Positions 1-64,000 of a stretch of 64,000 nt of DNA are shown here, one piece after another (position 1 is the stretch's first letter; every line of letters starts with the position of its first letter). The notes beneath the pieces were generated by a model. It saw nothing but the letters and a program-made list of their open reading frames with translations. It searched no databases and was not told where the DNA came from. Both the position numbers and the translations under genes were made by a program. This DNA comes from Gracilibacillus lacisalsi DSM 19029 (GTDB taxonomy: Bacteria > Bacillota > Bacilli > Bacillales > Amphibacillaceae). The stretch covers positions 1-64,000 of the forward strand of contig NZ_KB898672.1 in the NCBI RefSeq assembly GCF_000377765.1, given 5' to 3'.

Positions 1-184
1 TTCCAATTGGTTGAGCTAACCTGTGCTCCTCACCATTCCTATACCATCTCATCCAAGTTTTGATTTGTGTCTTATTTTTAATACCAAACTTCTCCATAAT
101 CTCTTTGTTCGTTAGTTCCCCAGAAAGTTTTAAGCGTATCACTTCTCTTTTAATTTCTTCAGGATAAACCATCTTCTTCCCCAT
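1..184 (-). CDS. IS3-family transposase orfA-like protein, N-terminal part (truncated by window)
   Basis: Reading leftwards from an ATG at 184, the frame stays open to the window edge for 61 codons. It begins MGKKMVYPEEIKREVIRL and continues with a helix-turn-helix-like stretch (LTNKEIMEKFGI) and the motif TQIKTWMRWYR. This is the usual layout of the small DNA-binding OrfA of IS3-type elements, which pairs with an OrfB integrase made by frameshifting. OrfB would lie beyond the left edge. A GGAGG at 196-200 is well placed for this start but lies inside a hairpin (see the separate entry). Whether the element is intact cannot be told. Confidence 0.7.
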   Translation of the reverse strand, partial: MGKKMVYPEEIKREVIRLKLSGELTNKEIMEKFGIKNKTQIKTWMRWYRNGEEHRLAQPIG

Positions 185-187
185 AAC

Positions 188-242
188 AAAAAACACCTCC
201 AAATGTCGATAAATAATTAATACGACTCTGGGGGTGTTTTTT
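188..242 (-). promoter_or_regulatory. inverted repeat that would sequester the transposase ribosome binding site
   Basis: Positions 188-200 and 230-242 are complementary at 12 of 13 positions and the pairing extends a few bases inward. On the minus strand the 3' arm contains the GGAGGTG ribosome binding site of the transposase gene. A transcript entering from outside the element would contain both arms and hide the site. A transcript starting inside the AT-rich loop (201-229) would not. This matches a known protective strategy of insertion sequences; the function here is inferred. Confidence 0.55.
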
Positions 243-298
243 CCTGTCTCATATTATTGGGTCACTCTATTTCTCTAACAACAAGGGTTTTTATTTAG

Positions 299-371
299 TG
301 ATTCCGATTGGGCTCGAACCAACGACTTCCACCCTGTCAAGGTGGCGCTCTCCCAACTGAGCTACGGAATC
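299..371 (-). tRNA. tRNA-Val (anticodon GAC)
   Basis: The minus strand reads GATTCCGTAGCTCAGTTGGG at the 5' end, has a CCACC/GGTGG anticodon stem with loop TTGACAG (anticodon GAC, valine), the T-arm GGTTCGAGCC, and an acceptor stem GATTCCG/CGGAATC with discriminator A. It is 73 nt without an encoded CCA (the next bases read CTA). It resembles the B. subtilis tRNA-Val(GAC) type. An IS end lies about 20 bp beyond its 3' end. Confidence 0.95.
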
Positions 372-657
372 ATTCTTATATATCTAAATATAGGAGAACT
401 CTGACTCATTGTCAATTGAAATATAATCCGTATTATATCCTAATCCAAATGATGTTCAGATTTCAATACCTTTACAACTGTCATATTCTTAAGCTTTATT
501 TCCATTACATCCTTTTTTTACCAGAACTTTAAACGTTGGTAAACTTTTCTGCGACCTAATATATTAAGCTTTTTGTCGATTGGTAAAATTATCATAGCGA
601 TTCTTTATGTTACATTTGCTAGTCTAGTTAATAGATTAATCACAGGAGGTAATGAAT

Positions 658-1242
658 TTGAAAATAAAAGTTTTGTTAACTAGTTTCATTGTTCTTACAG
701 GTCTTACGGTTATGCCAGGTTTCGTTGAAGGATATACAGTCAAACAAGGGGATACATTTTGGAAAATAGCGCAAAAACATGGTGTATCTACGAATGAACT
801 CATGAATGTTAATAACTACTCTTCTTCTCTTTTATACCCTGGAGCGAAGCTCACTATACCAGAGTCCTTTTCAGAAGCTGATAAGGAATTAATAGCAAGA
901 TTAGTACATGCTGAAGCAAAAGGAGAACCATACGCTGGAAAAGTAGCAGTGGCAACTGTTATCTTAAATCGTGTCGATCATTCGAACTTTCCAAACACTG
1001 TAAAAGGTGTTGTCTATGAAACGTATGAGAATGGAGCAATTTATGCATTTAGTCCTGTTGAAAATGGAGCAATCAATAAATCAGCGGATAGTGAAGCAAA
1101 ACGTGCAGTAGAAGAAGCAATCGCTTTTCGTGGACAAGGGCAAGGATCTATTTATTTCTACAACCCAGAAACAGCTGCAAGCGCTTGGATATTTGACCAA
1201 CAAACAACAGTAAAAATTGGGAATCATGTATTTGCAAAATAA
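658..1242 (+). CDS. LysM-containing cell wall hydrolase, SleB/YkvT-like
   Basis: A secreted protein of about 194 residues. It has a signal peptide (hydrophobic stretch LLTSFIVLTGLTVMPGFVEG), one LysM domain right after it (YTVKQGDTFWKIAQKHGVS...LTIP), and a C-terminal SleB-type hydrolase_2 domain (DKELIARLVHAEAKGEP, VAVATVILNRV, with a glutamate in HAEAKGE as likely catalytic residue). The family hydrolyses peptidoglycan, often in spore cortex or cell wall turnover. Start choice: GGAGGT at 645-650 is only 1 nt from the ATG at 652 but 7-8 nt from a TTG at 658, so TTG is preferred; the ATG would add two residues. The neighbours do not narrow the role. Confidence 0.85.
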   Translation: MKIKVLLTSFIVLTGLTVMPGFVEGYTVKQGDTFWKIAQKHGVSTNELMNVNNYSSSLLYPGAKLTIPESFSEADKELIARLVHAEAKGEPYAGKVAVATVILNRVDHSNFPNTVKGVVYETYENGAIYAFSPVENGAINKSADSEAKRAVEEAIAFRGQGQGSIYFYNPETAASAWIFDQQTTVKIGNHVFAK

Positions 1243-1340
1243 AATTGTAATAAACTCATTTCATTCAAATACGCATGAAACCGGACCTTAAAGTCGTGTT
1301 TCATGCGTTATTTAAAATCAATTATATTATTTTATCTCCC

Positions 1341-1997
1341 TTATTTTTTATCACTTTTTACATATACCTCTGCCGGCACATGGATTTCCTGATTTCCTGC
1401 AACATACGGTGCAATCTCATATTGTTGGAATACGAGAGTAATTCCGTCATCTGTAAAATAAAAAGCCGTATCCTTCGTTAATTTAATGTCTTCCTTTTTT
1501 AAGTCTGGATAAAATATGTCTGGTCGTTCTGTGGCATACTCCCATACATAATCTCTAACAGCTTCAATCTGTTCTTTTTCCGTAAGAATATTGGTTAAAT
1601 ATACACGTTTTCCTTTATCAATATCAAAATTAAACGATTCAACAGTAGTGTTGCCATGTGCTCCTCCACTATATATATAGTTACTTGTCAGAATACTCAA
1701 TTTCGGTGATTGGTTATACTTCACTTCATAATCTGTTTGGTATTCTGCATGAAAATCGTACTTCTCAGCTTGCTCTTCATTTTCCTTTAATTCTTGATAA
1801 GACTCTTTTATATACTTTTGGAACGCCTTATTGATTTTATCTTCCATCCCGGGTTTTTCAGTTTCAGACACTTGTGGATATTTTAAAGACTCGTTATCCT
1901 TATATATCTCATCTGTTACCAGAGCTGCTTGACCATTCGCAAATACTGTTGGAATTATCATTACGAATAATATGAAGCATAAACAGAGCTTTTTCAT
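1341..1997 (-). CDS. exported DUF4163/DUF3298 (RsiV/PdaC-like) protein
   Basis: About 218 residues with an N-terminal signal peptide (MKKLCLCFILFVMIIPTVFA). The rest fits the DUF4163 plus DUF3298 pair found in RsiV and PdaC: a charged helical part (MEDKINKAFQKYIKESYQELK), the conserved SNYIYSGGAHGNT segment, YLTNILTE, and the C-terminal FYFTDDGITLVFQQYEIAPYVAG. Such modules bind lysozyme or act with deacetylases; here the module stands alone without a transmembrane anti-sigma part. The start at 1997 is chosen because it begins the signal peptide and has an AAAGGATG-like site upstream; a longer frame to 2051 is unlikely. The exact function is unknown. Confidence 0.75.
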   Translation of the reverse strand: MKKLCLCFILFVMIIPTVFANGQAALVTDEIYKDNESLKYPQVSETEKPGMEDKINKAFQKYIKESYQELKENEEQAEKYDFHAEYQTDYEVKYNQSPKLSILTSNYIYSGGAHGNTTVESFNFDIDKGKRVYLTNILTEKEQIEAVRDYVWEYATERPDIFYPDLKKEDIKLTKDTAFYFTDDGITLVFQQYEIAPYVAGNQEIHVPAEVYVKSDKK

Positions 1998-2106
1998 CTC
2001 GAAAACACACATCCTTTTTTTGCTTAGCTTACCTAGAATAAGCCTAAACATACATATGTTTTTGATAAAAAAATATGGGAATAATAAACAAAAAGGTGGT
2101 GAAAAA

Positions 2107-3276
2107 ATGTCGATTGAGCAAATCGTGATTTTACTTTTTATAGGCTATCTTATTTTTACAATTGATACAAAGAAAGAAGACTTTCCTGTTCCAACGGTAC
2201 TCATATTACTTGGCATCGGGATTTCTTTTATTCCTTTTTTTGAGTCGATAGAACTGACGGAGAATACTATTTACCATATTTTTTTACCTGCTTTGCTATT
2301 TGTATCTGCTTATCAATTTCCCATAAACGATTTCCGTCTGAATGCAAATGTAATTATTTCACTTGCAACAATTGGAATTATTTTGAATGTACTGATATTA
2401 GGTTATTTCATTTCGATCATCTCTCCTATTAGTTTGGGCGCTGGCTATGTTATGGCTGCTATCCTAACACCTACAGATCCTGTATCAGTTGTTTCTATTA
2501 TTAAAAAAGCAACCGGAAATGAACAAATTGCCAGCATGGTCGAGGGAGAATCGATGTTAAACGATGGGACTAGTATCGTACTTTTTATCACTTTATTTGC
2601 GATTGCAACAAGAGAAAAAGGATTTTCGTTTTTTGCTTTTTTTGGCGATTTTCTGCTCGTTTCCTTAGGTGGTATTGCAATCGGGCTTACCTGTGGCTAT
2701 TTAGTAAGTAAAATGGTCCACTATTCTCATTATCGTAATTATCAAATTATGCTCAGTATTATTCTGGCTTATGGTTCATTCTTAATTGCTGAAGCAGTAA
2801 ATGTGTCTGGTGTTTTAGCAACGGTTGCGAGTGGAATGATGATTTCATTTGAATATGGACGAGCAATAAAAGAAGCTCATTTCCGTGAATCATTAGATGG
2901 ATTTTGGGAGATTGTGGAGAATAGTTTACTTGCGATATTATTTTTAGTCATTGGTATTGAAATTACCGAATATTTAGCGATAGGTTATTGGTTATATGCT
3001 ATCGTCATCTTTGTCTTCATGATTTTCGCACGTTACATCATTAGTTATGCTGTAACAAAGATAATCCACTCGCTTTCCTGGCGTTACAACTTGTTAATAT
3101 CGTGGGCTGGCTTAAAAGGATCGATGTCTGTCTTTTTAATTCTCACCTTATACGCCAAAAACACTAGCAGTATGAACAGTGATTGGATTGTTGGTGTCAG
3201 CTTCACCATTGTACTATTATCTTTAACCATTCAAAGTCTCAGCATGGCGCCCATTTCAAGACAGTTGCTAAAATAA
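2107..3276 (+). CDS. Na+(K+)/H+ antiporter, CPA1 family (NhaP-type, short form)
   Basis: A 389-residue polytopic membrane protein with about 12 hydrophobic segments. Two CPA1 signatures are visible: LTPTDPVSVVSII (TDP motif) and EGESMLNDGTSIVLF (ESxxNDG, with the ion-binding Asp). A late WAGLKGSMSVFLIL segment is also typical. It ends soon after the last membrane helix, so it lacks the long cytoplasmic tail of larger CPA1 proteins. Expected role: proton-driven export of Na+ or K+ for pH and salt tolerance. The ATG at 2107 follows AAAAAGGTGGTG; the longer upstream frame overlaps the divergent gene and is rejected. Ion specificity cannot be read from sequence. Confidence 0.88.
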   Translation: MSIEQIVILLFIGYLIFTIDTKKEDFPVPTVLILLGIGISFIPFFESIELTENTIYHIFLPALLFVSAYQFPINDFRLNANVIISLATIGIILNVLILGYFISIISPISLGAGYVMAAILTPTDPVSVVSIIKKATGNEQIASMVEGESMLNDGTSIVLFITLFAIATREKGFSFFAFFGDFLLVSLGGIAIGLTCGYLVSKMVHYSHYRNYQIMLSIILAYGSFLIAEAVNVSGVLATVASGMMISFEYGRAIKEAHFRESLDGFWEIVENSLLAILFLVIGIEITEYLAIGYWLYAIVIFVFMIFARYIISYAVTKIIHSLSWRYNLLISWAGLKGSMSVFLILTLYAKNTSSMNSDWIVGVSFTIVLLSLTIQSLSMAPISRQLLK

Positions 3277-3328
3277 TGCAGTAAAAAAGAAATCCTGTTA
3301 AAATACATAATGACAAGGGGGAGTTTAT

Positions 3329-4045
3329 GTGGGACGTAACGGAAAGATGGAAGATGCGACCATTCATAGTGAACATCTGAAAGAAGAAATCCAGATAAAG
3401 TGGTATCTTCCAGAAGGATTTACAGCTTTTAAAGATTATCAATTATGTATCATGAATGATGGCGATGATTATTTCAGGATGGGGCGAGTTGCTACTTTAA
3501 GCGATCAATTACATGAAGATATAGAGATCGAGGCCACTATTTTTGTTGGTGTACATTATCAAGATAAAAATGATCGATGGGAAAAATATCATCCGAGTGG
3601 TCAACAGCAGGATGCTTATATTGCTTTTCTCGTAAAAGAAGCGATTCCTTATGTCGAGAATCATTTACATATTACACCGGTAAAGCGAATATTAATCGGA
3701 GATTCACTAGCCGGAACATTAGCATTTATGATCGCAACCCAATTTCCACATACATTTGATACGGTTATTATGCAATCACCTTATGTCGATCAAGATGTGT
3801 TGAAAAGGGCAAGCAAGGCCACGGAATTTTCACATATTGAAGTATTTCACTCGATTGGAAAAGAAGAAACAGAGGTACACATGACAAATGGAGAAACGGC
3901 GGATTTCTTAACGCCTAATCGCACTTTCAATCAGACCTTAACTGGAAAACTGCAGGTCTATCATTATGATGAATTTAATGGCAATCATACATGGAAATAT
4001 TGGCAACAAGATTTAAAAGAAATATTAATCAAGATGTTAGGATAA
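3329..4045 (+). CDS. yjcH: alpha/beta hydrolase, YjcH-like esterase
   Basis: A 238-residue cytoplasmic protein of the esterase D/enterochelin-esterase-like alpha/beta-hydrolase group. The nucleophile elbow is GDSLAG, following a KRILIGDS strand; the C-terminal histidine is probably in FNGNHTWKYWQQ. It is followed after 11 bp by a GNAT gene, and in B. subtilis yjcF (GNAT), yjcG and yjcH form a cluster, which supports the name; the RNA-ligase-like yjcG is absent here. The GTG at 3329 sits 7 nt after GGGGG. An ATG two bases upstream (3327) is in another frame and stops after 17 codons. The substrate is unknown. Confidence 0.8.
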   Translation: MGRNGKMEDATIHSEHLKEEIQIKWYLPEGFTAFKDYQLCIMNDGDDYFRMGRVATLSDQLHEDIEIEATIFVGVHYQDKNDRWEKYHPSGQQQDAYIAFLVKEAIPYVENHLHITPVKRILIGDSLAGTLAFMIATQFPHTFDTVIMQSPYVDQDVLKRASKATEFSHIEVFHSIGKEETEVHMTNGETADFLTPNRTFNQTLTGKLQVYHYDEFNGNHTWKYWQQDLKEILIKMLG

Positions 4046-4056
4046 GGGGAGAAACA

Positions 4057-4479
4057 ATGGAATTGAAAAAAGTCAAAACAGAAAAAGAATTACAGGATGC
4101 CTATAAAGTTCGATTCACTGTTTTTGTAGAAGAACAAGGCGTACCGGAAGATTTAGAAATTGATGACTTAGAACAAGAAGCGCTTCATTTTATCGGATAT
4201 GTAGAAGAAGAGCCAGTAGCGGCAAGCAGAATGCGCTTTGTTGATGGTTACGCCAAGATGGAGCGTATTTGTGTATTGCAATCACAACGCGGCAAAGGCT
4301 TTGGTCGAGATATCCTGTTATTTATGGAAGGAATTGCAAAAGAAAAAGCCATGGACAAATCGAAGCTAAATGCACAAACGAGAGCAGAAGCATTTTACCA
4401 ATCACTGGGTTATGAAACAATTTCCGGTGAATTCATGGATGCTGGTATCCCACATGTCACCATGACAAAATCATTATGA
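4057..4479 (+). CDS. yjcF: GNAT family N-acetyltransferase, YjcF-like
   Basis: About 140 residues with the ElaA/YjcF-type GNAT signature: KVRFTVFVEEQGVPEDLEID near the N-terminus, then ASRMRFVDGYAKMERICVLQSQRGKGFGRDIL, which contains the acetyl-CoA pyrophosphate loop (QRGKGFG). The C-terminal FYQSLGYETISGEFMDAGIPHVTM is typical. It would transfer an acetyl group from acetyl-CoA to an unknown amine. It starts 11 bp after the esterase stop with AAGGGGAG upstream, so the two are co-transcribed. A hairpin terminator follows. Function beyond the family is unknown. Confidence 0.85.
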   Translation: MELKKVKTEKELQDAYKVRFTVFVEEQGVPEDLEIDDLEQEALHFIGYVEEEPVAASRMRFVDGYAKMERICVLQSQRGKGFGRDILLFMEGIAKEKAMDKSKLNAQTRAEAFYQSLGYETISGEFMDAGIPHVTMTKSL

Positions 4480-4490
4480 GACTGTTATTA

Positions 4491-4522
4491 AAAGCTAAAA
4501 TGTAAATACATTTTAGCTTTTT
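4491..4522 (+). terminator. rho-independent terminator after yjcF-like gene
   Basis: A perfect 14-bp inverted repeat (4491-4504 with 4507-4520, AAAGCTAAAATGTA type) is followed by T residues, directly after the GNAT stop codon. Confidence 0.8.
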
Positions 4523-4606
4523 AATTTGGAATCGTTTCAACATGTATGCACATGATTGTTTTGGTATATCCTAATAAAAAATCTGATAAAGATAGGAGAA
4601 ACAACT

Positions 4607-5281
4607 ATGCATTACGGTTCCATTTTTGTAGAGACATTGTTTGGTTTTGTTATGTTGTTTATTCTAACTAAATTACTTGGAAAAACACAAATCAGACAAC
4701 TTACAGCATTTGATTTTATCTCTGCACTTATTCTTGGGGAATTAGTTGGGAATGCCCTCTATGATAACGAAGTAGGAATTAGAGACATTGCTTTTGCAAT
4801 TCTGTTATGGGGGGCTTTATTATATTTGACAGAAATTATTACCCAACGTTTTAAGAAAACAAGATCGATGCTAGAGGGCCAGCCGTCGATTGTTATCCAT
4901 AAAGGGAAACTACAGCGTGAAGAAATGAAAAAAAGCAAGCTCGATATGAATCAGTTGTTACATTTATTACGTTCCAAAGATGTATTTTCCATTCGAGAAG
5001 TAGATTATGCTATCCTCGAAACCGATGGTACTGTTTCTGTTCTAAAGAAAACCGGCTATCAAACCCCCACACGTAATGACTTTAATCATCCCCCTGAACA
5101 AGTCATATTACCCTTTATGCTCATCAATGATGGTGAGATAATATGGGATAGTCTTCGTGAAATTGGAAAAGATGAAAACTGGCTAAAAGAAGAATTAAAA
5201 AAACAAGAAATCAGTTCAGTACAGGAAGTATTTTATGCTGAATATGAAATAGGCAAAAATCTATATGTTCAAGGATATTAG
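4607..5281 (+). CDS. DUF421 membrane protein (YetF/YdfS-like)
   Basis: 224 residues. Three membrane helices occupy roughly the first 90 residues (FVETLFGFVMLFILTKLLGK, TAFDFISALILGELVGNAL, IAFAILLWGALLYLTEII). They are followed by the conserved soluble region of DUF421 proteins (LEGQPSIVIHKGKLQREEMKK, LRSKDVFSIREVDYAILETDG). B. subtilis has several paralogues (YetF, YrbG, YdfS and others), mainly spore- or envelope-linked, without a known reaction. The start at 4607 has GATAGGAG upstream and begins at a sensible position before helix 1; the longer frame from 4556 has no ribosome binding site. Single gene with its own terminator. Confidence 0.85.
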   Translation: MHYGSIFVETLFGFVMLFILTKLLGKTQIRQLTAFDFISALILGELVGNALYDNEVGIRDIAFAILLWGALLYLTEIITQRFKKTRSMLEGQPSIVIHKGKLQREEMKKSKLDMNQLLHLLRSKDVFSIREVDYAILETDGTVSVLKKTGYQTPTRNDFNHPPEQVILPFMLINDGEIIWDSLREIGKDENWLKEELKKQEISSVQEVFYAEYEIGKNLYVQGY

Positions 5282-5290
5282 CAGTTAATA

Positions 5291-5333
5291 AAGTAGTTCA
5301 GTTTGGGTAGTACTTCAAACTGAACTACTTTTT
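5291..5333. terminator. bidirectional terminator between convergent genes
   Basis: A perfect 15-bp inverted repeat (5291-5305 with 5316-5330) starts with A residues and ends with T residues. It can therefore stop transcription from both the DUF421 gene (+) and the small gene at 5342-5620 (-). Confidence 0.88.
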
Positions 5334-5341
5334 ACATTACT

Positions 5342-5620
5342 TTATACAGTTGCCTCAAACTTCCCACCTTTTCCAGTGACTTCTGCATAAACGGTATGTT
5401 TGAGCTGACTTTTTTGTTCCGTTACTTGATGGCGCTTTCTTTTCTTTTGTTGGGGAATCATTATTTTTTTAGGCTCTTCTTTTGTTCGTTCCTCTTTATA
5501 ACGCATGCCAAACTGGATCGGGTATAGCCTTTCAATTGGAAATGGGTCTCGCTCTTCATGTGTGACACGATTATGATACTGTTGATACTGATAATTCTCA
5601 ACTGGCATAATATATCCCAT
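5342..5620 (-). CDS. small basic protein of unknown function
   Basis: 92 residues, beginning MGYIMPVENYQYQQYHNRV, then DPFPIERLYPIQFGMRY and a lysine/arginine-rich middle (PQQKKRKRH). No membrane segment or signal peptide is seen. The ATG at 5620 has AAAGGGGA upstream. It lies next to a spore coat cluster on the same strand, so a sporulation role is possible but only by position. I do not recognise the family; I have the impression that the N-terminal MPV...NYQYxQYxNR pattern recurs in Bacillaceae. Confidence 0.6.
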   Translation of the reverse strand: MGYIMPVENYQYQQYHNRVTHEERDPFPIERLYPIQFGMRYKEERTKEEPKKIMIPQQKKRKRHQVTEQKSQLKHTVYAEVTGKGGKFEATV

Positions 5621-5749
5621 TGACGTCCATCCCCTTTCAAGGTTCTATATTATTCTATACCCATATTTTCGGAAAATGAATCATACTTTTGTCCGTCAAA
5701 AGAAAATTTTGTGATGGTGAAGCATTTATTGGAGAGCTACCCTAGAAAA

Positions 5750-5790
5750 ATAAAACAGATAGCTTCTCACGAAAAAGCTATCTGTTTTAT
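5750..5790 (-). terminator. terminator downstream of the acidic coat-cluster gene
   Basis: A perfect 15-bp inverted repeat (5750-5764 with 5776-5790) lies immediately after the stop codon of the minus-strand gene at 5793-6017. On the minus strand it is preceded by A residues and followed by T residues. Confidence 0.8.
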
Positions 5791-5792
5791 TA

Positions 5793-6017
5793 TTAGAGCC
5801 ATGAAAATGGAGGACGTACGTCTTTATCTTTGTCATCATCATCGTCTTGTTCTTCTTCAACATCCTCGACCGTTTCTTTTTCAAGAAGTTCCTCGTCTTC
5901 GGCTTCCACTGCACGTGGACCAAAGAAAGGATCATGACGTCGAGTTGGTTCAATGCGAACATTATCTGCTTTGATAACTAAGTCTTTCACATAAATCACT
6001 TTCTTCTTCTCTGACAC
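5793..6017 (-). CDS. small acidic protein in the spore coat cluster
   Basis: About 74 residues: a basic/hydrophobic start (MSEKKKVIYVKDLVIKADNV), then RIEPTRRHDPFFGPR, then a very acidic tail ending in DDDDDKDKDVRPPFSWL. No signal peptide or membrane helix. Start choice: the first GTG (6026) overlaps the AAGGAG site, while the GTG at 6017 is 8 nt from it, so 6017 is preferred. It lies 100 bp downstream of cotO on the same strand and next to a cotY/Z-like gene, which suggests a coat or exosporium role; this is inference from context only. Confidence 0.7.
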   Translation of the reverse strand: MSEKKKVIYVKDLVIKADNVRIEPTRRHDPFFGPRAVEAEDEELLEKETVEDVEEEQDDDDDKDKDVRPPFSWL

Positions 6018-6117
6018 GTTCTTCACTCCTTCTTTCTTTTATATCAAAATGTACTAGGTTTCAAATGGTCATTACATCTTATGCAACAGGCAAAGAATAG
6101 TGTCATTTATCACGATA

Positions 6118-6516
6118 TTAAAGACCGAACATGTTAATTTCTTTAATTTGCTCCAGCGGAACGGATATCGGTCTCGGTTTACTTGCCACTTTTATAACCA
6201 CCATGTCATTTTGATAATCTTCAATCAGTCCTATATACTTTTTCCGTTCCGTTATTAATTCACATTTTACTTTTGGAACATGAAAAGGCATGGAAGCAAA
6301 ATACATTACCTTTTCCTTTATAGTCATCTCATTAAATTTTTTATTCTTTAGCTGATTCTTTGCATAGTACTGATTAGAAATCTCTTGAGACTGCTGTGGC
6401 TCATCGTAGGCACTGACAGAATGATATTGTGACTGCATGGTTCGTTTCGGTTCTGCCATATTGGGTTGTGTAATATATAGCTTTGGTAATTCTTGCTTCT
6501 CACGAATGGAGTCCAT
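6118..6516 (-). CDS. cotO: spore coat protein CotO (YjbX) family
   Basis: 132 residues. The N-terminal half is low complexity and rich in Q, S and P (PKLYITQPNMAEPKRTMQSQ...). The C-terminal half is the conserved CotO domain: MTIKEKVMYFASMPFHVPKVKCEL, then ERKKYIGLIEDYQNDMVVIKV and a final PRPISVPLEQIKEINMFGL. In B. subtilis CotO is needed late in coat assembly, acting with CotH. The ATG at 6516 has GGAGG 8 nt upstream. It is transcribed away from the cotY/Z-like gene, so both may share a mother-cell (sigma-K type) control region at 6517-6690; I see no convincing consensus promoter. Confidence 0.8.
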   Translation of the reverse strand: MDSIREKQELPKLYITQPNMAEPKRTMQSQYHSVSAYDEPQQSQEISNQYYAKNQLKNKKFNEMTIKEKVMYFASMPFHVPKVKCELITERKKYIGLIEDYQNDMVVIKVASKPRPISVPLEQIKEINMFGL

Positions 6517-6690
6517 CTTCTCTACCTCCTTATAACAATGCATATTTATATATATGACAAACGTCTAATGCTTGTGAAAAAAAAATCAAACCTAATTATG
6601 GAAAACAAGGCTTCTGTCTATACAGATAGTCAATTTCTTCATAGATTATTAGTGTTAACGAAATCTTTTTTAGAAGAGGAGTGTAGTTTA

Positions 6691-7179
6691 ATGGGAAGAA
6701 AAGTAGGATGCAATGATGACGTAGCAGGAATTGAAACTGGAAGTGACTGTGTCTGCGATGTTGTCCGTGCAATTGCTGATGCACAAGATAACGTTGTAGA
6801 AATGGAATGTGATGTAAGCTGTGCACGATCTATTCAAGATTTAGTAGCACCCGTGAGCGGTAACGGCTTAGATACAGTACCTTTTATTCTATATGATAAA
6901 AAAGGTAAACCATTTAAAGGATTCGGAGCTGAAATTAGTGGTGGTCGATTCGAATGCTTCAGCAGCTTTATTTTCCGTGTAAATGAAGTGGATGATGATG
7001 ACTGTTGCGCAGTATTAGAACTATTAGTATTTGACAACGATGATGAAGCTTGCGGCGATCCTTGTGAACAGCTTGACAACGAACAAGTTGAAGATTTAGA
7101 ACGTACTGGTATCTGTATTACTGTAGACTTAAATTGCTTCTGTGCAATTACTTGCTTACCAGCTGTTTCTGTATTTTAA
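6691..7179 (+). CDS. spore coat protein, CotY/CotZ family
   Basis: 162 residues with many cysteines, including SDCVCDVV near the N-terminus, MECDVSCARSIQDLV, DDDDCCAVLELLVF, and the C-terminal ICITVDLNCFCAITCLPAVSVF. This matches the CotY/CotZ family of cross-linked crust or exosporium proteins. The ATG at 6691 has AGAGGAG upstream; the long upstream frame to 6493 is not used. CotY and CotZ are paralogues, and with one copy here I cannot say which name applies. The divergent cotO gene supports the assignment. A strong terminator follows. Confidence 0.88.
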   Translation: MGRKVGCNDDVAGIETGSDCVCDVVRAIADAQDNVVEMECDVSCARSIQDLVAPVSGNGLDTVPFILYDKKGKPFKGFGAEISGGRFECFSSFIFRVNEVDDDDCCAVLELLVFDNDDEACGDPCEQLDNEQVEDLERTGICITVDLNCFCAITCLPAVSVF

Positions 7180-7190
7180 TAATCATTATC

Positions 7191-7227
7191 ACTCTTCCAG
7201 CGATAACAAGCTGGAAGAGTTTTTTTG
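7191..7227 (+). terminator. terminator after cotY/Z-like gene
   Basis: Perfect 10-bp stem ACTCTTCCAG/CTGGAAGAGT (7191-7200, 7211-7220) followed by seven T residues. Confidence 0.9.
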
Positions 7228-7372
7228 TTTACGTAACCATATTACTTGAATTAGTCCAGCAACTTCTGATAAAATCCGACACGTTGTGCAAAACAGGTGA
7301 ATAGTTAGCAACAGAAAAGGGTAAAGTATATTGTGCACTCATACACAAAACAATTTTGGAAAGGATGTTAAG

Positions 7373-8911
7373 ATGAAAAAGGTTACAAATGTCTTTTATA
7401 TTTCTCTGGCAATTTCACTGCTATTTATTATATGGGGGATTATTCCTAAAGAAGTATTACCGGAATGGAATCTTGACCACGTCACTTCTCTTATTCAAGG
7501 TTTTCTAGTAACACGATTCGGTTGGTTCTACTTATTAGTTACCACTGCTTTCGTCATTTTTGCGATATTTTTAATTGTCTCTAAATATGGAAACATTGTG
7601 CTTGGCAAAGATGGAGACAAGCCCGAATACAATTATTTAACATGGTTCGGTATGCTGTTTAGTGCTGGTATGGGAATCGGACTTGTCTTCTGGGGGGCAG
7701 CAGAACCAGTTTGGCACTTACACTTGCCTCCATTTCCGACCGATACAGAAGCAGCAGCAGCACGTGTAGCTATGCAACACAGTTTCTTTCACTGGGGCTT
7801 TCATCCATGGGCAGTATATGCCACATTAGCACTCGCATTAGCTTATTTTCAATTCAGAAAGGACGAGCCCGGTTTAATCAGCAGTACTTTAAAGCCTCTT
7901 TACGGCGACAGAATGAACGGTGGCTATGGTACATTAATTAATGTAATTGCTGTATTTGCAACGATATTTGGGGTTGCTACCTCATTAGGTCTTGGTGCAC
8001 AACAAATTGGTAGTGGTTTAGAATTTGTTTCTAATAATATTTCGAATACTATCTATACGCAACTTATTATTATTGCAGCCGTTACAGTACTATTCATGCT
8101 TTCGGCATTAACTGGTTTGAACAAAGGAATAAAAATTCTAAGTACCACCAACATTGTTGTAGCTATTCTATTAATGCTCTTCTTATTATTTACTGGTCCA
8201 ACAAACTTCATTATGAATTTCTTTACAACGACATTAGGTTCTTATATATCGAACTTACCCGAGATGAGTTTCCGTATGGCACCTTTCAATGAAGAAAATG
8301 CGCACTGGTTAGAAGATTGGACGATTTTCTATTGGGCTTGGTGGATCGCGTGGGCTCCATTTGTTGGTATGTTTATTGCCCGTGTATCCCGTGGTCGTAC
8401 GGTTAGAGAGTTTGTTGTAGGAGTCTTGCTAGTACCTACCATTTTCGGTGCACTATGGTTTAGTGTATTTGGCGGATCAGCTATTCACCTTGAAATGAAC
8501 GAAAATATCGATATACTTAGCATCATGAATGAATCCGGCTCAGAAGCGGCGCTATTTACCGTTTTGGAAAACTTTCCATTAAGCTTAATAATGTCAGTAC
8601 TAGCCGTATTACTGATCAGTACATTCTTTATTACATCAGCTGACTCGGCAACTTTCGTCCTTGGGATGCAAACAACAAATGGCGAATTGAATCCAGATAT
8701 TAAGGTGAAAGTTGCGTGGGGGATTGTTCAATCAGGAACTGCAGCTGTATTATTGTGGCAAGGTGGCTTAGGAGCGTTACAAACCGCATCGATCATTGCG
8801 GCTTTCCCATTTGCCATTATTATGATTATGGTGATCTTCTCAATATTTAAAGCATTTAGAGAAGAAGCGCGTCTATATACATTAAAACGGAAAAAAAGAG
8901 AACAGAATTAA
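7373..8911 (+). CDS. BCCT family osmolyte (glycine betaine/choline/carnitine) transporter
   Basis: 512 residues with about 12 membrane helices. The BCCT hallmarks are clear: GMGIGLVFWGAAEPVWHL (the glycine-rich substrate and Na+ segment) and FYWAWWIAWAPFVGMFIARVSRGRTV (the tryptophan box). The length is the same as OpuD of B. subtilis. It would import betaine-type compatible solutes with Na+ under osmotic stress, in keeping with a halotolerant host. The start at 7373 has GGAAAGGATG upstream; the 14-codon upstream extension lacks a ribosome binding site. It is a single-gene unit with a terminator. Specificity (OpuD, BetL or other) is not decidable here. Confidence 0.92.
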   Translation: MKKVTNVFYISLAISLLFIIWGIIPKEVLPEWNLDHVTSLIQGFLVTRFGWFYLLVTTAFVIFAIFLIVSKYGNIVLGKDGDKPEYNYLTWFGMLFSAGMGIGLVFWGAAEPVWHLHLPPFPTDTEAAAARVAMQHSFFHWGFHPWAVYATLALALAYFQFRKDEPGLISSTLKPLYGDRMNGGYGTLINVIAVFATIFGVATSLGLGAQQIGSGLEFVSNNISNTIYTQLIIIAAVTVLFMLSALTGLNKGIKILSTTNIVVAILLMLFLLFTGPTNFIMNFFTTTLGSYISNLPEMSFRMAPFNEENAHWLEDWTIFYWAWWIAWAPFVGMFIARVSRGRTVREFVVGVLLVPTIFGALWFSVFGGSAIHLEMNENIDILSIMNESGSEAALFTVLENFPLSLIMSVLAVLLISTFFITSADSATFVLGMQTTNGELNPDIKVKVAWGIVQSGTAAVLLWQGGLGALQTASIIAAFPFAIIMIMVIFSIFKAFREEARLYTLKRKKREQN

Positions 8912-8937
8912 AAGAGAAGGGATTACCCTTCTCTTTT
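8910..8937 (+). terminator. terminator after BCCT gene
   Basis: 12-bp stem AAAAGAGAAGGG/CCCTTCTCTTTT (8910-8921, 8926-8937), followed by a T/C-rich run. Confidence 0.82.
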
Positions 8938-9069
8938 CTCTCTCTTAATTTCTTTAATCCTCTTTAATCAGCCATCTCAACTAATGAATATTGAATATAT
9001 AAGCTACGATATCCCCATCTTTCGCAGATTATTTTACATCCTTTTAGGGCAGATACAAGCAAAAAAATA

Positions 9070-9089
9070 AAGCCCATAATCATGAGCTT
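9070..9089 (-). terminator. terminator of the DUF6241 gene
   Basis: An 8-bp stem (9070-9077 with 9082-9089, one G-T pair) abuts the stop of the minus-strand gene. On that strand it is followed by a T-rich run. Confidence 0.6.
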
Positions 9090-9664
9090 CATTCATATTT
9101 CACCAATCTATTTTTTTCTTCTTCCTCAGTCAACAATCGAGTTGCTTTACCTACATCACCATTTTGTAATGTCCATACTCTATTATGGTCTTCTACAGCT
9201 TCGGAGAAGTCTCCTTCTTTCCATCTTGATAAAATATCTCGGTAAACCTCTTCATGTTGGTAGCTTTGAATATCTAACACTTCAAGCAAGAAATCGATTC
9301 TTTCAGGGGTGATTTTATAAAATCCATACATACGATCAGCATACACCTTTTGGTGAGCCATATAATTGATATATTTTTGATATTGTGATTCTTCAAGTGT
9401 TTTTTTAGTAAACGTATCTCCGAAAGGATTTATATAATCAGCATCCTTGTTTTCTTCTTTCTTTTCTTGCGATAATTCTTTGATTTCTTGATCTTCCGTT
9501 TCCTCATCTTCTTCCATATCAGTCAAATTATCATCAGTTCTCGTGTCATCTTCCTGTGATTGTGTTTCAACACCCGTGAAAAAATCAATAGATATAAATA
9601 CAATTATTCCGATAAATCCAATGATAACAATACTTAATACCCACTTATATATTTTATTCCCCAT
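9089..9664 (-). CDS. membrane-anchored DUF6241-type protein
   Basis: 191 residues. One N-terminal membrane helix (WVLSIVIIGFIGIIVFISIDFF) is followed by an acidic, disordered linker (EEDEETEDQEIKELSQEKKEE) and a compact C-terminal domain (NPFGDTFTKKTLEESQYQKYINYMAHQKV ... DRMYGFYKITPERIDFLLEVL ... LSRWKEGDFSEAVEDHN.VW) that I associate with DUF6241 of Bacillales. A single-pass protein with its domain outside is likely. No function is known. The ATG at 9664 is preceded by GGAGGAAATT-like sequence. It is not in an obvious operon. Confidence 0.7.
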   Translation of the reverse strand: MGNKIYKWVLSIVIIGFIGIIVFISIDFFTGVETQSQEDDTRTDDNLTDMEEDEETEDQEIKELSQEKKEENKDADYINPFGDTFTKKTLEESQYQKYINYMAHQKVYADRMYGFYKITPERIDFLLEVLDIQSYQHEEVYRDILSRWKEGDFSEAVEDHNRVWTLQNGDVGKATRLLTEEEEKNRLVKYE

Positions 9665-9785
9665 GATAAGAATTTCCTCCTACGGTTCATTTTATATAAG
9701 CCTAACTTGGAATTATTATACTTTCAAGTCTTGAAGTGCATTCTTGTAGAGTGGAAGACAGGCTCATTTTTTGCTAGGTAGTCTT

Positions 9786-10181
9786 TTAAGAGTCTAAAAA
9801 GCGTTGTTTATCTTCTGGCTTTGGAATCATACATTGATCTTTTTTACCAAACCAACGGTAGCGATTTTTAGCTAGAATGGTATAGAAAATATCACGAACT
9901 GGTTTTGGTATAATTAGAAATATGGCAAACAGTTGATAAACTCCTTTCAGCTCTTTAGCTATACGTAGAGCAGCCGTAGACTTTGTATAAACACGATCGT
10001 TCTCAAGCAGAACGATACTATCCATATCTTGCGATGCACGGTGTTTGGTTAATAAATGTTGGCCCTTTTCACTTTGTAACGATGCGAATTGAAATTTGAG
10101 AGTAGGATCTCTCTTGATAATAAACTGCACACTGCTACTGCAAAAATTACAGACACCATCAAATAAAATGATTCGTTTCAT
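9786..10181 (-). CDS. thiol-disulfide oxidoreductase-like protein, DCC family (DUF393)
   Basis: 131 residues. The DCC motif is at the N-terminus: IILFDGVCNFCSSSVQFIIKRD, with the CNFC cysteine pair (YuxK-like). The conserved FASLQSEKGQHLL, DSIVLLENDRVYTKSTAALRI and a C-terminal NRYRWFGKKDQCMIP follow. Family members are predicted thioredoxin-fold proteins of unknown substrate. The ATG at 10181 is 6-7 nt from AGAGGTG; the GTG at 10190 overlaps that site and is less likely. Single gene. Confidence 0.85.
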   Translation of the reverse strand: MKRIILFDGVCNFCSSSVQFIIKRDPTLKFQFASLQSEKGQHLLTKHRASQDMDSIVLLENDRVYTKSTAALRIAKELKGVYQLFAIFLIIPKPVRDIFYTILAKNRYRWFGKKDQCMIPKPEDKQRFLDS

Positions 10182-10340
10182 ACATAGCACCTCTTTTAAT
10201 CAGTCTATCAAATGTTGGTATAGTAATACAAAAGCAAATACTTAAGTTAACAACGACTTCCACATCCTCTGCCATGCATACCTCTTGAGATATACTTGAT
10301 TATAGTAATCAAGTTCACAAAATTATCCTTTATACAGAGT

Positions 10341-10375
10341 AAACATCCCACTTCATTATCCGAAGTGGGATGTTT
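10341..10375 (-). terminator. terminator of the mgtE-yjbQ operon
   Basis: Perfect 14-bp inverted repeat (10341-10354 with 10362-10375) immediately after the yjbQ stop on the minus strand. Confidence 0.85.
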
Positions 10376-12229
10376 CTATACATATTCAAGTATTTGTTGC
10401 AGTTCTTCCACATATTCCGCTGATCCCGTCACAACTAAGCGGTCGTTCAATTTCAATTCTGTATCTCCATGTGGAACAATGGAATCCTTACCACGGAATA
10501 TACGAACCATAATAACGTCACCTGTAAACGGAAACTCTCGAAGTAGTGTACCATCATAATTAGCGTTATTCATGTTGATTTCATACAACGCACTGTCTTG
10601 TTGCGTAAAGATATTTACAACATTTGGTGCTTCAATTAATGCCTTCAATAGTGTTTTAGATGACATTAATACAGAGAAAACATCAATACCAATTTCCTGT
10701 AACCTTTTTTCAGTAACTGGATTTTCGATACGAGCAATTACTCTTTCTACACCATGTTCCTTAGCATACGTGGCAATTTCCTCATTATTGTATTCATTTC
10801 CAGTAGAAACGACAACAATATCATGATCAAATACACCAGATGCTTCTAGGGTGTCTAGTTCATAGTTATCAAGCTCGTTAATATCAAAAATAGTACGACC
10901 TTTTTTTACATCCAGTTTTTCTTGTTTTGTATGGAATAAATGCGTCTCAAATTCTTTCGGATCCAATTCACGAACAACCGGAATGGTTGCTTGATTTGTA
11001 CCAATGAAAGAAACGGTTTGCTGATAGTCTACTTCTTCTTGATTTTCATAATATTTCTTAAAGAATGACGGTGTAATAATACATGATAGCACAGCAACTA
11101 ACACAAGCGCACCATGCATTTCACTTGAAATAATCTCTAGTCTCTCACCAATCGTTGCAGCAGCGATAACTAGCGATAATGTAGAAGTTAATAGCATACT
11201 TGCTGCAACGACCGTTTTGGTATCATACCATTTTTTCAGAACAGCAACCGGTATAACTTTTGAAATTAAGAGCGCAATAAATAATAAAGGAATCAACGCT
11301 AATACTTTTGGTTCATCAAATAATGCCCATAAATCTAAGTCTACTCCCACCATCACAAAGAAAATAGGAATTAAAAAACCATAGCCAAAGCTGTCCAATT
11401 TTTGTACTAACTCTTGATTTGGTGCTAGTAACGAGACTAATGCTCCAGCTAAAAAAGCACCAAGAATATTTTCTGCCCCTACCGATTCTGATAAAGCTAC
11501 AAGGAAAATGATTAAGGTAAACACTGCCCTTGTCCCAATTTGAATCGTTCCTTTAGACATTGTTTCGATAAACGACTGATTGCGAAAATGCTTGCCGACG
11601 AAATACAGTAAGACACCAACACCAAATAGGATTAGCAATAACCACATATTACCGGATTCTTCACCATAGAATGATACGAATACTGCCAATAAGATCATGG
11701 TAACTAAATCGGCAATAACAGCAATTAATAAAATCGTTTGTCCTACGGTAGTTTGCATTGCTTGTGCTTCCTTTAGAGTAGGAACCACAACACCTAATGA
11801 AATCGTAGAAATAATTAACGTCATTAAGTAAACATTATCGATAAATCCAAATAAGACAAATAGATAAGACAGGAAGAATGATAATATTAAAATGCCAACA
11901 AAAACAAGACTTGCTAATAAGACTGGATTGGGCATTTTTTCCGTCATATTCTTTTGATTTTTTCGTTGTTTTTTACTAGAAAAAATCGAAAAATCTATTT
12001 CCAAACCACTAAGAAACATTAAGAAAATAAAACCTAATGTTGATAATGTTTCCAACCAGTTACTCTCTTCAACAAGGTTAAATCCACTATTTCCAATGAT
12101 CAAACCTATGATAATTTCCGCCACCACAACAGGAATCATTTTCAAACGAAATCTGTGTAACAGTATTGGTGTTAAAAATGCTGCGATGATGACAATAACT
12201 AATGAACTAACAGACTCAGCATGCTCCAT
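10376..12229 (-). CDS. yjbQ: monovalent cation:proton antiporter, CPA2 family (YjbQ)
   Basis: 617 residues. The first ~390 residues form about 12 membrane helices of the KefB/CPA2 type (EIIIGLIIGNSGFN, STLGFIFLMFLSGLEIDFS, ISLGVVVPTLKE, NILGAFLAGALVSLL). A cytoplasmic RCK/TrkA-N domain follows (FDINELDNYELDTLEASGVFDHDIVVVSTG) and ends in a TrkA-C domain (GDTELKLNDRLVVTGSAEYVEELQ). B. subtilis YjbQ has the same length and the same map position near prpE. Role: K+ or Na+ efflux gated by a ligand of the RCK domain. The ATG at 12229 is preferred over the GTG at 12241, which overlaps AAAGGAG. It lies 22 bp downstream of mgtE and is probably co-transcribed. Confidence 0.9.
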   Translation of the reverse strand: MEHAESVSSLVIVIIAAFLTPILLHRFRLKMIPVVVAEIIIGLIIGNSGFNLVEESNWLETLSTLGFIFLMFLSGLEIDFSIFSSKKQRKNQKNMTEKMPNPVLLASLVFVGILILSFFLSYLFVLFGFIDNVYLMTLIISTISLGVVVPTLKEAQAMQTTVGQTILLIAVIADLVTMILLAVFVSFYGEESGNMWLLLILFGVGVLLYFVGKHFRNQSFIETMSKGTIQIGTRAVFTLIIFLVALSESVGAENILGAFLAGALVSLLAPNQELVQKLDSFGYGFLIPIFFVMVGVDLDLWALFDEPKVLALIPLLFIALLISKVIPVAVLKKWYDTKTVVAASMLLTSTLSLVIAAATIGERLEIISSEMHGALVLVAVLSCIITPSFFKKYYENQEEVDYQQTVSFIGTNQATIPVVRELDPKEFETHLFHTKQEKLDVKKGRTIFDINELDNYELDTLEASGVFDHDIVVVSTGNEYNNEEIATYAKEHGVERVIARIENPVTEKRLQEIGIDVFSVLMSSKTLLKALIEAPNVVNIFTQQDSALYEINMNNANYDGTLLREFPFTGDVIMVRIFRGKDSIVPHGDTELKLNDRLVVTGSAEYVEELQQILEYV

Positions 12230-12251
12230 CTTACAGCACACTCCTTTCTCC

Positions 12252-13616
12252 TTAAACTAAGAAGCTCATAAACGTCGTTGCTAAACCAAAATAGATAAAT
12301 ATGGAAATCAAATCATTTAATGTCGTGATAAATGGTCCTGATGCTACTGCCGGATCGATATTAAAGCGGTCCATCATCATGGGAACAAAAGCTCCAGATA
12401 TAGTTGCTATTAATAGCGTAGCCATCAATGAAATTCCCACTATGATTCCTAAAAAGAATTGATTATACACTAAGCTAATAAGCATGATTATGATAATCCC
12501 ACAACAGAAACCTGTAATTAAGCCTGTCTTTGTTTCTCTCCAAATCACTTTAATTTTTCCCTTTTTCTCTAGCTCTCCAGTTGAAATACTTCTAACTGCT
12601 ACTGCCAACGCTTGCGTGCCTGTGTTTCCTGCCATACCAGCAATTAATGGAATAAAAGCTGCCAAGATGGCTACTTCTTCTAAAGCTGCTTCAAAGCGGG
12701 TTATAATACTGGCAGTAAGCATGCCAAGGAATAAGAGTGCTATTAACCATGGCAACCTTTTTTTAGCAGAAGAAATAGCTGTATCACCACTACTTTCAAC
12801 ATCAGAAATACCAGCTAACTTGGAATAATCATCACTTGCTTCTTCATCCATAACGTCCATAATATCATCGACGGTTATAATACCTAATAGATGATCTTGA
12901 AAATCGACAACTGGAAGTGCTAAAAAGTCATAGTCTCGCATCATTTGTGCGATATCCTCTTGATCTTCTCCAACTGGTACGGAGACAACGCGCTCACTCA
13001 TGACATCTTGAATAAACCATTCACCTTCCGCAATAATTAAATCTCTTAATGATATAACACCGACAAGTTTTTTAAAGGAATCGACAACATAAATATAATA
13101 AATCGTCTCGGCAGACGGGGCTTCTTTTCTTAAATGCCTCATCGCCTCTTTGACGGTCATTTGTGTATGAATCACAACAAATTCTGTAGTCATAATACTA
13201 CCGGCTGTTTTCTCTTCATAATGAAGCAATTCTTTAATTTCTTCTGAAGATTTCTTATCCATTATCGTTAAAAAACTTGCTACTTTATTTTTATCTAACT
13301 CATTTAAAATATCTACCGCATCATCTGTAGACATTTGTTCCAATACTTTTGCTGCAAATGCTGGAACCATCTCCGTGATGAATGCTTCAACTAAATCTTC
13401 ATCAACTTGTTCAATCACATCAGCCATTTCTTCTGGGGATAGATAGGAATAAATTAAAAAGCGGATGTCCTCATCTTGTTCTTCAAAAATCTTTGCCTGA
13501 TCATAAGGATGCAACTCTAAAAATTCCGCTCGAAATTTGTCTATTTGTTCATCAAATAATGCTTTCTGAATTTTTTCCCACATTTCTAATCGCTCATGCT
13601 GTTCTAAATGTTCCAT
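12252..13616 (-). CDS. mgtE: magnesium transporter MgtE
   Basis: 454 residues with the standard MgtE order: N-terminal superhelical domain (FLELHPYDQAKIFEEQDEDIRFLIYSYL, MSTDDAVDILNELD), a pair of CBS domains (IMTTEFVVIHTQMTVKEAM; VMSERVVSVPVGEDQEDIAQMM), a plug helix, and five membrane helices at the C-terminus including FIPLIAGMAGNTGTQALAV, the Mg2+ selectivity region. It is a Mg2+ channel closed by high internal Mg2+. The ATG at 13616 follows a GGGGGGGCGG stretch. It is the first gene of an operon with yjbQ. B. subtilis mgtE has an M-box riboswitch; I do not see a standard M-box here (see the leader entry). Confidence 0.93.
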   Translation of the reverse strand: MEHLEQHERLEMWEKIQKALFDEQIDKFRAEFLELHPYDQAKIFEEQDEDIRFLIYSYLSPEEMADVIEQVDEDLVEAFITEMVPAFAAKVLEQMSTDDAVDILNELDKNKVASFLTIMDKKSSEEIKELLHYEEKTAGSIMTTEFVVIHTQMTVKEAMRHLRKEAPSAETIYYIYVVDSFKKLVGVISLRDLIIAEGEWFIQDVMSERVVSVPVGEDQEDIAQMMRDYDFLALPVVDFQDHLLGIITVDDIMDVMDEEASDDYSKLAGISDVESSGDTAISSAKKRLPWLIALLFLGMLTASIITRFEAALEEVAILAAFIPLIAGMAGNTGTQALAVAVRSISTGELEKKGKIKVIWRETKTGLITGFCCGIIIIMLISLVYNQFFLGIIVGISLMATLLIATISGAFVPMMMDRFNIDPAVASGPFITTLNDLISIFIYFGLATTFMSFLV

Positions 13617-13709
13617 TATACCGCCCCCCCTTACTTACACTGACTTGTTCTATATCTTGGGATGTTAAAAGAATAACACAAATTTCGAAAAAAAACGCTA
13701 ATTTTACAC

Positions 13710-13912
13710 ATTCTTATCAAAATAAGATGTTACAATAAAGTGTGACTTCCCTCAGCTGGGGATTTTCCCCCACTAGGCTCGGCGAAATTACAGTGTTAAC
13801 ACCCGTTATCTCCCTTTTCCTTCTTCGACTTGAAACTTGATGTGGAAGTTCAAGTGGTAATGTGGGAAAATTATTGTTTTTATTCTCAAAAAACCATTTA
13901 TACACTATACTA
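13710..13912 (-). other. structured leader-like region upstream of mgtE
   Basis: Between mgtE (-) and the rodA-like gene (+), the minus strand can form several stems: a 7-bp hairpin around 13829-13857 (ACTTGAA/TTCAAGT), GGGGA/TCCCC near 13755-13768, and a stem at 13710-13735 (ACATCTTAT/ATAAGAATGT). It contains GC-rich stretches such as CGCCGAGCCTAGTGGGGG that stand out from the AT-rich surroundings. I compared it with remembered M-box and ydaO consensus and could not match either. It may be a Mg2+- or ligand-sensing leader or only a promoter region. Confidence 0.3.
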
Positions 13913-13953
13913 GGAATAGACTATATTTTTCAAGAAAGAAAGGTTCAATTATT

Positions 13954-15144
13954 ATGTCGGAAAAAAACTCGAATTCAAAGCTTGATTATTCATTGATTTT
14001 AATTATTATTTTACTCGCGATTATAAGTGTTTTTACTTTATATACATTAGATCCCTATTTGAGCCAAAAACCTTTGTTTCAGAATATGTACTTAAAACAA
14101 ATGGTCTGGTATATTGTCGGATCTATGGCCGTCGCTGTGATTATGATGTTTGACTATGATCGATTTCGACAAGTTTCTTGGTTACTGTATGGCATAGGAA
14201 TTATTGCATTAGTAATGCTTTACTTTCATTTCCCACCAAATATTGCGCATCAAGTAAAAGGAGCATGGGGATGGTTTAAATTTCCTGTATTAGGTACTAT
14301 TCAGCCAGCTGAATTTATGAAAGTCTTTCTCATTATCTTTTTGGCTCATATCATGGTCGCACATAATGAGAAATACCCAGTGCATACGGTAAAAATGGAT
14401 CTTTGGTTACTATGTAAATTGGGATTTTTTACGCTAATCCCTGTATTTTTTCTATTAAAGCAACCTGACCTTGGCGGTGTATTAGTATTGGTTGCCATTA
14501 CTGCCTGCATGATTCTTGTCTCTGGTATTAAGTGGCGGATTATTTTAACTATCTTTGGTACATTTCTTGTTTGTTTTGTATCTGCTATTACCCTGTACTT
14601 AACAAATCCGGAAGAAGTAAATCAATTCCTCTATGATCAAGATCTTGATCACGTTGTCGAACGATTTCAAGGATGGTTATTTCCTGATGAATACAGTCAA
14701 GGTGGTGCCTATCAAACATTAAAAGCAATGCTGGCAATTGGCTCGGGACAATTATCAGGTAAAGGGATGGGAGACCTTCAAGCTGCCTATCAAGTGCCAG
14801 AATATCATACGGATTATATATTTACGTCTATCGCTGAACAATTTGGATTTTTCGGTTCTAGTGTTGTGATCCTTATTTATTTTTTGCTCATTTACCGACT
14901 GATTTATATTGCACTGAAATGTAAAGATCCGTTTGCAAGTTATATGGTAACCGGGATAATCGGTATGTTTACCTATCAAGTATTTCAAAACATCGGAATG
15001 TCGATTCAATTACTTCCTGTAACTGGGTTACCATTGCCTTTTATCAGCTATGGTGGTAGTTCAACCCTTACCTATATGATTGCAATCGGAATTGTTTTAA
15101 GTGTATTTTATCGTATAAAAACCTATATGTTTGACGAATCATAA
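13954..15144 (+). CDS. rodA: SEDS peptidoglycan glycosyltransferase, RodA/FtsW family (RodA-type)
   Basis: 396 residues with about 10 membrane helices. SEDS landmarks: KGAWGWFKFPVLGTIQPAEFMKV, LLKQPDLGGVLVL, SQGGAYQTLKAMLAIGSGQLSGKG, and PEYHTDYIFTSIAEQFGF, which carries the catalytic Asp of this family, then PLPFISYGGSS. It polymerises lipid II into glycan strands with a class B PBP. RodA is preferred over FtsW because of the SQGG..QTLKAMLAIGSG loop and overall length, but SpoVE-like paralogues are hard to separate. The ATG at 13954 has AAAGAAAGG upstream. No cell division genes are nearby. Confidence 0.85.
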   Translation: MSEKNSNSKLDYSLILIIILLAIISVFTLYTLDPYLSQKPLFQNMYLKQMVWYIVGSMAVAVIMMFDYDRFRQVSWLLYGIGIIALVMLYFHFPPNIAHQVKGAWGWFKFPVLGTIQPAEFMKVFLIIFLAHIMVAHNEKYPVHTVKMDLWLLCKLGFFTLIPVFFLLKQPDLGGVLVLVAITACMILVSGIKWRIILTIFGTFLVCFVSAITLYLTNPEEVNQFLYDQDLDHVVERFQGWLFPDEYSQGGAYQTLKAMLAIGSGQLSGKGMGDLQAAYQVPEYHTDYIFTSIAEQFGFFGSSVVILIYFLLIYRLIYIALKCKDPFASYMVTGIIGMFTYQVFQNIGMSIQLLPVTGLPLPFISYGGSSTLTYMIAIGIVLSVFYRIKTYMFDES

Positions 15145-15225
15145 AGGGAGAGCTTTAGTTCTGACTGATTATTAGCGAACAGGTATACGTGGTATACATG
15201 GAACAAACGGATAGGAGTTATTTCA

Positions 15226-15960
15226 ATGAAATTAGATATTATCGGTGATATTCATGGATGCTATCAGGAACTTCAAACATTGCTTAGTGATTTAGGTTAT
15301 CAATGGGAAAACGATAAAATTCGTCATCCTGAAAATAGAAAACTTGCTTTTGTAGGAGATTTAACTGATCGAGGGCCACGTTCACTCGATGTGATTCATA
15401 TTGTTTATCAGATTGTTGTGGAACAGAATTTCGGCTATTATGTGCCAGGCAATCACTGTGATAAACTGTATCGTTTCTTTCTGGGCAATAATGTGAAACA
15501 ACAACACGGTCTAGAAACAACCGTAGCAGAATATCAACAACTGTCTAAACAAGAACAAGACGAAGTAAAAGAGATGATGATGACACTTTATGAGGATGCG
15601 CCGTTATATCATGTGATCGATGAATTAAATACCGTAATCGCACATGCTGGAATTCCTGAAAAATATATCGGGAGACATGATAAGAAAGTAAAAACATTTG
15701 TGTTATACGGAGATATCACCGGTGAAAAGCATGAGGATGGTAGACCAGTTCGTAGGGATTGGGCACAAGATTATCATGGTGACAAATGGATTGTTTACGG
15801 GCACACTCCTGTTTTAGAGCCGAGATTTGTGAACGAAACAGTGAACATTGATACTGGTTGCGTATTCGGAAATAAGCTGACTGCCTTTCGCTTACCAGAA
15901 GAAGAAATAGTCAGCGTTGAGTCCACCATGCCATTTGTTGAGGAGAAATTTAGATATTAA
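15226..15960 (+). CDS. prpE: bis(5'-nucleosyl)-tetraphosphatase PrpE
   Basis: 244 residues of the metallophosphatase superfamily. Metal-binding motifs in order: [10 protein letters not shown] near residue 5, [10 protein letters not shown] near 45, GNHCDK near 80, then IAHAGIP and YGHTPVLEP. It has the PrpE layout; B. subtilis PrpE (YjbP) hydrolyses Ap4A-type nucleotides and shows protein phosphatase activity linked to spore germination control. The ATG at 15226 follows GATAGGAG. Its place between the yjbO/nadK side and yjbQ is as in B. subtilis. Confidence 0.9.
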
Positions 15961-15975
15961 AAAGCATAATTAGCT

Positions 15976-16010
15976 AAAAAGTTCCGATCTACGAATGATC
16001 GGAACTTTTT
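15976..16010. terminator. bidirectional terminator between prpE and rpiA
   Basis: Perfect 14-bp stem (15976-15989 with 15997-16010), flanked by A and T runs, between two convergent genes. Confidence 0.9.
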
Positions 16011-16020
16011 GGTTGGTATA

Positions 16021-16689
16021 TTATTTATTTAAGATTTCTACGTTACCACTTCTATTTCCCATCACAATGGTATCGGCCATATGAACAAATAGGCCATTTT
16101 CAACTACTCCAGGAATCATATTTAAGGTATGATTTAGTTTGTAAGGGGATTGTATTTTTTCAAAATAGCAATCCAAAATATAATTCCCATTATCTGTAAT
16201 GAATGGAGAATTCTCTTTAGCGCGTAAAGTAGGATTGCAACCTAATCTACTTATCTGTTTACTTGTCATTTCCCAACCAAAAGGGACAATTTCAACGGGT
16301 AAGGGGAATGCACCTAAATGACGAACGTATTTTGATTCATCGATAACGATAAGGAGCCTTTGCGAAATGGATGCCACCATTTTTTCACGTAATAAAGCTC
16401 CTCCACCACCCTTGATTAGTTCGAACTTTGGATTGACTTCATCAGCTCCATCTATAGTTAAATCCAAATGGTTGACAGACGACAGATTCACTAATGGAAT
16501 ACCTAAATCTTCTGCGAGAGTTTCAGTGCTTTTAGAAGTAGGTACGCCTTTAATATCAAGTCCTTTTTTTACTAACTCAGCTAACGCTACAATAGTCCAA
16601 TAAACGGTTGAACCAGTTCCAAGACCGACTAGCATTCCGTCCTGTACATATTCAACAGCCTTTTCTCCTGCAATCTGCTTACTATCCAT
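16021..16689 (-). CDS. rpiA: ribose-5-phosphate isomerase A
   Basis: 222 residues, full length for RpiA. Conserved motifs: GLGTGSTVYWTI near residue 23 (phosphate loop), PTSKSTETLAEDLGIPL, DLTIDGADEVNPKFELIKGGGGALLREKMVA (catalytic Asp and Lys region), and IVIDESKYVRHLGAFPLPVEI. It interconverts ribose 5-phosphate and ribulose 5-phosphate in the pentose phosphate pathway. B. subtilis uses an RpiB-type enzyme, so this gene is an insertion relative to the B. subtilis order. The ATG at 16689 follows AGAGGTGATGAA. Likely monocistronic. Confidence 0.95.
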   Translation of the reverse strand: MDSKQIAGEKAVEYVQDGMLVGLGTGSTVYWTIVALAELVKKGLDIKGVPTSKSTETLAEDLGIPLVNLSSVNHLDLTIDGADEVNPKFELIKGGGGALLREKMVASISQRLLIVIDESKYVRHLGAFPLPVEIVPFGWEMTSKQISRLGCNPTLRAKENSPFITDNGNYILDCYFEKIQSPYKLNHTLNMIPGVVENGLFVHMADTIVMGNRSGNVEILNK

Positions 16690-16775
16690 TTCATCACCTC
16701 TTCTAAGTATTCACTGTTCAACTCTTCTTTTTTTTGGTGAGAAGCATGAAAAAGAGTGAGCCTTGGTTTATTCGT

Positions 16776-17672
16776 TTATGACTTCGCTAATTTAAATCGT
16801 TGCCATGCCTCTTCTAAATCGTCAGCTAGTGAGATTTCGAATTCCATAAGTTCCTTTGTGAGGGGATGATGAAAGGAGAGCTTATGACAGTGTAATGCTT
16901 GACGCTTTAATTTCGTAGTATCACCGTCATATAAACTATCACCAATCAAAGGATGGCCAATCGAAGAGAAATGAACGCGAATCTGATGGGTTCTTCCCGT
17001 TTCTAATTTGATCTCTACGAGCGAAATGTCCGCTAACTCCTCTTTTACTTGATAATGCGTGATAGCTCTTTTCCCAGTAGCAGCAACCACCCTCTTAATA
17101 ATTGAATCCGGAGCTCGGTCAATCGGGTAATCTAGCATCCCTTTTTTCTCGTTAAGCTGACCAGCAATAACCGCTTGATATCGTCTATTTACTTTTGCTT
17201 CATGCTGATCTTGAAATAAAATGGAATGGCTATAACGATGCTTGGCGATTAATAATAACCCTGATGTATCACGATCCAATCGTGTCACCACATGAACTGT
17301 GTAAGGTACTTGCTGTTGGTCATAGTGATAAATAATCCCATTCGCAAGTGTATTACTAGGATGGTGAAAGGACGGGATAGTAGCCATATACGGCGCTTTA
17401 TTCAAAACCAGCACATCATCATCTTCGTATATAATATCAAGCGGAATTAGTTCCGGGATTAATAACTCGCTTCTTTTTTCTGGTGGGAATACAACCTCTA
17501 CCAGATCATTCTCTGACAATCGATGACGTACGGTGACACTATTATTATTGACTAGAAGCTTACCACCTTCAAATTTAATCGCTGTTAAAATTCTTCGTGA
17601 TATTCCGCGAACTTGTATTAAATATTCTTTTAACAATAAGCCGTCGTACTGCTTATTTACTTTCCACTTCAA
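16776..17672 (-). CDS. yjbO: RluD-like pseudouridine synthase (YjbO)
   Basis: About 298 residues. An N-terminal S4-like RNA-binding region (LKEYLIQVRGISRRILTAIKFEGGKLLVNN) is followed by the catalytic domain with VVTRLDRDTSGLLLIAKH (catalytic Asp in RLDRDTSG), the NRRYQAVI strand and LETGRTHQIRVHFSSIGHPLIGD. It isomerises uridines, probably in 23S rRNA; the exact site cannot be assigned. Start: GTG at 17681 overlaps the AGGTGG site, so TTG at 17672 is preferred with modest certainty. It lies about 20 bp after nadK, in the operon sasB-nadK-yjbO as in B. subtilis. Confidence 0.9.
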   Translation of the reverse strand: MKWKVNKQYDGLLLKEYLIQVRGISRRILTAIKFEGGKLLVNNNSVTVRHRLSENDLVEVVFPPEKRSELLIPELIPLDIIYEDDDVLVLNKAPYMATIPSFHHPSNTLANGIIYHYDQQQVPYTVHVVTRLDRDTSGLLLIAKHRYSHSILFQDQHEAKVNRRYQAVIAGQLNEKKGMLDYPIDRAPDSIIKRVVAATGKRAITHYQVKEELADISLVEIKLETGRTHQIRVHFSSIGHPLIGDSLYDGDTTKLKRQALHCHKLSFHHPLTKELMEFEISLADDLEEAWQRFKLAKS

Positions 17673-17691
17673 TTTATCCACCTACACTATA

Positions 17692-18498
17692 TTATGTTCT
17701 TTCATCAGAAATAAAGGAGTCGTGCACCCTTTTCCAAAAAGGAAAGGCTCGGAACCTAGCAAAGCGAATTTTTTCATCTGAGACACGACATTCGATTCGG
17801 TCAATATTGGCATACTCCTCTGTATTATGATCTACTGTAATTAACATACTTCTATCATGATATAGTGGCAACAGCTCACATACATGATGTTTCGGTAAAA
17901 TTAACGGAGAACCAATTGTTCGGTAGACACGATTATTGATAGACGCCATCTCCGTAATTTGTAAGGCATTAAGAGATGGGTGGAGGATAGCTCCACCTAA
18001 CGCTTTATTGTATGCTGTGCTTCCAGATGGGGTTGATACACATAAACCATCTCCACGAAAACGTTCGAAATGTGCCCCTTTAATATGAACATCCATTGCA
18101 ACCGTACTATCAATTGATTTGACAGAAACTTCATTTAACGCCACGAATTGTTGATACTGTTCACTATCAACTGGATGAATCTTAATATCAAGCAATGGGT
18201 ATTCCACTACTTCAAAGGGCTTTTTGGCAATTTCAATAATTAATTTCTCCACTTCCTCTGGCACCCAATCTGCATAAAAGCCTAAATGACCTGTATGAAC
18301 TCCGATAAACGCTGTGTCTTTCAATCGATGTTTGTATGTATGGAAAGCCTCCAGAAACGTACCATCGCCACCTACAGAAATAACAAGCTCTGGCTTTTCT
18401 TCATCATATTCAAGTGAAAAATCCGTTAAATATTGTTTCACTCTCGACTTAATCACTTCTGACTTATTATCACTTCTTGACAGGATTGCAAAGCGCAT
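17692..18498 (-). CDS. nadK: NAD kinase
   Basis: 268 residues, matching PpnKA (YjbN). Motifs: [15 protein letters not shown] (the GGDG nucleotide-binding loop), [13 protein letters not shown], and the conserved [28 protein letters not shown] region. It phosphorylates NAD to NADP. The start at 18498 lies just behind GGAGGGG; the frame's upstream ATG at 18513 overlaps that site and is rejected. It follows sasB by 14 bp; this pairing of an alarmone synthetase with NAD kinase is conserved in Bacilli. Confidence 0.95.
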
Positions 18499-18512
18499 GT
18501 TATCCCCCTCCA

Positions 18513-19136
18513 TTACTTGTCATCACTTTCTTTATTAGTTTTGAAAATTCGTTGTGCTTCTTGAATTTCATCTTTTACTTTGGCCATTTCTTCATCTAAT
18601 TTAAACGCTGCTTCTGCAGCACGTTTTAGTCTTGACCTTACTTTTTCAGGTATTCTGCCTTCATATTTATAGTTAAGAGAATGCTCATTTGTCGCCCAAA
18701 AGTTCATGGCCAATGTACGAATCTGAATTTCAGCAATAATTTTTCGTTCCCCGTGAATCGTTTCTACTGGGTAAGATATAATTAAGTGATAAGAACGGTA
18801 TCCACTTTCTTTCTTATGATTAATATAATCACGTTCTTCTATTACCTCAAAATCATTCCGTGACTTTAAACGGTCAACGATATCATATATATCATCAACA
18901 AATTGACAAACAACACGAACTCCTGCAATATCCTGTAATTCTTCTATATTATCCATATGTATATTTTTACGTTTCATTTTTTCTTTAATACTTGATACTG
19001 GCTTAACTCTAGCCGTCACAAATTCAATTGGTGAGTGGCTGGACTCATATTCAAATTGTGATCGCATCCCTTTCAGTTTTACCTTTAATTCTTCAACCAC
19101 CTGTGCATAAGGTGCCAAGAAGTTTCTCCAATTCAT
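18513..19136 (-). CDS. sasB: small alarmone synthetase (GTP pyrophosphokinase) SasB/RelQ (YjbM)
   Basis: 207 residues, one RelA/SpoT synthetase domain without hydrolase or regulatory domains. Seen: [59 protein letters not shown] (synthetase motif), [23 protein letters not shown]. The sequence closely follows B. subtilis YjbM. It transfers pyrophosphate from ATP to GDP or GTP, making (p)ppGpp. The ATG at 19136 lies 8 nt after AGGTGG; the GTG at 19148 overlaps it. First gene of sasB-nadK-yjbO; divergent from yjbK. Confidence 0.93.
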
Positions 19137-19278
19137 GTCTTGCACCACCTATTGTTTACAATATCTGAGTTTATTTTATCATATATTCTGACAAAGAAGT
19201 AATCATTGCCATTTTCATTATTTTTGCTTTTTTGTCAGAAATCCTTCAAAATATAGAAAGCATGAAAGGATGAGTACA

Positions 19279-19860
19279 ATGTCACAAGAAATTGAGATAG
19301 AATTTAAAAACCTTTTAACAAATGAAGAATACCAGCAATTAGTGAAACATTTTCATTCCTATCAGTTGACGGAAATGGAGCAGAAGAATCACTATTTTGA
19401 AACGGCTGATTTTCAATTAAAAAAGCATCATGCTGCTCTTCGAATCAGAGAAAAGCAGGGGACATTTCAGTTAACCTTAAAGCAGCCTAATCCAAATGGA
19501 GCTGGTTTGTTGGAGACTCATTGTCCTATAACACCGAATGAAGCACAACAATGGATCAACGGGCATATTATTGCAAAAGATGAAGTATCAAAAGCTCTAC
19601 AAGCCATGCATATAAATATCCATGATTTAAAATACGGTGGGATGTTGAAGACAAATCGATTGGAATGCACGTATGATAATACCACCGTTGTCCTTGACCA
19701 AAGTCATTATAACGGTTATACCGACTTTGAATTAGAATTAGAAGCGGAAGATGAGCAACACGGTAAAACCGTCTTCCAACAACTTTTAACTGCTCACCAA
19801 ATTCCGAAACGGAAAACTCCGAATAAAATTGAACGATTTTATCATACACTAAAGATATAG
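19279..19860 (+). CDS. yjbK: CYTH domain protein (YjbK)
   Basis: 193 residues. It starts with the CYTH signature EIEIEFKN (ExExK) and has the alternating charged strands of the triphosphate tunnel fold: AALRIREKQGTFQLTLKQP, RLECTYDNTTVVLDQSHYNGYTDFELELEAED, and a final KRKTPNKIERFY. Members bind triphosphates with Mg2+ (adenylate cyclase class IV/thiamine triphosphatase superfamily); B. subtilis YjbK has inorganic triphosphatase-like properties. ATG 19279 is 8-9 nt after AAAGGA, better than ATG 19270. It is divergent from sasB, as in B. subtilis. Confidence 0.87.
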   Translation: MSQEIEIEFKNLLTNEEYQQLVKHFHSYQLTEMEQKNHYFETADFQLKKHHAALRIREKQGTFQLTLKQPNPNGAGLLETHCPITPNEAQQWINGHIIAKDEVSKALQAMHINIHDLKYGGMLKTNRLECTYDNTTVVLDQSHYNGYTDFELELEAEDEQHGKTVFQQLLTAHQIPKRKTPNKIERFYHTLKI

Positions 19861-19872
19861 GAAACGCTTTCA
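19859..19872 (+). promoter_or_regulatory. possible cre (CcpA) site
   Basis: AGGAAACGCTTTCA matches 12 of 14 positions of the cre consensus TGWAANCGNTNWCA. It lies directly after yjbK and about 170 bp upstream of the yjbI-yjbH operon. This is far from a typical operator position, so it may be chance. Confidence 0.25.
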
Positions 19873-20043
19873 TTGCAAAACAAATATAACCTGCTATACT
19901 GTTCAATAACAGTTGAATACCTACTGCTAAAAGGATTAAACTACCAAAACACATAAGTTGCTAGTTCTATGTAAACACTGTTACAATATAGTAACATAAA
20001 GAGAGAACTATTTAGTAACATGAGATGAAAGGTTTGGAGGAAT

Positions 20044-20445
20044 ATGAGAGAAGAAGCGCGCTCCATCTATGAAGCAATTGGTGGACAGGAAAAAATTGAT
20101 GAATTAGTTGAGGCTTTTTACGCACGAGTGTCTAAACATCCTGATCTAATTCCAATTTTTCCAGATGACTTTACTGAAGTCGCGAGGAAACAAAAGCAAT
20201 TTTTGACTCAATTTTTTGGCGGTCCACCGTTATATATACAAGAACATGGGCATCCTATGATGAGAAAGCGCCATTTACGCTTTCCGATTACTCCGACAAG
20301 GAGAGACGCTTGGCTTTCCTGCATGGAGGGTGCACTAGAAGAAGCAAATATTGAGGAACCATTTCGAAGTGCAATGTTTGATCGGCTCACTCTTACAGCC
20401 AATCACATGATGAATACGCCTGAAGAGAAAGGAGAATCATTGTGA
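20044..20445 (+). CDS. yjbI: truncated hemoglobin (YjbI)
   Basis: 133 residues, group II truncated globin. Seen: [22 protein letters not shown] (helix A/B), [44 protein letters not shown], with the proximal histidine in the [10 protein letters not shown] segment, then [14 protein letters not shown] with the distal-side tryptophan. It binds haem and oxygen; in B. subtilis YjbI is linked to peroxide protection of proteins. The ATG at 20044 follows TTGGAGG. The next gene, yjbH, overlaps its stop by 4 bp (GTGA), so the pair is translationally coupled. Confidence 0.93.
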
Positions 20446-21335
20446 ATTGGAATTCTGCCGGATCTTGGCAACCGCAAGATCGCAACCAAACTGCGCATTA
20501 TCACTTTATTGATGTCTTAAAGAAACCAATTGAAATATATGTGTTTATTGATCCACTTTGCCCGGAATGCTGGTCTCTTGAGCCATATTTAAAGAAACTT
20601 ACCATTGAATATGGGCGTTTTTTCACTATAAGAACAGTACTGAGCGGACAACTAACAAATTTGCATAAAGACAAATTTGAAAAACCACGAAAATTAAAAG
20701 ATATCTGGGAAAAAACCGCAAGTCGTACCGGCATGAGTTGTGATGGTGATCTCTGGATCGAAAACCCAATTCATTATCCATGGCTCGCTTCCATTGCTAT
20801 AAAATCCGCTGAGTTACAAGGAAAAAAAGCGGGCAGACGTTTTTTACGAAAATTGCAAGAGCTTGCCTTTTTAGATAAACAAGATATTTCTCAGGAAGAA
20901 GTATTATTGAGTTGTGCTAGAAAGGTTCATCTCGATATTGAAGAATTTCGCGAAGACCTTTGTTCCAAATCGTCTAAAAAAGCATTGCAATGTGATTTGA
21001 AACTTACCAAAGAAATGGACGTTGAATATATTCCTACTATGGTTTTCTTTAATGAGTCAGAAGACGATGCGGGCTTAAAAATTTCTGGTATTTATCCCTA
21101 TGAAATTTATGTCAAAGTTCTCAAACAAATGCTTCAAAAAGAACCACTTCCAGCGAAGAAACCTAAATTGTTGGATTTCGTATCACACTATGATTTTGTT
21201 GGAACAAAAGAAATAGCAGTTGTCTATGATTGGTCCATGGAAAAAGCTGAAAAAGAAATGAAAAAGTTACAACTGAAGCAACTAGTTGAAAAAGTACCTG
21301 TAAAGTTTGGCTACTTTTGGAAATATGCGAAATAG
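20442..21335 (+). CDS. yjbH: ClpXP adaptor for Spx, YjbH (SpxH), DsbA-like
   Basis: 297 residues with a thioredoxin/DsbA-like fold. The CxxC is at residues 40-43 in [19 protein letters not shown]. Helical and strand segments of the DsbA type follow ([46 protein letters not shown]). YjbH binds Spx and presents it to ClpXP; aggregation of YjbH under disulfide stress frees Spx. The GTG at 20442 overlaps the yjbI stop and has AAAGGAG upstream. Its target gene, spx, is at 29098-29493 in this window. Confidence 0.93.
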
Positions 21336-21338
21336 CAA

Positions 21339-21366
21339 AGAGGACATGTTACGTAACATGTCCTCT
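21339..21366. terminator. 28-bp perfect palindrome after yjbH (terminator-like)
   Basis: AGAGGACATGTTAC followed at once by its reverse complement, starting 3 bp after the yjbH stop. As RNA it gives a 12-bp stem with a 4-nt ACGT loop, but the downstream run is TCTGCTTTA rather than a clear T tract. It could act as a weak terminator or an operator-like site. Confidence 0.55.
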
Positions 21367-21528
21367 TCTGCTTTACCTATTACTAGATAAGGGATGGGAG
21401 AAAGTTTCAGGTCAAACAAAGGGGTTGTTTGTTTTACCTTATCTTTACTATACCAAGCGTGAAGCCGGATGACAATAGGTTTGTGCACAAATTCACAAAA
21501 GTTTCACACTTCCAGATTACAGTGTATG

Positions 21529-22527
21529 TTACGATATATTGGTGCATTTATCAGTCACTTTTCTATCCTTATCAGTCACTTTTAATTGTTTATCAGTCAC
21601 TTTACGAAAATCTAAAGAATAATATCCATTTTTATTAGCTCCTCTTCGTTCGAACCCTGCTCGGACTAACATTTTTCTGATGGCATCAGCAGATTGAACT
21701 AATAAAAAATCTCTTGCAAGTCGGTTGGTTACTTTATTTCCGCTTAACAAGGCAAGATGAAATAATGGTCGCAGATGTGCATCGTCACTACGTTTATCGC
21801 AATGAGGACATTGCCACCGATAACGTTCTCGTTTCATCGCAAAACGTCCACACGTTATACATGGTACACCTTTTTTCAAATCGTTCCATGAAAGCCCATG
21901 TTTTTCCATTAGATTGATCTGATCCTCCACATGACCACTTTTGAGATAATTAACAAGATCCTCTTGTTGGTTTGAACTTATACTATTAACATAATGTTGA
22001 TCCATTTTCTGAATATATAAAGGAAGTGCTTGACTAGTTAGAATTCGATCTTTATGAGGATAGTTAACTATTTCTAACTTTCCATTAGAATTTGTGAATA
22101 CACAAACAGTATGAATCGGTGGAATAGGGTGAGGGAAATGATGCAAATATTGCATTAACTGTATTTTTTGTAGTTGAACTTGTAAAATGGGATCCGGGAA
22201 AATATCGATCTGTTCCTCCTTGTAACGGTGAAGTTGGTGGGAATGAGAATCAAAATGAATAATTCCAGACATATTTTTTACTTCAATGATTAATATATAT
22301 TTAAGAGAGACTAATATTCTATCCATCTGAAAATAGTCATGATGTTTTAGTCGTAAACCTTTTATTAACTGTTTGCCATGGAGTCCACTCACACGAAAAT
22401 AATAATCAAGAGAATCTTCTCCAAACAACCCTGATTGATATTTGCGGAATTGGCTATGTATGTCGGCATATTGAGGATGACGCGGATTAAGTCGTTCCAG
22501 TAATGCCTGATAGCTGGATAGTTTCAT
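21529..22527 (-). CDS. NERD domain protein with zinc ribbon
   Basis: 332 residues. The N-terminal ~200 residues form a NERD (nuclease-related) domain: QYQSGLFGEDSLDYYF-like start, FQMDRILVSLKYILIIEVKNMSGII, with Asp 69, Glu 82 and Lys 84 resembling a restriction-type active site. A zinc ribbon follows (C223, C226, C240, C243: CITCGRFAMKRERYRWQCPHC), then a short helical region. The last ~25 residues are three KVTDK repeats coded by a 21-nt repeat array and may not be an ancestral part. It is cytoplasmic and the substrate is unknown. ATG 22527 follows AAAGGAG. It is convergent with yjbH. Confidence 0.82.
   Translation of the reverse strand: MKLSSYQALLERLNPRHPQYADIHSQFRKYQSGLFGEDSLDYYFRVSGLHGKQLIKGLRLKHHDYFQMDRILVSLKYILIIEVKNMSGIIHFDSHSHQLHRYKEEQIDIFPDPILQVQLQKIQLMQYLHHFPHPIPPIHTVCVFTNSNGKLEIVNYPHKDRILTSQALPLYIQKMDQHYVNSISSNQQEDLVNYLKSGHVEDQINLMEKHGLSWNDLKKGVPCITCGRFAMKRERYRWQCPHCDKRSDDAHLRPLFHLALLSGNKVTNRLARDFLLVQSADAIRKMLVRAGFERRGANKNGYYSLDFRKVTDKQLKVTDKDRKVTDKCTNIS
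21548..21603. repeat. three copies of a 14-nt word at exact 21-nt period
   Basis: TTATCAGTCACTTT occurs at 21548, 21569 and 21590, with 7-nt spacers that differ between copies. The array lies at the 3' end of the NERD gene, facing yjbH, and is read there as KVTDK repeats. The same 21-nt period with a different word occurs at 56261-56376. Confidence 0.9.
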
Positions 22528-22556
22528 CAATTCACTCCTTTAAAGGTGGTGTCGTA

Positions 22557-22733
22557 ATGAAAGTATTACTTTTCGTTCTACCGGTATTTGCGTTTATACT
22601 TAATATTTTTGGATTAATGCGAATGATTCCACTCTATTTCACTGTGCCACTATTATTTGTTACGATTTATATGACCATTTACTTTTGGCGAGACAGAAAA
22701 CAATTCAAAGGATTTAAAAAGGCCACCAGATAA
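22557..22733 (+). CDS. small two-helix membrane protein, unknown function
   Basis: 58 residues, almost entirely two hydrophobic segments (VLLFVLPVFAFILNIFGLM and IPLYFTVPLLFVTIYMTIYFW) followed by a short basic tail RDRKQFKGFKKATR. The ATG at 22557 has AAAGGTGGTG upstream and the gene has its own terminator, which supports it being real. It diverges from the NERD gene with only 29 bp between the starts. I do not recognise a family. Confidence 0.65.
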   Translation: MKVLLFVLPVFAFILNIFGLMRMIPLYFTVPLLFVTIYMTIYFWRDRKQFKGFKKATR

Positions 22734-22746
22734 GAGTGGCCTTTTA
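22717..22746 (+). terminator. terminator after the small membrane protein gene
   Basis: 10-bp stem AAAAGGCCAC/GTGGCCTTTT (22717-22726, 22737-22746) with the T run in the arm. Confidence 0.85.
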
Positions 22747-22771
22747 TAAAATTTGAGTATTTGTCTATAGC

Positions 22772-22812
22772 ACTAGGCGACTTCATGAATCGTCCTACGA
22801 TAAAGAAGTCTT
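22772..22812 (-). repeat. R-family dispersed repeat, fragment
   Basis: On the minus strand this reads CTTTATCGTAGGACGATTCATGAAGTCGCCTAGT in essence, the inner part of the R repeats at 28695, 38805 and 43491. It is closest to the copy at 43491, which shares the CTTCTTTATCGTAGG run. The rest of the element is not recognisable here. Confidence 0.7.
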
Positions 22813-22929
22813 TCAGATTGATGATCAAGTAGTTAATATTATTCCATAATAACCACTAGTGGAAACGTATATCTGAGCATTTAGTGATTAAGACTGAGTG
22901 AATTTTGCTCCGTTTTTCTTAATACCTAT

Positions 22930-24747
22930 TTAATTAACCTGATCTAATAATTTTTCCATTTCCTCAAGCTTTTGCTCAAATACCTTTAATGCATTAGTAA
23001 CAGGAGTTTTTTCGGTCATGTCTACACCTGCTTTTTTAAGCACTTCGATTGGATAGTCGCTGCTTCCTGCTTTCAAGTAACCGAGATAACGTTCTACTGC
23101 TGGTTCCTTATCTTCTAATATTTGAGCAGCTAATGATTGGGCAGCTGCATAACCTGTTGCATATTGATAGACATAATAGTTGTAGTAGAAATGTGGGATA
23201 CGTGACCATTCTAAACCAATTTCTTCATCTACTACTAGGTCATCACCAAAGTATTTTTTATTTAAATCATAGTATAGTTCTGTTAAACGGTCAGCTGTTA
23301 ATGCTTCCCCGTCCTGGGCTAACACATGTATGTTATGCTCAAATTCGGCAAACATCGTCTGTCTGAACACTGTACCACGGAATCCTTCTAAAAAGTGATT
23401 AAGCAAGAATAATTTTTCTTTCGGATCATCCGTTTTTTCCACTAAGTAATTATTCAATAATGCTTCATTACAAGTAGATGCTACCTCTGCAACGAAAATG
23501 GAGTAGTTTCCATAACGATATGGTTGGTGTTTATGTGTGTAATAGCTGTGCATCGAGTGACCTAATTCATGTGCCAATGTAAATAAGTTATTTAAATTGT
23601 CCTGCCAGTTCATAAGAATGTATGGATTGGTACTGTAGGAACCAGAAGAATACGCTCCACTACGCTTCCCTTTGTTCTCCTCAACATCAATCCAGCGTTC
23701 ATTGAATGCCCTTTGCATGACATTTAAATAATCATCACCTAAAGGTTTAAGTGCTTCTGTCACCGTTTCTTGTGCTTGCTCATAAGTAAAGGACATGTCA
23801 ACATCTTTTACTAATGGTGTATACAGGTCATACATGTGCAATTCCTCTACATCTAACACTTTTTTCCGCAAAGCTACATATCGCTGAAGTAATGGTAATC
23901 CATCATGAATCGCTTCAATGAGGTTATCATATACTTTTTCTGGGATATTATTTTTGTTTAAAGCAGCTTGTCTTGCTGAATCATAGTTGCGGATTTTCGC
24001 ATAGAAATTATCCTTTTTGACAACACCTTGTAAGGTTGAAGCGAACGTGTTCCTCAAGCTCCCATATGTTTCATACATTGCTTTGAAGGCATCACGGCGC
24101 ACACGTTGATCCTTTGATTCAAGAAAATTAATATAGCGGCCATGTGTTAAATCTACTTCATTTCCTTGCTCATCGGTTACAGCTGGAAAGGTTAAATCAG
24201 CATTGTTAAGCATACTGAAAGTTTGAGATGGGTTATCTGTTACTTCAGATGCTTCGGCTAATAGCGCTTCTTCTTTTTCTGATAAAACATGTGGACGCTG
24301 ACGATTAATTTCATCTAAAGTATGCTTATATAAAGCTAAATCTTCATGCTCTTTAAGATATTGCTCTAATGTCTGCTCGTCCAACTTTAAGATCTCTGGC
24401 GTTATAAAACTCATTTTACTGGAAGCCTGTGTAATCAAGTTCTCTGCTTTTCCGTTCATCGCTTGATAGAATGAGTTAGTCGTATCCTGATCATAACGCA
24501 TATGTGCGTATGTATAAAGTTTGCTCAAACGATCTGATACTTCATCTTGCAATTGTAACAATTGATATACTTTCTCTGCGCCATCGTTTAATGTTCCTTG
24601 AAATGCTTCAAATTTAGGTAATAATGCTTGTACCTCTTGCCATTCCTTGTCCCATTCATCATCTGTCGCAAAAATATCTTCTAATTTCCATGTTAACTCT
24701 TCTGCTATTTCCTCACGTTTCGGTAGTGATTTCTGAGCCTTTGCCAT
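22930..24747 (-). CDS. pepF: oligoendopeptidase F (YjbG)
   Basis: 605 residues, the full length of M3B peptidases. The zinc site is LAHELGHSMHSYY (HELGH at 393-397), with the third ligand in the following EVASTCNEALLNNYL segment. N-terminal helical lobe as in PepF. It degrades oligopeptides of about 7-17 residues in the cytoplasm and could act on peptides imported by the Opp system at 31.9-38 kb. The ATG at 24747 follows AGAAGGAGG. It lies 55 bp downstream of coiA on the same strand, as in B. subtilis. Confidence 0.95.
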   Translation of the reverse strand: MAKAQKSLPKREEIAEELTWKLEDIFATDDEWDKEWQEVQALLPKFEAFQGTLNDGAEKVYQLLQLQDEVSDRLSKLYTYAHMRYDQDTTNSFYQAMNGKAENLITQASSKMSFITPEILKLDEQTLEQYLKEHEDLALYKHTLDEINRQRPHVLSEKEEALLAEASEVTDNPSQTFSMLNNADLTFPAVTDEQGNEVDLTHGRYINFLESKDQRVRRDAFKAMYETYGSLRNTFASTLQGVVKKDNFYAKIRNYDSARQAALNKNNIPEKVYDNLIEAIHDGLPLLQRYVALRKKVLDVEELHMYDLYTPLVKDVDMSFTYEQAQETVTEALKPLGDDYLNVMQRAFNERWIDVEENKGKRSGAYSSGSYSTNPYILMNWQDNLNNLFTLAHELGHSMHSYYTHKHQPYRYGNYSIFVAEVASTCNEALLNNYLVEKTDDPKEKLFLLNHFLEGFRGTVFRQTMFAEFEHNIHVLAQDGEALTADRLTELYYDLNKKYFGDDLVVDEEIGLEWSRIPHFYYNYYVYQYATGYAAAQSLAAQILEDKEPAVERYLGYLKAGSSDYPIEVLKKAGVDMTEKTPVTNALKVFEQKLEEMEKLLDQVN

Positions 24748-24802
24748 TTGAATTCCTCCTTCTTTTGCTCTTGTGTCTTATTATAACTTATTTACGTATT
24801 GT

Positions 24803-25888
24803 TCATACAGTAGTACGATTTACTTGGTATTTGGTTTCAGAGACCTCCTTTAAAATACCTATACGCACTAATAGCTGTAAATATTCACAAACTGGATGAT
24901 TTTTAGATTGAATTAACGGAAAATGATCAAAGGAATGGTAATGTTCACGGAGAAGATGCATCGCTAAATCGATTGTGAAAAACTCTTTTTTTAAGAAAAG
25001 GTCAATGTAGAGTCTTGATTGCCATATCCATGGAGGACTTTTCATTCGAAATTGAGTAGTAACAGGAAGATAGATGAAGGAAGGTAAGGTTTGCACATTT
25101 AATTGATGAAGATATAACCATTGTCGCCAATTCATCTCTTCTCGCTGATAAGGAGGTACTGGGCGATTACGCCATTGATGCTTCTGTTGTTGCCAATATT
25201 TGCGGAATAAATTTTTATGGCGATATCTTGGTTGAAATAGATCATGCCATCTAAGTGAAGTTAACTTGGATATATGCATGGCCCCAAATGTGTTTGTTTT
25301 TGATAAAAAAATCATATCTTGATAAATGATCAAACGTTTAGTTTCGGAACAGTAATAAAATAAGCTTAGTGGTAATAATGGATGGAATTGATGTAGGAAA
25401 GCTTGATCATTGGAAGGAATGTTAAGAGAATGCGCTCCTTTTCTCTTTAATTTATTGGCTCCGAGGATCCAAATAGGAATAACACCTATGGAACGGTAAC
25501 CTGCTGTTCTACGACAGAATTCCTGTATCGAAATCGGAGCACATTGATACTCAATCGCAATTTTTTTCTTTTTCACCTCCAAGAAAATATCAGCTCTTTG
25601 CTTAATGTCTGGGAAATAATGCTCTAATGTTGCTTGATAGCCTTGCACATGTAGCCACAAATAAATATCCTTTTTTCCATTTTCATGATAACTGCCTTCT
25701 CCAGAAAGGTTGCAATTACTTTTCCTATGGTGAGCGAAATGCGGCGTATTCTTCATCCCAGCTTTAATCATTAGTGGCTCATGACAAGCTGGACAGAAAA
25801 ACTTCTCCTTTCTCTTTTGGTTAATTTGATCACGATTCATCTTCCAAATTGGTACAAGCTCACCAGATTGATTGACTGCTTGCAACAT
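24803..25888 (-). CDS. coiA: competence protein CoiA (YjbF)
   Basis: 361 residues. The N-terminus has a zinc-finger-like FFCPACHEPLMIKAGMKNTPHFAHHRKSNC region, then the nuclease-like core (ADIFLEVKKKKIAIEYQCAPISIQEFCRRTAGY, with Asp, Glu-x-Lys and Glu-x-Gln residues), matching the CoiA family. In transformation, CoiA acts at the recombination step after DNA uptake. The C-terminal half is less conserved. The ATG at 25888 lies right at the end of a T run, with the ribosome binding site GGAGGTGAT inside a hairpin arm (see that entry). No ComK box (AAAA-N5-TTTT) was seen immediately upstream. Confidence 0.9.
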   Translation of the reverse strand: MLQAVNQSGELVPIWKMNRDQINQKRKEKFFCPACHEPLMIKAGMKNTPHFAHHRKSNCNLSGEGSYHENGKKDIYLWLHVQGYQATLEHYFPDIKQRADIFLEVKKKKIAIEYQCAPISIQEFCRRTAGYRSIGVIPIWILGANKLKRKGAHSLNIPSNDQAFLHQFHPLLPLSLFYYCSETKRLIIYQDMIFLSKTNTFGAMHISKLTSLRWHDLFQPRYRHKNLFRKYWQQQKHQWRNRPVPPYQREEMNWRQWLYLHQLNVQTLPSFIYLPVTTQFRMKSPPWIWQSRLYIDLFLKKEFFTIDLAMHLLREHYHSFDHFPLIQSKNHPVCEYLQLLVRIGILKEVSETKYQVNRTTV

Positions 25889-25933
25889 AAAAAAATCACC
25901 TCCATGTAATTATAATTCTACAAAGAGGTGATT
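25889..25933 (-). promoter_or_regulatory. terminator hairpin whose 3' arm is the coiA ribosome binding site
   Basis: Perfect 9-bp stem (25925-25933 with 25894-25902), 22-nt loop, then seven T residues ending at the coiA ATG. On the minus strand the 3' arm is GAGGTGATT, the core of the coiA ribosome binding site. Transcripts running in from the MFS gene would form a terminator-like hairpin and hide the site. The loop contains TATAAT (25914-25909), a possible -10 element that would give a transcript lacking the 5' arm; no good -35 is seen. Confidence 0.6.
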
Positions 25934-25944
25934 ATTCCTGCATA

Positions 25945-27336
25945 TTAAGCTTTTCCTGGTATCGAATTTTTGATAAAGAATGCTAAAACAAACCCTGCAA
26001 TCGAGATAATACCTGCAACCATAAATGAAACATTGACACCATGGACCATTCCTGCTAAACCATCAGCAGGGATTGCTTGATTCATCATGACGGAAACGAG
26101 CAATGCTGTTCCAAGTGCACCTGACATTTGACGCATCGTATTATTCATCGCTGTACCATGCGGAATAACATTGGTTGGTAATTGGTTCAATCCGGCTGTC
26201 GTTACTGGCATCATTACCATTGAGATACCAAACATTCTCACAGCATTCACTGTTGCAATATAAGCAAAACTTGTCTCTGTTGTTAATACAGCTAGTAAAA
26301 AAGTGGTAATCGTTAGTAATCCTAATCCGATCACAGCAAGCCATTTTCCACCAAAACGGTCGAACAGACGTCCAGTGACTGGGTTCATTAACCCCATTAA
26401 AACAGCTCCCGGTAACAATGCTAATCCTGACTCAAGGGCTGTGAATCCTAGGTAATCCTGCATCATAATTGGTAGTATTATGGCCCCACCAATCATGGCT
26501 AGAAAGGAGATCATGCCGATAACAGTAGTTAAACTGAACATGCTATACTTAAATATCCGAAATTCCAGAATCGGTTTCTCCAACTTGAACTGACGGCGGA
26601 TAAAGAAATATAACGTAACCGCTCCTACTACTAATGGTATCAGTACCATTCCACTTAACCAACCATGATTAACATCTCCGGCCATACTAAATCCATATAG
26701 AATGCCACCAAAACCTAGAGTTGATAGGATGATTGAAACTATATCTACTTTCGGGAATGTTTGCTTTGTTACGTTAACTAAAATTTTATTTGCAACAATC
26801 AAATCTATTATAGCGATCGGTAATACGACGTAGAATAAGCTTCTCCACGGAAAAGTTTCCACTAACCAACCTGATAATGTTGGTCCAATTGCTGGTGCAA
26901 ACGCAATAACCATCCCAAATAGACCCATCGCGGTTCCGCGCTTTTCAATTGGGAAAATTAAAAACATGATCGTCTGCATTAATGGCATCATAATACCTGC
27001 ACCAGCTGCTTGCAATACTCTCCCAATCATCAAAACAGAAAAGCCAGGAGCTACTGCTGCTACCAAAGTACCTACAGCGAAACTTCCCATTGCTGTTAAA
27101 AATAACGCTCTAGTTGTAAAACGTTCAATTAAAAATGCTGTAACAGGAATCATAATCCCGTTTACAAGCATAAAAATCGATTGTAACCACTGAGCAGTAG
27201 CCGCATCGATTTCTAAATCTTCCATAATATGAGGTAATGCTGTTCCAAGTAATGTTTGGTTTAATATTGCGACAAATGCACCTGACATTAAAACAATCAT
27301 CAACGGCGTTCGTTTTATCTCTATATCGTTGTTCAT
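25945..27336 (-). CDS. MFS drug efflux transporter, DHA2 (14-TMS-like) family
   Basis: 463 residues. It begins with a short charged segment and then LMIVLMSGAFVAILNQTLLGTALPHIM (motif D1-like), AATAQWLQSIFMLVNGIMIPVTAFL, LMIGRVLQAAGAGIMMPLMQTIMF and GMVIAFAPAIGPTLSGWLVETFPWRSLFYV (motif C). This is the LmrB/YhcA/EmrB group of proton-driven multidrug exporters. It sits between mecA and coiA, where I do not recall a transporter in B. subtilis, so it is a local insertion. The ATG at 27336 follows AGAAGGAAGAG. No TetR or MarR regulator is adjacent. Confidence 0.9.
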   Translation of the reverse strand: MNNDIEIKRTPLMIVLMSGAFVAILNQTLLGTALPHIMEDLEIDAATAQWLQSIFMLVNGIMIPVTAFLIERFTTRALFLTAMGSFAVGTLVAAVAPGFSVLMIGRVLQAAGAGIMMPLMQTIMFLIFPIEKRGTAMGLFGMVIAFAPAIGPTLSGWLVETFPWRSLFYVVLPIAIIDLIVANKILVNVTKQTFPKVDIVSIILSTLGFGGILYGFSMAGDVNHGWLSGMVLIPLVVGAVTLYFFIRRQFKLEKPILEFRIFKYSMFSLTTVIGMISFLAMIGGAIILPIMMQDYLGFTALESGLALLPGAVLMGLMNPVTGRLFDRFGGKWLAVIGLGLLTITTFLLAVLTTETSFAYIATVNAVRMFGISMVMMPVTTAGLNQLPTNVIPHGTAMNNTMRQMSGALGTALLVSVMMNQAIPADGLAGMVHGVNVSFMVAGIISIAGFVLAFFIKNSIPGKA

Positions 27337-27488
27337 ACTCTTCCTTCTTTCTATTTTTTACATACAGCATATATCATAACATAATTTATTTCGAAATACG
27401 AAATACTTTACAACATTTTTTATTTTTTCACTTCAATATTTATTAGTATGTACTAGATAGAGCCTTATTATTTTTAATTGTTTTTAAC

Positions 27489-27514
27489 AAGAAAAACCGG
27501 CTAACTCCGCCGGT
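27489..27514. repeat. AAGAAAAAC-plus-hairpin unit (copy 1)
   Basis: AAGAAAAACCGGCTAACTCC followed by GCCGGTCC: a short stem CCGGC/GCCGG. The same leader with a different stem occurs at 38988-39013 and 43731-43759, each time just before a T-family repeat. Confidence 0.6.
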
Positions 27515-27539
27515 CCTTTATTACTTTAGTAGTAATATT

Positions 27540-27715
27540 GAAATATTTGAACAGCTTGACCACCGCTCCGGCTGCCCCCTTCCCTTTCCGTGGGGTTTGC
27601 CCTTCAGCTAACTTTTTCGAGCCAAAACCGCTCGAAAAAGTGGATCTTCAGGTCAAACGATTCCCACAGGAGTGGAAGGGGGCGGCCGTCGCTAAAATAT
27701 GTTCAACAACTTCTG
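27540..27715. repeat. T-family stem-loop repeat, copy T1 (reverse orientation)
   Basis: Outer stem 27574-27583/27674-27683 (GCCCCCTTCC, perfect 10 bp) and inner stem 27612-27622/27630-27640 (CTTTTTCGAGC, perfect 11 bp). The conserved parts are CTTTCCGTGGGG on one side and CCCACAGGAGT on the other. Short open frames across it are not credible genes. It lies between the mecA and MFS genes. Confidence 0.85.
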
Positions 27716-27879
27716 GCAAAATTGGCAACTTGAGTTATTATCCCAGTGGTGTTAATTCCAATATGGCTTGCTATCCTTGCTTTTTAGAAAAGTTTTGAAT
27801 CAACCTTTTTCATTCTTTTTTACTTATAAAAAATGTGATACCAATGGTAATATACTTTCTGGTCTTATAAAAAAGAAAA

Positions 27880-27908
27880 AAACTAAGCATCATACTGACA
27901 CTTAGTTT
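27880..27908 (-). terminator. terminator of mecA
   Basis: 8-bp stem AAACTAAG/CTTAGTTT (27880-27887, 27901-27908) overlapping the mecA stop and followed on the minus strand by seven T residues. Confidence 0.75.
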
Positions 27909-28590
27909 AACGTGCAAAATGTTCACTAACTTGTTCCAGTGCATCTTCTTCAAAGATCACTTTACCGTATTCCTCTACAACGAATACTGTTAGCGTTGAT
28001 TCTTGACCATATTCTAAAATTTGACTAATTAAGTCCTCTTGCTCATCATCTGTCAAATAATCTTCATCAAATCGAGTAATCAACATGTATTGATTGTTAT
28101 AATAATATAACTCATCTCGCATTCCAATGGACGATTCGAAAACGTGGCTTAATTGAATAATATCTTCTAACTCTTTAAAGTTGACTACTACAACAAAATC
28201 CTGACCATATTGGTGTTCCATTTCTGGCATTTCTTTCTCAGTTGGACCGAACTTCTCTTCTAGAAGAGATTCAATCTTATCATCAACTGGCATATCAATG
28301 GTTTTTCCAGACTCTGTTGGTAACTGCAAGTTTTGGCCATCTTTCGAAATTTGCGCTTTTGTTACCACAATTTCCAGACCTTTTTCCAGTGCTTGCACTT
28401 GGATCCATAATGGACCATCGATTTGGAAGTCCTCTTCGTTATAATTGACTTCATCCATCACTTGCCAAAAAAGTTGTTCACTCTTCTCACGATTATACCA
28501 AATTTCTTCTCGATCAAAGCCACGGTCTTCGATATCCATGTAGGAGATGTAAAATTTAATTGTATTTTCGTTAATTCTTTCTATTTCCAT
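27907..28590 (-). CDS. mecA: adaptor protein MecA
   Basis: 227 residues. N-terminal substrate-binding domain MEIERINENTIKFYISYMDIEDRGFDREEIWYNREKSEQLFWQVMDEV; acidic middle; C-terminal ClpC-binding domain with FVVVVNFKELEDIIQLSH, LYYYNNQYMLITRFDE and a final HFAR-type end. MecA targets ComK (and in some contexts Spx) to ClpCP. The start at 28590 has AAGGGAGAG upstream and gives the canonical MEIERI start; an upstream extension to 28644 is rejected. It follows spx with about 500 bp between, which holds a repeat. Confidence 0.94.
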   Translation of the reverse strand: MEIERINENTIKFYISYMDIEDRGFDREEIWYNREKSEQLFWQVMDEVNYNEEDFQIDGPLWIQVQALEKGLEIVVTKAQISKDGQNLQLPTESGKTIDMPVDDKIESLLEEKFGPTEKEMPEMEHQYGQDFVVVVNFKELEDIIQLSHVFESSIGMRDELYYYNNQYMLITRFDEDYLTDDEQEDLISQILEYGQESTLTVFVVEEYGKVIFEEDALEQVSEHFAR

Positions 28591-28694
28591 CCTGTAACTC
28601 TCCCTTCTTGATAAGTGATTGGGTTGGAAGGGATCACTGTTCATCTATCTAAACCCTTATTAACACAAATACCCTTTTGGTCATCCTATCTTAT

Positions 28695-28869
28695 TAAGAA
28701 AAGCGCAAAGTGCCCGGTTAGAAACGTAGTGGCTGGATCGAATCAATTGAGATCAAGGAATCACGGTGAGTTTACGAACCGCTGATAACTTGTCGTAGGA
28801 CGATTCGTGAAGTCGTCTAGTTTCTGGGCATTCGGAGCGAGACAGCCTCCCAATTTTTATACTTTCCTT
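28695..28869 (+). repeat. R-family dispersed repeat, copy R2
   Basis: Begins TAAGAAAAGCGCAAAGTGCC and ends near TTTATACTTTCC. It shares long runs with the copies at 38805 and 43491 (GGAATCACGGTGAGTTTACG; GTGAAGTCG...TAGTTTCTGGGC). It lacks the internal ~57-bp segment of copy R4. It fills most of the 500-bp gap between spx and mecA; the rest (28591-28694 and 28870-29060) shows nothing further. Confidence 0.85.
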
Positions 28870-29060
28870 TTTAAAAGGATGTTACCTCTATTGTATGATA
28901 ATTACTCCTTATTTGAAAACATAAAAACCTAAAAAATTAAAATTGGACCTGAAACATTGTATTAATTATAGATTGTAGCTTATTATACCCTATTTGTCAC
29001 TAGTTAATTGCTTCAATTTCGGAAAAAGCACATTACAATTTATTAACAACTGCTTTAATA

Positions 29061-29093
29061 AAAAAGCAGATCTCAAAAATAAGATCTGCTTTT
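29061..29093 (-). terminator. terminator of spx
   Basis: A 12-bp stem (AAAAGCAGATCT/AGATCTGCTTTT) within 29061-29093, directly after the spx stop and followed by T residues on the minus strand. Confidence 0.85.
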
Positions 29094-29097
29094 CCTT

Positions 29098-29493
29098 TTA
29101 GTTTACCATTCTTTGTGCTTCTCTTAATTGGAATGTACGTACTGTACGTGGTAAGAAGCGACGAATTTCGTCTTCGTTGTATCCAACTTGTAGTCTTTTC
29201 TCATCTAGAATAATTGGTCTTCTCAATAATCCAGGATTATCTTGAATCAATTGGAATAAATCTTTTAATGGAAGCTGATCCAAGTTTACATTTAATTTCT
29301 GGAATACTTTAGAACGAGTAGAAATGATCTCATCTGTTCCGTCTTCCGTCATTCTTAAGATTTCTTTAATCTCATCAAGCGTTAATGGTTCTGAGAAAAT
29401 GTTGCGTTCTGTAAATGGAATATCGTGTTCCTCTAACCATGCTTTCGCTTTACGACATGATGTACAACTTGGCGAGGTATAAAGTGTTACCAT
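29098..29493 (-). CDS. spx: transcriptional regulator Spx
   Basis: 131 residues, the usual Spx length, ArsC fold. The redox CxxC is C10-T-S-C13. Arg60 (ISTRSK) and the [25 protein letters not shown] segment, needed for RNA polymerase alpha-CTD contact and stability, are present. Spx governs the thiol stress response and blocks activator-dependent genes. It is kept low by YjbH-ClpXP; yjbH is at 20442-21335. The start is [10 protein letters not shown] at 29493. The region upstream (29494-29717) has no gene. Confidence 0.97.
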
Positions 29494-29717
29494 GTAACTT
29501 CACTCCTCAAAATGAATTAATTTATTAATATTTAGATGCTTGTCACTTACACCTTTTATTACTTTAAAATGAGTTTAATCTATCATCTATGTACTAAGTA
29601 TACTATATCTTGTAGTGGAATGATAGGGGGTTATGTGTTTTTCTTCACTTTTTACATATCTTTACCTTTACCAAAAGTATTCCCTTACCGTTCCTCCCTA
29701 AACACCATTTTAAAACT

Positions 29718-30320
29718 TTATTTATTTTTTTCTTCTTGTTGTTTATCTAATACATCAAAAATATCAGTCGCTTCCCGGTCATCATCATAGGTTAACACTT
29801 CATCAACAGGCTGATAGGACTTTCCGTAAATTTCTTCATCCTTATAAGTATGAATATCTTCGTACATCCGTTTCATTTGCTCATAAATTTCTTCTTCATT
29901 TTCTCCAGTTGGTGACCAATATAAAATTTCTAATGAATTAGCCTCATCAGTTGCCAAGGACTTTCTTGTATAACCAATGGAAACCGCATGTTTAAACCCT
30001 TCTCGTTGATAGAAGCGTAATCGCTTAGTTGAATCACTATCTTGATAATCATAAGGTTCGACTTCTAAAATAATCGGTTTATTTTTTTCCTTTAGCTTTT
30101 CGATAAGCTTATGGCCAATTCCCTGTCCACGTGATTCTGTCGAAACATAGACATAGTCAATAAAAAGAAAAGTAGGAAACTCAGCATACATTAATACGTG
30201 ATGTGGTCCTTCATCTTTATAATAAACATCTCCTTTTTCTTTTAATAGCAATTCCATATGTTGTTTTGACTTCATTTCCTCTACAGGGAAATATTGCTTT
30301 AATTTCTCGTACCAGTTCAT
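29718..30320 (-). CDS. yjbC: GNAT acetyltransferase (YjbC)
   Basis: 200 residues. GNAT core: FIDYVYVSTESRGQGIGHKLIEKLKE, with the acetyl-CoA loop SRGQGIGHKL, then RLRFYQREGFKHAVSIGYTRKS. The C-terminal 50 residues are acidic and unusual for GNATs (MYEDIHTYKDEEIYGKSYQPVDEVLTYDDDREATDIFDVLDK) but fit YjbC of B. subtilis, which lies just upstream of spx (yjbC-spx operon). The ATG at 30320 follows GGGGAGATTAG. The substrate is unknown. Confidence 0.88.
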   Translation of the reverse strand: MNWYEKLKQYFPVEEMKSKQHMELLLKEKGDVYYKDEGPHHVLMYAEFPTFLFIDYVYVSTESRGQGIGHKLIEKLKEKNKPIILEVEPYDYQDSDSTKRLRFYQREGFKHAVSIGYTRKSLATDEANSLEILYWSPTGENEEEIYEQMKRMYEDIHTYKDEEIYGKSYQPVDEVLTYDDDREATDIFDVLDKQQEEKNK

Positions 30321-30435
30321 AAACTAATCTCCCCTTCAATAGTCTCATTCCTTAATGCATAGAATCACTTTCATTATACCCTCTTTTGCTATAATTAATC
30401 GCAAAAAAGAACATTCTATCCATTCCACTCAATAG

Positions 30436-30458
30436 AAAAGACCTCACATTAGTGAGGT
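30436..30458 (-). terminator. terminator of the DUF4015 gene
   Basis: 7-bp stem ACCTCAC/GTGAGGT (30441-30447, 30452-30458) at the stop codon, followed by CTTTT on the minus strand. Confidence 0.7.
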
Positions 30459-31678
30459 TAATCTAATGGTGTATAATCGACTCCTTCAGTATATGAATTC
30501 CCAGCATTCCAAATTAGAAATTCATCGATACCATTCTCATTTAAAGCTTTTATCTGTGCTTCCACCTCTTCCACCCCATACTGGAAGGTTGGACCACTAT
30601 AGAGCCAAGGAGCTTCGAAATCTTGAATCCATGGTCTAGATACAGGTGGATTATCTAGTGCACCTAACACTTCATTTTCCACTTTGGCATATTCATTGAC
30701 AAGTTTGTATGGTTCTTGATCCGGTTTATCAATACCAAAATAAGGTGTCCAATGACTAGGATAAATCATCGATGAAATTATATCGACATTATCTGCAATT
30801 CTAGAGAAGTTTTGGCCAATACCTGGTGTTTCTTCCAGTGTTGCCGCATAACCAAATATGTCAACTGATACATCAACATTATAGGATTCTAATTCTTTCT
30901 TCGCATAGGCAACAAAATCTGTCACAGCTTCTACTCTTTTTTTAATTTCGTCCAGTTCAACATCTTTATAATCACCTTGATCATATTCTAATTCCTTATC
31001 ACGCTTTTCAAAGCCTTCTGGGAAACGAACATAATCAAATTGGATTTCTTTAAAGCCAAGTTCTGCTGCCATTTTGGCGATCTCAATATTATATTCCCAC
31101 ACTTCTTGTTGAAAGGGGCTTACAAAGGATTCTTTTTTACCATTTTCCCAAACTTCGCCATTTTTTGTGAATGACAAATCTGGTCTTGCTTTTGCTAAAA
31201 CAGAATCTTTAAATACAACAACACGCGCAATTGGGTAGATGCCTTCCTCTTCAAGTGTTTTTAAGACTTCTTTTGGATCACTCATAAAATTTTGAGCAAC
31301 TCCCTCATAAGGCAACTCTTCCTCGGGTTGATACGTAAGATACCCATGATCTTCTTTAATGTCGATTACCATCGAATTTAGATCGGTTGAATCAATAAGA
31401 TCCAATAATTCCTCGAAACGGCTACCACCAGCAGAATGTCCGGTTACATAGATGCCTCTAACCGCGTCTGGATATTCAAATTGTAAATCAGATACAAACG
31501 AAAATCTTGCTAATGCTTCTGGTAATTCGTGAATAAATAACTCTGTTTCCTTCTTCTTATGAGCTTGCGCTTGCAGTGTATCTCCTTCTTCTTCAGCGCT
31601 TACTGTTGTTGTGATTGCCACTAACATAATAAGCATTGCAATCATCATGCTGACTGACCATTTTATGTACTTACGCAT
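30458..31678 (-). CDS. putative glycoside hydrolase, DUF4015 family, secreted
   Basis: 406 residues with an N-terminal signal/anchor helix (WSVSMMIAMLIMLVAITTTVSA). The DUF4015 (PF13200) barrel follows: VRGIYVTGHSAGG, LNSMVIDIKEDHGYLTY, IARVVVFKD, FKEIQFDYVRFPEGF, VSVDIFGYAAT, DIISSMIYPSHW and FLIWNAGNSY. The Asp-containing strands FDYVRFP and VSVDIFG are likely catalytic. The family is predicted to cleave polysaccharides outside the cell; the substrate is unknown. The ATG at 31678 has AGGAG upstream. It lies between yjbC and the opp operon, monocistronic. Confidence 0.85.
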   Translation of the reverse strand: MRKYIKWSVSMMIAMLIMLVAITTTVSAEEEGDTLQAQAHKKKETELFIHELPEALARFSFVSDLQFEYPDAVRGIYVTGHSAGGSRFEELLDLIDSTDLNSMVIDIKEDHGYLTYQPEEELPYEGVAQNFMSDPKEVLKTLEEEGIYPIARVVVFKDSVLAKARPDLSFTKNGEVWENGKKESFVSPFQQEVWEYNIEIAKMAAELGFKEIQFDYVRFPEGFEKRDKELEYDQGDYKDVELDEIKKRVEAVTDFVAYAKKELESYNVDVSVDIFGYAATLEETPGIGQNFSRIADNVDIISSMIYPSHWTPYFGIDKPDQEPYKLVNEYAKVENEVLGALDNPPVSRPWIQDFEAPWLYSGPTFQYGVEEVEAQIKALNENGIDEFLIWNAGNSYTEGVDYTPLD

Positions 31679-31868
31679 ATACCATCAAACTCCTACAGCT
31701 AAATTTATGTATATCTCTATTATATAGAATTTCTGTCCTCTTTTGTTAATATTCGTAGTAAAACTTTTTAAAATGATGGAATTTGGTTCTTTTATCTTAA
31801 TCTTACTTTAAAATAACGGTAAATAGACCTAGACTTTGTTGATTCACTTGGCGATGATTGAGAGGAAA

Positions 31869-31892
31869 GCAAACCCAGAGACACTAGTCACT
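31869..31892 (-). terminator. weak terminator candidate after oppF
   Basis: On the minus strand CCCAGTGACTAGTGTCTCTGGG (31871-31892 region) folds with CCCAG/CTGGG and GAC/GTC around a mismatch, followed by TTTGCTTT. It lies 30 bp beyond the oppF stop. Confidence 0.4.
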
Positions 31893-31921
31893 GGGCACTG
31901 GTCCAAATGATTAAGCTTTTC

Positions 31922-32848
31922 CTATTGATTGCCTTGGAACGCTTTATATACTTCTTCGGTACATAATAACCAATGACCTTGTTTCACTTCTCTAAATTTA
32001 GCATTGTCCGCATCATGTTGTGCGGGATCATAAATCTTCCGCTCACGTGTACGCTCAAAATCCGGATCGGGTAATGGAATCGCTGATAACAGGGAGCGTG
32101 TGTATGGGTGTAATGGATTTTTGTATAACTCATTACTGTCTGCAAGCTCTACTATTTTACCAGCATACATTACTGCAATACGGTCACTAATATATTTAAC
32201 CATCGAAAGGTCATGCGCAATGAAAAGATATGTGAGCCCATGTTTCTCCTGCAATTCTTTCATTAAGTTAACTACTTGAGCCTGGATTGAAACATCCAAC
32301 GCAGAAATTGGTTCATCAGCAATAATAAATTCAGGATCAACGGCTAGTGCTCTTGCAATGCCGATACGCTGACGTTGCCCTCCACTGAACTCATGAGGAT
32401 ATCGAGTCGCATGTTCTTTATTTAAACCAACAGTATCTAAAAGTTCTTCTACTCGCATTGTTTTTTTTGCTTCATCTTTAATTAATCCATGAATTTCAAT
32501 ACCTTCTAAAATAATTTCTTTTACCGTCATCCTTGGATTCAAGGATGCGTATGGATCTTGAAAAATCATTTGCATTTGACGGTTAAATTGCTTCAAATCT
32601 TTCTTTGACTTGCGTCCATGAACATCGATACCATTAAATTTTACTTCACCACTTGTTGCATTATATAAGCGTATGATCGTTCTTCCAGTTGTTGATTTTC
32701 CGCAACCAGACTCTCCAACTAAACCAAATGTTTCCCCACGATAGATGTCGAAACTGACACCATCTACTGCTTTAACAATACGCTTTCTTCCTGCTTGGAA
32801 ATATTGTTTTAAATTTTTCACTTCGACAATCTTTTCTTTATTCATCAT
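31922..32848 (-). CDS. oppF: oligopeptide ABC transporter ATP-binding protein OppF
   Basis: 308 residues. Walker [19 protein letters not shown]-loop [19 protein letters not shown] signature [16 protein letters not shown], Walker [15 protein letters not shown], and the C-terminal [23 protein letters not shown] zone of the OppD/F group. It powers peptide import with OppD. ATG codons at 32848 and 32845 are both usable after AAGGAG. It overlaps the oppD stop by 4 bp. Last gene of oppABCDF. Confidence 0.96.
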
Positions 32849-33903
32849 CGATTCTCCTTCCCAGCAGAAAGGTTCCCTTTTGCGATACCTTTCATTCGCT
32901 TTTTCACTGCTTCAGAAGGTTCCACATCAGGTGCATCACCATGTAGTAACCATGTTGCCGCATAATGGGTATCTGACACCTTAAACATCGGCGGTTCTTC
33001 TTCCAAGTCAATTTGCAGAGCATATTCATTACGAGCGGCAAATGCATCCCCTTTTGGCGGATTGATTAAATCCGGTGGCGTACCAGGTATTGCCATTAAT
33101 TTCTCGTCATCACTATCTACTGTTGGCATCGAACCAAGTAACCCCCATGTATAAGGGTGTTTAGGATGATAGAAAATATCATCGACTGTTCCTATTTCCA
33201 CAATTTTACCTGCATACATAACCGCTACACGATCCGCTACATTGGCTACTACTCCTAAATCATGTGTAATAAATATAATAGACGTTTCCATTTTCCTTTG
33301 TATCTCTTTCATAAGTTCTAAAATTTGTGCTTGAATTGTTACATCAAGTGCTGTTGTCGGTTCATCTGCAAGCAATACTTTTGGATTACAGGCAAGTGCA
33401 ATTGCAATCACAACCCGTTGTCTCATACCACCTGAGAATTGATGTGGGTACTGATTCATACGGCTAGCTGGATCGGGAATTCCTACTAATTCCAACAATT
33501 CAACAGCACGATTACGAGCTTCTGATTTCGATAACTTCTGATGTAAAATCAAACTTTCCATAATCTGTTTTCCAATTTTCATCGTTGGGTTTAAGGATGT
33601 CATCGGATCCTGAAAAATCATTGATATATCCTTCCCCCGTATTTTCTGCATCTCTTTATCAGAAAGTTTTGTTAAATCTTTTCCCTCAAATAGAATTTCA
33701 CCTTCGGGAATGTGACCAGCTGGCTTCGTAACAAGTCCCATCAAAGCTTTAACTGTTACGGATTTACCAGAACCTGATTCGCCGACAATTGCCAGTGTTT
33801 CACCTTTTTCTAGTGTGAAATCCACACCTCTTACCGCTTGAACAGTACCTCCATAGGTATCAAAAAACACATGTAAATGACGAACATCTAAAATGGGATC
33901 CAT
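32845..33903 (-). CDS. oppD: oligopeptide ABC transporter ATP-binding protein OppD
   Basis: 352 residues. Walker [19 protein letters not shown]-loop [18 protein letters not shown], signature [16 protein letters not shown], Walker [14 protein letters not shown], and the C-terminal [16 protein letters not shown] region of peptide transporters. Unlike many OppD proteins the Cys-rich tail that binds a 4Fe-4S cluster is not seen in the C-terminal part. The ATG at 33903 is 10 bp after oppC and follows GAGGCGGAG. Works as a heterodimer with OppF. Confidence 0.96.
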
Positions 33904-33913
33904 ATTCTCCGCC

Positions 33914-35062
33914 TCACTTTCTCATCTTCGGATCTAATGCATCTCGTAATCCATCCGCTAAAATATTAAAGCCAATCATTAATAAGGAAATAATCACAGC
34001 TGGGTAAAGTAGCATATATGGAAATACTCTATAATCATCAAAGGCCGTATCGATAAGAGTTCCTAGCGATGCGATCGGTGGTTGCAGGCCTAAACCAATA
34101 AAACTTAAAAAGGCCTCAAAGAAAATTGCACTAGGAATCGTAAACATCGTATTAATAATGATCATACCTGTCACATTTGGTATTAAGTGTTTCATCAATA
34201 TACGCTTATCATTTGCACCTAATGTTCGTGCCGCTAAAATGAACTCTTGTCCTTTTAATTTTAGTACTTGCCCACGTACAATACGTGCCATACCAATCCA
34301 ACCTGTTATCGTTAAGGCAATCGTAATGGCAATTAAACCCGGTTTCAATAAAATGATCATTAAAATAACTACAACCAAATTCGGTATTCCAGAGAGAATT
34401 TCAATAATTCGTTGCATGATATTGTCTGTTCTGCCGCCATAATAACCAGATATTCCACCGTAGATAACACCGATTACCATATCAATCATCGCTGCAAGAA
34501 AACCAATATATAATGAAATTTGTGTACCACTCCAGATACGTGTCCATAAGTCCCGCCCCATACTGTCAGTACCAAACCAAAAATATTGATCTTCTAATCC
34601 TCGCGCTGCATAAATATCTACTTCCATTGCAACCGTTACATAACCATCTTCACTTTCTTCTTTCGTGATTACTACTTCTGTGTCTTGCACATATTCTTCC
34701 TCTATTTCATATCCAGCTAACCCACGTTCTATCGCCTCTTCTTCGGTTGCGCCTTGCACTTCATATGTTTGCATACCATCGAAGCCGATCGCTTCTAACC
34801 CTTTTACCTTCGGAGGCAAATAGGCAGCATCATAATTCGCACCTTCATTGGTGTAATCATTCATGAATGGTCCAATAAAAGCCATTAAGATTATGAAGAC
34901 GATTACGATTAATCCAGTAATAGCACCAGTATTTTTACAAAGTCGGATCCAAGCATCCTTCCAAAAGGAAAGTTGCGGACGTGAGAGTTCTTCATTGGCA
35001 TCATCTGGTAAATGGACACGTTCGAACTTTTCCGCATTATACTTCTTTGTACCATTGTCCAT
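33914..35062 (-). CDS. oppC: oligopeptide ABC transporter permease OppC
   Basis: 382 residues; typical OppC proteins are about 300-340. The N-terminal helix TGLIVIVFIILMAFIGPFMNDY is followed by an external stretch of about 110 residues (to YFWFGTDSMGRDLWTRIWSGTQ) with an acidic insert (GATEEEAIERGLAGYEIEEEYVQDTEVVITKEES). The permease core has the EAA loop (ILAARTLGANDKRILMKHLIPN). Six helices in all. It overlaps the oppB stop by 1 base (TAATG). Extended external loops are known in some Gram-positive OppC proteins; their role is unclear. Confidence 0.93.
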   Translation of the reverse strand: MDNGTKKYNAEKFERVHLPDDANEELSRPQLSFWKDAWIRLCKNTGAITGLIVIVFIILMAFIGPFMNDYTNEGANYDAAYLPPKVKGLEAIGFDGMQTYEVQGATEEEAIERGLAGYEIEEEYVQDTEVVITKEESEDGYVTVAMEVDIYAARGLEDQYFWFGTDSMGRDLWTRIWSGTQISLYIGFLAAMIDMVIGVIYGGISGYYGGRTDNIMQRIIEILSGIPNLVVVILMIILLKPGLIAITIALTITGWIGMARIVRGQVLKLKGQEFILAARTLGANDKRILMKHLIPNVTGMIIINTMFTIPSAIFFEAFLSFIGLGLQPPIASLGTLIDTAFDDYRVFPYMLLYPAVIISLLMIGFNILADGLRDALDPKMRK

Positions 35063-35994
35063 TAGTCCTTCCCTCCTGTAATACGGATTCTTGGATCTAT
35101 CATTCCATACAGTAAATCGACAATTAAAATGACCAAGATAAATAATACCGAAAACAGCATGGTTGTCCCCATAATAACAGGATAATCATTAACACTAATC
35201 GAACGTACAAATTGTTCACCAATCCCCGGTACAGCAAAAATTTGTTCAATCACTAATGTACCTGTCATTAAACTAACGGTTATGGGGCCCAATACCGTAA
35301 TAACAGGTATTAAGGCATTTCGCAATGCATGTTTAAACATAATACTTGAATTTGAAACACCTTTTGCTCGTGCCAATTCAATATAATCAGACCCTAATAC
35401 TTCAAGCATTTCGGTTCGCATGAAACGTGCACAGATCGCCATAGGAAATATCAGCAGCGATATCGTAGGTAGTACCGTATAAATCGGTCCTTCCCAAAAA
35501 GAGGGCGGGAAAATTCTCCATTGTACTGCAAAGTAATATTGCAAGAGCCCTGCGAATACAAATGATGGTATGGATATCCCGATAACAGCTAAAACATTGG
35601 AAGAGTAATCTACCCAAGTATTATGTCTAATCGCAGCGATCATCCCTAAAATAATTCCTAATATAGAACCAATAATTAAAGCTTGTGCACCTAAATGTGC
35701 TGATGGACCAATTCGATCCAGTATTATGTCTGTTACCGACCGATTATCATATTGAAACGACACGCCTAAATCACCTTGTACCATTCCAAGCATGTATTTG
35801 GCATACTGTACAGGTACAGGATCATTTAATCCGTATTCCTCTAGTAATATTTGCTCCTGAGCTTCTGTCATTTTGCCGCCAAGTTCGTTAAACGGAGAAC
35901 CAGGAAGTAATTGCATAAGAAAGAACGTCGCTGTTGCAATAACAAACAATGTAATAAACATGTAAACCAGTCGTTGTAAAATATATTTGGCCAA
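35062..35994 (-). CDS. oppB: oligopeptide ABC transporter permease OppB
   Basis: 310 residues, six membrane helices. N-terminal LQRLVYMFITLFVIATATFFLMQLLPGSPF is the OppB/DppB signature; the EAA loop is DYIELARAKGVSNSSIMFKHALRNALIPV. Start: the GTG at 36003 overlaps AGGAGG, while the TTG at 35994 is 8 nt from it and gives MAKYILQRLVYM, matching OppB starts. It forms the membrane channel with OppC. Upstream, 36004-36175, separates it from oppA and may hold a processing site or partial terminator; I see no strong hairpin there. Confidence 0.95.
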   Translation of the reverse strand: MAKYILQRLVYMFITLFVIATATFFLMQLLPGSPFNELGGKMTEAQEQILLEEYGLNDPVPVQYAKYMLGMVQGDLGVSFQYDNRSVTDIILDRIGPSAHLGAQALIIGSILGIILGMIAAIRHNTWVDYSSNVLAVIGISIPSFVFAGLLQYYFAVQWRIFPPSFWEGPIYTVLPTISLLIFPMAICARFMRTEMLEVLGSDYIELARAKGVSNSSIMFKHALRNALIPVITVLGPITVSLMTGTLVIEQIFAVPGIGEQFVRSISVNDYPVIMGTTMLFSVLFILVILIVDLLYGMIDPRIRITGGKD

Positions 35995-36175
35995 TGCTTC
36001 CACCTCCTATATCATAAGTTCACCTTATTCTTAGTTTTATACGTTGAACATGGATGTGTAAAAAAGAGCATAGCTCAGGCAAACCTAGGCTATCCCCTCC
36101 TTTACCTTGCTATACTATAAAATATGACTATGAACAGTGAGGATTTTGTCCCCCACTGTTCATCAGTCTTAAATG

Positions 36176-37912
36176 TTACTTAACAATATCCACATATTTA
36201 AAGCTATAGTCGTTACCGAATGGGTTTAATGATTCCATACCTTTTAGATAATCTTTAGCAAGTACAGAAGTTTTACGCTGCATAATTGGTCCAATAGCTG
36301 CTTCTTCTAACGCAATTTTTTCTGCGTCTTGCATTGCTTCGAATCGTTCTACAGGGCTTGTTGCTAGCTCTCCTTTTGCTGCTTCTACAAGTGCATCATA
36401 CTCTTCGTTAGAATATCCAATATCGTTATTTTCTCCATCTGTTATCCAAAGATCTACGAAGGAAATAGCATCCTTATAGTCAGGACCCCAACCGGATACT
36501 GCTAATTCATAATCTTGTTCACGCATTATTTCTAATTGCTGTGCCCATGGAACATTGTTCGCTTCAATCGTTAAGCCTTCTAAATTAGTTTCTAATTCTG
36601 TTTTCATGAATTCACTAATATTTTTAGCGACATCACTGTCCCCACTTAAGAAGGATAAAGTCACTTCGTCAAACCCTAGTTCTTCTTTTGCGGCTTCCCA
36701 AAACTCCTGTGCAGCTTCCACATCATAGGCTAAAACATCACTACCTGTTTGGAAATCTTCTCCTGTTTCTGGATGCTCAACAAAGCCTTCCGGAACAAAG
36801 AAATTAACTGGTGTTGAATCATTACCATAAACCACATCAATATACGCTTGTTTATCAAATGCTTTAGCTAATGCTTTTCTAAAGTTAAGATTTTGCATAT
36901 ATTCGCTCGCTGTTTCTGAATCTTGATTAAACTTCAACCAGAAGACACTCGTTTCCGTAAGAGAAAGAAATTCTGGACTTGTTTGATTATCTTGTACCTG
37001 TGCACCTGACAAGGTAACACGGTCTAATTCACCTACTTCATAGTTTGAAAGTGCTGTATCTGCATCTTTAATTACTTTTACTGAAATACCGTCTAATGCC
37101 ACATTTTCTGCATCCCAATAAGTTTCATTTTTCTCTAATTCCCAACCTGCTTCAGCCTCCCATTCTGTCATCTTAAATGGACCGTTTGACAGAATACTAT
37201 CAGGGGACAGAGCGAAGTCATCACCTTGTTCCTCAACAAATTCTTGATTCATCGGTAAAAATGTTTGAAAAGCGGCATATGATTCGAAATAAGGTACCGG
37301 TTTTTCTAATTCAACTACAAATGTATAATCATCTGGAGCACTTACACCTAATTCTGATGGGTCTAATGGTTCTACATCAGACTCATCATCTTCTGTTACA
37401 TAGATTTCAGCAGCGTTTTTCACTTTACCATTCATTAAGTAATTAGCGTAAAATGAACCGTTGTTCGGATCAATAGCACGTTGCCATCCGTAAACGAAAT
37501 CGTGTGCAGTGACTGGATCTCCGTTTTCCCATTGTGCATCTTCACGTAAGTGGAAAGTATACGTTAATCCATCTTCACTTATTTCTGTTTCATCTTTTTT
37601 GGCGATACCGGAAACTATTTCACCCTCAGGCGCCAGACGATACAAACCTTCATACACGGTATCTGTGTATTGAAAGGATACATTATCCTCCGCAAGAATC
37701 GGATCCATAGTAGGAATATCTGAAGTAGATGCAATTCGCAGAACTTTTTCGCCTTCTTCCCCATCGCTTTCACTTTCACCATCTGTTTCATTTTCTTCCA
37801 CATTGTCCGTGTCCGTATCGTCTTCTTCTGCACTATCTTCAAAGGAACACGCAGCTAGTACTAATCCAAGAACAAGTGCTAACACTAACAACCACCATTT
37901 GTTACCTCTCAT
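36176..37912 (-). CDS. oppA: oligopeptide-binding lipoprotein OppA
   Basis: 578 residues. Lipoprotein signal WWLLVLALVLGLVLAAC with the modified Cys at residue 22, then an acidic linker rich in D and E (EEDDTDTDNVEENETDGESESDGEE), suited to a halotolerant host. The solute-binding SBP_bac_5 fold follows (LRIASTSDIPTMDPILAEDNVSFQYTDTVYEGL; LTYTFHLREDAQWENGDPVTAHDFVYGWQRAI). It captures peptides outside the cell, including signalling peptides in competent and sporulating Bacilli. The ATG at 37912 follows AGGGGG; the frame start at 37945 is rejected. First gene of the opp operon. Confidence 0.96.
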   Translation of the reverse strand: MRGNKWWLLVLALVLGLVLAACSFEDSAEEDDTDTDNVEENETDGESESDGEEGEKVLRIASTSDIPTMDPILAEDNVSFQYTDTVYEGLYRLAPEGEIVSGIAKKDETEISEDGLTYTFHLREDAQWENGDPVTAHDFVYGWQRAIDPNNGSFYANYLMNGKVKNAAEIYVTEDDESDVEPLDPSELGVSAPDDYTFVVELEKPVPYFESYAAFQTFLPMNQEFVEEQGDDFALSPDSILSNGPFKMTEWEAEAGWELEKNETYWDAENVALDGISVKVIKDADTALSNYEVGELDRVTLSGAQVQDNQTSPEFLSLTETSVFWLKFNQDSETASEYMQNLNFRKALAKAFDKQAYIDVVYGNDSTPVNFFVPEGFVEHPETGEDFQTGSDVLAYDVEAAQEFWEAAKEELGFDEVTLSFLSGDSDVAKNISEFMKTELETNLEGLTIEANNVPWAQQLEIMREQDYELAVSGWGPDYKDAISFVDLWITDGENNDIGYSNEEYDALVEAAKGELATSPVERFEAMQDAEKIALEEAAIGPIMQRKTSVLAKDYLKGMESLNPFGNDYSFKYVDIVK

Positions 37913-38074
37913 TTCAATACCCCCTATATATTTTTTATAAAACATTAAAACTTATACTCTTGAATACTGAGAATCCACTAATATTAGCTGTAATCTGTCA
38001 ATTATGGTTCTTAAGAATATTGCTAATCTGAAGCAAATATCTCATAATTAAAATAGGAAAGGAGACAATTTCTC

Positions 38075-38440
38075 ATGAAAAAATGGCTCCAGCATGTAAC
38101 TCTAATATTTGCACATTGTTTAGTATGTCTACTATTAGTCATATTATTTACACGTCATGCTTCATTACTGGACTACATCAATATTACTTTTTATATCGGG
38201 ACATTTTATATAATGATAGGACTATTACTTTATGTAATATCAAGGAAATTCTTTGATATTACAGCTCTTAGTTTTAGAAAAGTGTTTACTAGAGTGAACA
38301 ATGAGAAAAAATGGCACAGCAGCTTTGAAGAACATCCATTACCTTCTGACAGAGTCAATACGAATTGGGTCACTTTCTTTATTATTCAAGGAGGGGCTCT
38401 ATTAGGAATTATGCTAATATTAATTATATTTTATTATTAG
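38075..38440 (+). CDS. DUF3899 membrane protein
   Basis: 121 residues with three hydrophobic segments (VTLIFAHCLVCLLLVILFT, ITFYIGTFYIMIGLLLYVI, WVTFFIIQGGALLGIMLILIIFYY). Between the second and third is a conserved DUF3899-like loop (ALSFRKVFTRVNNEKKW...EEHPLPSDRVN). Function unknown. It is divergent from oppA with a 160-bp gap. The ATG at 38075 has AGGAAAGGAG upstream. Confidence 0.78.
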   Translation: MKKWLQHVTLIFAHCLVCLLLVILFTRHASLLDYINITFYIGTFYIMIGLLLYVISRKFFDITALSFRKVFTRVNNEKKWHSSFEEHPLPSDRVNTNWVTFFIIQGGALLGIMLILIIFYY

Positions 38441-38747
38441 ATTTTAAAAGTATGTTAATTTCTAATAATTTTTGTAAAAATAACAATGGGGAAGAATATT
38501 TACGATGGAATATAAATTTTACATGTACACAGTGAAGGGAGTAGTTTTGCTAAATTTCACTCAAGAAAAATCTTTGTATTTTTTAACTCTATGTTAAAGA
38601 ATAATTAAAACAACACACACCGTCTAAATAGCTAATGACTACAAATAGATCAGTCGAAATCTAACAATAAATCAATGAACATTTATTTCATTTTACTAAT
38701 ATCCACTGATTTCTTACATAAAAATGTCAGATAATCTTACGTTTTTT
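38441..38747. other. intergenic stretch without recognisable features
   Basis: About 300 bp of AT-rich DNA after the DUF3899 gene. No open frame with a ribosome binding site, no strong hairpin and no copy of the local repeat families was seen. Confidence 0.5.
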
Positions 38748-38795
38748 TCAAAATAACTATTTCGTTTAATATGGTCATTGCACTAATTTTATACT
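38748..38795 (+). repeat. S segment, copy S1 (left flank of composite module 1)
   Basis: 48 bp beginning TCAAAATAACTATTTCG, identical to 39412-39459 at 43 of 48 positions in direct orientation. The two copies flank the R3/T2/T3 block. Confidence 0.8.
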
Positions 38796-38804
38796 CTCCA
38801 TATA

Positions 38805-38980
38805 TAAGAAAAGCGCAGAGTGCCCGATTAGAAACGTAGCGACTGGAACGAATTAACTGAGATAAAGGAATCACGGTGAGTTTACGAACCGATGATGACT
38901 TATCGTAGGGCAATTTCGTGAAGTCGCTACGTTTCTGGGCGCTCGAAGCTAGACATCTGCGCAAAATTTATACTTTCTTA
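38805..38980 (+). repeat. R-family dispersed repeat, copy R3
   Basis: Begins TAAGAAAAGCGCAGAGTGCC and ends TTTATACTTTCTTA. It folds back through a perfect 14-bp stem, AGAAACGTAGCGAC (38830-38843) with 38923-38936. GCGCAGA recurs inverted at the other end. No coding potential. Confidence 0.85.
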
Positions 38981-38987
38981 TCATACA

Positions 38988-39013
38988 AGAAAAACTGAGC
39001 AAAATTTGCTCAG
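38988..39013. repeat. AAGAAAAAC-plus-hairpin unit (copy 2)
   Basis: AAGAAAAA then CTGAGCAAA (38995-39003) paired with TTTGCTCAG (39005-39013). The leader is the same as at 27489 and 43731, but the stem sequence differs. Confidence 0.6.
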
Positions 39014-39057
39014 CCCTTATGACTAAAAAGCTAAAGGTTTACCATTTCTCTAGCATC

Positions 39058-39150
39058 CATTTTGAAATATTTGAACTGCCTTATCACCACTCCGGGCTGC
39101 CCACTTTCCTTTCCGTGGGGGGTGGCCTTCGCTAAGTTCTGCTCTACAAC
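39058..39150. repeat. T-family repeat, copy T2 (internally deleted)
   Basis: CACTCCGGGCTGCCCACTTT, CCTTTCCGTGGGG, then directly GGTGGCCTTCGCTAAG and GCTCTACAAC. This is the left arm joined to the far end of the right arm, without the inner hairpin present in T1 and T4. Confidence 0.7.
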
Positions 39151-39239
39151 TCTAGCATGAAGTAACATTGCTGCTTTTATACTTATGGATAGCGACTCTT
39201 GCTCTTATCTATTTTATAAAATTCAACCTATTACTTCTG

Positions 39240-39411
39240 ACTAGAATTGTTGCACATTCTCATAGCGGAGACTAATTACGTAGACTCCTGCGGGAATAGC
39301 GCGAGCCGAAAATCCACTTTGCAAAATGTTTTTCTTTGCAAAGTTAGTTGAGGCCGTGCCCGCGGAAAGCGAAGTAATTAGTCGGAGCGTTGGCAAACAC
39401 ACATAAAATAG
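39240..39411. repeat. T-family stem-loop repeat, copy T3 (forward orientation)
   Basis: Outer stem ACTAATTAC (39271-39279) with 39374-39382; inner stem ACTTTGCAAA (39316-39325) with 39335-39344, both perfect. Conserved parts: GACTCCTGCGGGAA on the left and CCCGCGGAAAGCGAAG on the right. The stem sequences are unlike those of T1, T4 and T5 but pair equally well. Confidence 0.85.
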
Positions 39412-39459
39412 TCAAAATAACTACTTCGTTTAATACGGTCATTGCGCTGATTATATACT
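39412..39459 (+). repeat. S segment, copy S2 (right flank of composite module 1)
   Basis: 48 bp, 43 of 48 identical to S1 at 38748-38795, in direct orientation. A more diverged relative may be at 44193-44245. Confidence 0.8.
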
Positions 39460-39475
39460 TTCGTGTCCTAAAATA

Positions 39476-39502
39476 AAAGCCTTGGAGGGGATCCAAGGCT
39501 TT
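39476..39502 (-). terminator. terminator of the aldehyde dehydrogenase gene
   Basis: Perfect 11-bp stem AAAGCCTTGGA/TCCAAGGCTTT (39476-39486, 39492-39502) downstream of the minus-strand gene, followed by TTTATTTT on that strand. Confidence 0.85.
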
Positions 39503-39544
39503 AAAATAGTATTTCATAAAAACAAGCAAAGATGATCTAGCGAT

Positions 39545-41023
39545 TTATTCAGGAATGTAAGGTAAATCTCGATTTTTAGGAACGTTAATCACATGTGTAT
39601 CGGTATATGCGAGAATTCCTTCTTTACCATATTCACGTCCTATTCCTGATTGTTTCACTCCACCAAATGGGAAGCGGACATCAAGTCCTTGAACGGCTGC
39701 CGTATTAATCATGGTAGTACCTGCCTGAATATGCTTTGCAACATCTATGGCATGCTCTTCTTTCCCCCAAACAGAACTTGTTAAGCCAAAAATACTGTCA
39801 TTGGCAAGTTCTATTGCATGCTGATCATTTTCAAAAGGTAAGATCGGTACGGTTGGCCCAAACTGTTCTTCGACAACGATGGGATCGTTTTGATCTGCAC
39901 CTAAAACGACTGTAGGCTGCATGAAATAACCTTCTTCAAATAATTCCTGATCAAGGATCGTACCTAATTTCACTATCTTAGCTCCCTTGCTTTCAGCATC
40001 GTCCACTAAGCTTTGAACATATTCTGCTTGCTTTTGGTTATTAACCGGACCCACCGTTACATTATTATCAAAAGGATCTCCAACCCTTATCCACTTATTA
40101 GCCGCTTCTATATACTTTTCAACAAACTGATCATAAATCGATTGGTCCACATAAACTCTTTTCGCAATCATGCAAATTTGGCCAGCAGTAAGGAAATTAG
40201 AAATAACTAATCGTCGCATTGCTCTTGCATCATTTATATCAAAATCACTTAAGACAATGGCTGCATCATTTCCTCCTAATTCTAATGTCATATGTTTAAT
40301 AGTGTCCGCTGCTGCCTTCATGATGTGTTTGGCTGTTTCCGTTCCTCCAGTAAAGGCAATCTTTGCGATTTTAGGGTTGGATGTTAATTCAACACCGACA
40401 TCCGCTTCCCCGTGCACCATGTTTAAAACTCCGGGCGGGAATTCGTCTGCAATGATTTCAACAACTCTACTAACGGCAAGCGGTGCTAAAGGACTTGGTT
40501 TTAAAACCATCGTGTTTCCAGCCAATAAAGCTGGTGCTATCTTAATAGTAGAAAGGGAGATCGGATAATTCCAAGGTGTGATTGCAGATACAACACCGAT
40601 AGCATCTTTTGCAATAATCGTCTTACCGTTATCGTGTTCTTGCACCTCGTTTTTTAATACTTCTTTGACATTATCACATGCATATTCCATCCACATCAGT
40701 GAAACACCAATTTCACCTTCAGAATCATAGAGTGCTTTACCATGCTCACGTGATAACAATTTTGCAATTTCAGGTGTGTTATCTTTAATTTTCTGAATCG
40801 CCCTTCTCATACGTTCAACCCGATCATCAATAGACGATTCTCTCCAAGTTATAAAGGTCTCGTGTGCTACATCAATAGCTTTGATAGTATCTTCCACTGT
40901 ATTAACTGGTGCATACCCTACAATTTCATTCGGATGTGTAGGATTTTCTCGTGGCTCCTGTTTCTCCGCCTTATACTTTTCTCCATTAATAATAGCATCT
41001 ATTATAATCTCTTTTTCAGCCAT
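39545..41023 (-). CDS. NAD(P)-dependent aldehyde dehydrogenase (succinate-semialdehyde-dehydrogenase-like)
   Basis: 492 residues, full length for the ALDH superfamily. Cofactor site ITPWNYPISLSTIKIAPALLAGNTMVLKPS; general base Glu in HMTLELGGNDAAIVL; catalytic Cys in TAGQICMIAKRVYV; FGPTVPILPF and FPFGGVKQSGIGREYG near the end. It is closest in style to GabD/YneI-type enzymes, but the aldehyde is not certain. The ATG at 41023 follows AAAGGAG; the short upstream extension is rejected. It sits between opp and trpS next to repeat modules; I do not recall it there in B. subtilis, so it is probably a lineage-specific insertion. Confidence 0.9.
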   Translation of the reverse strand: MAEKEIIIDAIINGEKYKAEKQEPRENPTHPNEIVGYAPVNTVEDTIKAIDVAHETFITWRESSIDDRVERMRRAIQKIKDNTPEIAKLLSREHGKALYDSEGEIGVSLMWMEYACDNVKEVLKNEVQEHDNGKTIIAKDAIGVVSAITPWNYPISLSTIKIAPALLAGNTMVLKPSPLAPLAVSRVVEIIADEFPPGVLNMVHGEADVGVELTSNPKIAKIAFTGGTETAKHIMKAAADTIKHMTLELGGNDAAIVLSDFDINDARAMRRLVISNFLTAGQICMIAKRVYVDQSIYDQFVEKYIEAANKWIRVGDPFDNNVTVGPVNNQKQAEYVQSLVDDAESKGAKIVKLGTILDQELFEEGYFMQPTVVLGADQNDPIVVEEQFGPTVPILPFENDQHAIELANDSIFGLTSSVWGKEEHAIDVAKHIQAGTTMINTAAVQGLDVRFPFGGVKQSGIGREYGKEGILAYTDTHVINVPKNRDLPYIPE

Positions 41024-41271
41024 AGATTTTACTCCTTTCATGTTGAAATCTTGTTATAGTTATTCCCCGTAATTCATAGAATCATGCATCGTATGATTAT
41101 TCCATTAAGCAATCTTTCAACTTTGCCCTACAAGTGTTATGATAAAAGTGAATATGTTAATAAGAGAAATTATTTCTTACATGTGATAAAATCAATTACG
41201 TATATCTCGAAATAAATGTAATCATGAATAATGGAATCGTAAAAAATATACATACAGATTTATAGAGGTGA

Positions 41272-42276
<1,005 letters not shown>

Positions 42277-42308
42277 GAAAAGACATCCCTGCTTCTATGC
42301 CGGCATAT

Positions 42309-42344
42309 AAAAACCTTGGAGACCCTAACAGCTCCAAGGTTTTT
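42309..42344. terminator. bidirectional terminator between trpS and yjbA
   Basis: Perfect 13-bp stem AAAAACCTTGGAG/CTCCAAGGTTTTT (42309-42321, 42332-42344) between convergent genes. Confidence 0.92.
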
Positions 42345-42351
42345 AAAGTAT

Positions 42352-43110
42352 TTAAGAACGTAATGATTTAGTTGAATATGGTTGGTGCTCCCGCTCCCAT
42401 ATGTCTTCATAAAAAGCTTGACCTTTAATAATTTGCTTGCAAAAAACTTCATGTTTTGTACTCCACCCGGTCACTAAATCGTTGTAAAGCTTTTCCCATG
42501 CTTCATTAAACGTCATTCTTTTAATGGAGTGATATTGCTCTGGGGCCCATTCTGTTAACCAGTATCTTACTTCTTCCAGACAATGAGCGACTTCTAACTG
42601 ATCCAAAGCAATCATTAACAATTGTTTTAATTGACGCTCTCTTCTCGTCAAACCCACCATATATTCTGGCGGTAATGATAAAATGTGAAATTCTTTATCT
42701 GTATGGTCAGCTATTGAATATGTCTTGGCGGTTCGTCCCTCAATCAGATCAAACACTAACCGCTCCTGACGTGGGATTAGTCTGCTTTTTCGAATCGGTA
42801 TATGATATCCCATCGTATCAAACGCTAGAATCGATGAACCGTTCGTGATCACGCAAGCATAATCAAGCTGTTGCCGTTCTTGATTTTTGCGAATGTACGC
42901 ACGTTGATAAATTTGATCTAACATTGATTGAGGTATATCTTGCAAATCGTTTTCAATGTATTGAAAGGTTTTGTCATCGATGAAGAGTATCGGAGCTTGA
43001 TCTAGAATTTCAATACCGTCTGATTTTCTCCATTCATGGAAGGGACATACATTATAGCCGTTTTCTTCTCCTTCAAACCAATTGACCCATACATCATGTA
43101 AATACAACAT
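42352..43110 (-). CDS. yjbA: YjbA family (UPF0736/DUF3603) protein
   Basis: 252 residues. It starts [29 protein letters not shown], as in B. subtilis YjbA, and keeps the [16 protein letters not shown] and [27 protein letters not shown] segments. Soluble, with no known function. Its position next to trpS is the same as in B. subtilis. The start at 43110 has GTGAGGG upstream; the GTG at 43125 is less suitable. Confidence 0.9.
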
Positions 43111-43188
43111 ATGACGAACCCTCACTTTGACTAATCTGTTTTATCAAACAGTATGACCAATACACGATAATTTATTCTTTTCTTGTTA

Positions 43189-43404
43189 TTATTTAACAGA
43201 AAATAGTGTCATCCTTTGAACAGATATCCCCATAAAAATAAGGCCAAGGAGGAAGAAATAACATTCAATTTTGGTTTGAACAATAGCAAGATAATCGAGA
43301 AAAGACAAACCAGCTGGTATAAAATTTAGATAAAGAATGATCGAAACGCCACCCGATATAGATAATCCAAATCCTACTAAAAAAAGCAACAGATAAATCA
43401 CCAC
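43189..43404 (-). CDS. small membrane protein, unknown function
   Basis: 71 residues with two hydrophobic segments (VIYLLLFLVGFGLSISGGVSIILYLNFI and CYFFLLGLIFMGISVQRM) separated by LSFLDYLAIVQTKIE. Start GTG at 43404 (or 43401) follows AAGGGGCGGG. It lies 79 bp upstream of yjbA on the same strand and may be co-transcribed. I do not recognise the family with confidence. Confidence 0.6.
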   Translation of the reverse strand: MVIYLLLFLVGFGLSISGGVSIILYLNFIPAGLSFLDYLAIVQTKIECYFFLLGLIFMGISVQRMTLFSVK

Positions 43405-43490
43405 AACCCGCCCCTTAACCGCTTTATACTAATTTATATGTACAAGCCTCTAAACTATGACAATAGGACGTATATTGGTTATGGACAGCA

Positions 43491-43724
43491 TAAGAAAAGC
43501 GCAGAGCGCCCGATTAGAAACGTAGCGACTGGAACGAATTAACTGAGATAAAGGAATCACGGTGAGTTTACGAGCCGATGATGACTTTCACCTAAAGGTA
43601 TAAGTGCGACTAAGCCTCTGGTTTCACCAATCGGCAAGTCTTCTTTATCGTAGGGCAATTCGTGAAGTCGCCTAGTTTCTGGGCGCTCGGAGCTAGACAT
43701 CTGCGCAAAATTTATACTTTCTTA
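43491..43724 (+). repeat. R-family dispersed repeat, copy R4 (longest)
   Basis: Same ends as R3 (TAAGAAAAGCGCAGAG...TTTATACTTTCTTA) but with an extra ~57 bp (about 43589-43645) between GATGATGACTT and ATCGTAGGG. The fragment R1 at 22772 resembles this long form at its CTTCTTTATCG junction. The copy lies upstream of the small gene at 43404 and adds no coding sequence. Confidence 0.85.
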
Positions 43725-43730
43725 TCTTAT

Positions 43731-43759
43731 AAGAAAAACCGGCAAACCCCACCCGGTCC
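43731..43759. repeat. AAGAAAAAC-plus-hairpin unit (copy 3)
   Basis: AAGAAAAACCGGCAAACCCC followed by ACCCGGTCC: a short CCGG/CCGG stem, preceding repeat T4. Confidence 0.55.
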
Positions 43760-43764
43760 TGTCC

Positions 43765-43955
43765 AAAGTAGTTATTTTGACATGAATAATAGGCGTAACA
43801 AACGCTACGGCTTGCCCACTTCGCTTTCCGTGGGGCGTGTGTCTTCAGCTAACTTTTGTAAAGAAGATCGCTTTACAAAACTGGATCTTCAGATCACGCT
43901 GATCCCACAGGAGTCGAAGTGGATGCCTACGCTCATTCATGCTCTACAATGAATG
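43765..43955. repeat. T-family stem-loop repeat, copy T4 (reverse orientation)
   Basis: Outer stem CCACTTCG (43816-43823) with 43915-43922; inner stem TTTTGTAAAG (43854-43863) with 43871-43880, both perfect. Conserved CTTTCCGTGGGG and CCCACAGGAGT as in T1. Its left flank GTAGTTATTTTGA is the reverse complement of the start of the S segment. Confidence 0.85.
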
Positions 43956-44014
43956 TACTCGCTGACATTCCAATTTTATTACACAGGTTAAGAAAGCTCG
44001 AGAAGTTAGCAGTC

Positions 44015-44200
44015 ACAATCGTTGTAGAACAGTTTCATAGCGGAGGCCGTCCACTTCCACTCCTACGGGATGATTTTCGACTAAGATCCACTTTGGTAAG
44101 CGCTCTTTGCTTACCAAAGTTAGCTTAGGCGAAAATCCCGTGGAAAGGGAAGTGGACAGCCGCAGCGATGGGTTCCTGTACAAGCTATTTCAAAATGGCT
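44015..44200. repeat. T-family stem-loop repeat, copy T5 (forward orientation)
   Basis: Outer stem GTCCACTTCC (44049-44058) with 44148-44157; inner stem ACTTTGGTAAGC (44090-44101) with 44109-44120, both perfect, plus CGGGAT...ATTTTC/GAAAATCCCG between them. The stem sequences again differ from the other copies but remain complementary. Confidence 0.85.
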
Positions 44201-44254
44201 ACTCTGCTTACAAATGCGTTGACATCGCGGGTTATATACTTCCTTATTAGTAAG

Positions 44255-44283
44255 AAAAGAGGACAGGTAATCCTGTCCTCTTT
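44255..44283 (-). terminator. terminator of fabH-fabF
   Basis: 10-bp stem AGAGGACAGG/CCTGTCCTCT (44258-44267, 44272-44281), with T residues on the minus strand, just after the fabF stop. Confidence 0.87.
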
Positions 44284-44291
44284 CATAGATA

Positions 44292-45530
44292 TTATTGATA
44301 TTTTTTGAATGCGAGTGTTACGTTATGACCGCCAAAACCTAATGAGTTACTAATGGCGATGTTGATATCTTTTTCGATCGCTTCGTTTGGTACATAGTTA
44401 AGATCACAAGCTTCATCTGGTGTTTCGTAATTAATCGTTGGTGGTAAAATACCATCTTGAAGTGCTTTGACACATGCAATCGATTCAATCGCACCAGCTG
44501 CTCCTAATAGATGTCCTGTCATGGATTTCGTCGAGGAAACATCCATCTTGTATGCATGGTCGTTGAAAACTGTTTTGATCGCTTGTGTTTCAAAGGAATC
44601 ATTGTACTCCGTACTTGTACCATGCGCATTGACATAGTCTACATCTTCAGGAGATATTTCTGCACTATCTAGCGCTTGCTGCATTGCGCGTGCTGCTCCT
44701 TCTCCTTCAGGTGCTGGTGATGTAATATGGTACGCATCACCAGACGCGCCATAACCTACAATTTCAGCATAAATGGTAGCGCCACGCTTTTTAGCAGATT
44801 CTAATGATTCCAGGATTAAAATACCCGCTCCTTCTCCCATGACAAATCCATCACGGTTTTTATCAAAAGGTCTACTTGCTGTGTTTGGATCTTCATTAAA
44901 AGACAATGCTTTTGCTGTTGAGAAGCCTGCAAAAGCCATTGGTGTTAATGGTGCCTCTGCTCCACCTGTGATCATGTAATCGGCATCCCCACGTTCGATA
45001 ACTTTAAAAGCGTCACCGATTGAATTTGCTCCTGATGCACAAGCAGTTACGGAACAGTTATTGATCCCTTTTGCACCTAGTTGAATCGACACTTGACCAG
45101 CAGCCATATCTGGAATTAGCATCGGTACGAAGAATGGACTAACCCGACGATAGCCTTTATCAACAAATTTTCTAAATTGCTCATCATACGTTGCCATTCC
45201 ACCAATACCAGAGCCAATCCATACACCTACACGGTTAGCAATATCATCCGTAATTTCTAGATTAGCATCTTCTACCGCCATTTTAGCGGCACCTACTGCG
45301 TATTGTGTAAATAAGTCCATGCGTTTTGAATCTTTTTTCTCCATATAATTGGTTGGGTCCCACTCTTTTACCTCACCAGCAACTTTTGCCGGAAAATCAT
45401 CTTTATTGACCTTTGTCACATAATCGATTCCCGAAGTCCCAGATTTTAAATGATCCCAAAATTGAGCGACAGTATTTCCTAATGGTGTCACGGCACCCAT
45501 ACCAGTAATAACCACTCGATTTTTACTCAT
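44292..45530 (-). CDS. fabF: 3-oxoacyl-[acyl-carrier-protein] synthase II
   Basis: 412 residues. KAS II landmarks: [14 protein letters not shown] at the N-terminus, active-site Cys in [18 protein letters not shown], the two histidines in [11 protein letters not shown] and [16 protein letters not shown], and [15 protein letters not shown] at the end. It elongates acyl-ACP with malonyl-ACP in fatty acid synthesis. ATG 45530 follows GGAGGAATCGAT. It is 20 bp downstream of fabH and co-transcribed, as in B. subtilis. Confidence 0.97.
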
Positions 45531-45550
45531 ATCGATTCCTCCCTATTTTT

Positions 45551-46486
45551 CTATTTTCCCCATTTTAATGCTACAGCGCCCCATGTTAAACCTCCACCGA
45601 AGCCAACTAAGACGACCAAATCGTTATCCTTTATTTTATCGTTTTTAACTCCTTCAGATAAAGCAATAGGTATCGAAGCAGCTGAAGTATTACCATATTT
45701 ATTAACGTTGACTGCCATTCGATCCTCTTCAATACCAAGCCGTTGTCTAGCAGCTTCCATAATACGAATATTTGCTTGATGTGGAATTAAATAATCAACA
45801 TCTTCTTTAGCATAACCCGCTTTTTCTACCACATGTACTGATGATTCTGGCATTTGTCGTACTGCAAACTTAAAAACTTCTCGACCATTCATAAAAATAT
45901 AGTCGTCATTTTGTTCTAAATGCTTGCCACCACTACCATCAGCTCCTAATTCAAAGGATAGTACACCTTTATCTTCACTTACAGGTCCCATTACTGCCGC
46001 ACCTGCACCATCTCCAAATAATACACATGTATTGCGGTCTGTCCAATCGGTGATTTTCGATAATTTATCTGCACCGATTATTAAAACATGTTGATAAGCA
46101 CCTGTTTCAATGAATTGTTTAGCCGTAATGACACCGTACATAAATCCTGCACAGGCAGCACTGATATCCATTGCTGCAGCCTTTGTTGCACCTAATCGTT
46201 CTTGCAGTTTACAGGATACTGTCGGAAAAGGTTGATCTGGTGTAACAGTTGCAACTAAAATCAAATCCAAATCTTCCCCTGTAATTTCCGCTTCCTCTAA
46301 AGCTTGTTCTGCTGCTTTAAATGCCATATCTGATGTATCTTCATTGTCATGAGCGATTCTTCTTTCTTCAATTCCAGTTCTTGTGCGAATCCACTCATCA
46401 CTTGTATCGACGATTTTTTCCATATCAGCGTTAGTTAATACTTTCTCTGGCGCATAATGACCAGTTCCAATTATTCCTGCTTTCAT
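45551..46486 (-). CDS. fabH: 3-oxoacyl-[acyl-carrier-protein] synthase III
   Basis: 311 residues. KAS III motifs: [16 protein letters not shown], catalytic Cys in [16 protein letters not shown], His in [12 protein letters not shown], Asn in [15 protein letters not shown], and [14 protein letters not shown]. It condenses acyl-CoA with malonyl-ACP; in Bacilli it selects branched-chain starters. The ATG at 46486 has AGGAAGGAT upstream; the frame start at 46519 is rejected. Directly upstream is a FapR-like operator. B. subtilis has two FabH paralogues; this one is in the fabHA position. Confidence 0.96.
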
Positions 46487-46523
46487 GTTTATCCTTCCTC
46501 TCAAAGGAATTGTTATCAATTAT

Positions 46524-46546
46524 TAAGACTTGGTACTAATTTTATA
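46524..46546 (-). promoter_or_regulatory. likely FapR operator with overlapping -10 box of fabH-fabF
   Basis: The minus strand reads ATTAGTACCAAGTCTTAATA, close to the FapR pattern TTAGTACC-N-TACTAATAA, starting just after a TATAAA -10 (46546-46541). A TTGAAA-like -35 lies near 46562-46567 (spacer about 15-16). FapR represses fatty acid synthesis genes and is released by malonyl-CoA. The right half-site is degenerate. Confidence 0.55.
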
Positions 46547-46681
46547 GCAAGATTTCATTTTTTTCAAGTTTATTTATTTAAAGTCTATCCACTCTCTGGC
46601 AAAATACTCGTTAATCTACGTTTAAAAGAACCCATACATTCTAGTCGATTCTCCCATATAATGCCTTTAGGAGGGATAGAT

Positions 46682-46867
46682 ATGGAAAAGCAAAATCGAT
46701 TTGATGAATTAATGTTCGGTAAAAAGCAAATGGAAGAGTCGGAAGAACCAGAAGAAAATGAGGAAAAAGACGAAAATGCTTTTGACTTATTTCAAACCGT
46801 ACAATTACTAAATGACACATACAAAAAATTATCGCCAATCAAAGATATGTTCAAAAACATAAAATGA
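46682..46867 (+). CDS. small acidic protein, unknown function
   Basis: 61 residues: MEKQNRFDELMFGKKQMEE, a highly acidic middle (EEPEENEEKDENAFDLF), then QTVQLLNDTYKKLSPIKDMFKNIK. No membrane helix. The ATG at 46682 follows TAGGAGGG, a strong ribosome binding site, and a terminator follows. It lies divergent from fabH in the place where B. subtilis has comZ/yjzB, but it is on the opposite strand and I cannot equate it with either. Confidence 0.65.
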   Translation: MEKQNRFDELMFGKKQMEESEEPEENEEKDENAFDLFQTVQLLNDTYKKLSPIKDMFKNIK

Positions 46868-46883
46868 GATGATACCGTGATAA

Positions 46884-46919
46884 AAAAATAGCTGTCACAT
46901 CGCCATGACAGCTATTTTT
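46884..46919. terminator. bidirectional terminator between the small acidic gene and med
   Basis: Perfect 14-bp stem (46884-46897 with 46906-46919), A- and T-flanked; it overlaps the end of med. Confidence 0.9.
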
Positions 46920-47883
46920 CCGTTTGATGAGGTAATAAGCCTGTTTCCTTATACTCGTCGATTAGTTCATTCAAATAATCGATGAAATCTTCTGACAAAT
47001 GTTCACTATATGGGCCCAGAGTGATAACTTCTTCTTCAAAACCGAAGTTATAAATTCCACCTTCTATTTCGCCTTCTTGTAATTGTTCAATGGCATAGAC
47101 GTATAATTTATCAATATGTTGAACCGTACTTGTTAATACAGATTGTCCACCAATAGGTTGCTGATCATTAACATAGCCAATCGAATATATACCTTGATTC
47201 ATAGCAGACTCCACGATGGATACACTATAAGCATCGCCAGCTGGGTAAATAACATCCATATTTTGATCAAGCATTTTCTGATAATGCTCCACTGCCAGAT
47301 CCTTTTCATCCCAATCATAGACATATTGAATATCGACATTCACCTGATCGTTTTGATAGAGAACGCCCTCGTAAAATCCTTCTACCTCCGGCTGCCATTC
47401 ATACGCAGCAATAATTCCTACATGATTTGTTTCTGTCATTTCGCCTGCAACCATTCCAGCAAAAAACCCCATTGCCAATGAGTTAAAATTTAAACTAATC
47501 AAATTATCTGCTGAATAGCCACCGTTTACATATATAAATTGAATATCAGGATATGACGCTTGTATACGGTTGAAAAATTCACCAAAGTTGCTACTATGGC
47601 CGATAATAACCTGTACTCCTTCATTGGCAAATTCTTCAACGGCAATATTTACTTGCTGTTGCGTCTGGACACCTTCACGGAAATAAATATCCATATTAAA
47701 TTCTTCTTGTATATCCAGTAAACCTCGATAACCTTTATTGCCCCAATTTTGATCATGGATCGTGTTTTCAATTAGCATTCCAACACGTTCTATTTTTTCA
47801 CCACTTGCATTGTTGTTACAGCCGGATAATATTGGAATAATTATAAGAAAAGTAAAAATGAGTAAGATCATATATTTTTTCAT
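46912..47883 (-). CDS. med: Med-like BMP family lipoprotein (positive regulator of comK)
   Basis: 323 residues. Lipoprotein signal with Cys at residue 22 (IIPILSGC). Body of the BMP/PBP1-like substrate-binding type: VGMLIENTIHDQNWGNKGYRGLLDIQEEFNM, QVIIGHSSNFGEFFNRI, MGFFAGMVAGEMTETNHVGII, VIYPAGDAYSVSIVESAM. In B. subtilis, med (yjaU) lies just upstream of comZ-yjzB-fabHA and raises comK expression. The position here is equivalent. Family members bind nucleosides; the ligand here is unknown. No comZ was found beside it. Confidence 0.85.
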   Translation of the reverse strand: MKKYMILLIFTFLIIIPILSGCNNNASGEKIERVGMLIENTIHDQNWGNKGYRGLLDIQEEFNMDIYFREGVQTQQQVNIAVEEFANEGVQVIIGHSSNFGEFFNRIQASYPDIQFIYVNGGYSADNLISLNFNSLAMGFFAGMVAGEMTETNHVGIIAAYEWQPEVEGFYEGVLYQNDQVNVDIQYVYDWDEKDLAVEHYQKMLDQNMDVIYPAGDAYSVSIVESAMNQGIYSIGYVNDQQPIGGQSVLTSTVQHIDKLYVYAIEQLQEGEIEGGIYNFGFEEEVITLGPYSEHLSEDFIDYLNELIDEYKETGLLPHQTEK

Positions 47884-48168
47884 ATCCGCACTCCTTAAAG
47901 AATGGCATAGACGAACAGACTATCCTTAGGACTATTTTATCGCTTAGTCGACATTCCGTAAACCAAGAAAACATTACAAATAGATTACAATTGTGTAGAA
48001 ACCCCCGTAACATCAGCATTCACAAAAAGATCACAAATTTCCTTTAGTACAAGATTTTTGTTTATTTTATTCCTAAAATTTGATAAACTATAGATGGCGA
48101 AAAACGTAAAGGTATACATAATTCATAATAAATAGTATAGGATTCATAATAGATAGAGAGGTGAGACA

Positions 48169-48342
48169 ATGAAATATTTCGCAACTATTTTTTGGGCAGT
48201 TATTATTTTAACCGTTGTATCATATGTATTAACAAGTATGGGTGGTCAAGAGTTTAATCTTGCTTCTGCTGTTTCCATTGCAGCAATTTTTAGTATCGTT
48301 GCAATCATTCTCGGCGATGGCATCTTGAAAGAAGAAGAATAA
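48169..48342 (+). CDS. yjzD: YjzD-like DUF2929 small membrane protein
   Basis: 57 residues: MKYFATIFWAVIILTVVSYVL as first membrane helix, a short loop TSMGGQEFNLASA, a second helix VSIAAIFSIVAIILGDGIL and the tail KEEE. This fits the DUF2929 family, represented by B. subtilis YjzD, located next to med there. The ATG at 48169 follows GAGAGGTGAG and a terminator follows, so the gene is real. Function unknown. Confidence 0.8.
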   Translation: MKYFATIFWAVIILTVVSYVLTSMGGQEFNLASAVSIAAIFSIVAIILGDGILKEEE

Positions 48343-48371
48343 CTTAAAAGATAGATCACTTTCGACTAACC

Positions 48372-48410
48372 GATAACCCTTGTCAACAAACAGTGACAAG
48401 GGTTATCTTT
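48372..48410 (+). terminator. terminator after yjzD-like gene
   Basis: Perfect 14-bp stem GATAACCCTTGTCA/TGACAAGGGTTATC (48372-48385, 48394-48407), followed by TTTAT. Confidence 0.85.
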
Positions 48411-48440
48411 ATGGAATACAGATTTTAGGGGGATACATAA

Positions 48441-49256
48441 ATGGAAGAACTACTGTTATTGATCAAATACTTATTTTTAGGGTTAGTACAAGGTTTCACG
48501 GAACCAATTCCTATTTCTTCAAGTGGTCACTTAGTATTATTACAGGACATATTTGGTGTAGGTGTGAGTGGCTTATCATTTGAAGTGTTAGTCAATTTTG
48601 GTTCCTTAATTGCGGTACTGATGATTTACTGGAAAGATATTATCCATCTAGCTAAAAACGGGATTAACTATCTTACGACAAAAGATAAAGCCTATCATGA
48701 TGATTTTATGTTTATCATTTATCTGGTTGTTGCCACGATTCCAGCAGCAGTACTTGGCTTACTATTAGATGATTATATTGAAGCAACCTTTGCTGATCGA
48801 GCAAAAATGGTTGGAATTACTCTAGTTATTACAGGTATCGCGCTTTGGATTATTCGAAACTTACGTGGAAACAAAAATGATGGTGCTTTAACGATGAAAG
48901 ATGCGATTATCGTTGGTTTTGCTCAATCTGTTGCTTTATTACCAGGAATTAGCCGTTCAGGAGCAACGATTGTAGCTGCGATGTTATTAGGAATGAAACA
49001 AGAAACAGCATTACGTTTTTCATTCCTAATGTTTATACCTGTCAGTGTTGGTACGATGATGCTGTCTGTTGATGATGTAGTAAATGACCCTAACTTTAAT
49101 ACACTTTGGATTCCATATCTCATCGCCTTTATCGCAGCTATTATTGCAACTTATTATTCCTTGCGCTGGTTTATGAATATTATGCGGAAAGGTAATTTAA
49201 AATATTTCGCATTCTATTGCTTTATCGTAGGTATTATCGCCTTTATCCTTCTTTAA
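48441..49256 (+). CDS. uppP: undecaprenyl-diphosphatase UppP (BacA family)
   Basis: 271 residues with about eight membrane helices. Active-site segments: [21 protein letters not shown] (usual form EGLTEFLPxSSTGH) and [19 protein letters not shown] with the key PGxSRSG motif. It dephosphorylates undecaprenyl diphosphate to recycle the lipid carrier for wall synthesis. The first motif has [11 protein letters not shown] rather than TEFLPISSTGH, a variant seen in some Bacilli. The ATG at 48441 follows TTAGGGGGAT. Single gene. Confidence 0.93.
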
Positions 49257-49309
49257 AGCGAGGCTTTGGCCTTAGTACTATGATTTAGGTGTGAGAAGGA
49301 GGAAACATT

Positions 49310-50005
49310 GTGAAGAAGCAATCCATTGAAGAAATTTTACATTCGATTCCAATTTTCAAGGAATTAACGGTTTATGAAATCGACTCATTAAAAACAATTG
49401 CCCATACGAAACGATATCAAAAGTACACACATGTTTTTATGCAAGATGACCACCTTTCAAATGTCTACTTTATATTAGAAGGTAAAATTAAGATATATAA
49501 AACAGATTTCCATGGTCGGGAGCAAATCGTAAATATTTTGCATAGTGGCGATATGTTTCCTCACCAAGGATTCTTCCGTCACGATAATTATCCAGCACAT
49601 GCGGAAGTAATCGAGCCCAGTACCCTTGTTTATATACCGAAACAACAATTTGAAGATTTTTTAATGCAATTTCCACAAATAAGTGTTAAATTGTTTCGAG
49701 TGCTTGGTGATATGATCGTTGATTTACAGCAGCGTCTGGAAGAACAAATCCTGCATAATACGCAGGAACAAGTCATGATGTTGATTTTGCGCTTGGTAAA
49801 GAAACATGGTAAAGAAAATAGACATGGTGATGTGATGTTAGCTAAACAATTCTCGAACAAAGAGCTAGCGAATATGATCGGGACGACCCGAGAAACAATC
49901 AGCAGAACACTCAGTCAATTAAAAAAAGAAAGCTTAATCGAGCTTTCAGCAAATAATATGTGGAAAATTGATGTAGAGAAAATAGAGGACAAGTTGTTTG
50001 AATAG
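49310..50005 (+). CDS. Crp/Fnr family transcriptional regulator
   Basis: 231 residues. The cyclic-nucleotide-binding-like beta barrel spans roughly residues 15-130 (YTHVFMQDDHLSNVYFILEGKIKIYKTDFHGREQIVNILHSGDMF), followed by the dimer helix (LFRVLGDMIVDLQQRLEEQILH) and a winged helix with the recognition segment FSNKELANMIGTTRETISRTLSQLKKESLI. No cysteine cluster for Fe-S is present, so it is not an oxygen-sensing Fnr. The ligand and targets are unknown. GTG 49310 follows AAGGAGG. It is 53 bp after uppP and could be co-transcribed with it. Confidence 0.92.
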   Translation: MKKQSIEEILHSIPIFKELTVYEIDSLKTIAHTKRYQKYTHVFMQDDHLSNVYFILEGKIKIYKTDFHGREQIVNILHSGDMFPHQGFFRHDNYPAHAEVIEPSTLVYIPKQQFEDFLMQFPQISVKLFRVLGDMIVDLQQRLEEQILHNTQEQVMMLILRLVKKHGKENRHGDVMLAKQFSNKELANMIGTTRETISRTLSQLKKESLIELSANNMWKIDVEKIEDKLFE

Positions 50006-50010
50006 ATTGA

Positions 50011-50190
50011 GCGGACATTTAGTTCGTTATTTGACGGAATAACACCTGTTTTTCGGTGTTGGCGGACATTTGATCCCTTATTCGGTTACTTTTGATGAAA
50101 AATAGCTTTATTTTCGACGAATAACGGAATAGATGTCCGCTACTATCCTAAAAATGCCATTTTTCTCACAAATAACGGAACAAATGCCCG
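50011..50190. repeat. two direct plus two inverted copies of a ~22-nt word (U2)
   Basis: GCGGACATTTAGTTCGTTAT at 50011 and a close variant at 50062 (51 nt apart); the inverted forms end at 50140 and 50190 (ATAACGGAATAGATGTCCGC and a variant, 50 nt apart). The whole stretch can fold on itself. It lies between the convergent crp-like and yitW genes. Confidence 0.85.
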
Positions 50191-50217
50191 TACTCATCTA
50201 CTGGAGCACCAACACAA

Positions 50218-50244
50218 AAAAGCGCCTGTTAAAAGGGCGCTTTT
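50218..50244 (-). terminator. terminator of yitW
   Basis: 9-bp stem AAAAGCGCC/GGCGCTTTT (50218-50226, 50236-50244) next to the yitW stop. Confidence 0.85.
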
Positions 50245-50248
50245 CTTA

Positions 50249-50560
50249 TTAATCCGGAATACCGAGTGCGATTTTTGCGTATCTCGACATACGGTCTTTT
50301 GACCATGGTGGATTCCAGACGATATTCACTTCTGTATCTTTTACTTCAGGAATATCTTCCATGACACGCTTCACATCTTGTTCAATGTGACCTGCAAGAG
50401 GACATCCCATTGCTGTTAGTGTCATTGTTACAGTAGCAATACCTTCATCATCAAGGTCTACACCATACACAAGACCTAAATTAACGATATCTATACCAAG
50501 CTCTGGGTCAATCACATTTTCCAGTGCTCCCATTAAATTCTCTTCTAGTGCTTGATCCAT
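50249..50560 (-). CDS. yitW: metal-sulfur cluster biosynthetic protein YitW (DUF59/MIP18 family)
   Basis: 103 residues. DUF59 motifs: ALENVIDPELGIDIVNLGLVYGVDLDDEG, VTMTLTAMGCPLAGHIEQDV with the conserved Cys in MGCPL, and VNIVWNPPWSKDRMS. It is a SufT-like assembly factor for Fe-S proteins. ATG 50560 has AGGAGGGATTGAG upstream. It lies downstream of the yitV-like gene, as in B. subtilis yitV-yitW. Confidence 0.92.
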   Translation of the reverse strand: MDQALEENLMGALENVIDPELGIDIVNLGLVYGVDLDDEGIATVTMTLTAMGCPLAGHIEQDVKRVMEDIPEVKDTEVNIVWNPPWSKDRMSRYAKIALGIPD

Positions 50561-50628
50561 CTCAATCCCTCCTTCAAACTCTTATCATTTATTATAAAAC
50601 AAATCGGACACTTTTTAAATGATTTAAA

Positions 50629-51393
50629 TCATAGTTGATATTCTAACCACTTTACAAATTCTAAAATCGCAAAACGGCTAACTTTATGTCCGCGTCCTAT
50701 TTCTTTTAAGAAAGTGATATTTTCAGGGTTTTTGTAATGCTCTATCGCTTCTTCATAAAAGCTATAGGCATGATCAAATGGTACCACCGCATCCTCTTCC
50801 CCATGCCAGAAGAATAATGGTCTACCAAATAGCTTCTCCATTTGTAACGATAAATCAATGTCTTTTAATTCCTTTATTAATAAGTGAAGTTGATCATCAG
50901 AGATAGGCAGTTCTTTATGCTGAGCTTTCATAAAGCCAATTAATTGTTCGGCATATGCAGTAATTTTCGGGGATCCCATCATCACTCCAGCAGTCTTAAC
51001 CCATGAAAATTGTGTTAAGGCAGCAGCAGTCGTGATTCCTCCCATACTTGTACCTGCTAACCCAAAGCGATTGCCCTCTAGTAATTGCTTTGCGACTAAC
51101 TCTTGGTAAATAGTTTCAATATCATCCAAATTTTGCTTAACAATATCGAAGAAGCGAAACTCTCTTTCCATATGTGAAAGATCGGTTTCTCTCTCACCGT
51201 GTAACATCGAATCAGGCAATAATACTCGATAGCCTTTTTCTGCTAATAAGTATGCTATTGGTAAGTTATGTTCTTTCGCACTTGTAAAGCCATGTATGTA
51301 TGTTAAAGTTGGTAATGCTTGCTCTTTCTTTTCTTGGTCAACGACATGTAATAACGGTATGTCGTTCCAATATTCTTTATTTATCGCTATCAT
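50629..51393 (-). CDS. yitV: alpha/beta hydrolase YitV-like
   Basis: 254 residues. Oxyanion region PTLTYIHGFTSAKEHNLPIAYLLAEKGYRVLLPDSMLHGER; nucleophile in FGLAGTSMGGITTAAAL; Asp in FFWHGEEDAVVPFDHA; His in EIGRGHKVS. A complete Ser-Asp-His triad for an esterase-type hydrolase. The natural substrate is unknown. ATG 51393 follows AGAAAGGG. It is 68 bp upstream of yitW and divergent from the HAD gene yitU. Confidence 0.88.
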   Translation of the reverse strand: MIAINKEYWNDIPLLHVVDQEKKEQALPTLTYIHGFTSAKEHNLPIAYLLAEKGYRVLLPDSMLHGERETDLSHMEREFRFFDIVKQNLDDIETIYQELVAKQLLEGNRFGLAGTSMGGITTAAALTQFSWVKTAGVMMGSPKITAYAEQLIGFMKAQHKELPISDDQLHLLIKELKDIDLSLQMEKLFGRPLFFWHGEEDAVVPFDHAYSFYEEAIEHYKNPENITFLKEIGRGHKVSRFAILEFVKWLEYQL

Positions 51394-51538
51394 CGGTACA
51401 ACCCTTTCTCGTATCTTTTCTTACTTTTCATGATATAACTTCTTAATCAAACATGCAAAATATAGAAATAAAAATATACAAAACTTTACACCTGAAAGAA
51501 AGATCTTTAAACTATAATTACAATAGTGAGGTGAAGAT

Positions 51539-52393
51539 ATGCAAACAAATAGACACTTAGTTGCATTAGATCTAGACGGAACATTGTTAACTGATCGAAA
51601 GGAAATCAGTCCTTATACTAAATCAGTTGTACAGCAAATCATCCAAGAAGGACATATCGTGGTGATCGCCACAGGACGACCGCATCGTGCAAGTATTGCG
51701 TATTACCAAGAGCTTGGTTTACAGACTCCGATGGTTAACTTCAACGGTGCACTTATTCATCATCCAACCGATCAAAAATGGGACGCATTACACACACCAC
51801 TCCCAAATCGAACTGCCAAAAAAATTATTCAAACATGTTACGATTTTGAAGTCCATAATATTTTTGCTGAAATCCGGGATAATATGTACTTAGATCAGTT
51901 TGACCAACAAATTATCGATGTTTTTTCGGAGCCTAATCAACAGGATTTGATTACAATTGGAAGCTTAAAAAATCACTTACAAGAGGATCCTACCTCTTTA
52001 TTAATCCATCCGAAGGACGACCATATTGAGGAATTACGTCAATACTTAGATGATAAACATGCTTCCATTATTGAACATAGAAAATGGGGTGTGCCTTGGA
52101 ATGTAATTGAAGTGGTACGAAAAGGGATTAACAAAGCTGTTGGTTTGAAAAAAATTGCACATTATTTTCACATCCCTGTAGCTAATATCATTGCATTTGG
52201 TGACGAAGATAATGACCTCGAAATGATCGAATATGCAGGTGTTGGTGTTGCAATGGGCAATGCTATTGATGAATTAAAACAAATTGCTAATTATCAAACC
52301 AAAACTAATGAAGAAGACGGAATAGGAAATTTCCTTGTTGATTATTTAAAATTGGAAGCTAACGTTAAGGTTGGCAAAGATCTATCTGAATAG
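51539..52393 (+). CDS. yitU: HAD family phosphatase, Cof-type (YitU)
   Basis: 284 residues. HAD motifs: LVALDLDGTLLTDRKEIS (nucleophile Asp), VIATGRPHRA (motif II), KAVGLKKIAHYFHIP (Lys) and IAFGDEDNDLEMIEYAGVGVAMGNA (motif IV Asp pair). A C2-type cap lies between. Such enzymes dephosphorylate sugar phosphates or flavin nucleotides; B. subtilis YitU is reported as an FMN-precursor phosphatase. ATG 51539 follows GTGAGGTGAAG. A terminator hairpin (about 52416-52446) follows. Confidence 0.92.
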   Translation: MQTNRHLVALDLDGTLLTDRKEISPYTKSVVQQIIQEGHIVVIATGRPHRASIAYYQELGLQTPMVNFNGALIHHPTDQKWDALHTPLPNRTAKKIIQTCYDFEVHNIFAEIRDNMYLDQFDQQIIDVFSEPNQQDLITIGSLKNHLQEDPTSLLIHPKDDHIEELRQYLDDKHASIIEHRKWGVPWNVIEVVRKGINKAVGLKKIAHYFHIPVANIIAFGDEDNDLEMIEYAGVGVAMGNAIDELKQIANYQTKTNEEDGIGNFLVDYLKLEANVKVGKDLSE

Positions 52394-52415
52394 AAATCTG
52401 TGATTAATCCATAAT

Positions 52416-52450
52416 AAGCATGAACATCAAATTGGTGTTCATGCTTTTTC
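52416..52450 (+). terminator. terminator after yitU
   Basis: Stem built from AAGCATGAACA and TGTTCATGCTT with an internal loop, followed by TTTCC. Confidence 0.8.
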
Positions 52451-52579
52451 CTTAAGCTCTGTTTCAGTGGTGGTATATCAAAGGACAAAGCTTCCAGTAG
52501 TTCTCTACCACCATTAAAAAGGATCATAACGGTAATCCAATTGATAAGCCTAGTGATTCAATAGACAGGAGGATTTATT

Positions 52580-52777
52580 ATGCAAAACCAATTGTTTCAG
52601 CAAGCAAGAGATGCCGTCAATCGCTTAATGAATCGCGCGAACGGAAACTTCAATGAGCAGGATAAGCAAGCCGCTCAAAATGCGATTCAGTCTGCTTATA
52701 CAAATGCAACAGCAGAAGAACAGCAAGAACTTCGCGAATTAGAGAATCAATTAAAGCAACAGAATGAATTAAAATAA
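52580..52777 (+). CDS. DUF3813 small protein
   Basis: 65 residues, very rich in Q, N and A: QLFQQARDAVNRLMNRANGNFNEQDKQAAQNAIQSAY, then EEQQELRELENQLKQQNELK. Predicted all-helical and soluble. It fits the DUF3813 family, which is often found beside yitU. Function unknown. ATG 52580 follows GACAGGAGG. It has its own terminator. Confidence 0.78.
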   Translation: MQNQLFQQARDAVNRLMNRANGNFNEQDKQAAQNAIQSAYTNATAEEQQELRELENQLKQQNELK

Positions 52778-52790
52778 GCTCCTCTGGTTA

Positions 52791-52824
52791 AAGAAGGTAT
52801 ACGAATCCGTATACCTTCTTTTCT
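52791..52824 (+). terminator. terminator after the DUF3813 gene
   Basis: Perfect 12-bp stem AAGAAGGTATAC/GTATACCTTCTT (52791-52802, 52809-52820), followed by TTCTT. Confidence 0.85.
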
Positions 52825-52910
52825 TCATTCCAGCATCTGTTGAATTCCTTTCATAATCAACTACATTTTGATATGATTGTGATAAAGTACGTTTTATAGG
52901 AGGAAAGACG

Positions 52911-53174
52911 ATGAGTATTCATGTAGAAGCAACACCAAATCCAAACGCAATGAAATTTACTAGTGACAAAATGATTTTTGAAGGAAACAATAGTATTTCT
53001 GTTATGCCTGGTCAAACAAGTGAATATGATATTTTAAATGAACTAATGAAACTAGAAGGTGTCGATAACGTATTTGGCTTCCAACACTTTATCACCGTTA
53101 ATAAAAAAATGGATGTCGAATGGGACGAGCTGATTGGTAATGTAGAAGAAGTTATTACAAAATATGGTTATTAA
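52911..53174 (+). CDS. NifU N-terminal-domain-like (Nfu_N) scaffold protein
   Basis: 87 residues. It contains the Nfu_N signature EATPNPNAMKFTSD and the VDNVFGFQHFITVNKK segment. It lacks the Cys-x-x-Cys domain found in full Nfu proteins, so it cannot hold an Fe-S cluster in the usual way. Members of this short type are common in Bacillales; a role in Fe-S assembly together with YitW (50.2 kb) is plausible but unproven. ATG 52911 follows ATAGGAGG. Confidence 0.85.
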   Translation: MSIHVEATPNPNAMKFTSDKMIFEGNNSISVMPGQTSEYDILNELMKLEGVDNVFGFQHFITVNKKMDVEWDELIGNVEEVITKYGY

Positions 53175-53257
53175 TCAATGAAAGTTTGTTATTAGGTAAA
53201 TTATACTCTTTAATTATATTTTCCATGTTTCGCCATAAGAACTGCAGTGATAATACA

Positions 53258-53301
53258 AAAAACGCTTGGTCAGCATTTTATCCTAACCAAGCGTTTTTTA
53301 T
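53258..53301. terminator. bidirectional terminator
   Basis: Perfect 13-bp stem AAAAACGCTTGGT/ACCAAGCGTTTTT (53258-53270, 53286-53298) between the Nfu_N gene (+) and the lipoprotein gene (-). Confidence 0.9.
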
Positions 53302-53357
53302 TCCAGTGCTATTGTGTGATCTTAAGTTTTCTCTATTTTAACCGGCCTAATTGGATT

Positions 53358-54218
53358 CTATGGCATTACTTCTAATTGTACTGGTCTTTGTTCGGAACGA
53401 TCCTCTGTGTACAGTAACATAACTACTGCTCCGTTTTGAGGTAACATATCCTCGTCAATCGAAATTTTGATCTCAAATTCCTGCCATCCATCGCTTTCAA
53501 CAGGGATTTCTGTTTGTTCCACTAGATAATTATGGCCATCCTCAACCTCATAATAGGTTACACCAACGCTGGTATCCACCTCTCCTGTTACGGTATATTC
53601 GCCATTTTCCCCTTCAACGTCAACTGAACGAAAAGGGCCATCTTCATCAGCTGCTGTGTCCTCTATTGTAATCGTAATTGTTTGTTGTAACGGCTCACCT
53701 TCTACCTGCTGCCCATTTATTTCAGCTGGTAAGAGCGTCATTTCTACTTCATACTCACCAGGCTCCAAATGTTCAATCATATCCCAGGACTCTCCCCAAT
53801 TTTTGAATTCACCAGGTGCTAATGATTCTTCAACCAAAGCTTCGGTGAACATTTTCCCTTCTGAATATTGATAAAATAATTCATCTTCTTGAAACAACTT
53901 AATCTCAAATTGTTGACCAGAAGTAAACATCAAGTCAACGGTCTCCTCATTTTTGTTGATTAATTGAAATTTAAAATCAATCGTTGTACCTTGTTGTTCT
54001 GCAGCAACTTTCAAATCTAAATTTTCCATAATAGCTGAAAGAGCCTCCGTTTCGGATTGAGTGTCTTCTTCGTTAGCTTTCTCTGTTTCGGGTGATTTTT
54101 CAGTAGAATTATCTACCGGTACCGAATCATCTGTTTCTGTTTCTTCCACATCCGAAGAACCACAAGCCATTAACAACAACATCAAAATAATAGATATGAG
54201 TGAGAAATATTTCTTCAT
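53358..54218 (-). CDS. lipoprotein with BsuPI (proteinase inhibitor) domain and Gmad2-like domain
   Basis: 286 residues. Lipobox LLLMAC with Cys 19, then an acidic Thr/Ser/Glu-rich linker. Residues ~75-185 fit the BsuPI domain (FKFQLINKNEETVDLMFTSGQQFEIKLFQ, ALVEESLAPGEFKNWGESWDM). The last ~90 residues resemble the Gmad2 immunoglobulin-like domain of germination and sporulation proteins (FRSVDVEGENGEYTVTGEVDTSVG, WQEFEIKISI). B. subtilis has the intracellular inhibitor gene ipi in the corresponding place; here the domain is exported and fused. ATG 54218. Function is inferred only. Confidence 0.75.
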   Translation of the reverse strand: MKKYFSLISIILMLLLMACGSSDVEETETDDSVPVDNSTEKSPETEKANEEDTQSETEALSAIMENLDLKVAAEQQGTTIDFKFQLINKNEETVDLMFTSGQQFEIKLFQEDELFYQYSEGKMFTEALVEESLAPGEFKNWGESWDMIEHLEPGEYEVEMTLLPAEINGQQVEGEPLQQTITITIEDTAADEDGPFRSVDVEGENGEYTVTGEVDTSVGVTYYEVEDGHNYLVEQTEIPVESDGWQEFEIKISIDEDMLPQNGAVVMLLYTEDRSEQRPVQLEVMP

Positions 54219-54268
54219 ATTTCTGCGACCCCCTTTAAAAGATTAGACGTTAGATACGAGAAAAGGTT

Positions 54269-55117
54269 TCAATCATTTCGTCGGAAGAATCCATAGACAC
54301 CTGCTGTCTGAATAACATTCGTAAAAGCATTCTCATCAACTTCATGGATAATCCGTTCTAAATCATATAACTCATATCTGGTTATAACTAAATATAACAT
54401 ATGCTTATCTTCTTTTGTATAAGCACCTTTAACCGGCAATATCGTAATTCCGCGAATCATCGTATCATGAATTGCTTGTTGCAGCTCATCTGCTTTTTTC
54501 GTAACAATCATTGCTGTCACTTTCTCATGACGAGTATGTATACCATCGATAACTCGTGTAGTTACATATAAACCTACTAAAGTATAAAGTGCGTTCTCTG
54601 GCTCATTTAAGATACCTGCAATAACAATAATCATCCCGTTAATCGCCATTAAATAACCACCAATTGGCTTGTCCTTCATCCGAGATAAAACCATTGCAAT
54701 AATATCAGAACCACCTGTTGAAGCACCCCACTTTAAGGTAATACCGACACCAACACCAGCAATAACTCCACCAAATACTGCATTAAGCAAAATATCGTCG
54801 GACAAATTAACAATTGGTAGCACCTCTAGGAAAAAAGAGGTAGCAATAACCGAAAGAAAACTGTAGATTGTAAAGCCACGACCTACCATTAACCAACCGA
54901 TAATAGCTACTGGTATATTAAGAATGAATAAAATAATACCGGTACTTGCAATTTCTACTCCTAAGTAATCAGAAAAAACAGTAGCTAAAATTTGTGAAAT
55001 ACCAGTAAAGCCACTAGCATATACATTGGCACCAATTAAGAAAAAATTAAGACCAATAGCATTTAGTATTGCACCAACTATGACAATTACTATTCGTTTT
55101 GCTTCCATTAAAAACAT
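54269..55117 (-). CDS. yitT: YitT family membrane protein (DUF161/DUF2179)
   Basis: 282 residues. Five to six membrane helices in the first ~175 residues (IVIVIVGAILNAIGLNFFLIGANVYASGFTGISQIL, GVGVGITLKWGASTGGSDIIAMVLS), then a cytoplasmic DUF2179 domain (VTAMIVTKKADELQQAIHDTMIRGITILPVKGAYTKEDKHMLYLVITRYEL). Function unknown; the family is widespread in Firmicutes. ATG 55117 lies at a good distance from AGGAGGG, better than the ATG at 55126, which abuts it. Neighbours correspond to yitS-yitT-ipi-yitU in B. subtilis. Confidence 0.88.
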   Translation of the reverse strand: MFLMEAKRIVIVIVGAILNAIGLNFFLIGANVYASGFTGISQILATVFSDYLGVEIASTGIILFILNIPVAIIGWLMVGRGFTIYSFLSVIATSFFLEVLPIVNLSDDILLNAVFGGVIAGVGVGITLKWGASTGGSDIIAMVLSRMKDKPIGGYLMAINGMIIVIAGILNEPENALYTLVGLYVTTRVIDGIHTRHEKVTAMIVTKKADELQQAIHDTMIRGITILPVKGAYTKEDKHMLYLVITRYELYDLERIIHEVDENAFTNVIQTAGVYGFFRRND

Positions 55118-55350
55118 GTTGTTCATCCCTCCTGTTAACGGAACCCACATGATTCCATACCCTTTTATATCATTACATAATCTTTTTTGCACAAGAATAA
55201 ACTATACTAGAATCTGATCTAGAAACCAAGTAGTTTGAACAAAAAAGTTTGTAAATTTGTTTTGACGTAACTGTTCGTTAAGCTTACACTTATATTAAGC
55301 TAAAACACGATCATCATACATGATCAAAAAGGAAAAAAGGAGGGGTTACA

Positions 55351-56211
55351 TTGACTGTAAAAATTCTTGCAGATTCTGCTTGTGATCTTTCATCTGAAGA
55401 TTTTCAACAATTTGACATCGAAATGTTACCATTAACTGTTCAATTGGATGGTGAAGATTACGAAGATGGAATTAGTATTTCTTCAAAAAAAGTTTACGAT
55501 GCCATGAGAGAAGGCAAAGCGCCCAAAACGGCACAAGTCAGTCCTCAAGTTTTTAAAGATGCTTTCGAAAAACATGCCAAGGCAGGAAACCAGGTCTTAT
55601 ATTTAGCTTTTTCTTCAGAACTGTCTGGTACATATCAAGGGGCAAAATTAATGGAGCAAGAAGTGAAAGAAGCGTATCCTGATTTTGAATTACATGTGCT
55701 TGATACGAAATGTGCATCTTTAGGATATGGACTTGTTGTGCTGAGGGCCGCAGAATTAGCTCAATCAGGTGCAAGTATGGAGGAAATACTTGAAGTAAGC
55801 AAACATCACTATGAACATATGGAGCATATTTTCACTGTCGATGACTTAGAATACTTGTACCGCGGAGGTCGTGTCAGCAAAACAGCCGCTTTTGTCGGTA
55901 CATTATTAAAAGTAAAGCCTTTATTACACATGGAAGATGGTAAACTGATCCCACTAGAAAAAGTTAGAGGATCCAAAAAAGTGTTCAAACGAATGATCGA
56001 AGTGATGGAAGAACGAGGTAAAGATCTGGACAACCAATTAGTAGCGATCAGCCATGGCGATGCATTGGATACAGCTGAACATATTGCAAGCATGATTCGA
56101 GAAAAATGGAATGTCAAAGATATCAAAATTAACATGGTTGGTTCTGCCATCGGTGCACATTCCGGACCAGGTACGATCGCTCTCTTTTTCTTAAATGATT
56201 CTCCGAAGTAA
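55351..56211 (+). CDS. DegV family fatty-acid-binding protein (FakB-like, YitS)
   Basis: 286 residues. DegV hallmarks: ILADSACDLSSEDFQQFDIEMLPLTVQLDGEDYEDG, APKTAQVSPQVFKDAFEKHA, VLYLAFSSELSGTYQGA, VLDTKCASLGYGLVVLRAA, FTVDDLEYLYRGGRVS, AHSGPGTIALFF. FakB proteins bind a fatty acid and present it to the kinase FakA. It starts with TTG at 55351 after AAGGAGGGG. It occupies the place of B. subtilis yitS, divergent from yitT. Confidence 0.92.
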   Translation: MTVKILADSACDLSSEDFQQFDIEMLPLTVQLDGEDYEDGISISSKKVYDAMREGKAPKTAQVSPQVFKDAFEKHAKAGNQVLYLAFSSELSGTYQGAKLMEQEVKEAYPDFELHVLDTKCASLGYGLVVLRAAELAQSGASMEEILEVSKHHYEHMEHIFTVDDLEYLYRGGRVSKTAAFVGTLLKVKPLLHMEDGKLIPLEKVRGSKKVFKRMIEVMEERGKDLDNQLVAISHGDALDTAEHIASMIREKWNVKDIKINMVGSAIGAHSGPGTIALFFLNDSPK

Positions 56212-56260
56212 AGTTAGACTGTTCCAAGTAGGAGTTTTGCGATCGAGTTAATATCGTCAT

Positions 56261-56376
56261 TGGACACTTTTTTGGGGTTATTGGACACTTTGGACGATTT
56301 ACTGGACACTTTTCGGATTTTACTGGACACTTTCACGGATTTATTGGACACTTTTCATCATTTACTGGACACTCTC
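56261..56376. repeat. six copies of TGGACACTT at exact 21-nt period (U3)
   Basis: TGGACACT starts at 56261, 56282, 56303, 56324, 56345 and 56366, each 21 nt after the previous one. The units are mostly preceded by TTTAY and followed by T residues; the last reads TGGACACTC. The array lies between the degV stop and its terminator, so it would be transcribed in the degV 3' UTR. No convincing gene is read across it. Confidence 0.95.
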
Positions 56377-56379
56377 AAA

Positions 56380-56408
56380 AAAATCCCTGCACACGCAGGG
56401 ATTTTTTT
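56380..56408 (+). terminator. terminator of the degV-like gene
   Basis: 11-bp stem AAAATCCCTGC/GCAGGGATTTT (56380-56390, 56395-56405) followed by T residues. Confidence 0.87.
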
Positions 56409-56467
56409 ACGTATGTTGCCCTGCTTTTTTGCCATACTAGGAGAAAAAGCTTCTAGGAGTGTCCGAA

Positions 56468-57328
56468 ATGTCAGCAAATCAGCAAAAACAAGTATTACCG
56501 AAGCAGCATCAAGATCGACAGCCTGGTTTCGAGTATAAGATGACACCTCTTCCTGTCAGTGTAAATGAAAATTATCAAGGTAGTAATAAATTAAAAGATA
56601 AAGTTGCGATCATTTCTGGTGGGGACAGCGGTATTGGTCGTTCTGTTGCGATTCATTTTGCCAAAGAAGGAGCAGATATCGCCATCATCTATTTTGACGA
56701 AGATCAAGATGCCAACGATACCAAGAAAATGGTGGAACAAGAAGGTAAAGCATGTAGTCTATTTCGCGGAGATATTTCGCATAGTGAGTTTAGTAAAGAT
56801 GTCGTGAAAAAAGTAATCGATGAATATGGAAAAATTGATATTGTGGTGAATAATGCTGCGGTTCAATATCCACAGCAGGATTTTCTCCAAATTACTGACG
56901 ATCAATTAGAAAAAACATTTCGAACAAACATTTTTGGTTATTTTTATCTCACAAGAGCAGCCCTCCCTCATTTAAAGCAGGGTAGTGCAATCATTAATAC
57001 TTCTTCGATTACCGCTTTCCAAGGTAATGAAAGTCTGATTGATTACTCCAGTACCAAGGGAGCCATTACGACATTTACGAAATCTCTGGCAAAATCACTA
57101 GTCTCTCAAGGAATTCGCGTCAACAGTGTTGCGCCTGGACCAATCTGGACACCACTGATTCCAGCTAGTTTTGATGAGAATCAAGTTGCCACCTTTGGCT
57201 CTGATACAGAAATGGGACGACCTGGTGAATCATCAGAAGTTGCACCAGCATATATATACCTTGCAAGTAATGATGCTAGTTATGTAACAGGTCAAACCAT
57301 TCATGTTAATGGTGGAAAAATCATTTAA
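56468..57328 (+). CDS. SDR family oxidoreductase (YdaD/YhdF-like)
   Basis: 286 residues. N-terminal extension of about 45 residues (KQHQDRQPGFEYKMTPLP) typical of the YdaD/YhdF/GsiB-like general stress group. Rossmann motif VAIISGGDSGIGRSVAIHFAKEGADI; NNAA in VVNNAAVQYPQ; catalytic Ser in NTSSITAFQG; YSSTKGAI (Tyr-x-x-x-Lys); PGPIWTPLIP. It reduces or oxidises an unknown carbonyl compound with NAD(P). ATG 56468 follows CTAGGAG; GTG 56459 overlaps that site. Its end overlaps the convergent DinB gene by 8 bp. Confidence 0.92.
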   Translation: MSANQQKQVLPKQHQDRQPGFEYKMTPLPVSVNENYQGSNKLKDKVAIISGGDSGIGRSVAIHFAKEGADIAIIYFDEDQDANDTKKMVEQEGKACSLFRGDISHSEFSKDVVKKVIDEYGKIDIVVNNAAVQYPQQDFLQITDDQLEKTFRTNIFGYFYLTRAALPHLKQGSAIINTSSITAFQGNESLIDYSSTKGAITTFTKSLAKSLVSQGIRVNSVAPGPIWTPLIPASFDENQVATFGSDTEMGRPGESSEVAPAYIYLASNDASYVTGQTIHVNGGKII

Positions 57329-57824
57329 AAAGAAAAAACACATAGTCTGTTGGTACTCCCCGTTCACCCTGTTGATGAAGCATCGCCGTTAGATTGCCAC
57401 GATGATATGTCCCATGATTAACGACATGATGCACTAAATCAACAAGGGTGAACTCACATACTCCATGTTGTGGATGCTCTGTAGTGATCGAATGTTCAGA
57501 ATTCTTATGGATATTGAAAAAATCATAATACTCTGTTGAAAGTTGATCATACAGATCTTCTAGCTCAACAATGGAAGCTTGTGAAGCTTTAAATTTTCGA
57601 TGTTCCACTTTTTTAATGATGGTATGAAAGTTACTTCCCTTCATTACCTCTAGCCAAGTTATATCAGTAGCATAAAGATGAGTCAACACTTCAGATATGG
57701 AAGAAAAAACACTTTTAACTTTGCCGTTTAAAATTTCATTTGGTAACTGCTTTAAATGTTCGAATATTTTTTTATTCGCCCAAACGTGATAATTATACAT
57801 TTTTATTACCTGACTATTTGTCAT
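57321..57824 (-). CDS. DinB family protein
   Basis: 167 residues, four-helix DinB/YfiT fold. It begins IKMYNYHVWANKKIFEHLKQLP, then SEVLTHLYATDITWLEVMKG (first metal His), and LVDLVHHVVNHGTYHRGNLTAMLHQQG carrying the two other His ligands (HH..NH..YHRGN). The family includes metal-dependent thiol transferases and damage-induced proteins; the substrate is unknown. It is convergent with the SDR gene. Confidence 0.9.
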   Translation of the reverse strand: MTNSQVIKMYNYHVWANKKIFEHLKQLPNEILNGKVKSVFSSISEVLTHLYATDITWLEVMKGSNFHTIIKKVEHRKFKASQASIVELEDLYDQLSTEYYDFFNIHKNSEHSITTEHPQHGVCEFTLVDLVHHVVNHGTYHRGNLTAMLHQQGERGVPTDYVFFLFK

Positions 57825-57842
57825 TTGATCACTCCTTTTAAA

Positions 57843-58046
57843 TCAATAGATGGTACCTTTAAATTTCTCCGGTTTTTTCACATAACCTTCAATAATATAG
57901 CCACAATGTGTACAAATTATATACTCAACATCAGAACCAAAGCTCATTTTATTTACAGGTTGCATTACTGCATATCCACTATGCTTACCAAGCCCCAATT
58001 CCGTTTCCCCACATTTCGGGCACGCTGATACTCCTTGATACTGCAT
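57843..58046 (-). CDS. small zinc-ribbon protein
   Basis: 67 residues with two Cys-x-x-Cys pairs: CPKCGETELGLGKHSGYAVM and IICTHCGYIIEGYV. This is a rubredoxin/TFIIB-like zinc ribbon, and similar Bacillus proteins are often annotated as TFIIIB-like, which is probably not meaningful. It lies 18 bp upstream of dinB on the same strand, so the two may be co-transcribed. Function unknown. Confidence 0.8.
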   Translation of the reverse strand: MQYQGVSACPKCGETELGLGKHSGYAVMQPVNKMSFGSDVEYIICTHCGYIIEGYVKKPEKFKGTIY

Positions 58047-58294
58047 CCAACAACAACTCCTCTACTTTAACAGATTATGCTAGAATTACGTTTCAAAAGC
58101 TATTTGTGTTTCACTAATTTTTCATAGCAACAAAGACTGCCAGCCAATCATTACTGCAAACACTATACGATTATATGCTTGATGGCATCAATCTTTAAAT
58201 TTTTCACCAAATAATAAAGATTAAACCGTTTCCTTTTTTTATTTTTTAGTGTAAAGTAATATTCTTACAACAAAAATGATTTGGAAGAAGGAAC

Positions 58295-59662
58295 ATGATG
58301 AAACAAACTGAGACTAAAAAATTAAGTTTATTTGCTTTAACATGGCCTATTTTCATTGAAATTCTATTACACATGTTGATGGGCAATGCCGATACGTTGA
58401 TGTTAAGTCAATACTCCGACCATTCGGTTGCTGCGGTCGGTGTATCCAATCAAGTGTTATCGGTTGTGATTGTGATGTTTGGTTTTGTTGCCGCAGGGGC
58501 ATCGATACTCGTTGCACAAAATCTCGGGGCAGAACAGTCAAAAACAGCTGGAAAGATTGCTGTAACATCGATTAGTTTAAATTTATGGTTTTCATTAGCA
58601 TTAAGTCTCATTTTATTTATTTTCAGTGACTTTATTTTACGTTTGATGGATTTGCCTGCAGAATTAATGAATGAAGCTTCTACTTATATGAACATCGTCG
58701 GCGGATTTATTTTCGTTCAAGCACTGATCATGACAGTATCAGCTATTTTACGAAGCTATGGCTTTACCAAGGATACCATGTTTGTCACGATTGGCATGAA
58801 TATTGTAAATGTGATTGGTAACTTTTTTGTTATTTTCGGTCCGTTTGGATTTCCAATACTTGGTGTCGAAGGGGTTGCCTATGTCACCATGCTTAGTCGA
58901 TTTATTGGATTTGTTATCTTATTATTTATCTTAGCATGGCGCAGTGAACGGCAGCTTCCGTTCCAATCTTTTTTCCATTATGAAAAGAGCCACGTGAAAG
59001 ACCTATTACAAATTGGCATACCATCTGCAGGGGAACAGTTATCCTATAATGCAAGTCAGATGGCAATCACCTATTTTATTGCTCAGATGGGGACTATCGC
59101 AATTACAACGAAAGTATATGTGCAGAACTTAATGATGTTTATTCTCCTGTTCTCCATCGCCATTGGGCAAGGTTCACAAATTCTGATCGGTCACATGATC
59201 GGAGCAGGAGATATGGAAAGTGCCTATAGACGTGGTATTAAAAGCTTGAAGATAGCGATTGTTATCAGTACTTTAATGGCAATTCTTTTCTATAGTTTCA
59301 GTTCGACATTACTTGGTATTTTCACAACTGACGCTACTATTATTGAAAAAGGGATGTTCCTTTTACTCATTACGATTATTCTTGAACCTGGTCGGGCATT
59401 TAACCTTGTAGTTATTAACTCACTGAGAGCTGTTGGAGACGTCAAGTTTCCTGTTGTGATTGGGATTGCCTCGATGTGGGGTGTCAGTGTTACCTTTGCG
59501 TGGTTTTTTGGAATCTTTTTAGATTTAGGATTAGTAGGTGTCTGGATAGCTTTTATTGCCGATGAATGGCTAAGAGGTGTCTTAATGCTAAGAAGATGGC
59601 GTTCAAGAACTTGGATGAAGAAAGCATTTGTCAAAAAAGATACAGAAGCTGTGGCGGAATAA
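58295..59662 (+). CDS. MATE family efflux transporter
   Basis: 455 residues with 12 membrane helices in two related halves. First half: FALTWPIFIEILLHMLMGNADTLMLSQYSDHSVAAVGVSNQVL; FVAAGASILVAQNLGAEQ. Second half: LLQIGIPSAGEQLSYNASQMAITYFIAQMG; GQGSQILIGHMIGAGD. These are typical of the DinF/NorM branch, proton- or Na+-driven exporters of drugs and dyes. Start ATG 58295 or 58298 after GAAGAAGGAA. Single gene with a terminator. Confidence 0.93.
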   Translation: MMKQTETKKLSLFALTWPIFIEILLHMLMGNADTLMLSQYSDHSVAAVGVSNQVLSVVIVMFGFVAAGASILVAQNLGAEQSKTAGKIAVTSISLNLWFSLALSLILFIFSDFILRLMDLPAELMNEASTYMNIVGGFIFVQALIMTVSAILRSYGFTKDTMFVTIGMNIVNVIGNFFVIFGPFGFPILGVEGVAYVTMLSRFIGFVILLFILAWRSERQLPFQSFFHYEKSHVKDLLQIGIPSAGEQLSYNASQMAITYFIAQMGTIAITTKVYVQNLMMFILLFSIAIGQGSQILIGHMIGAGDMESAYRRGIKSLKIAIVISTLMAILFYSFSSTLLGIFTTDATIIEKGMFLLLITIILEPGRAFNLVVINSLRAVGDVKFPVVIGIASMWGVSVTFAWFFGIFLDLGLVGVWIAFIADEWLRGVLMLRRWRSRTWMKKAFVKKDTEAVAE

Positions 59663-59698
59663 AGAATGTTCACTTTTTACTCTAAATGAATAAGTCAA

Positions 59699-59735
59699 AT
59701 AGCATACCAATCACTATGCTTGGTATGCTATTTTT
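59699..59735 (+). terminator. terminator after the MATE gene
   Basis: Perfect 12-bp stem ATAGCATACCAA/TTGGTATGCTAT (59699-59710, 59720-59731) followed by TTTTT. Confidence 0.88.
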
Positions 59736-59775
59736 GCACTAAAGCAGCTTAATTAATTTAGCTTAAGCTCATTTT

Positions 59776-60615
59776 TCATAATATAGGAGAATTATAGCTA
59801 GCTATCTCTGTTTTTTCTCTATTAACCTTCATTATAACCATTGTAATATCATCCTTTTGTGGAAGACCTTTTGTAAAAGATTCCAGGGAATGAGTAACTA
59901 CATTCTCTAGTTCATTAATATCTAAATCTACGTTTTCGATTAACATTTTCTCTAACCTCTCGGTGCGGTACATGTCTCCATTTTCATTTTGCGCTTCTGT
60001 TATCCCATCTGTATAGAAAAATAACAAATCCTCTTCTTCTATTTTAACTGTGTTTTGATTATACACTACGTCTGGGAGTCCACCTAACATAACTCCCTTA
60101 GCAACTGGAATGTCTACCAGTTGTTGGCTAGAGTGAACAACTAGTGGTAAGCCATGACCTGCACTGGCATAACTTAGTTCCTGCTTTTCAGGATCCCAAT
60201 CAGCACATAAAACCGTGACAAATGATCCTAAAACGCGCAAGTCTTCATATATAGCATTATTCATCGCAGTCAGTGTATCTGCAGGCCCCTTCGTAGTTTC
60301 GGCAGCACTTCGAAAGGCACCTCTCGTTAAGATCATTAGCATTGCTGCTGGAATTCCCTTCCCCATCACATCACCGATTACAATTCTTAATTTTCCATTT
60401 GGTAATAGGTAAAAATCATAATAATCACCACCAATTAATCTTGCTGGAATTGATATACCTGATACCGTTCCATTCTTAATAGCAGGTTCATTTCCATTCA
60501 GTAGTTTCATTTGTATGTTACGTGCTAATTTAATCTCTCTTTCTAATGTTCTATCTAGTTCTCCATTAGATGCTTCTTTTTCTATAGATATTTCTCTTCT
60601 AAACAATTTAACCAC
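59776..60615 (-). CDS. SpoIIE/RsbU-type PP2C serine phosphatase
   Basis: 279 residues. A short N-terminal helix (LEREIKLARNIQMKLLNGN) corresponds to the switch helix before the PPM domain in RsbU-like enzymes. The catalytic domain has all metal ligands: GGDYYDF (Asp 64), IGDVMGKGIPAAM (Asp 82), SAGHGLPL, FYTDGITEAQN (Asp 203) and KDDITMVIM (Asp 255/256). It would dephosphorylate a STAS protein, presumably the one coded just upstream (overlap 8 bp). There is no PAS, GAF or other sensor domain fused, so input must come from a partner. The start is GTG 60615 or TTG 60606, undecided. Last gene of the operon; no clear own terminator. Confidence 0.9.
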   Translation of the reverse strand: MVKLFRREISIEKEASNGELDRTLEREIKLARNIQMKLLNGNEPAIKNGTVSGISIPARLIGGDYYDFYLLPNGKLRIVIGDVMGKGIPAAMLMILTRGAFRSAAETTKGPADTLTAMNNAIYEDLRVLGSFVTVLCADWDPEKQELSYASAGHGLPLVVHSSQQLVDIPVAKGVMLGGLPDVVYNQNTVKIEEEDLLFFYTDGITEAQNENGDMYRTERLEKMLIENVDLDINELENVVTHSLESFTKGLPQKDDITMVIMKVNREKTEIASYNSPIL

Positions 60616-60934
60616 CTACCTCAAGGAGCGATTTCATTACTTGAAAAACTCCTAAAGTTTCAAATAATTCCTCTATCTCATTATTCATCCCATCTAGCTT
60701 AACTTTAAAATTTTTATTTTTTGCTTCATGAACTAAGTTAATAATAGCTCCTATTCCTGTTGAATCGATAAATTCTAGCCTCTCAAAATTAACGATCACC
60801 AATTTGGAACTAACTTCTATTTCTTGAATTTTTTTAATGAATGGGTCCATTGTAGAATAATCTAAAACCCCACTAACGTACAAAGTACAAACATTTCCCT
60901 CTGATTTTTTATATACTTCCAATGTATCATACAT
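60608..60934 (-). CDS. STAS domain protein (anti-sigma factor antagonist-like)
   Basis: 108 residues, one STAS domain: VCTLYVSGVLDYSTMDPFIKKIQ, LVIVNFERLEFIDSTGIGAIINLVHEAKNK. The phosphorylation motif is D57-S58-T59-G60 (D-S-x-G in SpoIIAA and RsbV), so it should be phosphorylatable by an RsbW/SpoIIAB-type kinase and dephosphorylated by the next gene's product. It lies 11 bp after the sensor gene and overlaps the phosphatase gene. No kinase gene is visible within the window. Confidence 0.9.
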   Translation of the reverse strand: MYDTLEVYKKSEGNVCTLYVSGVLDYSTMDPFIKKIQEIEVSSKLVIVNFERLEFIDSTGIGAIINLVHEAKNKNFKVKLDGMNNEIEELFETLGVFQVMKSLLEVGG

Positions 60935-60945
60935 AACATGGCCTC

Positions 60946-62550
60946 CTATTCGAAATCATCCTTGTAATCCAATGTAAACTGCTCTAAATTTTCCAATAGT
61001 TTCTTCGAAATTTCAGATAAAGATTCTGATTGACTGTGCAGTGATTTTAATAAGTCTGATAAAGTAATCGTAATTTCCGTTGTTGTAATGGAACTATGCT
61101 TTAATACTTCACGAAGATGCTTAATATTAGCCACTGTCTCTTGATCCTCGATCTTTTCATCCAACATTTTTTTCTCAATTTGATCAAGGAGATAATTCAT
61201 CTCACCCAATCGCTCTCTCGTTTCAGTCGTAGTAGCCATAGACATTGTATATACTTTATCGACAGAATTATTCGCTTCAGACTCAAGTAAATAAGCATGT
61301 TTCTCAGTTTGAATCGCTTGATCACTAGTTTCGGAAAGTACACGATTTAGTGAATTAGCTAGCTTATTGGTGCTGTTTGATAGACTTTCTAACTCACTTT
61401 TGTCTTTTACAGAACTTTGAACCGTAAAGTCTCCTTGTTCCATTTGAAGAATTTGACCAATTATTTTTTGAATATTTTTATAAATATTATTAAAGAATCG
61501 TGTTGTAAAGAAAAGTACAATAACCAAAGCTAAAATACTAATTCCAATTAGTATAAATAATTGCTTATACATAGGAGCTTTCATTTTTTCGTAGTCTAAT
61601 GCAACATAGAGTACTTTGTTATCTTCAATCGGTATAAATGATTTATAGATTTTTTCACCATTATAATTTTCGACATAATTTGCACTTGATGGATGATCAA
61701 TCATACTAATTAGTAAATCAGTATCTTGAACATCCTCAAATTTAAATTGACCATTTACCACTTTTGACAATGGAGCGTAGACACTTTCGGTAAGTGACGG
61801 ATCAGCATATACACGTGGATCTAATAGCGCTATTTCCTTAGCAAAATCGTTGGAGCTAGTTACTTGCTCAATCCATGTTTCCGTACCTACTTTTTCAGTA
61901 AATTGGTAGACTTCATTCGCTTCAATATAAGGATTTATCAGGTAATCCGTACCAAGGACGTAATAGTAAGCATATTTAAAAAATTCGGGTTTTTGATCAT
62001 CAGATGTTGATTCTGTAATATAAAGAATGGCAACATTTTCAGTAATATAACTGACAGAATATCTTAATTCATCGGTAATTTCCCCATCCATAAATTTCAA
62101 CAATGCTTCCGAAGCTTGTGGATTAAAATCTCCAATTTCAAATCCAATCTCATTAGGGTTTGTAGATTTCCGGCCTACAAAATCATTTTCCAATCTCTGA
62201 AATAGTGTGATACCACTAATGCCTAATGCTTCTCGATATTTTTCTAATTCATTATTATTAATTTCAGACAATTCCCTGCCATATAGCTGATCAGCTATAT
62301 ATTTTGCATATGATTCCAACTTTAAATCTATTTGATGTTCTATTTCTAGAGATGCTAATTCAGTTTCCTTAACTCCTTGCTGGATGGAAGTAGAGATTGA
62401 TTTAGCCTCTCGCTCTATTTGTTTCTCGATATTATCAACCATAATGAATGCTTGGACACTAGCAGAAGCTAATGCAACAATCCCCATAAACAATAATATA
62501 GTTATGGTGAATTTCTTTAACAACGATTTGTTTTTTGTTTCATTTTTCAT
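60946..62550 (-). CDS. membrane sensor with extracellular domain and HAMP, no kinase or MCP output domain
   Basis: 534 residues. TM1 about residues 14-38; large external domain ~39-328, double-Cache-like by length and pattern (DYLINPYIEANEVYQFTEKVGTETWIEQVT; NGEKIYKSFIPIEDNKVLYVALDYEKM); TM2 ~329-350 (LFILIGISILALVIVLFF); HAMP ~351-404 (NIQKIIGQILQMEQGDFTVQSSVKDKSELESLSNSTNKL); then ~130 residues of coiled coil. The MCP hairpin tip is absent, and there is no histidine kinase. It probably relays an external signal through the coiled coil to the STAS/phosphatase pair. The start overlaps the ligase stop (ATGA). A chemoreceptor remnant is an alternative. Confidence 0.85.
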   Translation of the reverse strand: MKNETKNKSLLKKFTITILLFMGIVALASASVQAFIMVDNIEKQIEREAKSISTSIQQGVKETELASLEIEHQIDLKLESYAKYIADQLYGRELSEINNNELEKYREALGISGITLFQRLENDFVGRKSTNPNEIGFEIGDFNPQASEALLKFMDGEITDELRYSVSYITENVAILYITESTSDDQKPEFFKYAYYYVLGTDYLINPYIEANEVYQFTEKVGTETWIEQVTSSNDFAKEIALLDPRVYADPSLTESVYAPLSKVVNGQFKFEDVQDTDLLISMIDHPSSANYVENYNGEKIYKSFIPIEDNKVLYVALDYEKMKAPMYKQLFILIGISILALVIVLFFTTRFFNNIYKNIQKIIGQILQMEQGDFTVQSSVKDKSELESLSNSTNKLANSLNRVLSETSDQAIQTEKHAYLLESEANNSVDKVYTMSMATTTETRERLGEMNYLLDQIEKKMLDEKIEDQETVANIKHLREVLKHSSITTTEITITLSDLLKSLHSQSESLSEISKKLLENLEQFTLDYKDDFE

Positions 62551-63989
62551 TCGCTCTCACCTTGAAGTAATTTTCTTAATGTTGTTTTATCAGCTTTACC
62601 GGAAACAACTGGTAGATCATCAATTATCTTAATATGATCTGGCACCTTAAACCTAGCTAACTTATTGGTGCAATGTTGGTATAAACCATTACCATCTATT
62701 TCCTCTTGTAAAACAACAAATGCAACTATTTCTTCTCCATATACTTCATGATTGGAACCAACAACTGCTACCTGCCTCACTGCTGAATGTTCTAACAAAC
62801 ACTCTTCTATTTCATATGGGATTACTTGTTGTCCACCCTTTTTAATCATGTCTTTTTTTCTACCTATAATAACCAGCTTGCCGTCCGCTGTTTCACGTAC
62901 TAAATCTCCAGTCAGTAACCATCTATCCTCTGTTAAAACCTCTTTTGTAAGATCCGGTCTGTTGTAATATCCTGAAAACACAGTAAGAGACTTAATTACA
63001 AATTCTCCATCCTCTATTTTATAATCTATTTCATTTACAACCTGCCATTCTAGTCCTTCTCGAACATTACATGTCATAATGCCTCCGCCTTCTGTAATAC
63101 CATATATACCGATGAAATCTGTATCACTCATAAGCGGGTATAAATCATGTTCACCTTCAGATACCATTTCTCCTGCTAAAAAACACTCCTTAATATTTTG
63201 AAAGACTTCTGGTTGCAAGTGTTGAGTAAGTTTATACATCCCCCGCAAAATGGACGGTGTGGTTACTAGTTTATTAGCTGAGATTCTATGCATAAAATCG
63301 ACAATTTTAGGAAAGTCAAACATATCAGGTACACCTACTCTAAATCCATAACGCATTCCGCTAAGTATACTTACCATACCAAATCCCACTGTTTGCGGCG
63401 GAATACTTACAACACTACTTCCTTCTTGCCTATTTAACATCCCAGAAATAACTTCTATATTTTTAAATAAAGCTTCTTGACTCAACATTACTCCCTTTGG
63501 CATTCCCGTACTACCTGAAGTGAATAACATAAAATGTTGTTTAAACTCATCTAGCTGTGTGGGTTTACCGGTCCAATCCTTCGCATCCCAATTGAAGCAG
63601 TCTTCAGATTCAAAAACAGTACATTTCACACTATTGTCTTCGATCCAATTGTTAATGATATTTAAAAACGAAACCCCTATTAATTCTTTAACCGTAAAAA
63701 TCAGATGCGGTTTTGCACTAGTTAAAACGGCTGTTAAATCCGATTCTTTATATAACGGGTTCAATGGCACTACTGTCCCCCCAGCAGAATTAATCGCAAA
63801 AATTAATGCAAAGTAAGAAAGTGGATGAGGTGATAAAATAGCAACTCTTTTTCCCTTAAGATCACCATAATCTTTTAATAGATTAATATATTCATTGGAC
63901 AGTTGAAGTAAATCTTTATTGGTGTAATCGTTCTTAAAAGTACTGATAGATATATTGTCAGCGTATTTTTCATTTAAAATAAAATTCAT
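62547..63989 (-). CDS. AMP-forming acyl/aryl ligase (ANL superfamily)
   Basis: 480 residues. Motifs: P-loop FTSGSTGMPKGVMLS (156-170), A5 YGITEGGG (296-303), A7 LLTGDLV with Asp 362, A8 GRKKDMIKKGGQQVIPYEIE (377-396) and the catalytic Lys 465 in SGKADKTTLRK. It activates a carboxylic acid as acyl-AMP and passes it to CoA or a carrier protein. The protein is shorter than typical fatty acyl-CoA ligases (~510-560), nearer to ligases acting with carrier proteins. Only 11 nt upstream of the ATG are in the window and no Shine-Dalgarno is seen, so the operon may begin further right. The substrate is not deducible. Confidence 0.92.
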   Translation of the reverse strand: MNFILNEKYADNISISTFKNDYTNKDLLQLSNEYINLLKDYGDLKGKRVAILSPHPLSYFALIFAINSAGGTVVPLNPLYKESDLTAVLTSAKPHLIFTVKELIGVSFLNIINNWIEDNSVKCTVFESEDCFNWDAKDWTGKPTQLDEFKQHFMLFTSGSTGMPKGVMLSQEALFKNIEVISGMLNRQEGSSVVSIPPQTVGFGMVSILSGMRYGFRVGVPDMFDFPKIVDFMHRISANKLVTTPSILRGMYKLTQHLQPEVFQNIKECFLAGEMVSEGEHDLYPLMSDTDFIGIYGITEGGGIMTCNVREGLEWQVVNEIDYKIEDGEFVIKSLTVFSGYYNRPDLTKEVLTEDRWLLTGDLVRETADGKLVIIGRKKDMIKKGGQQVIPYEIEECLLEHSAVRQVAVVGSNHEVYGEEIVAFVVLQEEIDGNGLYQHCTNKLARFKVPDHIKIIDDLPVVSGKADKTTLRKLLQGESE

Positions 63990-64000
63990 TAGTGACGTCA

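Follow-up and report, generated by a model that had tools for sequence, protein, structure and literature searches.

The tail of a conserved operon in Gracilibacillus lacisalsi predicted to pair synthesis of a biopterin-like molecule with a phosphorylation switch

How could an acyl-AMP ligase, a membrane sensor, a STAS protein and a phosphatase work as one signaling unit if no kinase accompanies them? This question follows from a first-pass annotation of the 64,000-nucleotide stretch of Gracilibacillus lacisalsi DSM 19029 DNA analyzed here (the window), in which these four minus-strand genes occupy positions 59776-63989. All four genes lie where that annotation placed them, and the tight spacing it described was recovered in full, with a 4-base overlap, an 11-base gap and an 8-base overlap.

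Gene content of the operon beyond the window

The ligase (62547-63989, minus strand) belongs to the ANL superfamily (Pfam AMP-binding, 138.6 bits; AMP-binding_C, 61.8 bits), and its SGSTG, GD and GK.DK motifs are conserved across 27 aligned sequences. It is followed by a membrane sensor (60946-62550, minus strand) with two transmembrane helices, a Cache-type ectodomain, a HAMP domain and a coiled coil, assigned from hydropathy, an AlphaFold model and relatives with HAMP. The STAS-domain protein (60608-60934, minus strand; Pfam STAS, 53.4 bits) is of the anti-anti-sigma type and carries a DSTG phosphorylation motif, and the SpoIIE/RsbU-type PP2C serine phosphatase (59776-60615, minus strand; Pfam PF07228, 167.6 bits) carries GGDY, GDVMGKG and DDIT motifs; all of these motifs are conserved at a level of at least 95% in 35 aligned sequences.

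The suggestion that the system reaches past the window was confirmed. The phosphatase gene is the last of a ten-gene minus-strand operon, with gaps of -8 to 26 bases throughout, and the edge of the window falls within the operon, which continues on contig C11. When the genes upstream of the ligase were listed, they were found to encode GTP cyclohydrolase I (FolE), a tandem 6-pyruvoyl-tetrahydropterin synthase (PTPS), an SDR, an RsbW/SpoIIAB-like ATPase (HATPase), an alpha/beta hydrolase and an acyl carrier protein. The claim that there is no kinase did not survive, as the gene for this ATPase, a putative kinase by sequence and predicted structure, belongs to this operon and is located 1.3 kb further upstream, at contig positions 65286-66194. 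The protein keeps the SpoIIAB-type ATP-binding residues, with conserved N-box and glycine motifs, and its predicted fold is SpoIIAB-like by fold matches. Across the operon genes, the active-site motifs that were inspected are conserved among relatives.

The gene set for a BH4-type pterin is complete, with FolE, a PTPS carrying the CX5HGH motif, a mark of BH4-type PTPS, and an SDR. The operon PTPS is BH4-type and not QueD, and the Asp-His pair of its C-terminal half is missing by eye from the N-terminal half. Because the genome encodes a separate QueD and a FolE2 elsewhere, FolE and PTPS of the operon look dedicated. We therefore rated housekeeping pterin supply lower, although the operon FolE is the sole PF01227 match in the genome and could also serve folate. 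The four genes make up the 3' end of a conserved operon of ten to twelve genes, which would pair the synthesis of a biopterin-like molecule with a phosphorylation switch.

Distribution of the operon and its c-di-GMP riboswitch

The operon was found in several genera of Bacilli, and the order of its metabolic genes is conserved across genera. Of 397 genomes sampled from the order, 18 had a full sensor, defined as a match over 600 bits, G. lacisalsi itself being one of them, and with the genes clustered at these loci the arrangement is not due to chance. STAS protein and phosphatase were present at all 18 loci, the pterin genes at 17 and the ligase at 13, and the ligase is therefore an optional part of the operon; sensor matches that scored below 600 bits, including the truncated sensor of L067, do not enter these counts. 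Far from standing apart from the other three genes in most relatives, the ligase lies within the cluster at each of those 13 loci, and the order ligase-sensor-STAS-phosphatase is contiguous at 11 of the 18. The proposal that a biosynthetic ligase shares an operon with a Cache/HAMP sensor, a PP2C phosphatase and a STAS protein was thus borne out, and the linkage is conserved. In a family-level sample of 12 loci, which includes an interrupted sensor (L015/L057), all four genes share one cluster at seven loci, with pterin genes at 7 and the ligase at 9, so that the greater constancy of the pterin genes relative to the ligase holds for the order sample but not for the family sample. Before the counts, L049, L051, L053, L058, L060, L078-L081 and L004 (the G. 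lacisalsi locus itself) were removed as duplicates, and these represent their genomes in the order and family samples; the near-copies L037/L044 and L042/L045 were counted as separate loci.

Beyond the order, a phylum sample of 398 genomes yielded the full sensor only in G. lacisalsi, the other eight matches being fusions or partial. An HATPase match over 300 bits occurred in 7 of 398 genomes of the class sample, where most weaker matches span the C-terminal part only. Signaling cores without pterin genes also exist (for example L055, L066, L070-L073, L077 and L107), and pterin synthesis is therefore dispensable for the switch as such.

The operon is preceded by a c-di-GMP-I riboswitch (RF01051, GEMM-I), a full-length match of 78.1 bits followed by a terminator; a second match scored 80.7 bits, and the Rfam gathering threshold is 35. 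Two of the six c-di-GMP-I riboswitches of the genome are located on this module. The riboswitch was found at 29 of 36 pterin-type loci, in up to three tandem copies, with no match at the other seven, and it was absent from five of ten core loci with no or remnant pterin genes (L055, L067, L071, L073 and L077). By the rule used, 23 of 25 leaders contain a terminator and two do not. A segment after the aptamer is complementary to a terminator arm, which weakly suggests an OFF switch: the proposed antiterminator reached p ≤ 0.05 in 4 of 23 leaders, which are related to one another and were compared with letter shuffles, the leader of the G. lacisalsi folE gave p = 0.232, and for P1 pairing 3 of the 23 leaders reached significance. 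We know of no described c-di-GMP-I riboswitch before pterin synthesis genes, and a literature search of titles and abstract openings returned no paper on such an arrangement.

Related modules show other links to c-di-GMP and motility. In L070, L073 and L086 the ATPase carries a fused HD-GYP-type domain, and EAL genes stand next to L031, L037, L055, L083 and L105. Motility genes were seen beside two loci only: in L048 the module is directly preceded by genes for MotA and MotB and one that is chemoreceptor-like, and in L066 FliD-FliS lies next to it. We make no claim of a motility-sigma (SigD) promoter for the operon, given that the consensus TAAA-N13-17-GCCGATAT had 0 matches in L001.

The sensor, its possible ligand and the alternatives

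The sensor gave no Pfam match above cut-off, and HAMP reached only E = 0.19 on the G. lacisalsi protein, but of 10 relatives that carry other outputs, 9 have a significant HAMP match. The AlphaFold model (pLDDT 80.9) has Cache-type matches and places a predicted Cache-type lobe between the two transmembrane helices, with the ectodomain at about residues 36-322. As first proposed, there is no MCP or kinase output, and a coiled coil follows HAMP instead. The input domain also occurs in other proteins. Out of about 31 fusion-length sensor matches, 13 fusion proteins were examined, of which 9 join it to GGDEF-EAL and 4 to a histidine kinase.

We suggest, with a probability of roughly 60%, that the operon encodes a c-di-GMP-regulated partner switch, probably between motility and sessility, that is linked to the production of a modified tetrahydropterin, and that the Cache-type sensor may read the product. 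FolE, the tandem PTPS and the SDR would make a tetrahydrobiopterin-type pterin, which the alpha/beta hydrolase would modify or supply with an acyl group, a task that the acyl-AMP ligase and the carrier protein would share in many species. The RsbW/SpoIIAB-like ATPase would phosphorylate the STAS protein, and the SpoIIE-type phosphatase, controlled by the Cache/HAMP sensor via its coiled coil, would strip the phosphate. The phosphorylation state would then free or bind a partner, which is probably not a sigma factor; candidates include FapA, a c-di-GMP enzyme and a nearby response regulator. The operon as a whole would serve as a c-di-GMP-responsive device for control of motility and sessility.

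In trees of 35 loci, the alpha/beta hydrolase and the sensor ectodomain follow ligase presence, whereas seven other genes and the cytoplasmic half of the sensor do not; these trees leave out ACP and STAS2, and L104, which has no hydrolase, falls outside them. The whole-sensor tree required 5 ligase-label changes, against a mean of 6.5 and a minimum of 4 after shuffling, and a single ligase clade was not rejected (p = 0.223). With the sensor divided into ectodomain and cytoplasmic half, a split made after this result, the ectodomain tree required 2 changes, a value reached in 0 of 300 shuffles; its AU p of 0.135 means that one clade is not rejected, nor thereby shown. In a previous analysis, based on 33 loci and a simpler model, the sensor required 3 changes and the hydrolase 1, and HATPase, SpoIIE and PTPS required 5 apiece. 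The ectodomain tracks the hydrolase class even among loci without any ligase, a co-segregation to which physical linkage could contribute. A more specific form of our reading, which we consider less likely than not, is that of a self-contained Bacillota signaling system in which a decorated, often acylated, tetrahydropterin would be made, exported and read by the Cache ectodomain, with the decorating enzymes and the ectodomain swapped jointly over a constant core and a c-di-GMP riboswitch gating the whole. Such joint exchange, if true, would yield different signal types.

An alternative, clearly less probable than our main reading, is that the sensor detects a carboxylate from the environment on which the ligase also acts, so that the compound is used and detected instead of made and detected, with pterin synthesis as an independent task within the same regulon. 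Citrate, formate and malonate receptors are among the fold matches of the sensor, TRAP-type transporters by Pfam adjoin the ligase-sensor pair in L054 and stand between sensor and STAS in L062, L053 has TRAP-type look-alike genes by eye, and the ligase-sensor pairs of L053 and L054 have no pterin gene within the stretch examined. These transporters are found beside three non-redundant loci only, and the carboxylate would not account for an ectodomain that follows hydrolase class where there is no ligase. Gene constancy, as counted above, speaks against this alternative in the order sample but not in the family sample.

It is rather unlikely that the tetrahydropterin is an enzyme cofactor or antioxidant and that the partner switch only times its making or use. 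In its favor, BH4 synthesis proceeds in textbooks by way of FolE, PTPS and SDR, and the lone PF01227 FolE could serve folate as well. BH4 is a known cofactor, as noted in sections of a review (PMC13259868), but the genome has no match to aromatic amino acid hydroxylases (PF00351), the conserved operon genes include no client enzyme, and the co-segregation of ectodomain and hydrolase would be left unexplained. It is very improbable that the operon is an ordinary stress module of the RsbRST/SigB-like kind in which the metabolic genes merely hitchhike. Its STAS, PP2C and HATPase proteins are relatives of RsbV, RsbU and RsbW, but profile matches revealed no sigma factor among the ten operon genes, as the first-pass annotation had stated for the four, none was noticed by eye in the gene lists of relatives, the metabolic genes keep their order, and the genome's sigB/rsb-like cluster (names read from sequence) lies on another contig, C5, and not directly upstream.

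Relation to known systems and significance

The proposed pterin-coupled switch shares the STAS protein, the RsbW/SpoIIAB-like ATPase and the PP2C phosphatase with the SigB/Rsb and SpoIIA partner switches of Bacillus. Unlike these, the operon has no sigma factor gene and has a separate Cache/HAMP sensor, and the system includes two STAS proteins, FapA, pterin genes and a c-di-GMP riboswitch. In AgrBDC-type cassettes the signal and receptor parts are swappable and the signal is a peptide. Here too a synthesis enzyme and an extracellular receptor part co-vary over a constant core, although the signal would be a small molecule and the co-variation is so far a statistical pattern.

SiaABCD is laid out as a HAMP sensor, a PP2C phosphatase, a STAS protein and a kinase, and acts on c-di-GMP. 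SiaA is the best NCBIfam match of the phosphatase, at 48.7 bits far under the cut-off of 700, and the ATPase has a chain of the SiaB-SiaC complex (6kko) among its fold matches. The Pseudomonas system (PMC8457831) is alike in components and in its tie to c-di-GMP, but here the sensor and phosphatase are separate proteins, the operon carries biosynthetic genes, and its ten genes include no GGDEF (diguanylate cyclase), GGDEF-EAL genes occurring only as neighbors in some loci. The PruA-PruR-DcpA system of Proteobacteria likewise ties a pterin to c-di-GMP and likewise has one sensory domain on GGDEF-EAL proteins or histidine kinases (sections of PMC13259868), whereas the output here would be a partner switch and the host is a member of the Bacillota. 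Membership in PruR-DcpA was ruled out, with the WX7E motif in 0 of 25 sensors, and no PruR was noticed by eye in the gene lists beside the loci; we keep the system as an analogy. In the portions concerned, this 2026 review describes c-di-GMP-linked pterin signaling for Proteobacteria and cites a role for cyanopterin in cyanobacterial phototaxis, and the words Bacillus and Gram-positive are absent from its main text. Our literature search, which covered titles and abstract openings and had subscription papers and preprints outside its scope, found no paper on the operon.

Several genera of Bacilli thus combine in one operon an apparently dedicated BH4-type pathway, a full partner-switch set and a c-di-GMP riboswitch. 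Should the product prove to be the ligand of the sensor, it would represent a new class of small-molecule signal in Gram-positive bacteria. The system might also give clues to what FapA/DUF342, a broad HATPase family and the Cache-type input domain that GGDEF-EAL proteins share are for. The operon may be an unrecognized pterin signaling system that helps these bacteria choose between swimming and settling.

Genes of the operon and the proposed pterin route

The most likely reading of the operon is a partner switch that is gated by c-di-GMP and has a tetrahydropterin pathway of its own. The first-pass annotation described four closely spaced genes, for a SpoIIE-type phosphatase, a STAS protein, a sensor and a ligase, as a system that may extend beyond the window (C11:1-64000 of the 4.41 Mb genome). 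Positions and intervals of the four genes were confirmed, Pfam agreed with the identities of the phosphatase, the STAS protein and the ligase (an ANL enzyme), and extending contig C11 added six genes on the same strand; positions beyond the window continue its numbering in C11 coordinates. These minus-strand genes encode an acyl carrier protein (ACP, 64006-64233; PF00550, 41.3 bits), an alpha/beta hydrolase found by profile search (64243-65289), a HATPase (65286-66194; PF13581, 38 bits), an SDR protein (66211-66921; PF00106, 168.1 bits), a tandem 6-pyruvoyl-tetrahydropterin synthase (PTPS, 66921-67745; PF01242 in two stretches) and GTP cyclohydrolase I (FolE, 67772-68386, start probably at 68338; TIGR00063, 232.8 bits, cut-off 181.6). 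Intergenic spacing across the ten genes is -8 to 26 bases, and a literature search found no report of this operon.

In alignments, the C-terminal half of the tandem PTPS scored 117-119 bits with the 6-pyruvoyl-tetrahydropterin synthases of rat and human, compared to about 35-38 bits with QueD. The N-terminal half retains the CX5HGH motif and, as judged by eye, is missing the Asp-His pair. The genome encodes a separate QueD and also FolE2; genome searches returned no FolE besides the operon copy (PF01227) and no biopterin-dependent hydroxylase (PF00351). The hydrolase is similar to AntI, Ayg1 and dihydroxypseudooxynicotine hydrolase, which cleave carbon-carbon bonds next to ketones, and our guess is that it acts on a pterin side chain. 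For the ANL ligase, searches pointed to no clear substrate.

Proposed partner-switch proteins and the sensor

It had been noted that neither a kinase nor a sigma factor gene was present. None of the ten operon genes encodes a sigma factor, but the kinase part of the claim did not hold, as the HATPase at 65286-66194 appears to be SpoIIAB-like. Its profile matched SpoIIAB with 27 bits (E 2e-5), and in a model made for the relative in locus L029 (mean pLDDT 77.5) the C-terminal part, which follows an N-terminal helical domain, gave TM scores by target of 0.74-0.78 for SpoIIAB and up to 0.90 for RsbW. Alignment showed that STAS, phosphatase and HATPase motifs are kept among relatives. Because of this SpoIIAB/RsbW-like HATPase and the conserved motifs, the sequences suggest that the three proteins can form a partner switch. 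The sigB-like cluster of the genome is on contig C5, where genes were named from sequence except for PF07228. Fusions of the HATPase to an HD-GYP-type domain were found in L070 (Pfam HD_5) and in L073 and L086 (HDIG above cut-off). A HATPase subfamily, matched mainly at profile positions 136-310, occurred in 42 of the 398 phylum-sample genomes; many of the proteins were about 400-470 or 700-730 residues long.

Hydropathy places two membrane helices in the sensor at about residues 9-39 and 325-357. The HAMP region is weak in this protein and significant in nine of ten relatives carrying other outputs. In the structure model (mean pLDDT 80.9, pTM 0.53) the extracellular part resembles Cache-type sensor domains, with the first lobe clear and the second less so. 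Among its fold matches was the periplasmic domain of Chlamydia RsbU, a protein with sensor part and phosphatase in one chain. By analogy, the sensor would control the phosphatase here, between separate proteins rather than within one chain as in RsbU. Thirteen of about 31 input-domain relatives of fusion length were examined, nine with GGDEF-EAL and four with histidine kinase outputs. This is a striking parallel to pterin signalling in Proteobacteria as outlined in PMC13259868, where one periplasmic sensory domain occurs on either GGDEF-EAL proteins or histidine kinases, although the WX7E motif is absent from the 25 sensors examined here. In L067 (genome G169) the sensor gene is shortened, and the genes immediately upstream of it look transposase-like by eye.

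Riboswitches, neighbours and distribution

The folE leader carries a c-di-GMP-I riboswitch (68505-68591, minus strand, 78.1 bits) followed by a terminator (about 68421-68450, minus strand). A separate nearby gene set, STAS2 (73554-73913), FapA with Jag_N (73882-75933) and a second SpoIIE-type phosphatase, SpoIIE2 (75968-76768), has a leader with the same arrangement of c-di-GMP-I riboswitch (77081-77166, 80.7 bits) and terminator; in most relatives, the first phosphatase is directly followed by FapA and STAS2. These are two of six c-di-GMP-I riboswitches in the genome. Another of the six lies before a GGDEF gene, and a further one (G000:C1:400545-400631, locus L095) before a NarL-type regulator gene, after which comes a Wzz-like gene (by eye). 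Downstream of the module in L048, L050 and L056 there are regulator genes similar to this one.

A c-di-GMP-I or I-GGC riboswitch precedes the operon in 29 of 36 related loci with pterin-synthesis genes, three in tandem in L039. The search gave no match before the operon in L029, L034, L035, L036, L037, L044 and L104, and in four of these seven an EAL-like gene takes its place immediately upstream (Pfam was run on L037 only). Among ten loci where the signalling core is present and the pterin genes are absent or remnant, a riboswitch is near L052, L066, L070, L072 and L107, and none was found close to L055, L067, L071, L073 and L077. Motility-gene neighbours were noticed at two loci only: directly upstream in L048 are MotA and MotB, both above the NCBIfam cut-off, and a chemoreceptor-like gene with matches below cut-off, and the L066 module lies between FliD-FliS genes and an HPF gene (FliS and HPF exceeded their cut-offs; FliD scored 397, with a cut-off of 444).

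In named genomes, PTPS, SDR, HATPase, hydrolase, ligase, sensor, STAS and phosphatase were all present in 16 of 18 loci, a sample found by ligase search and thus biased towards the ligase. The family and order samples are less biased. Within the family, the sensor exceeded 300 bits in 12 of 159 genomes (one copy interrupted), accompanied by ligase in 9/12, STAS and phosphatase in 9/12, and PTPS and SDR in 7/12. In the order, it exceeded 600 bits in 18 of 397 genomes, and the linkage of ligase to signalling genes noted earlier was conserved, with the ligase at 13 of these loci, pterin genes at 17 and STAS with phosphatase at all 18. Five more loci in the class (L102-L106) have FolE-PTPS-SDR-HATPase, sensor and FapA; four of them are without ACP and ligase, including L104 (weak sensor match), which is also without hydrolase. 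No full sensor was found outside the class in 398 phylum genomes.

Pterin-free cores include L055, L066, L070-L073, L077 and L107, plus others. No pterin genes accompany the ligase-sensor pairs of L053 and L054 or the lone sensor of L057. L054 has a TAXI/TRAP transporter next to it (Pfam), as does L053 (by eye), and an EcsC-family gene is adjacent in L054 (Pfam) and L057 (by eye). Upstream of the module, genes for a KaiC-like ATPase, a small winged-helix-like protein and a regulator of the PocR/GAF/LuxR type recur, in whole or part, in L064 (Pfam) and in L055, L047, L050, L065 and L072 (by eye). L085 has the ligase/ACP/hydrolase set twice, with gene order rearranged.

Co-segregation of ligase, hydrolase and ectodomain

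Trees were built for 35 pterin-type loci, 28 with the ligase and 7 without, the ligase-free number being small. On the hydrolase tree, the label "ligase present" required one change (support 98). The whole-sensor tree required five (one clade not rejected, p 0.223), and following this result the sensor was split into ectodomain and cytoplasmic part. The ectodomain tree needed two changes (0/300 shuffles as low) and one clade was not rejected (p 0.135), while the cytoplasmic tree needed five (26/300 shuffles as low) and one clade was rejected (p 0.0035). One clade was also rejected for HATPase (4e-6; its halves, 0.0003 and 0.010), PTPS (1e-49), SDR (5e-6), STAS (1e-4), FolE (0.010, 32 loci), FapA (1e-4, 32 loci) and SpoIIE (7e-8, 33 loci, 5 without ligase).

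Physical linkage could contribute to the co-segregation, yet the HATPase adjoins the hydrolase on its other side and does not track the ligase label, which makes linkage alone a weaker account. Since the hydrolase and ectodomain trees track the label and those of the cytoplasmic part and of seven other genes do not, the hydrolase, ligase/ACP and ectodomain appear to behave as an exchangeable cassette on a constant core. Such a pattern would be expected if the ligand of the ectodomain depends on the hydrolase/ligase enzyme branch.
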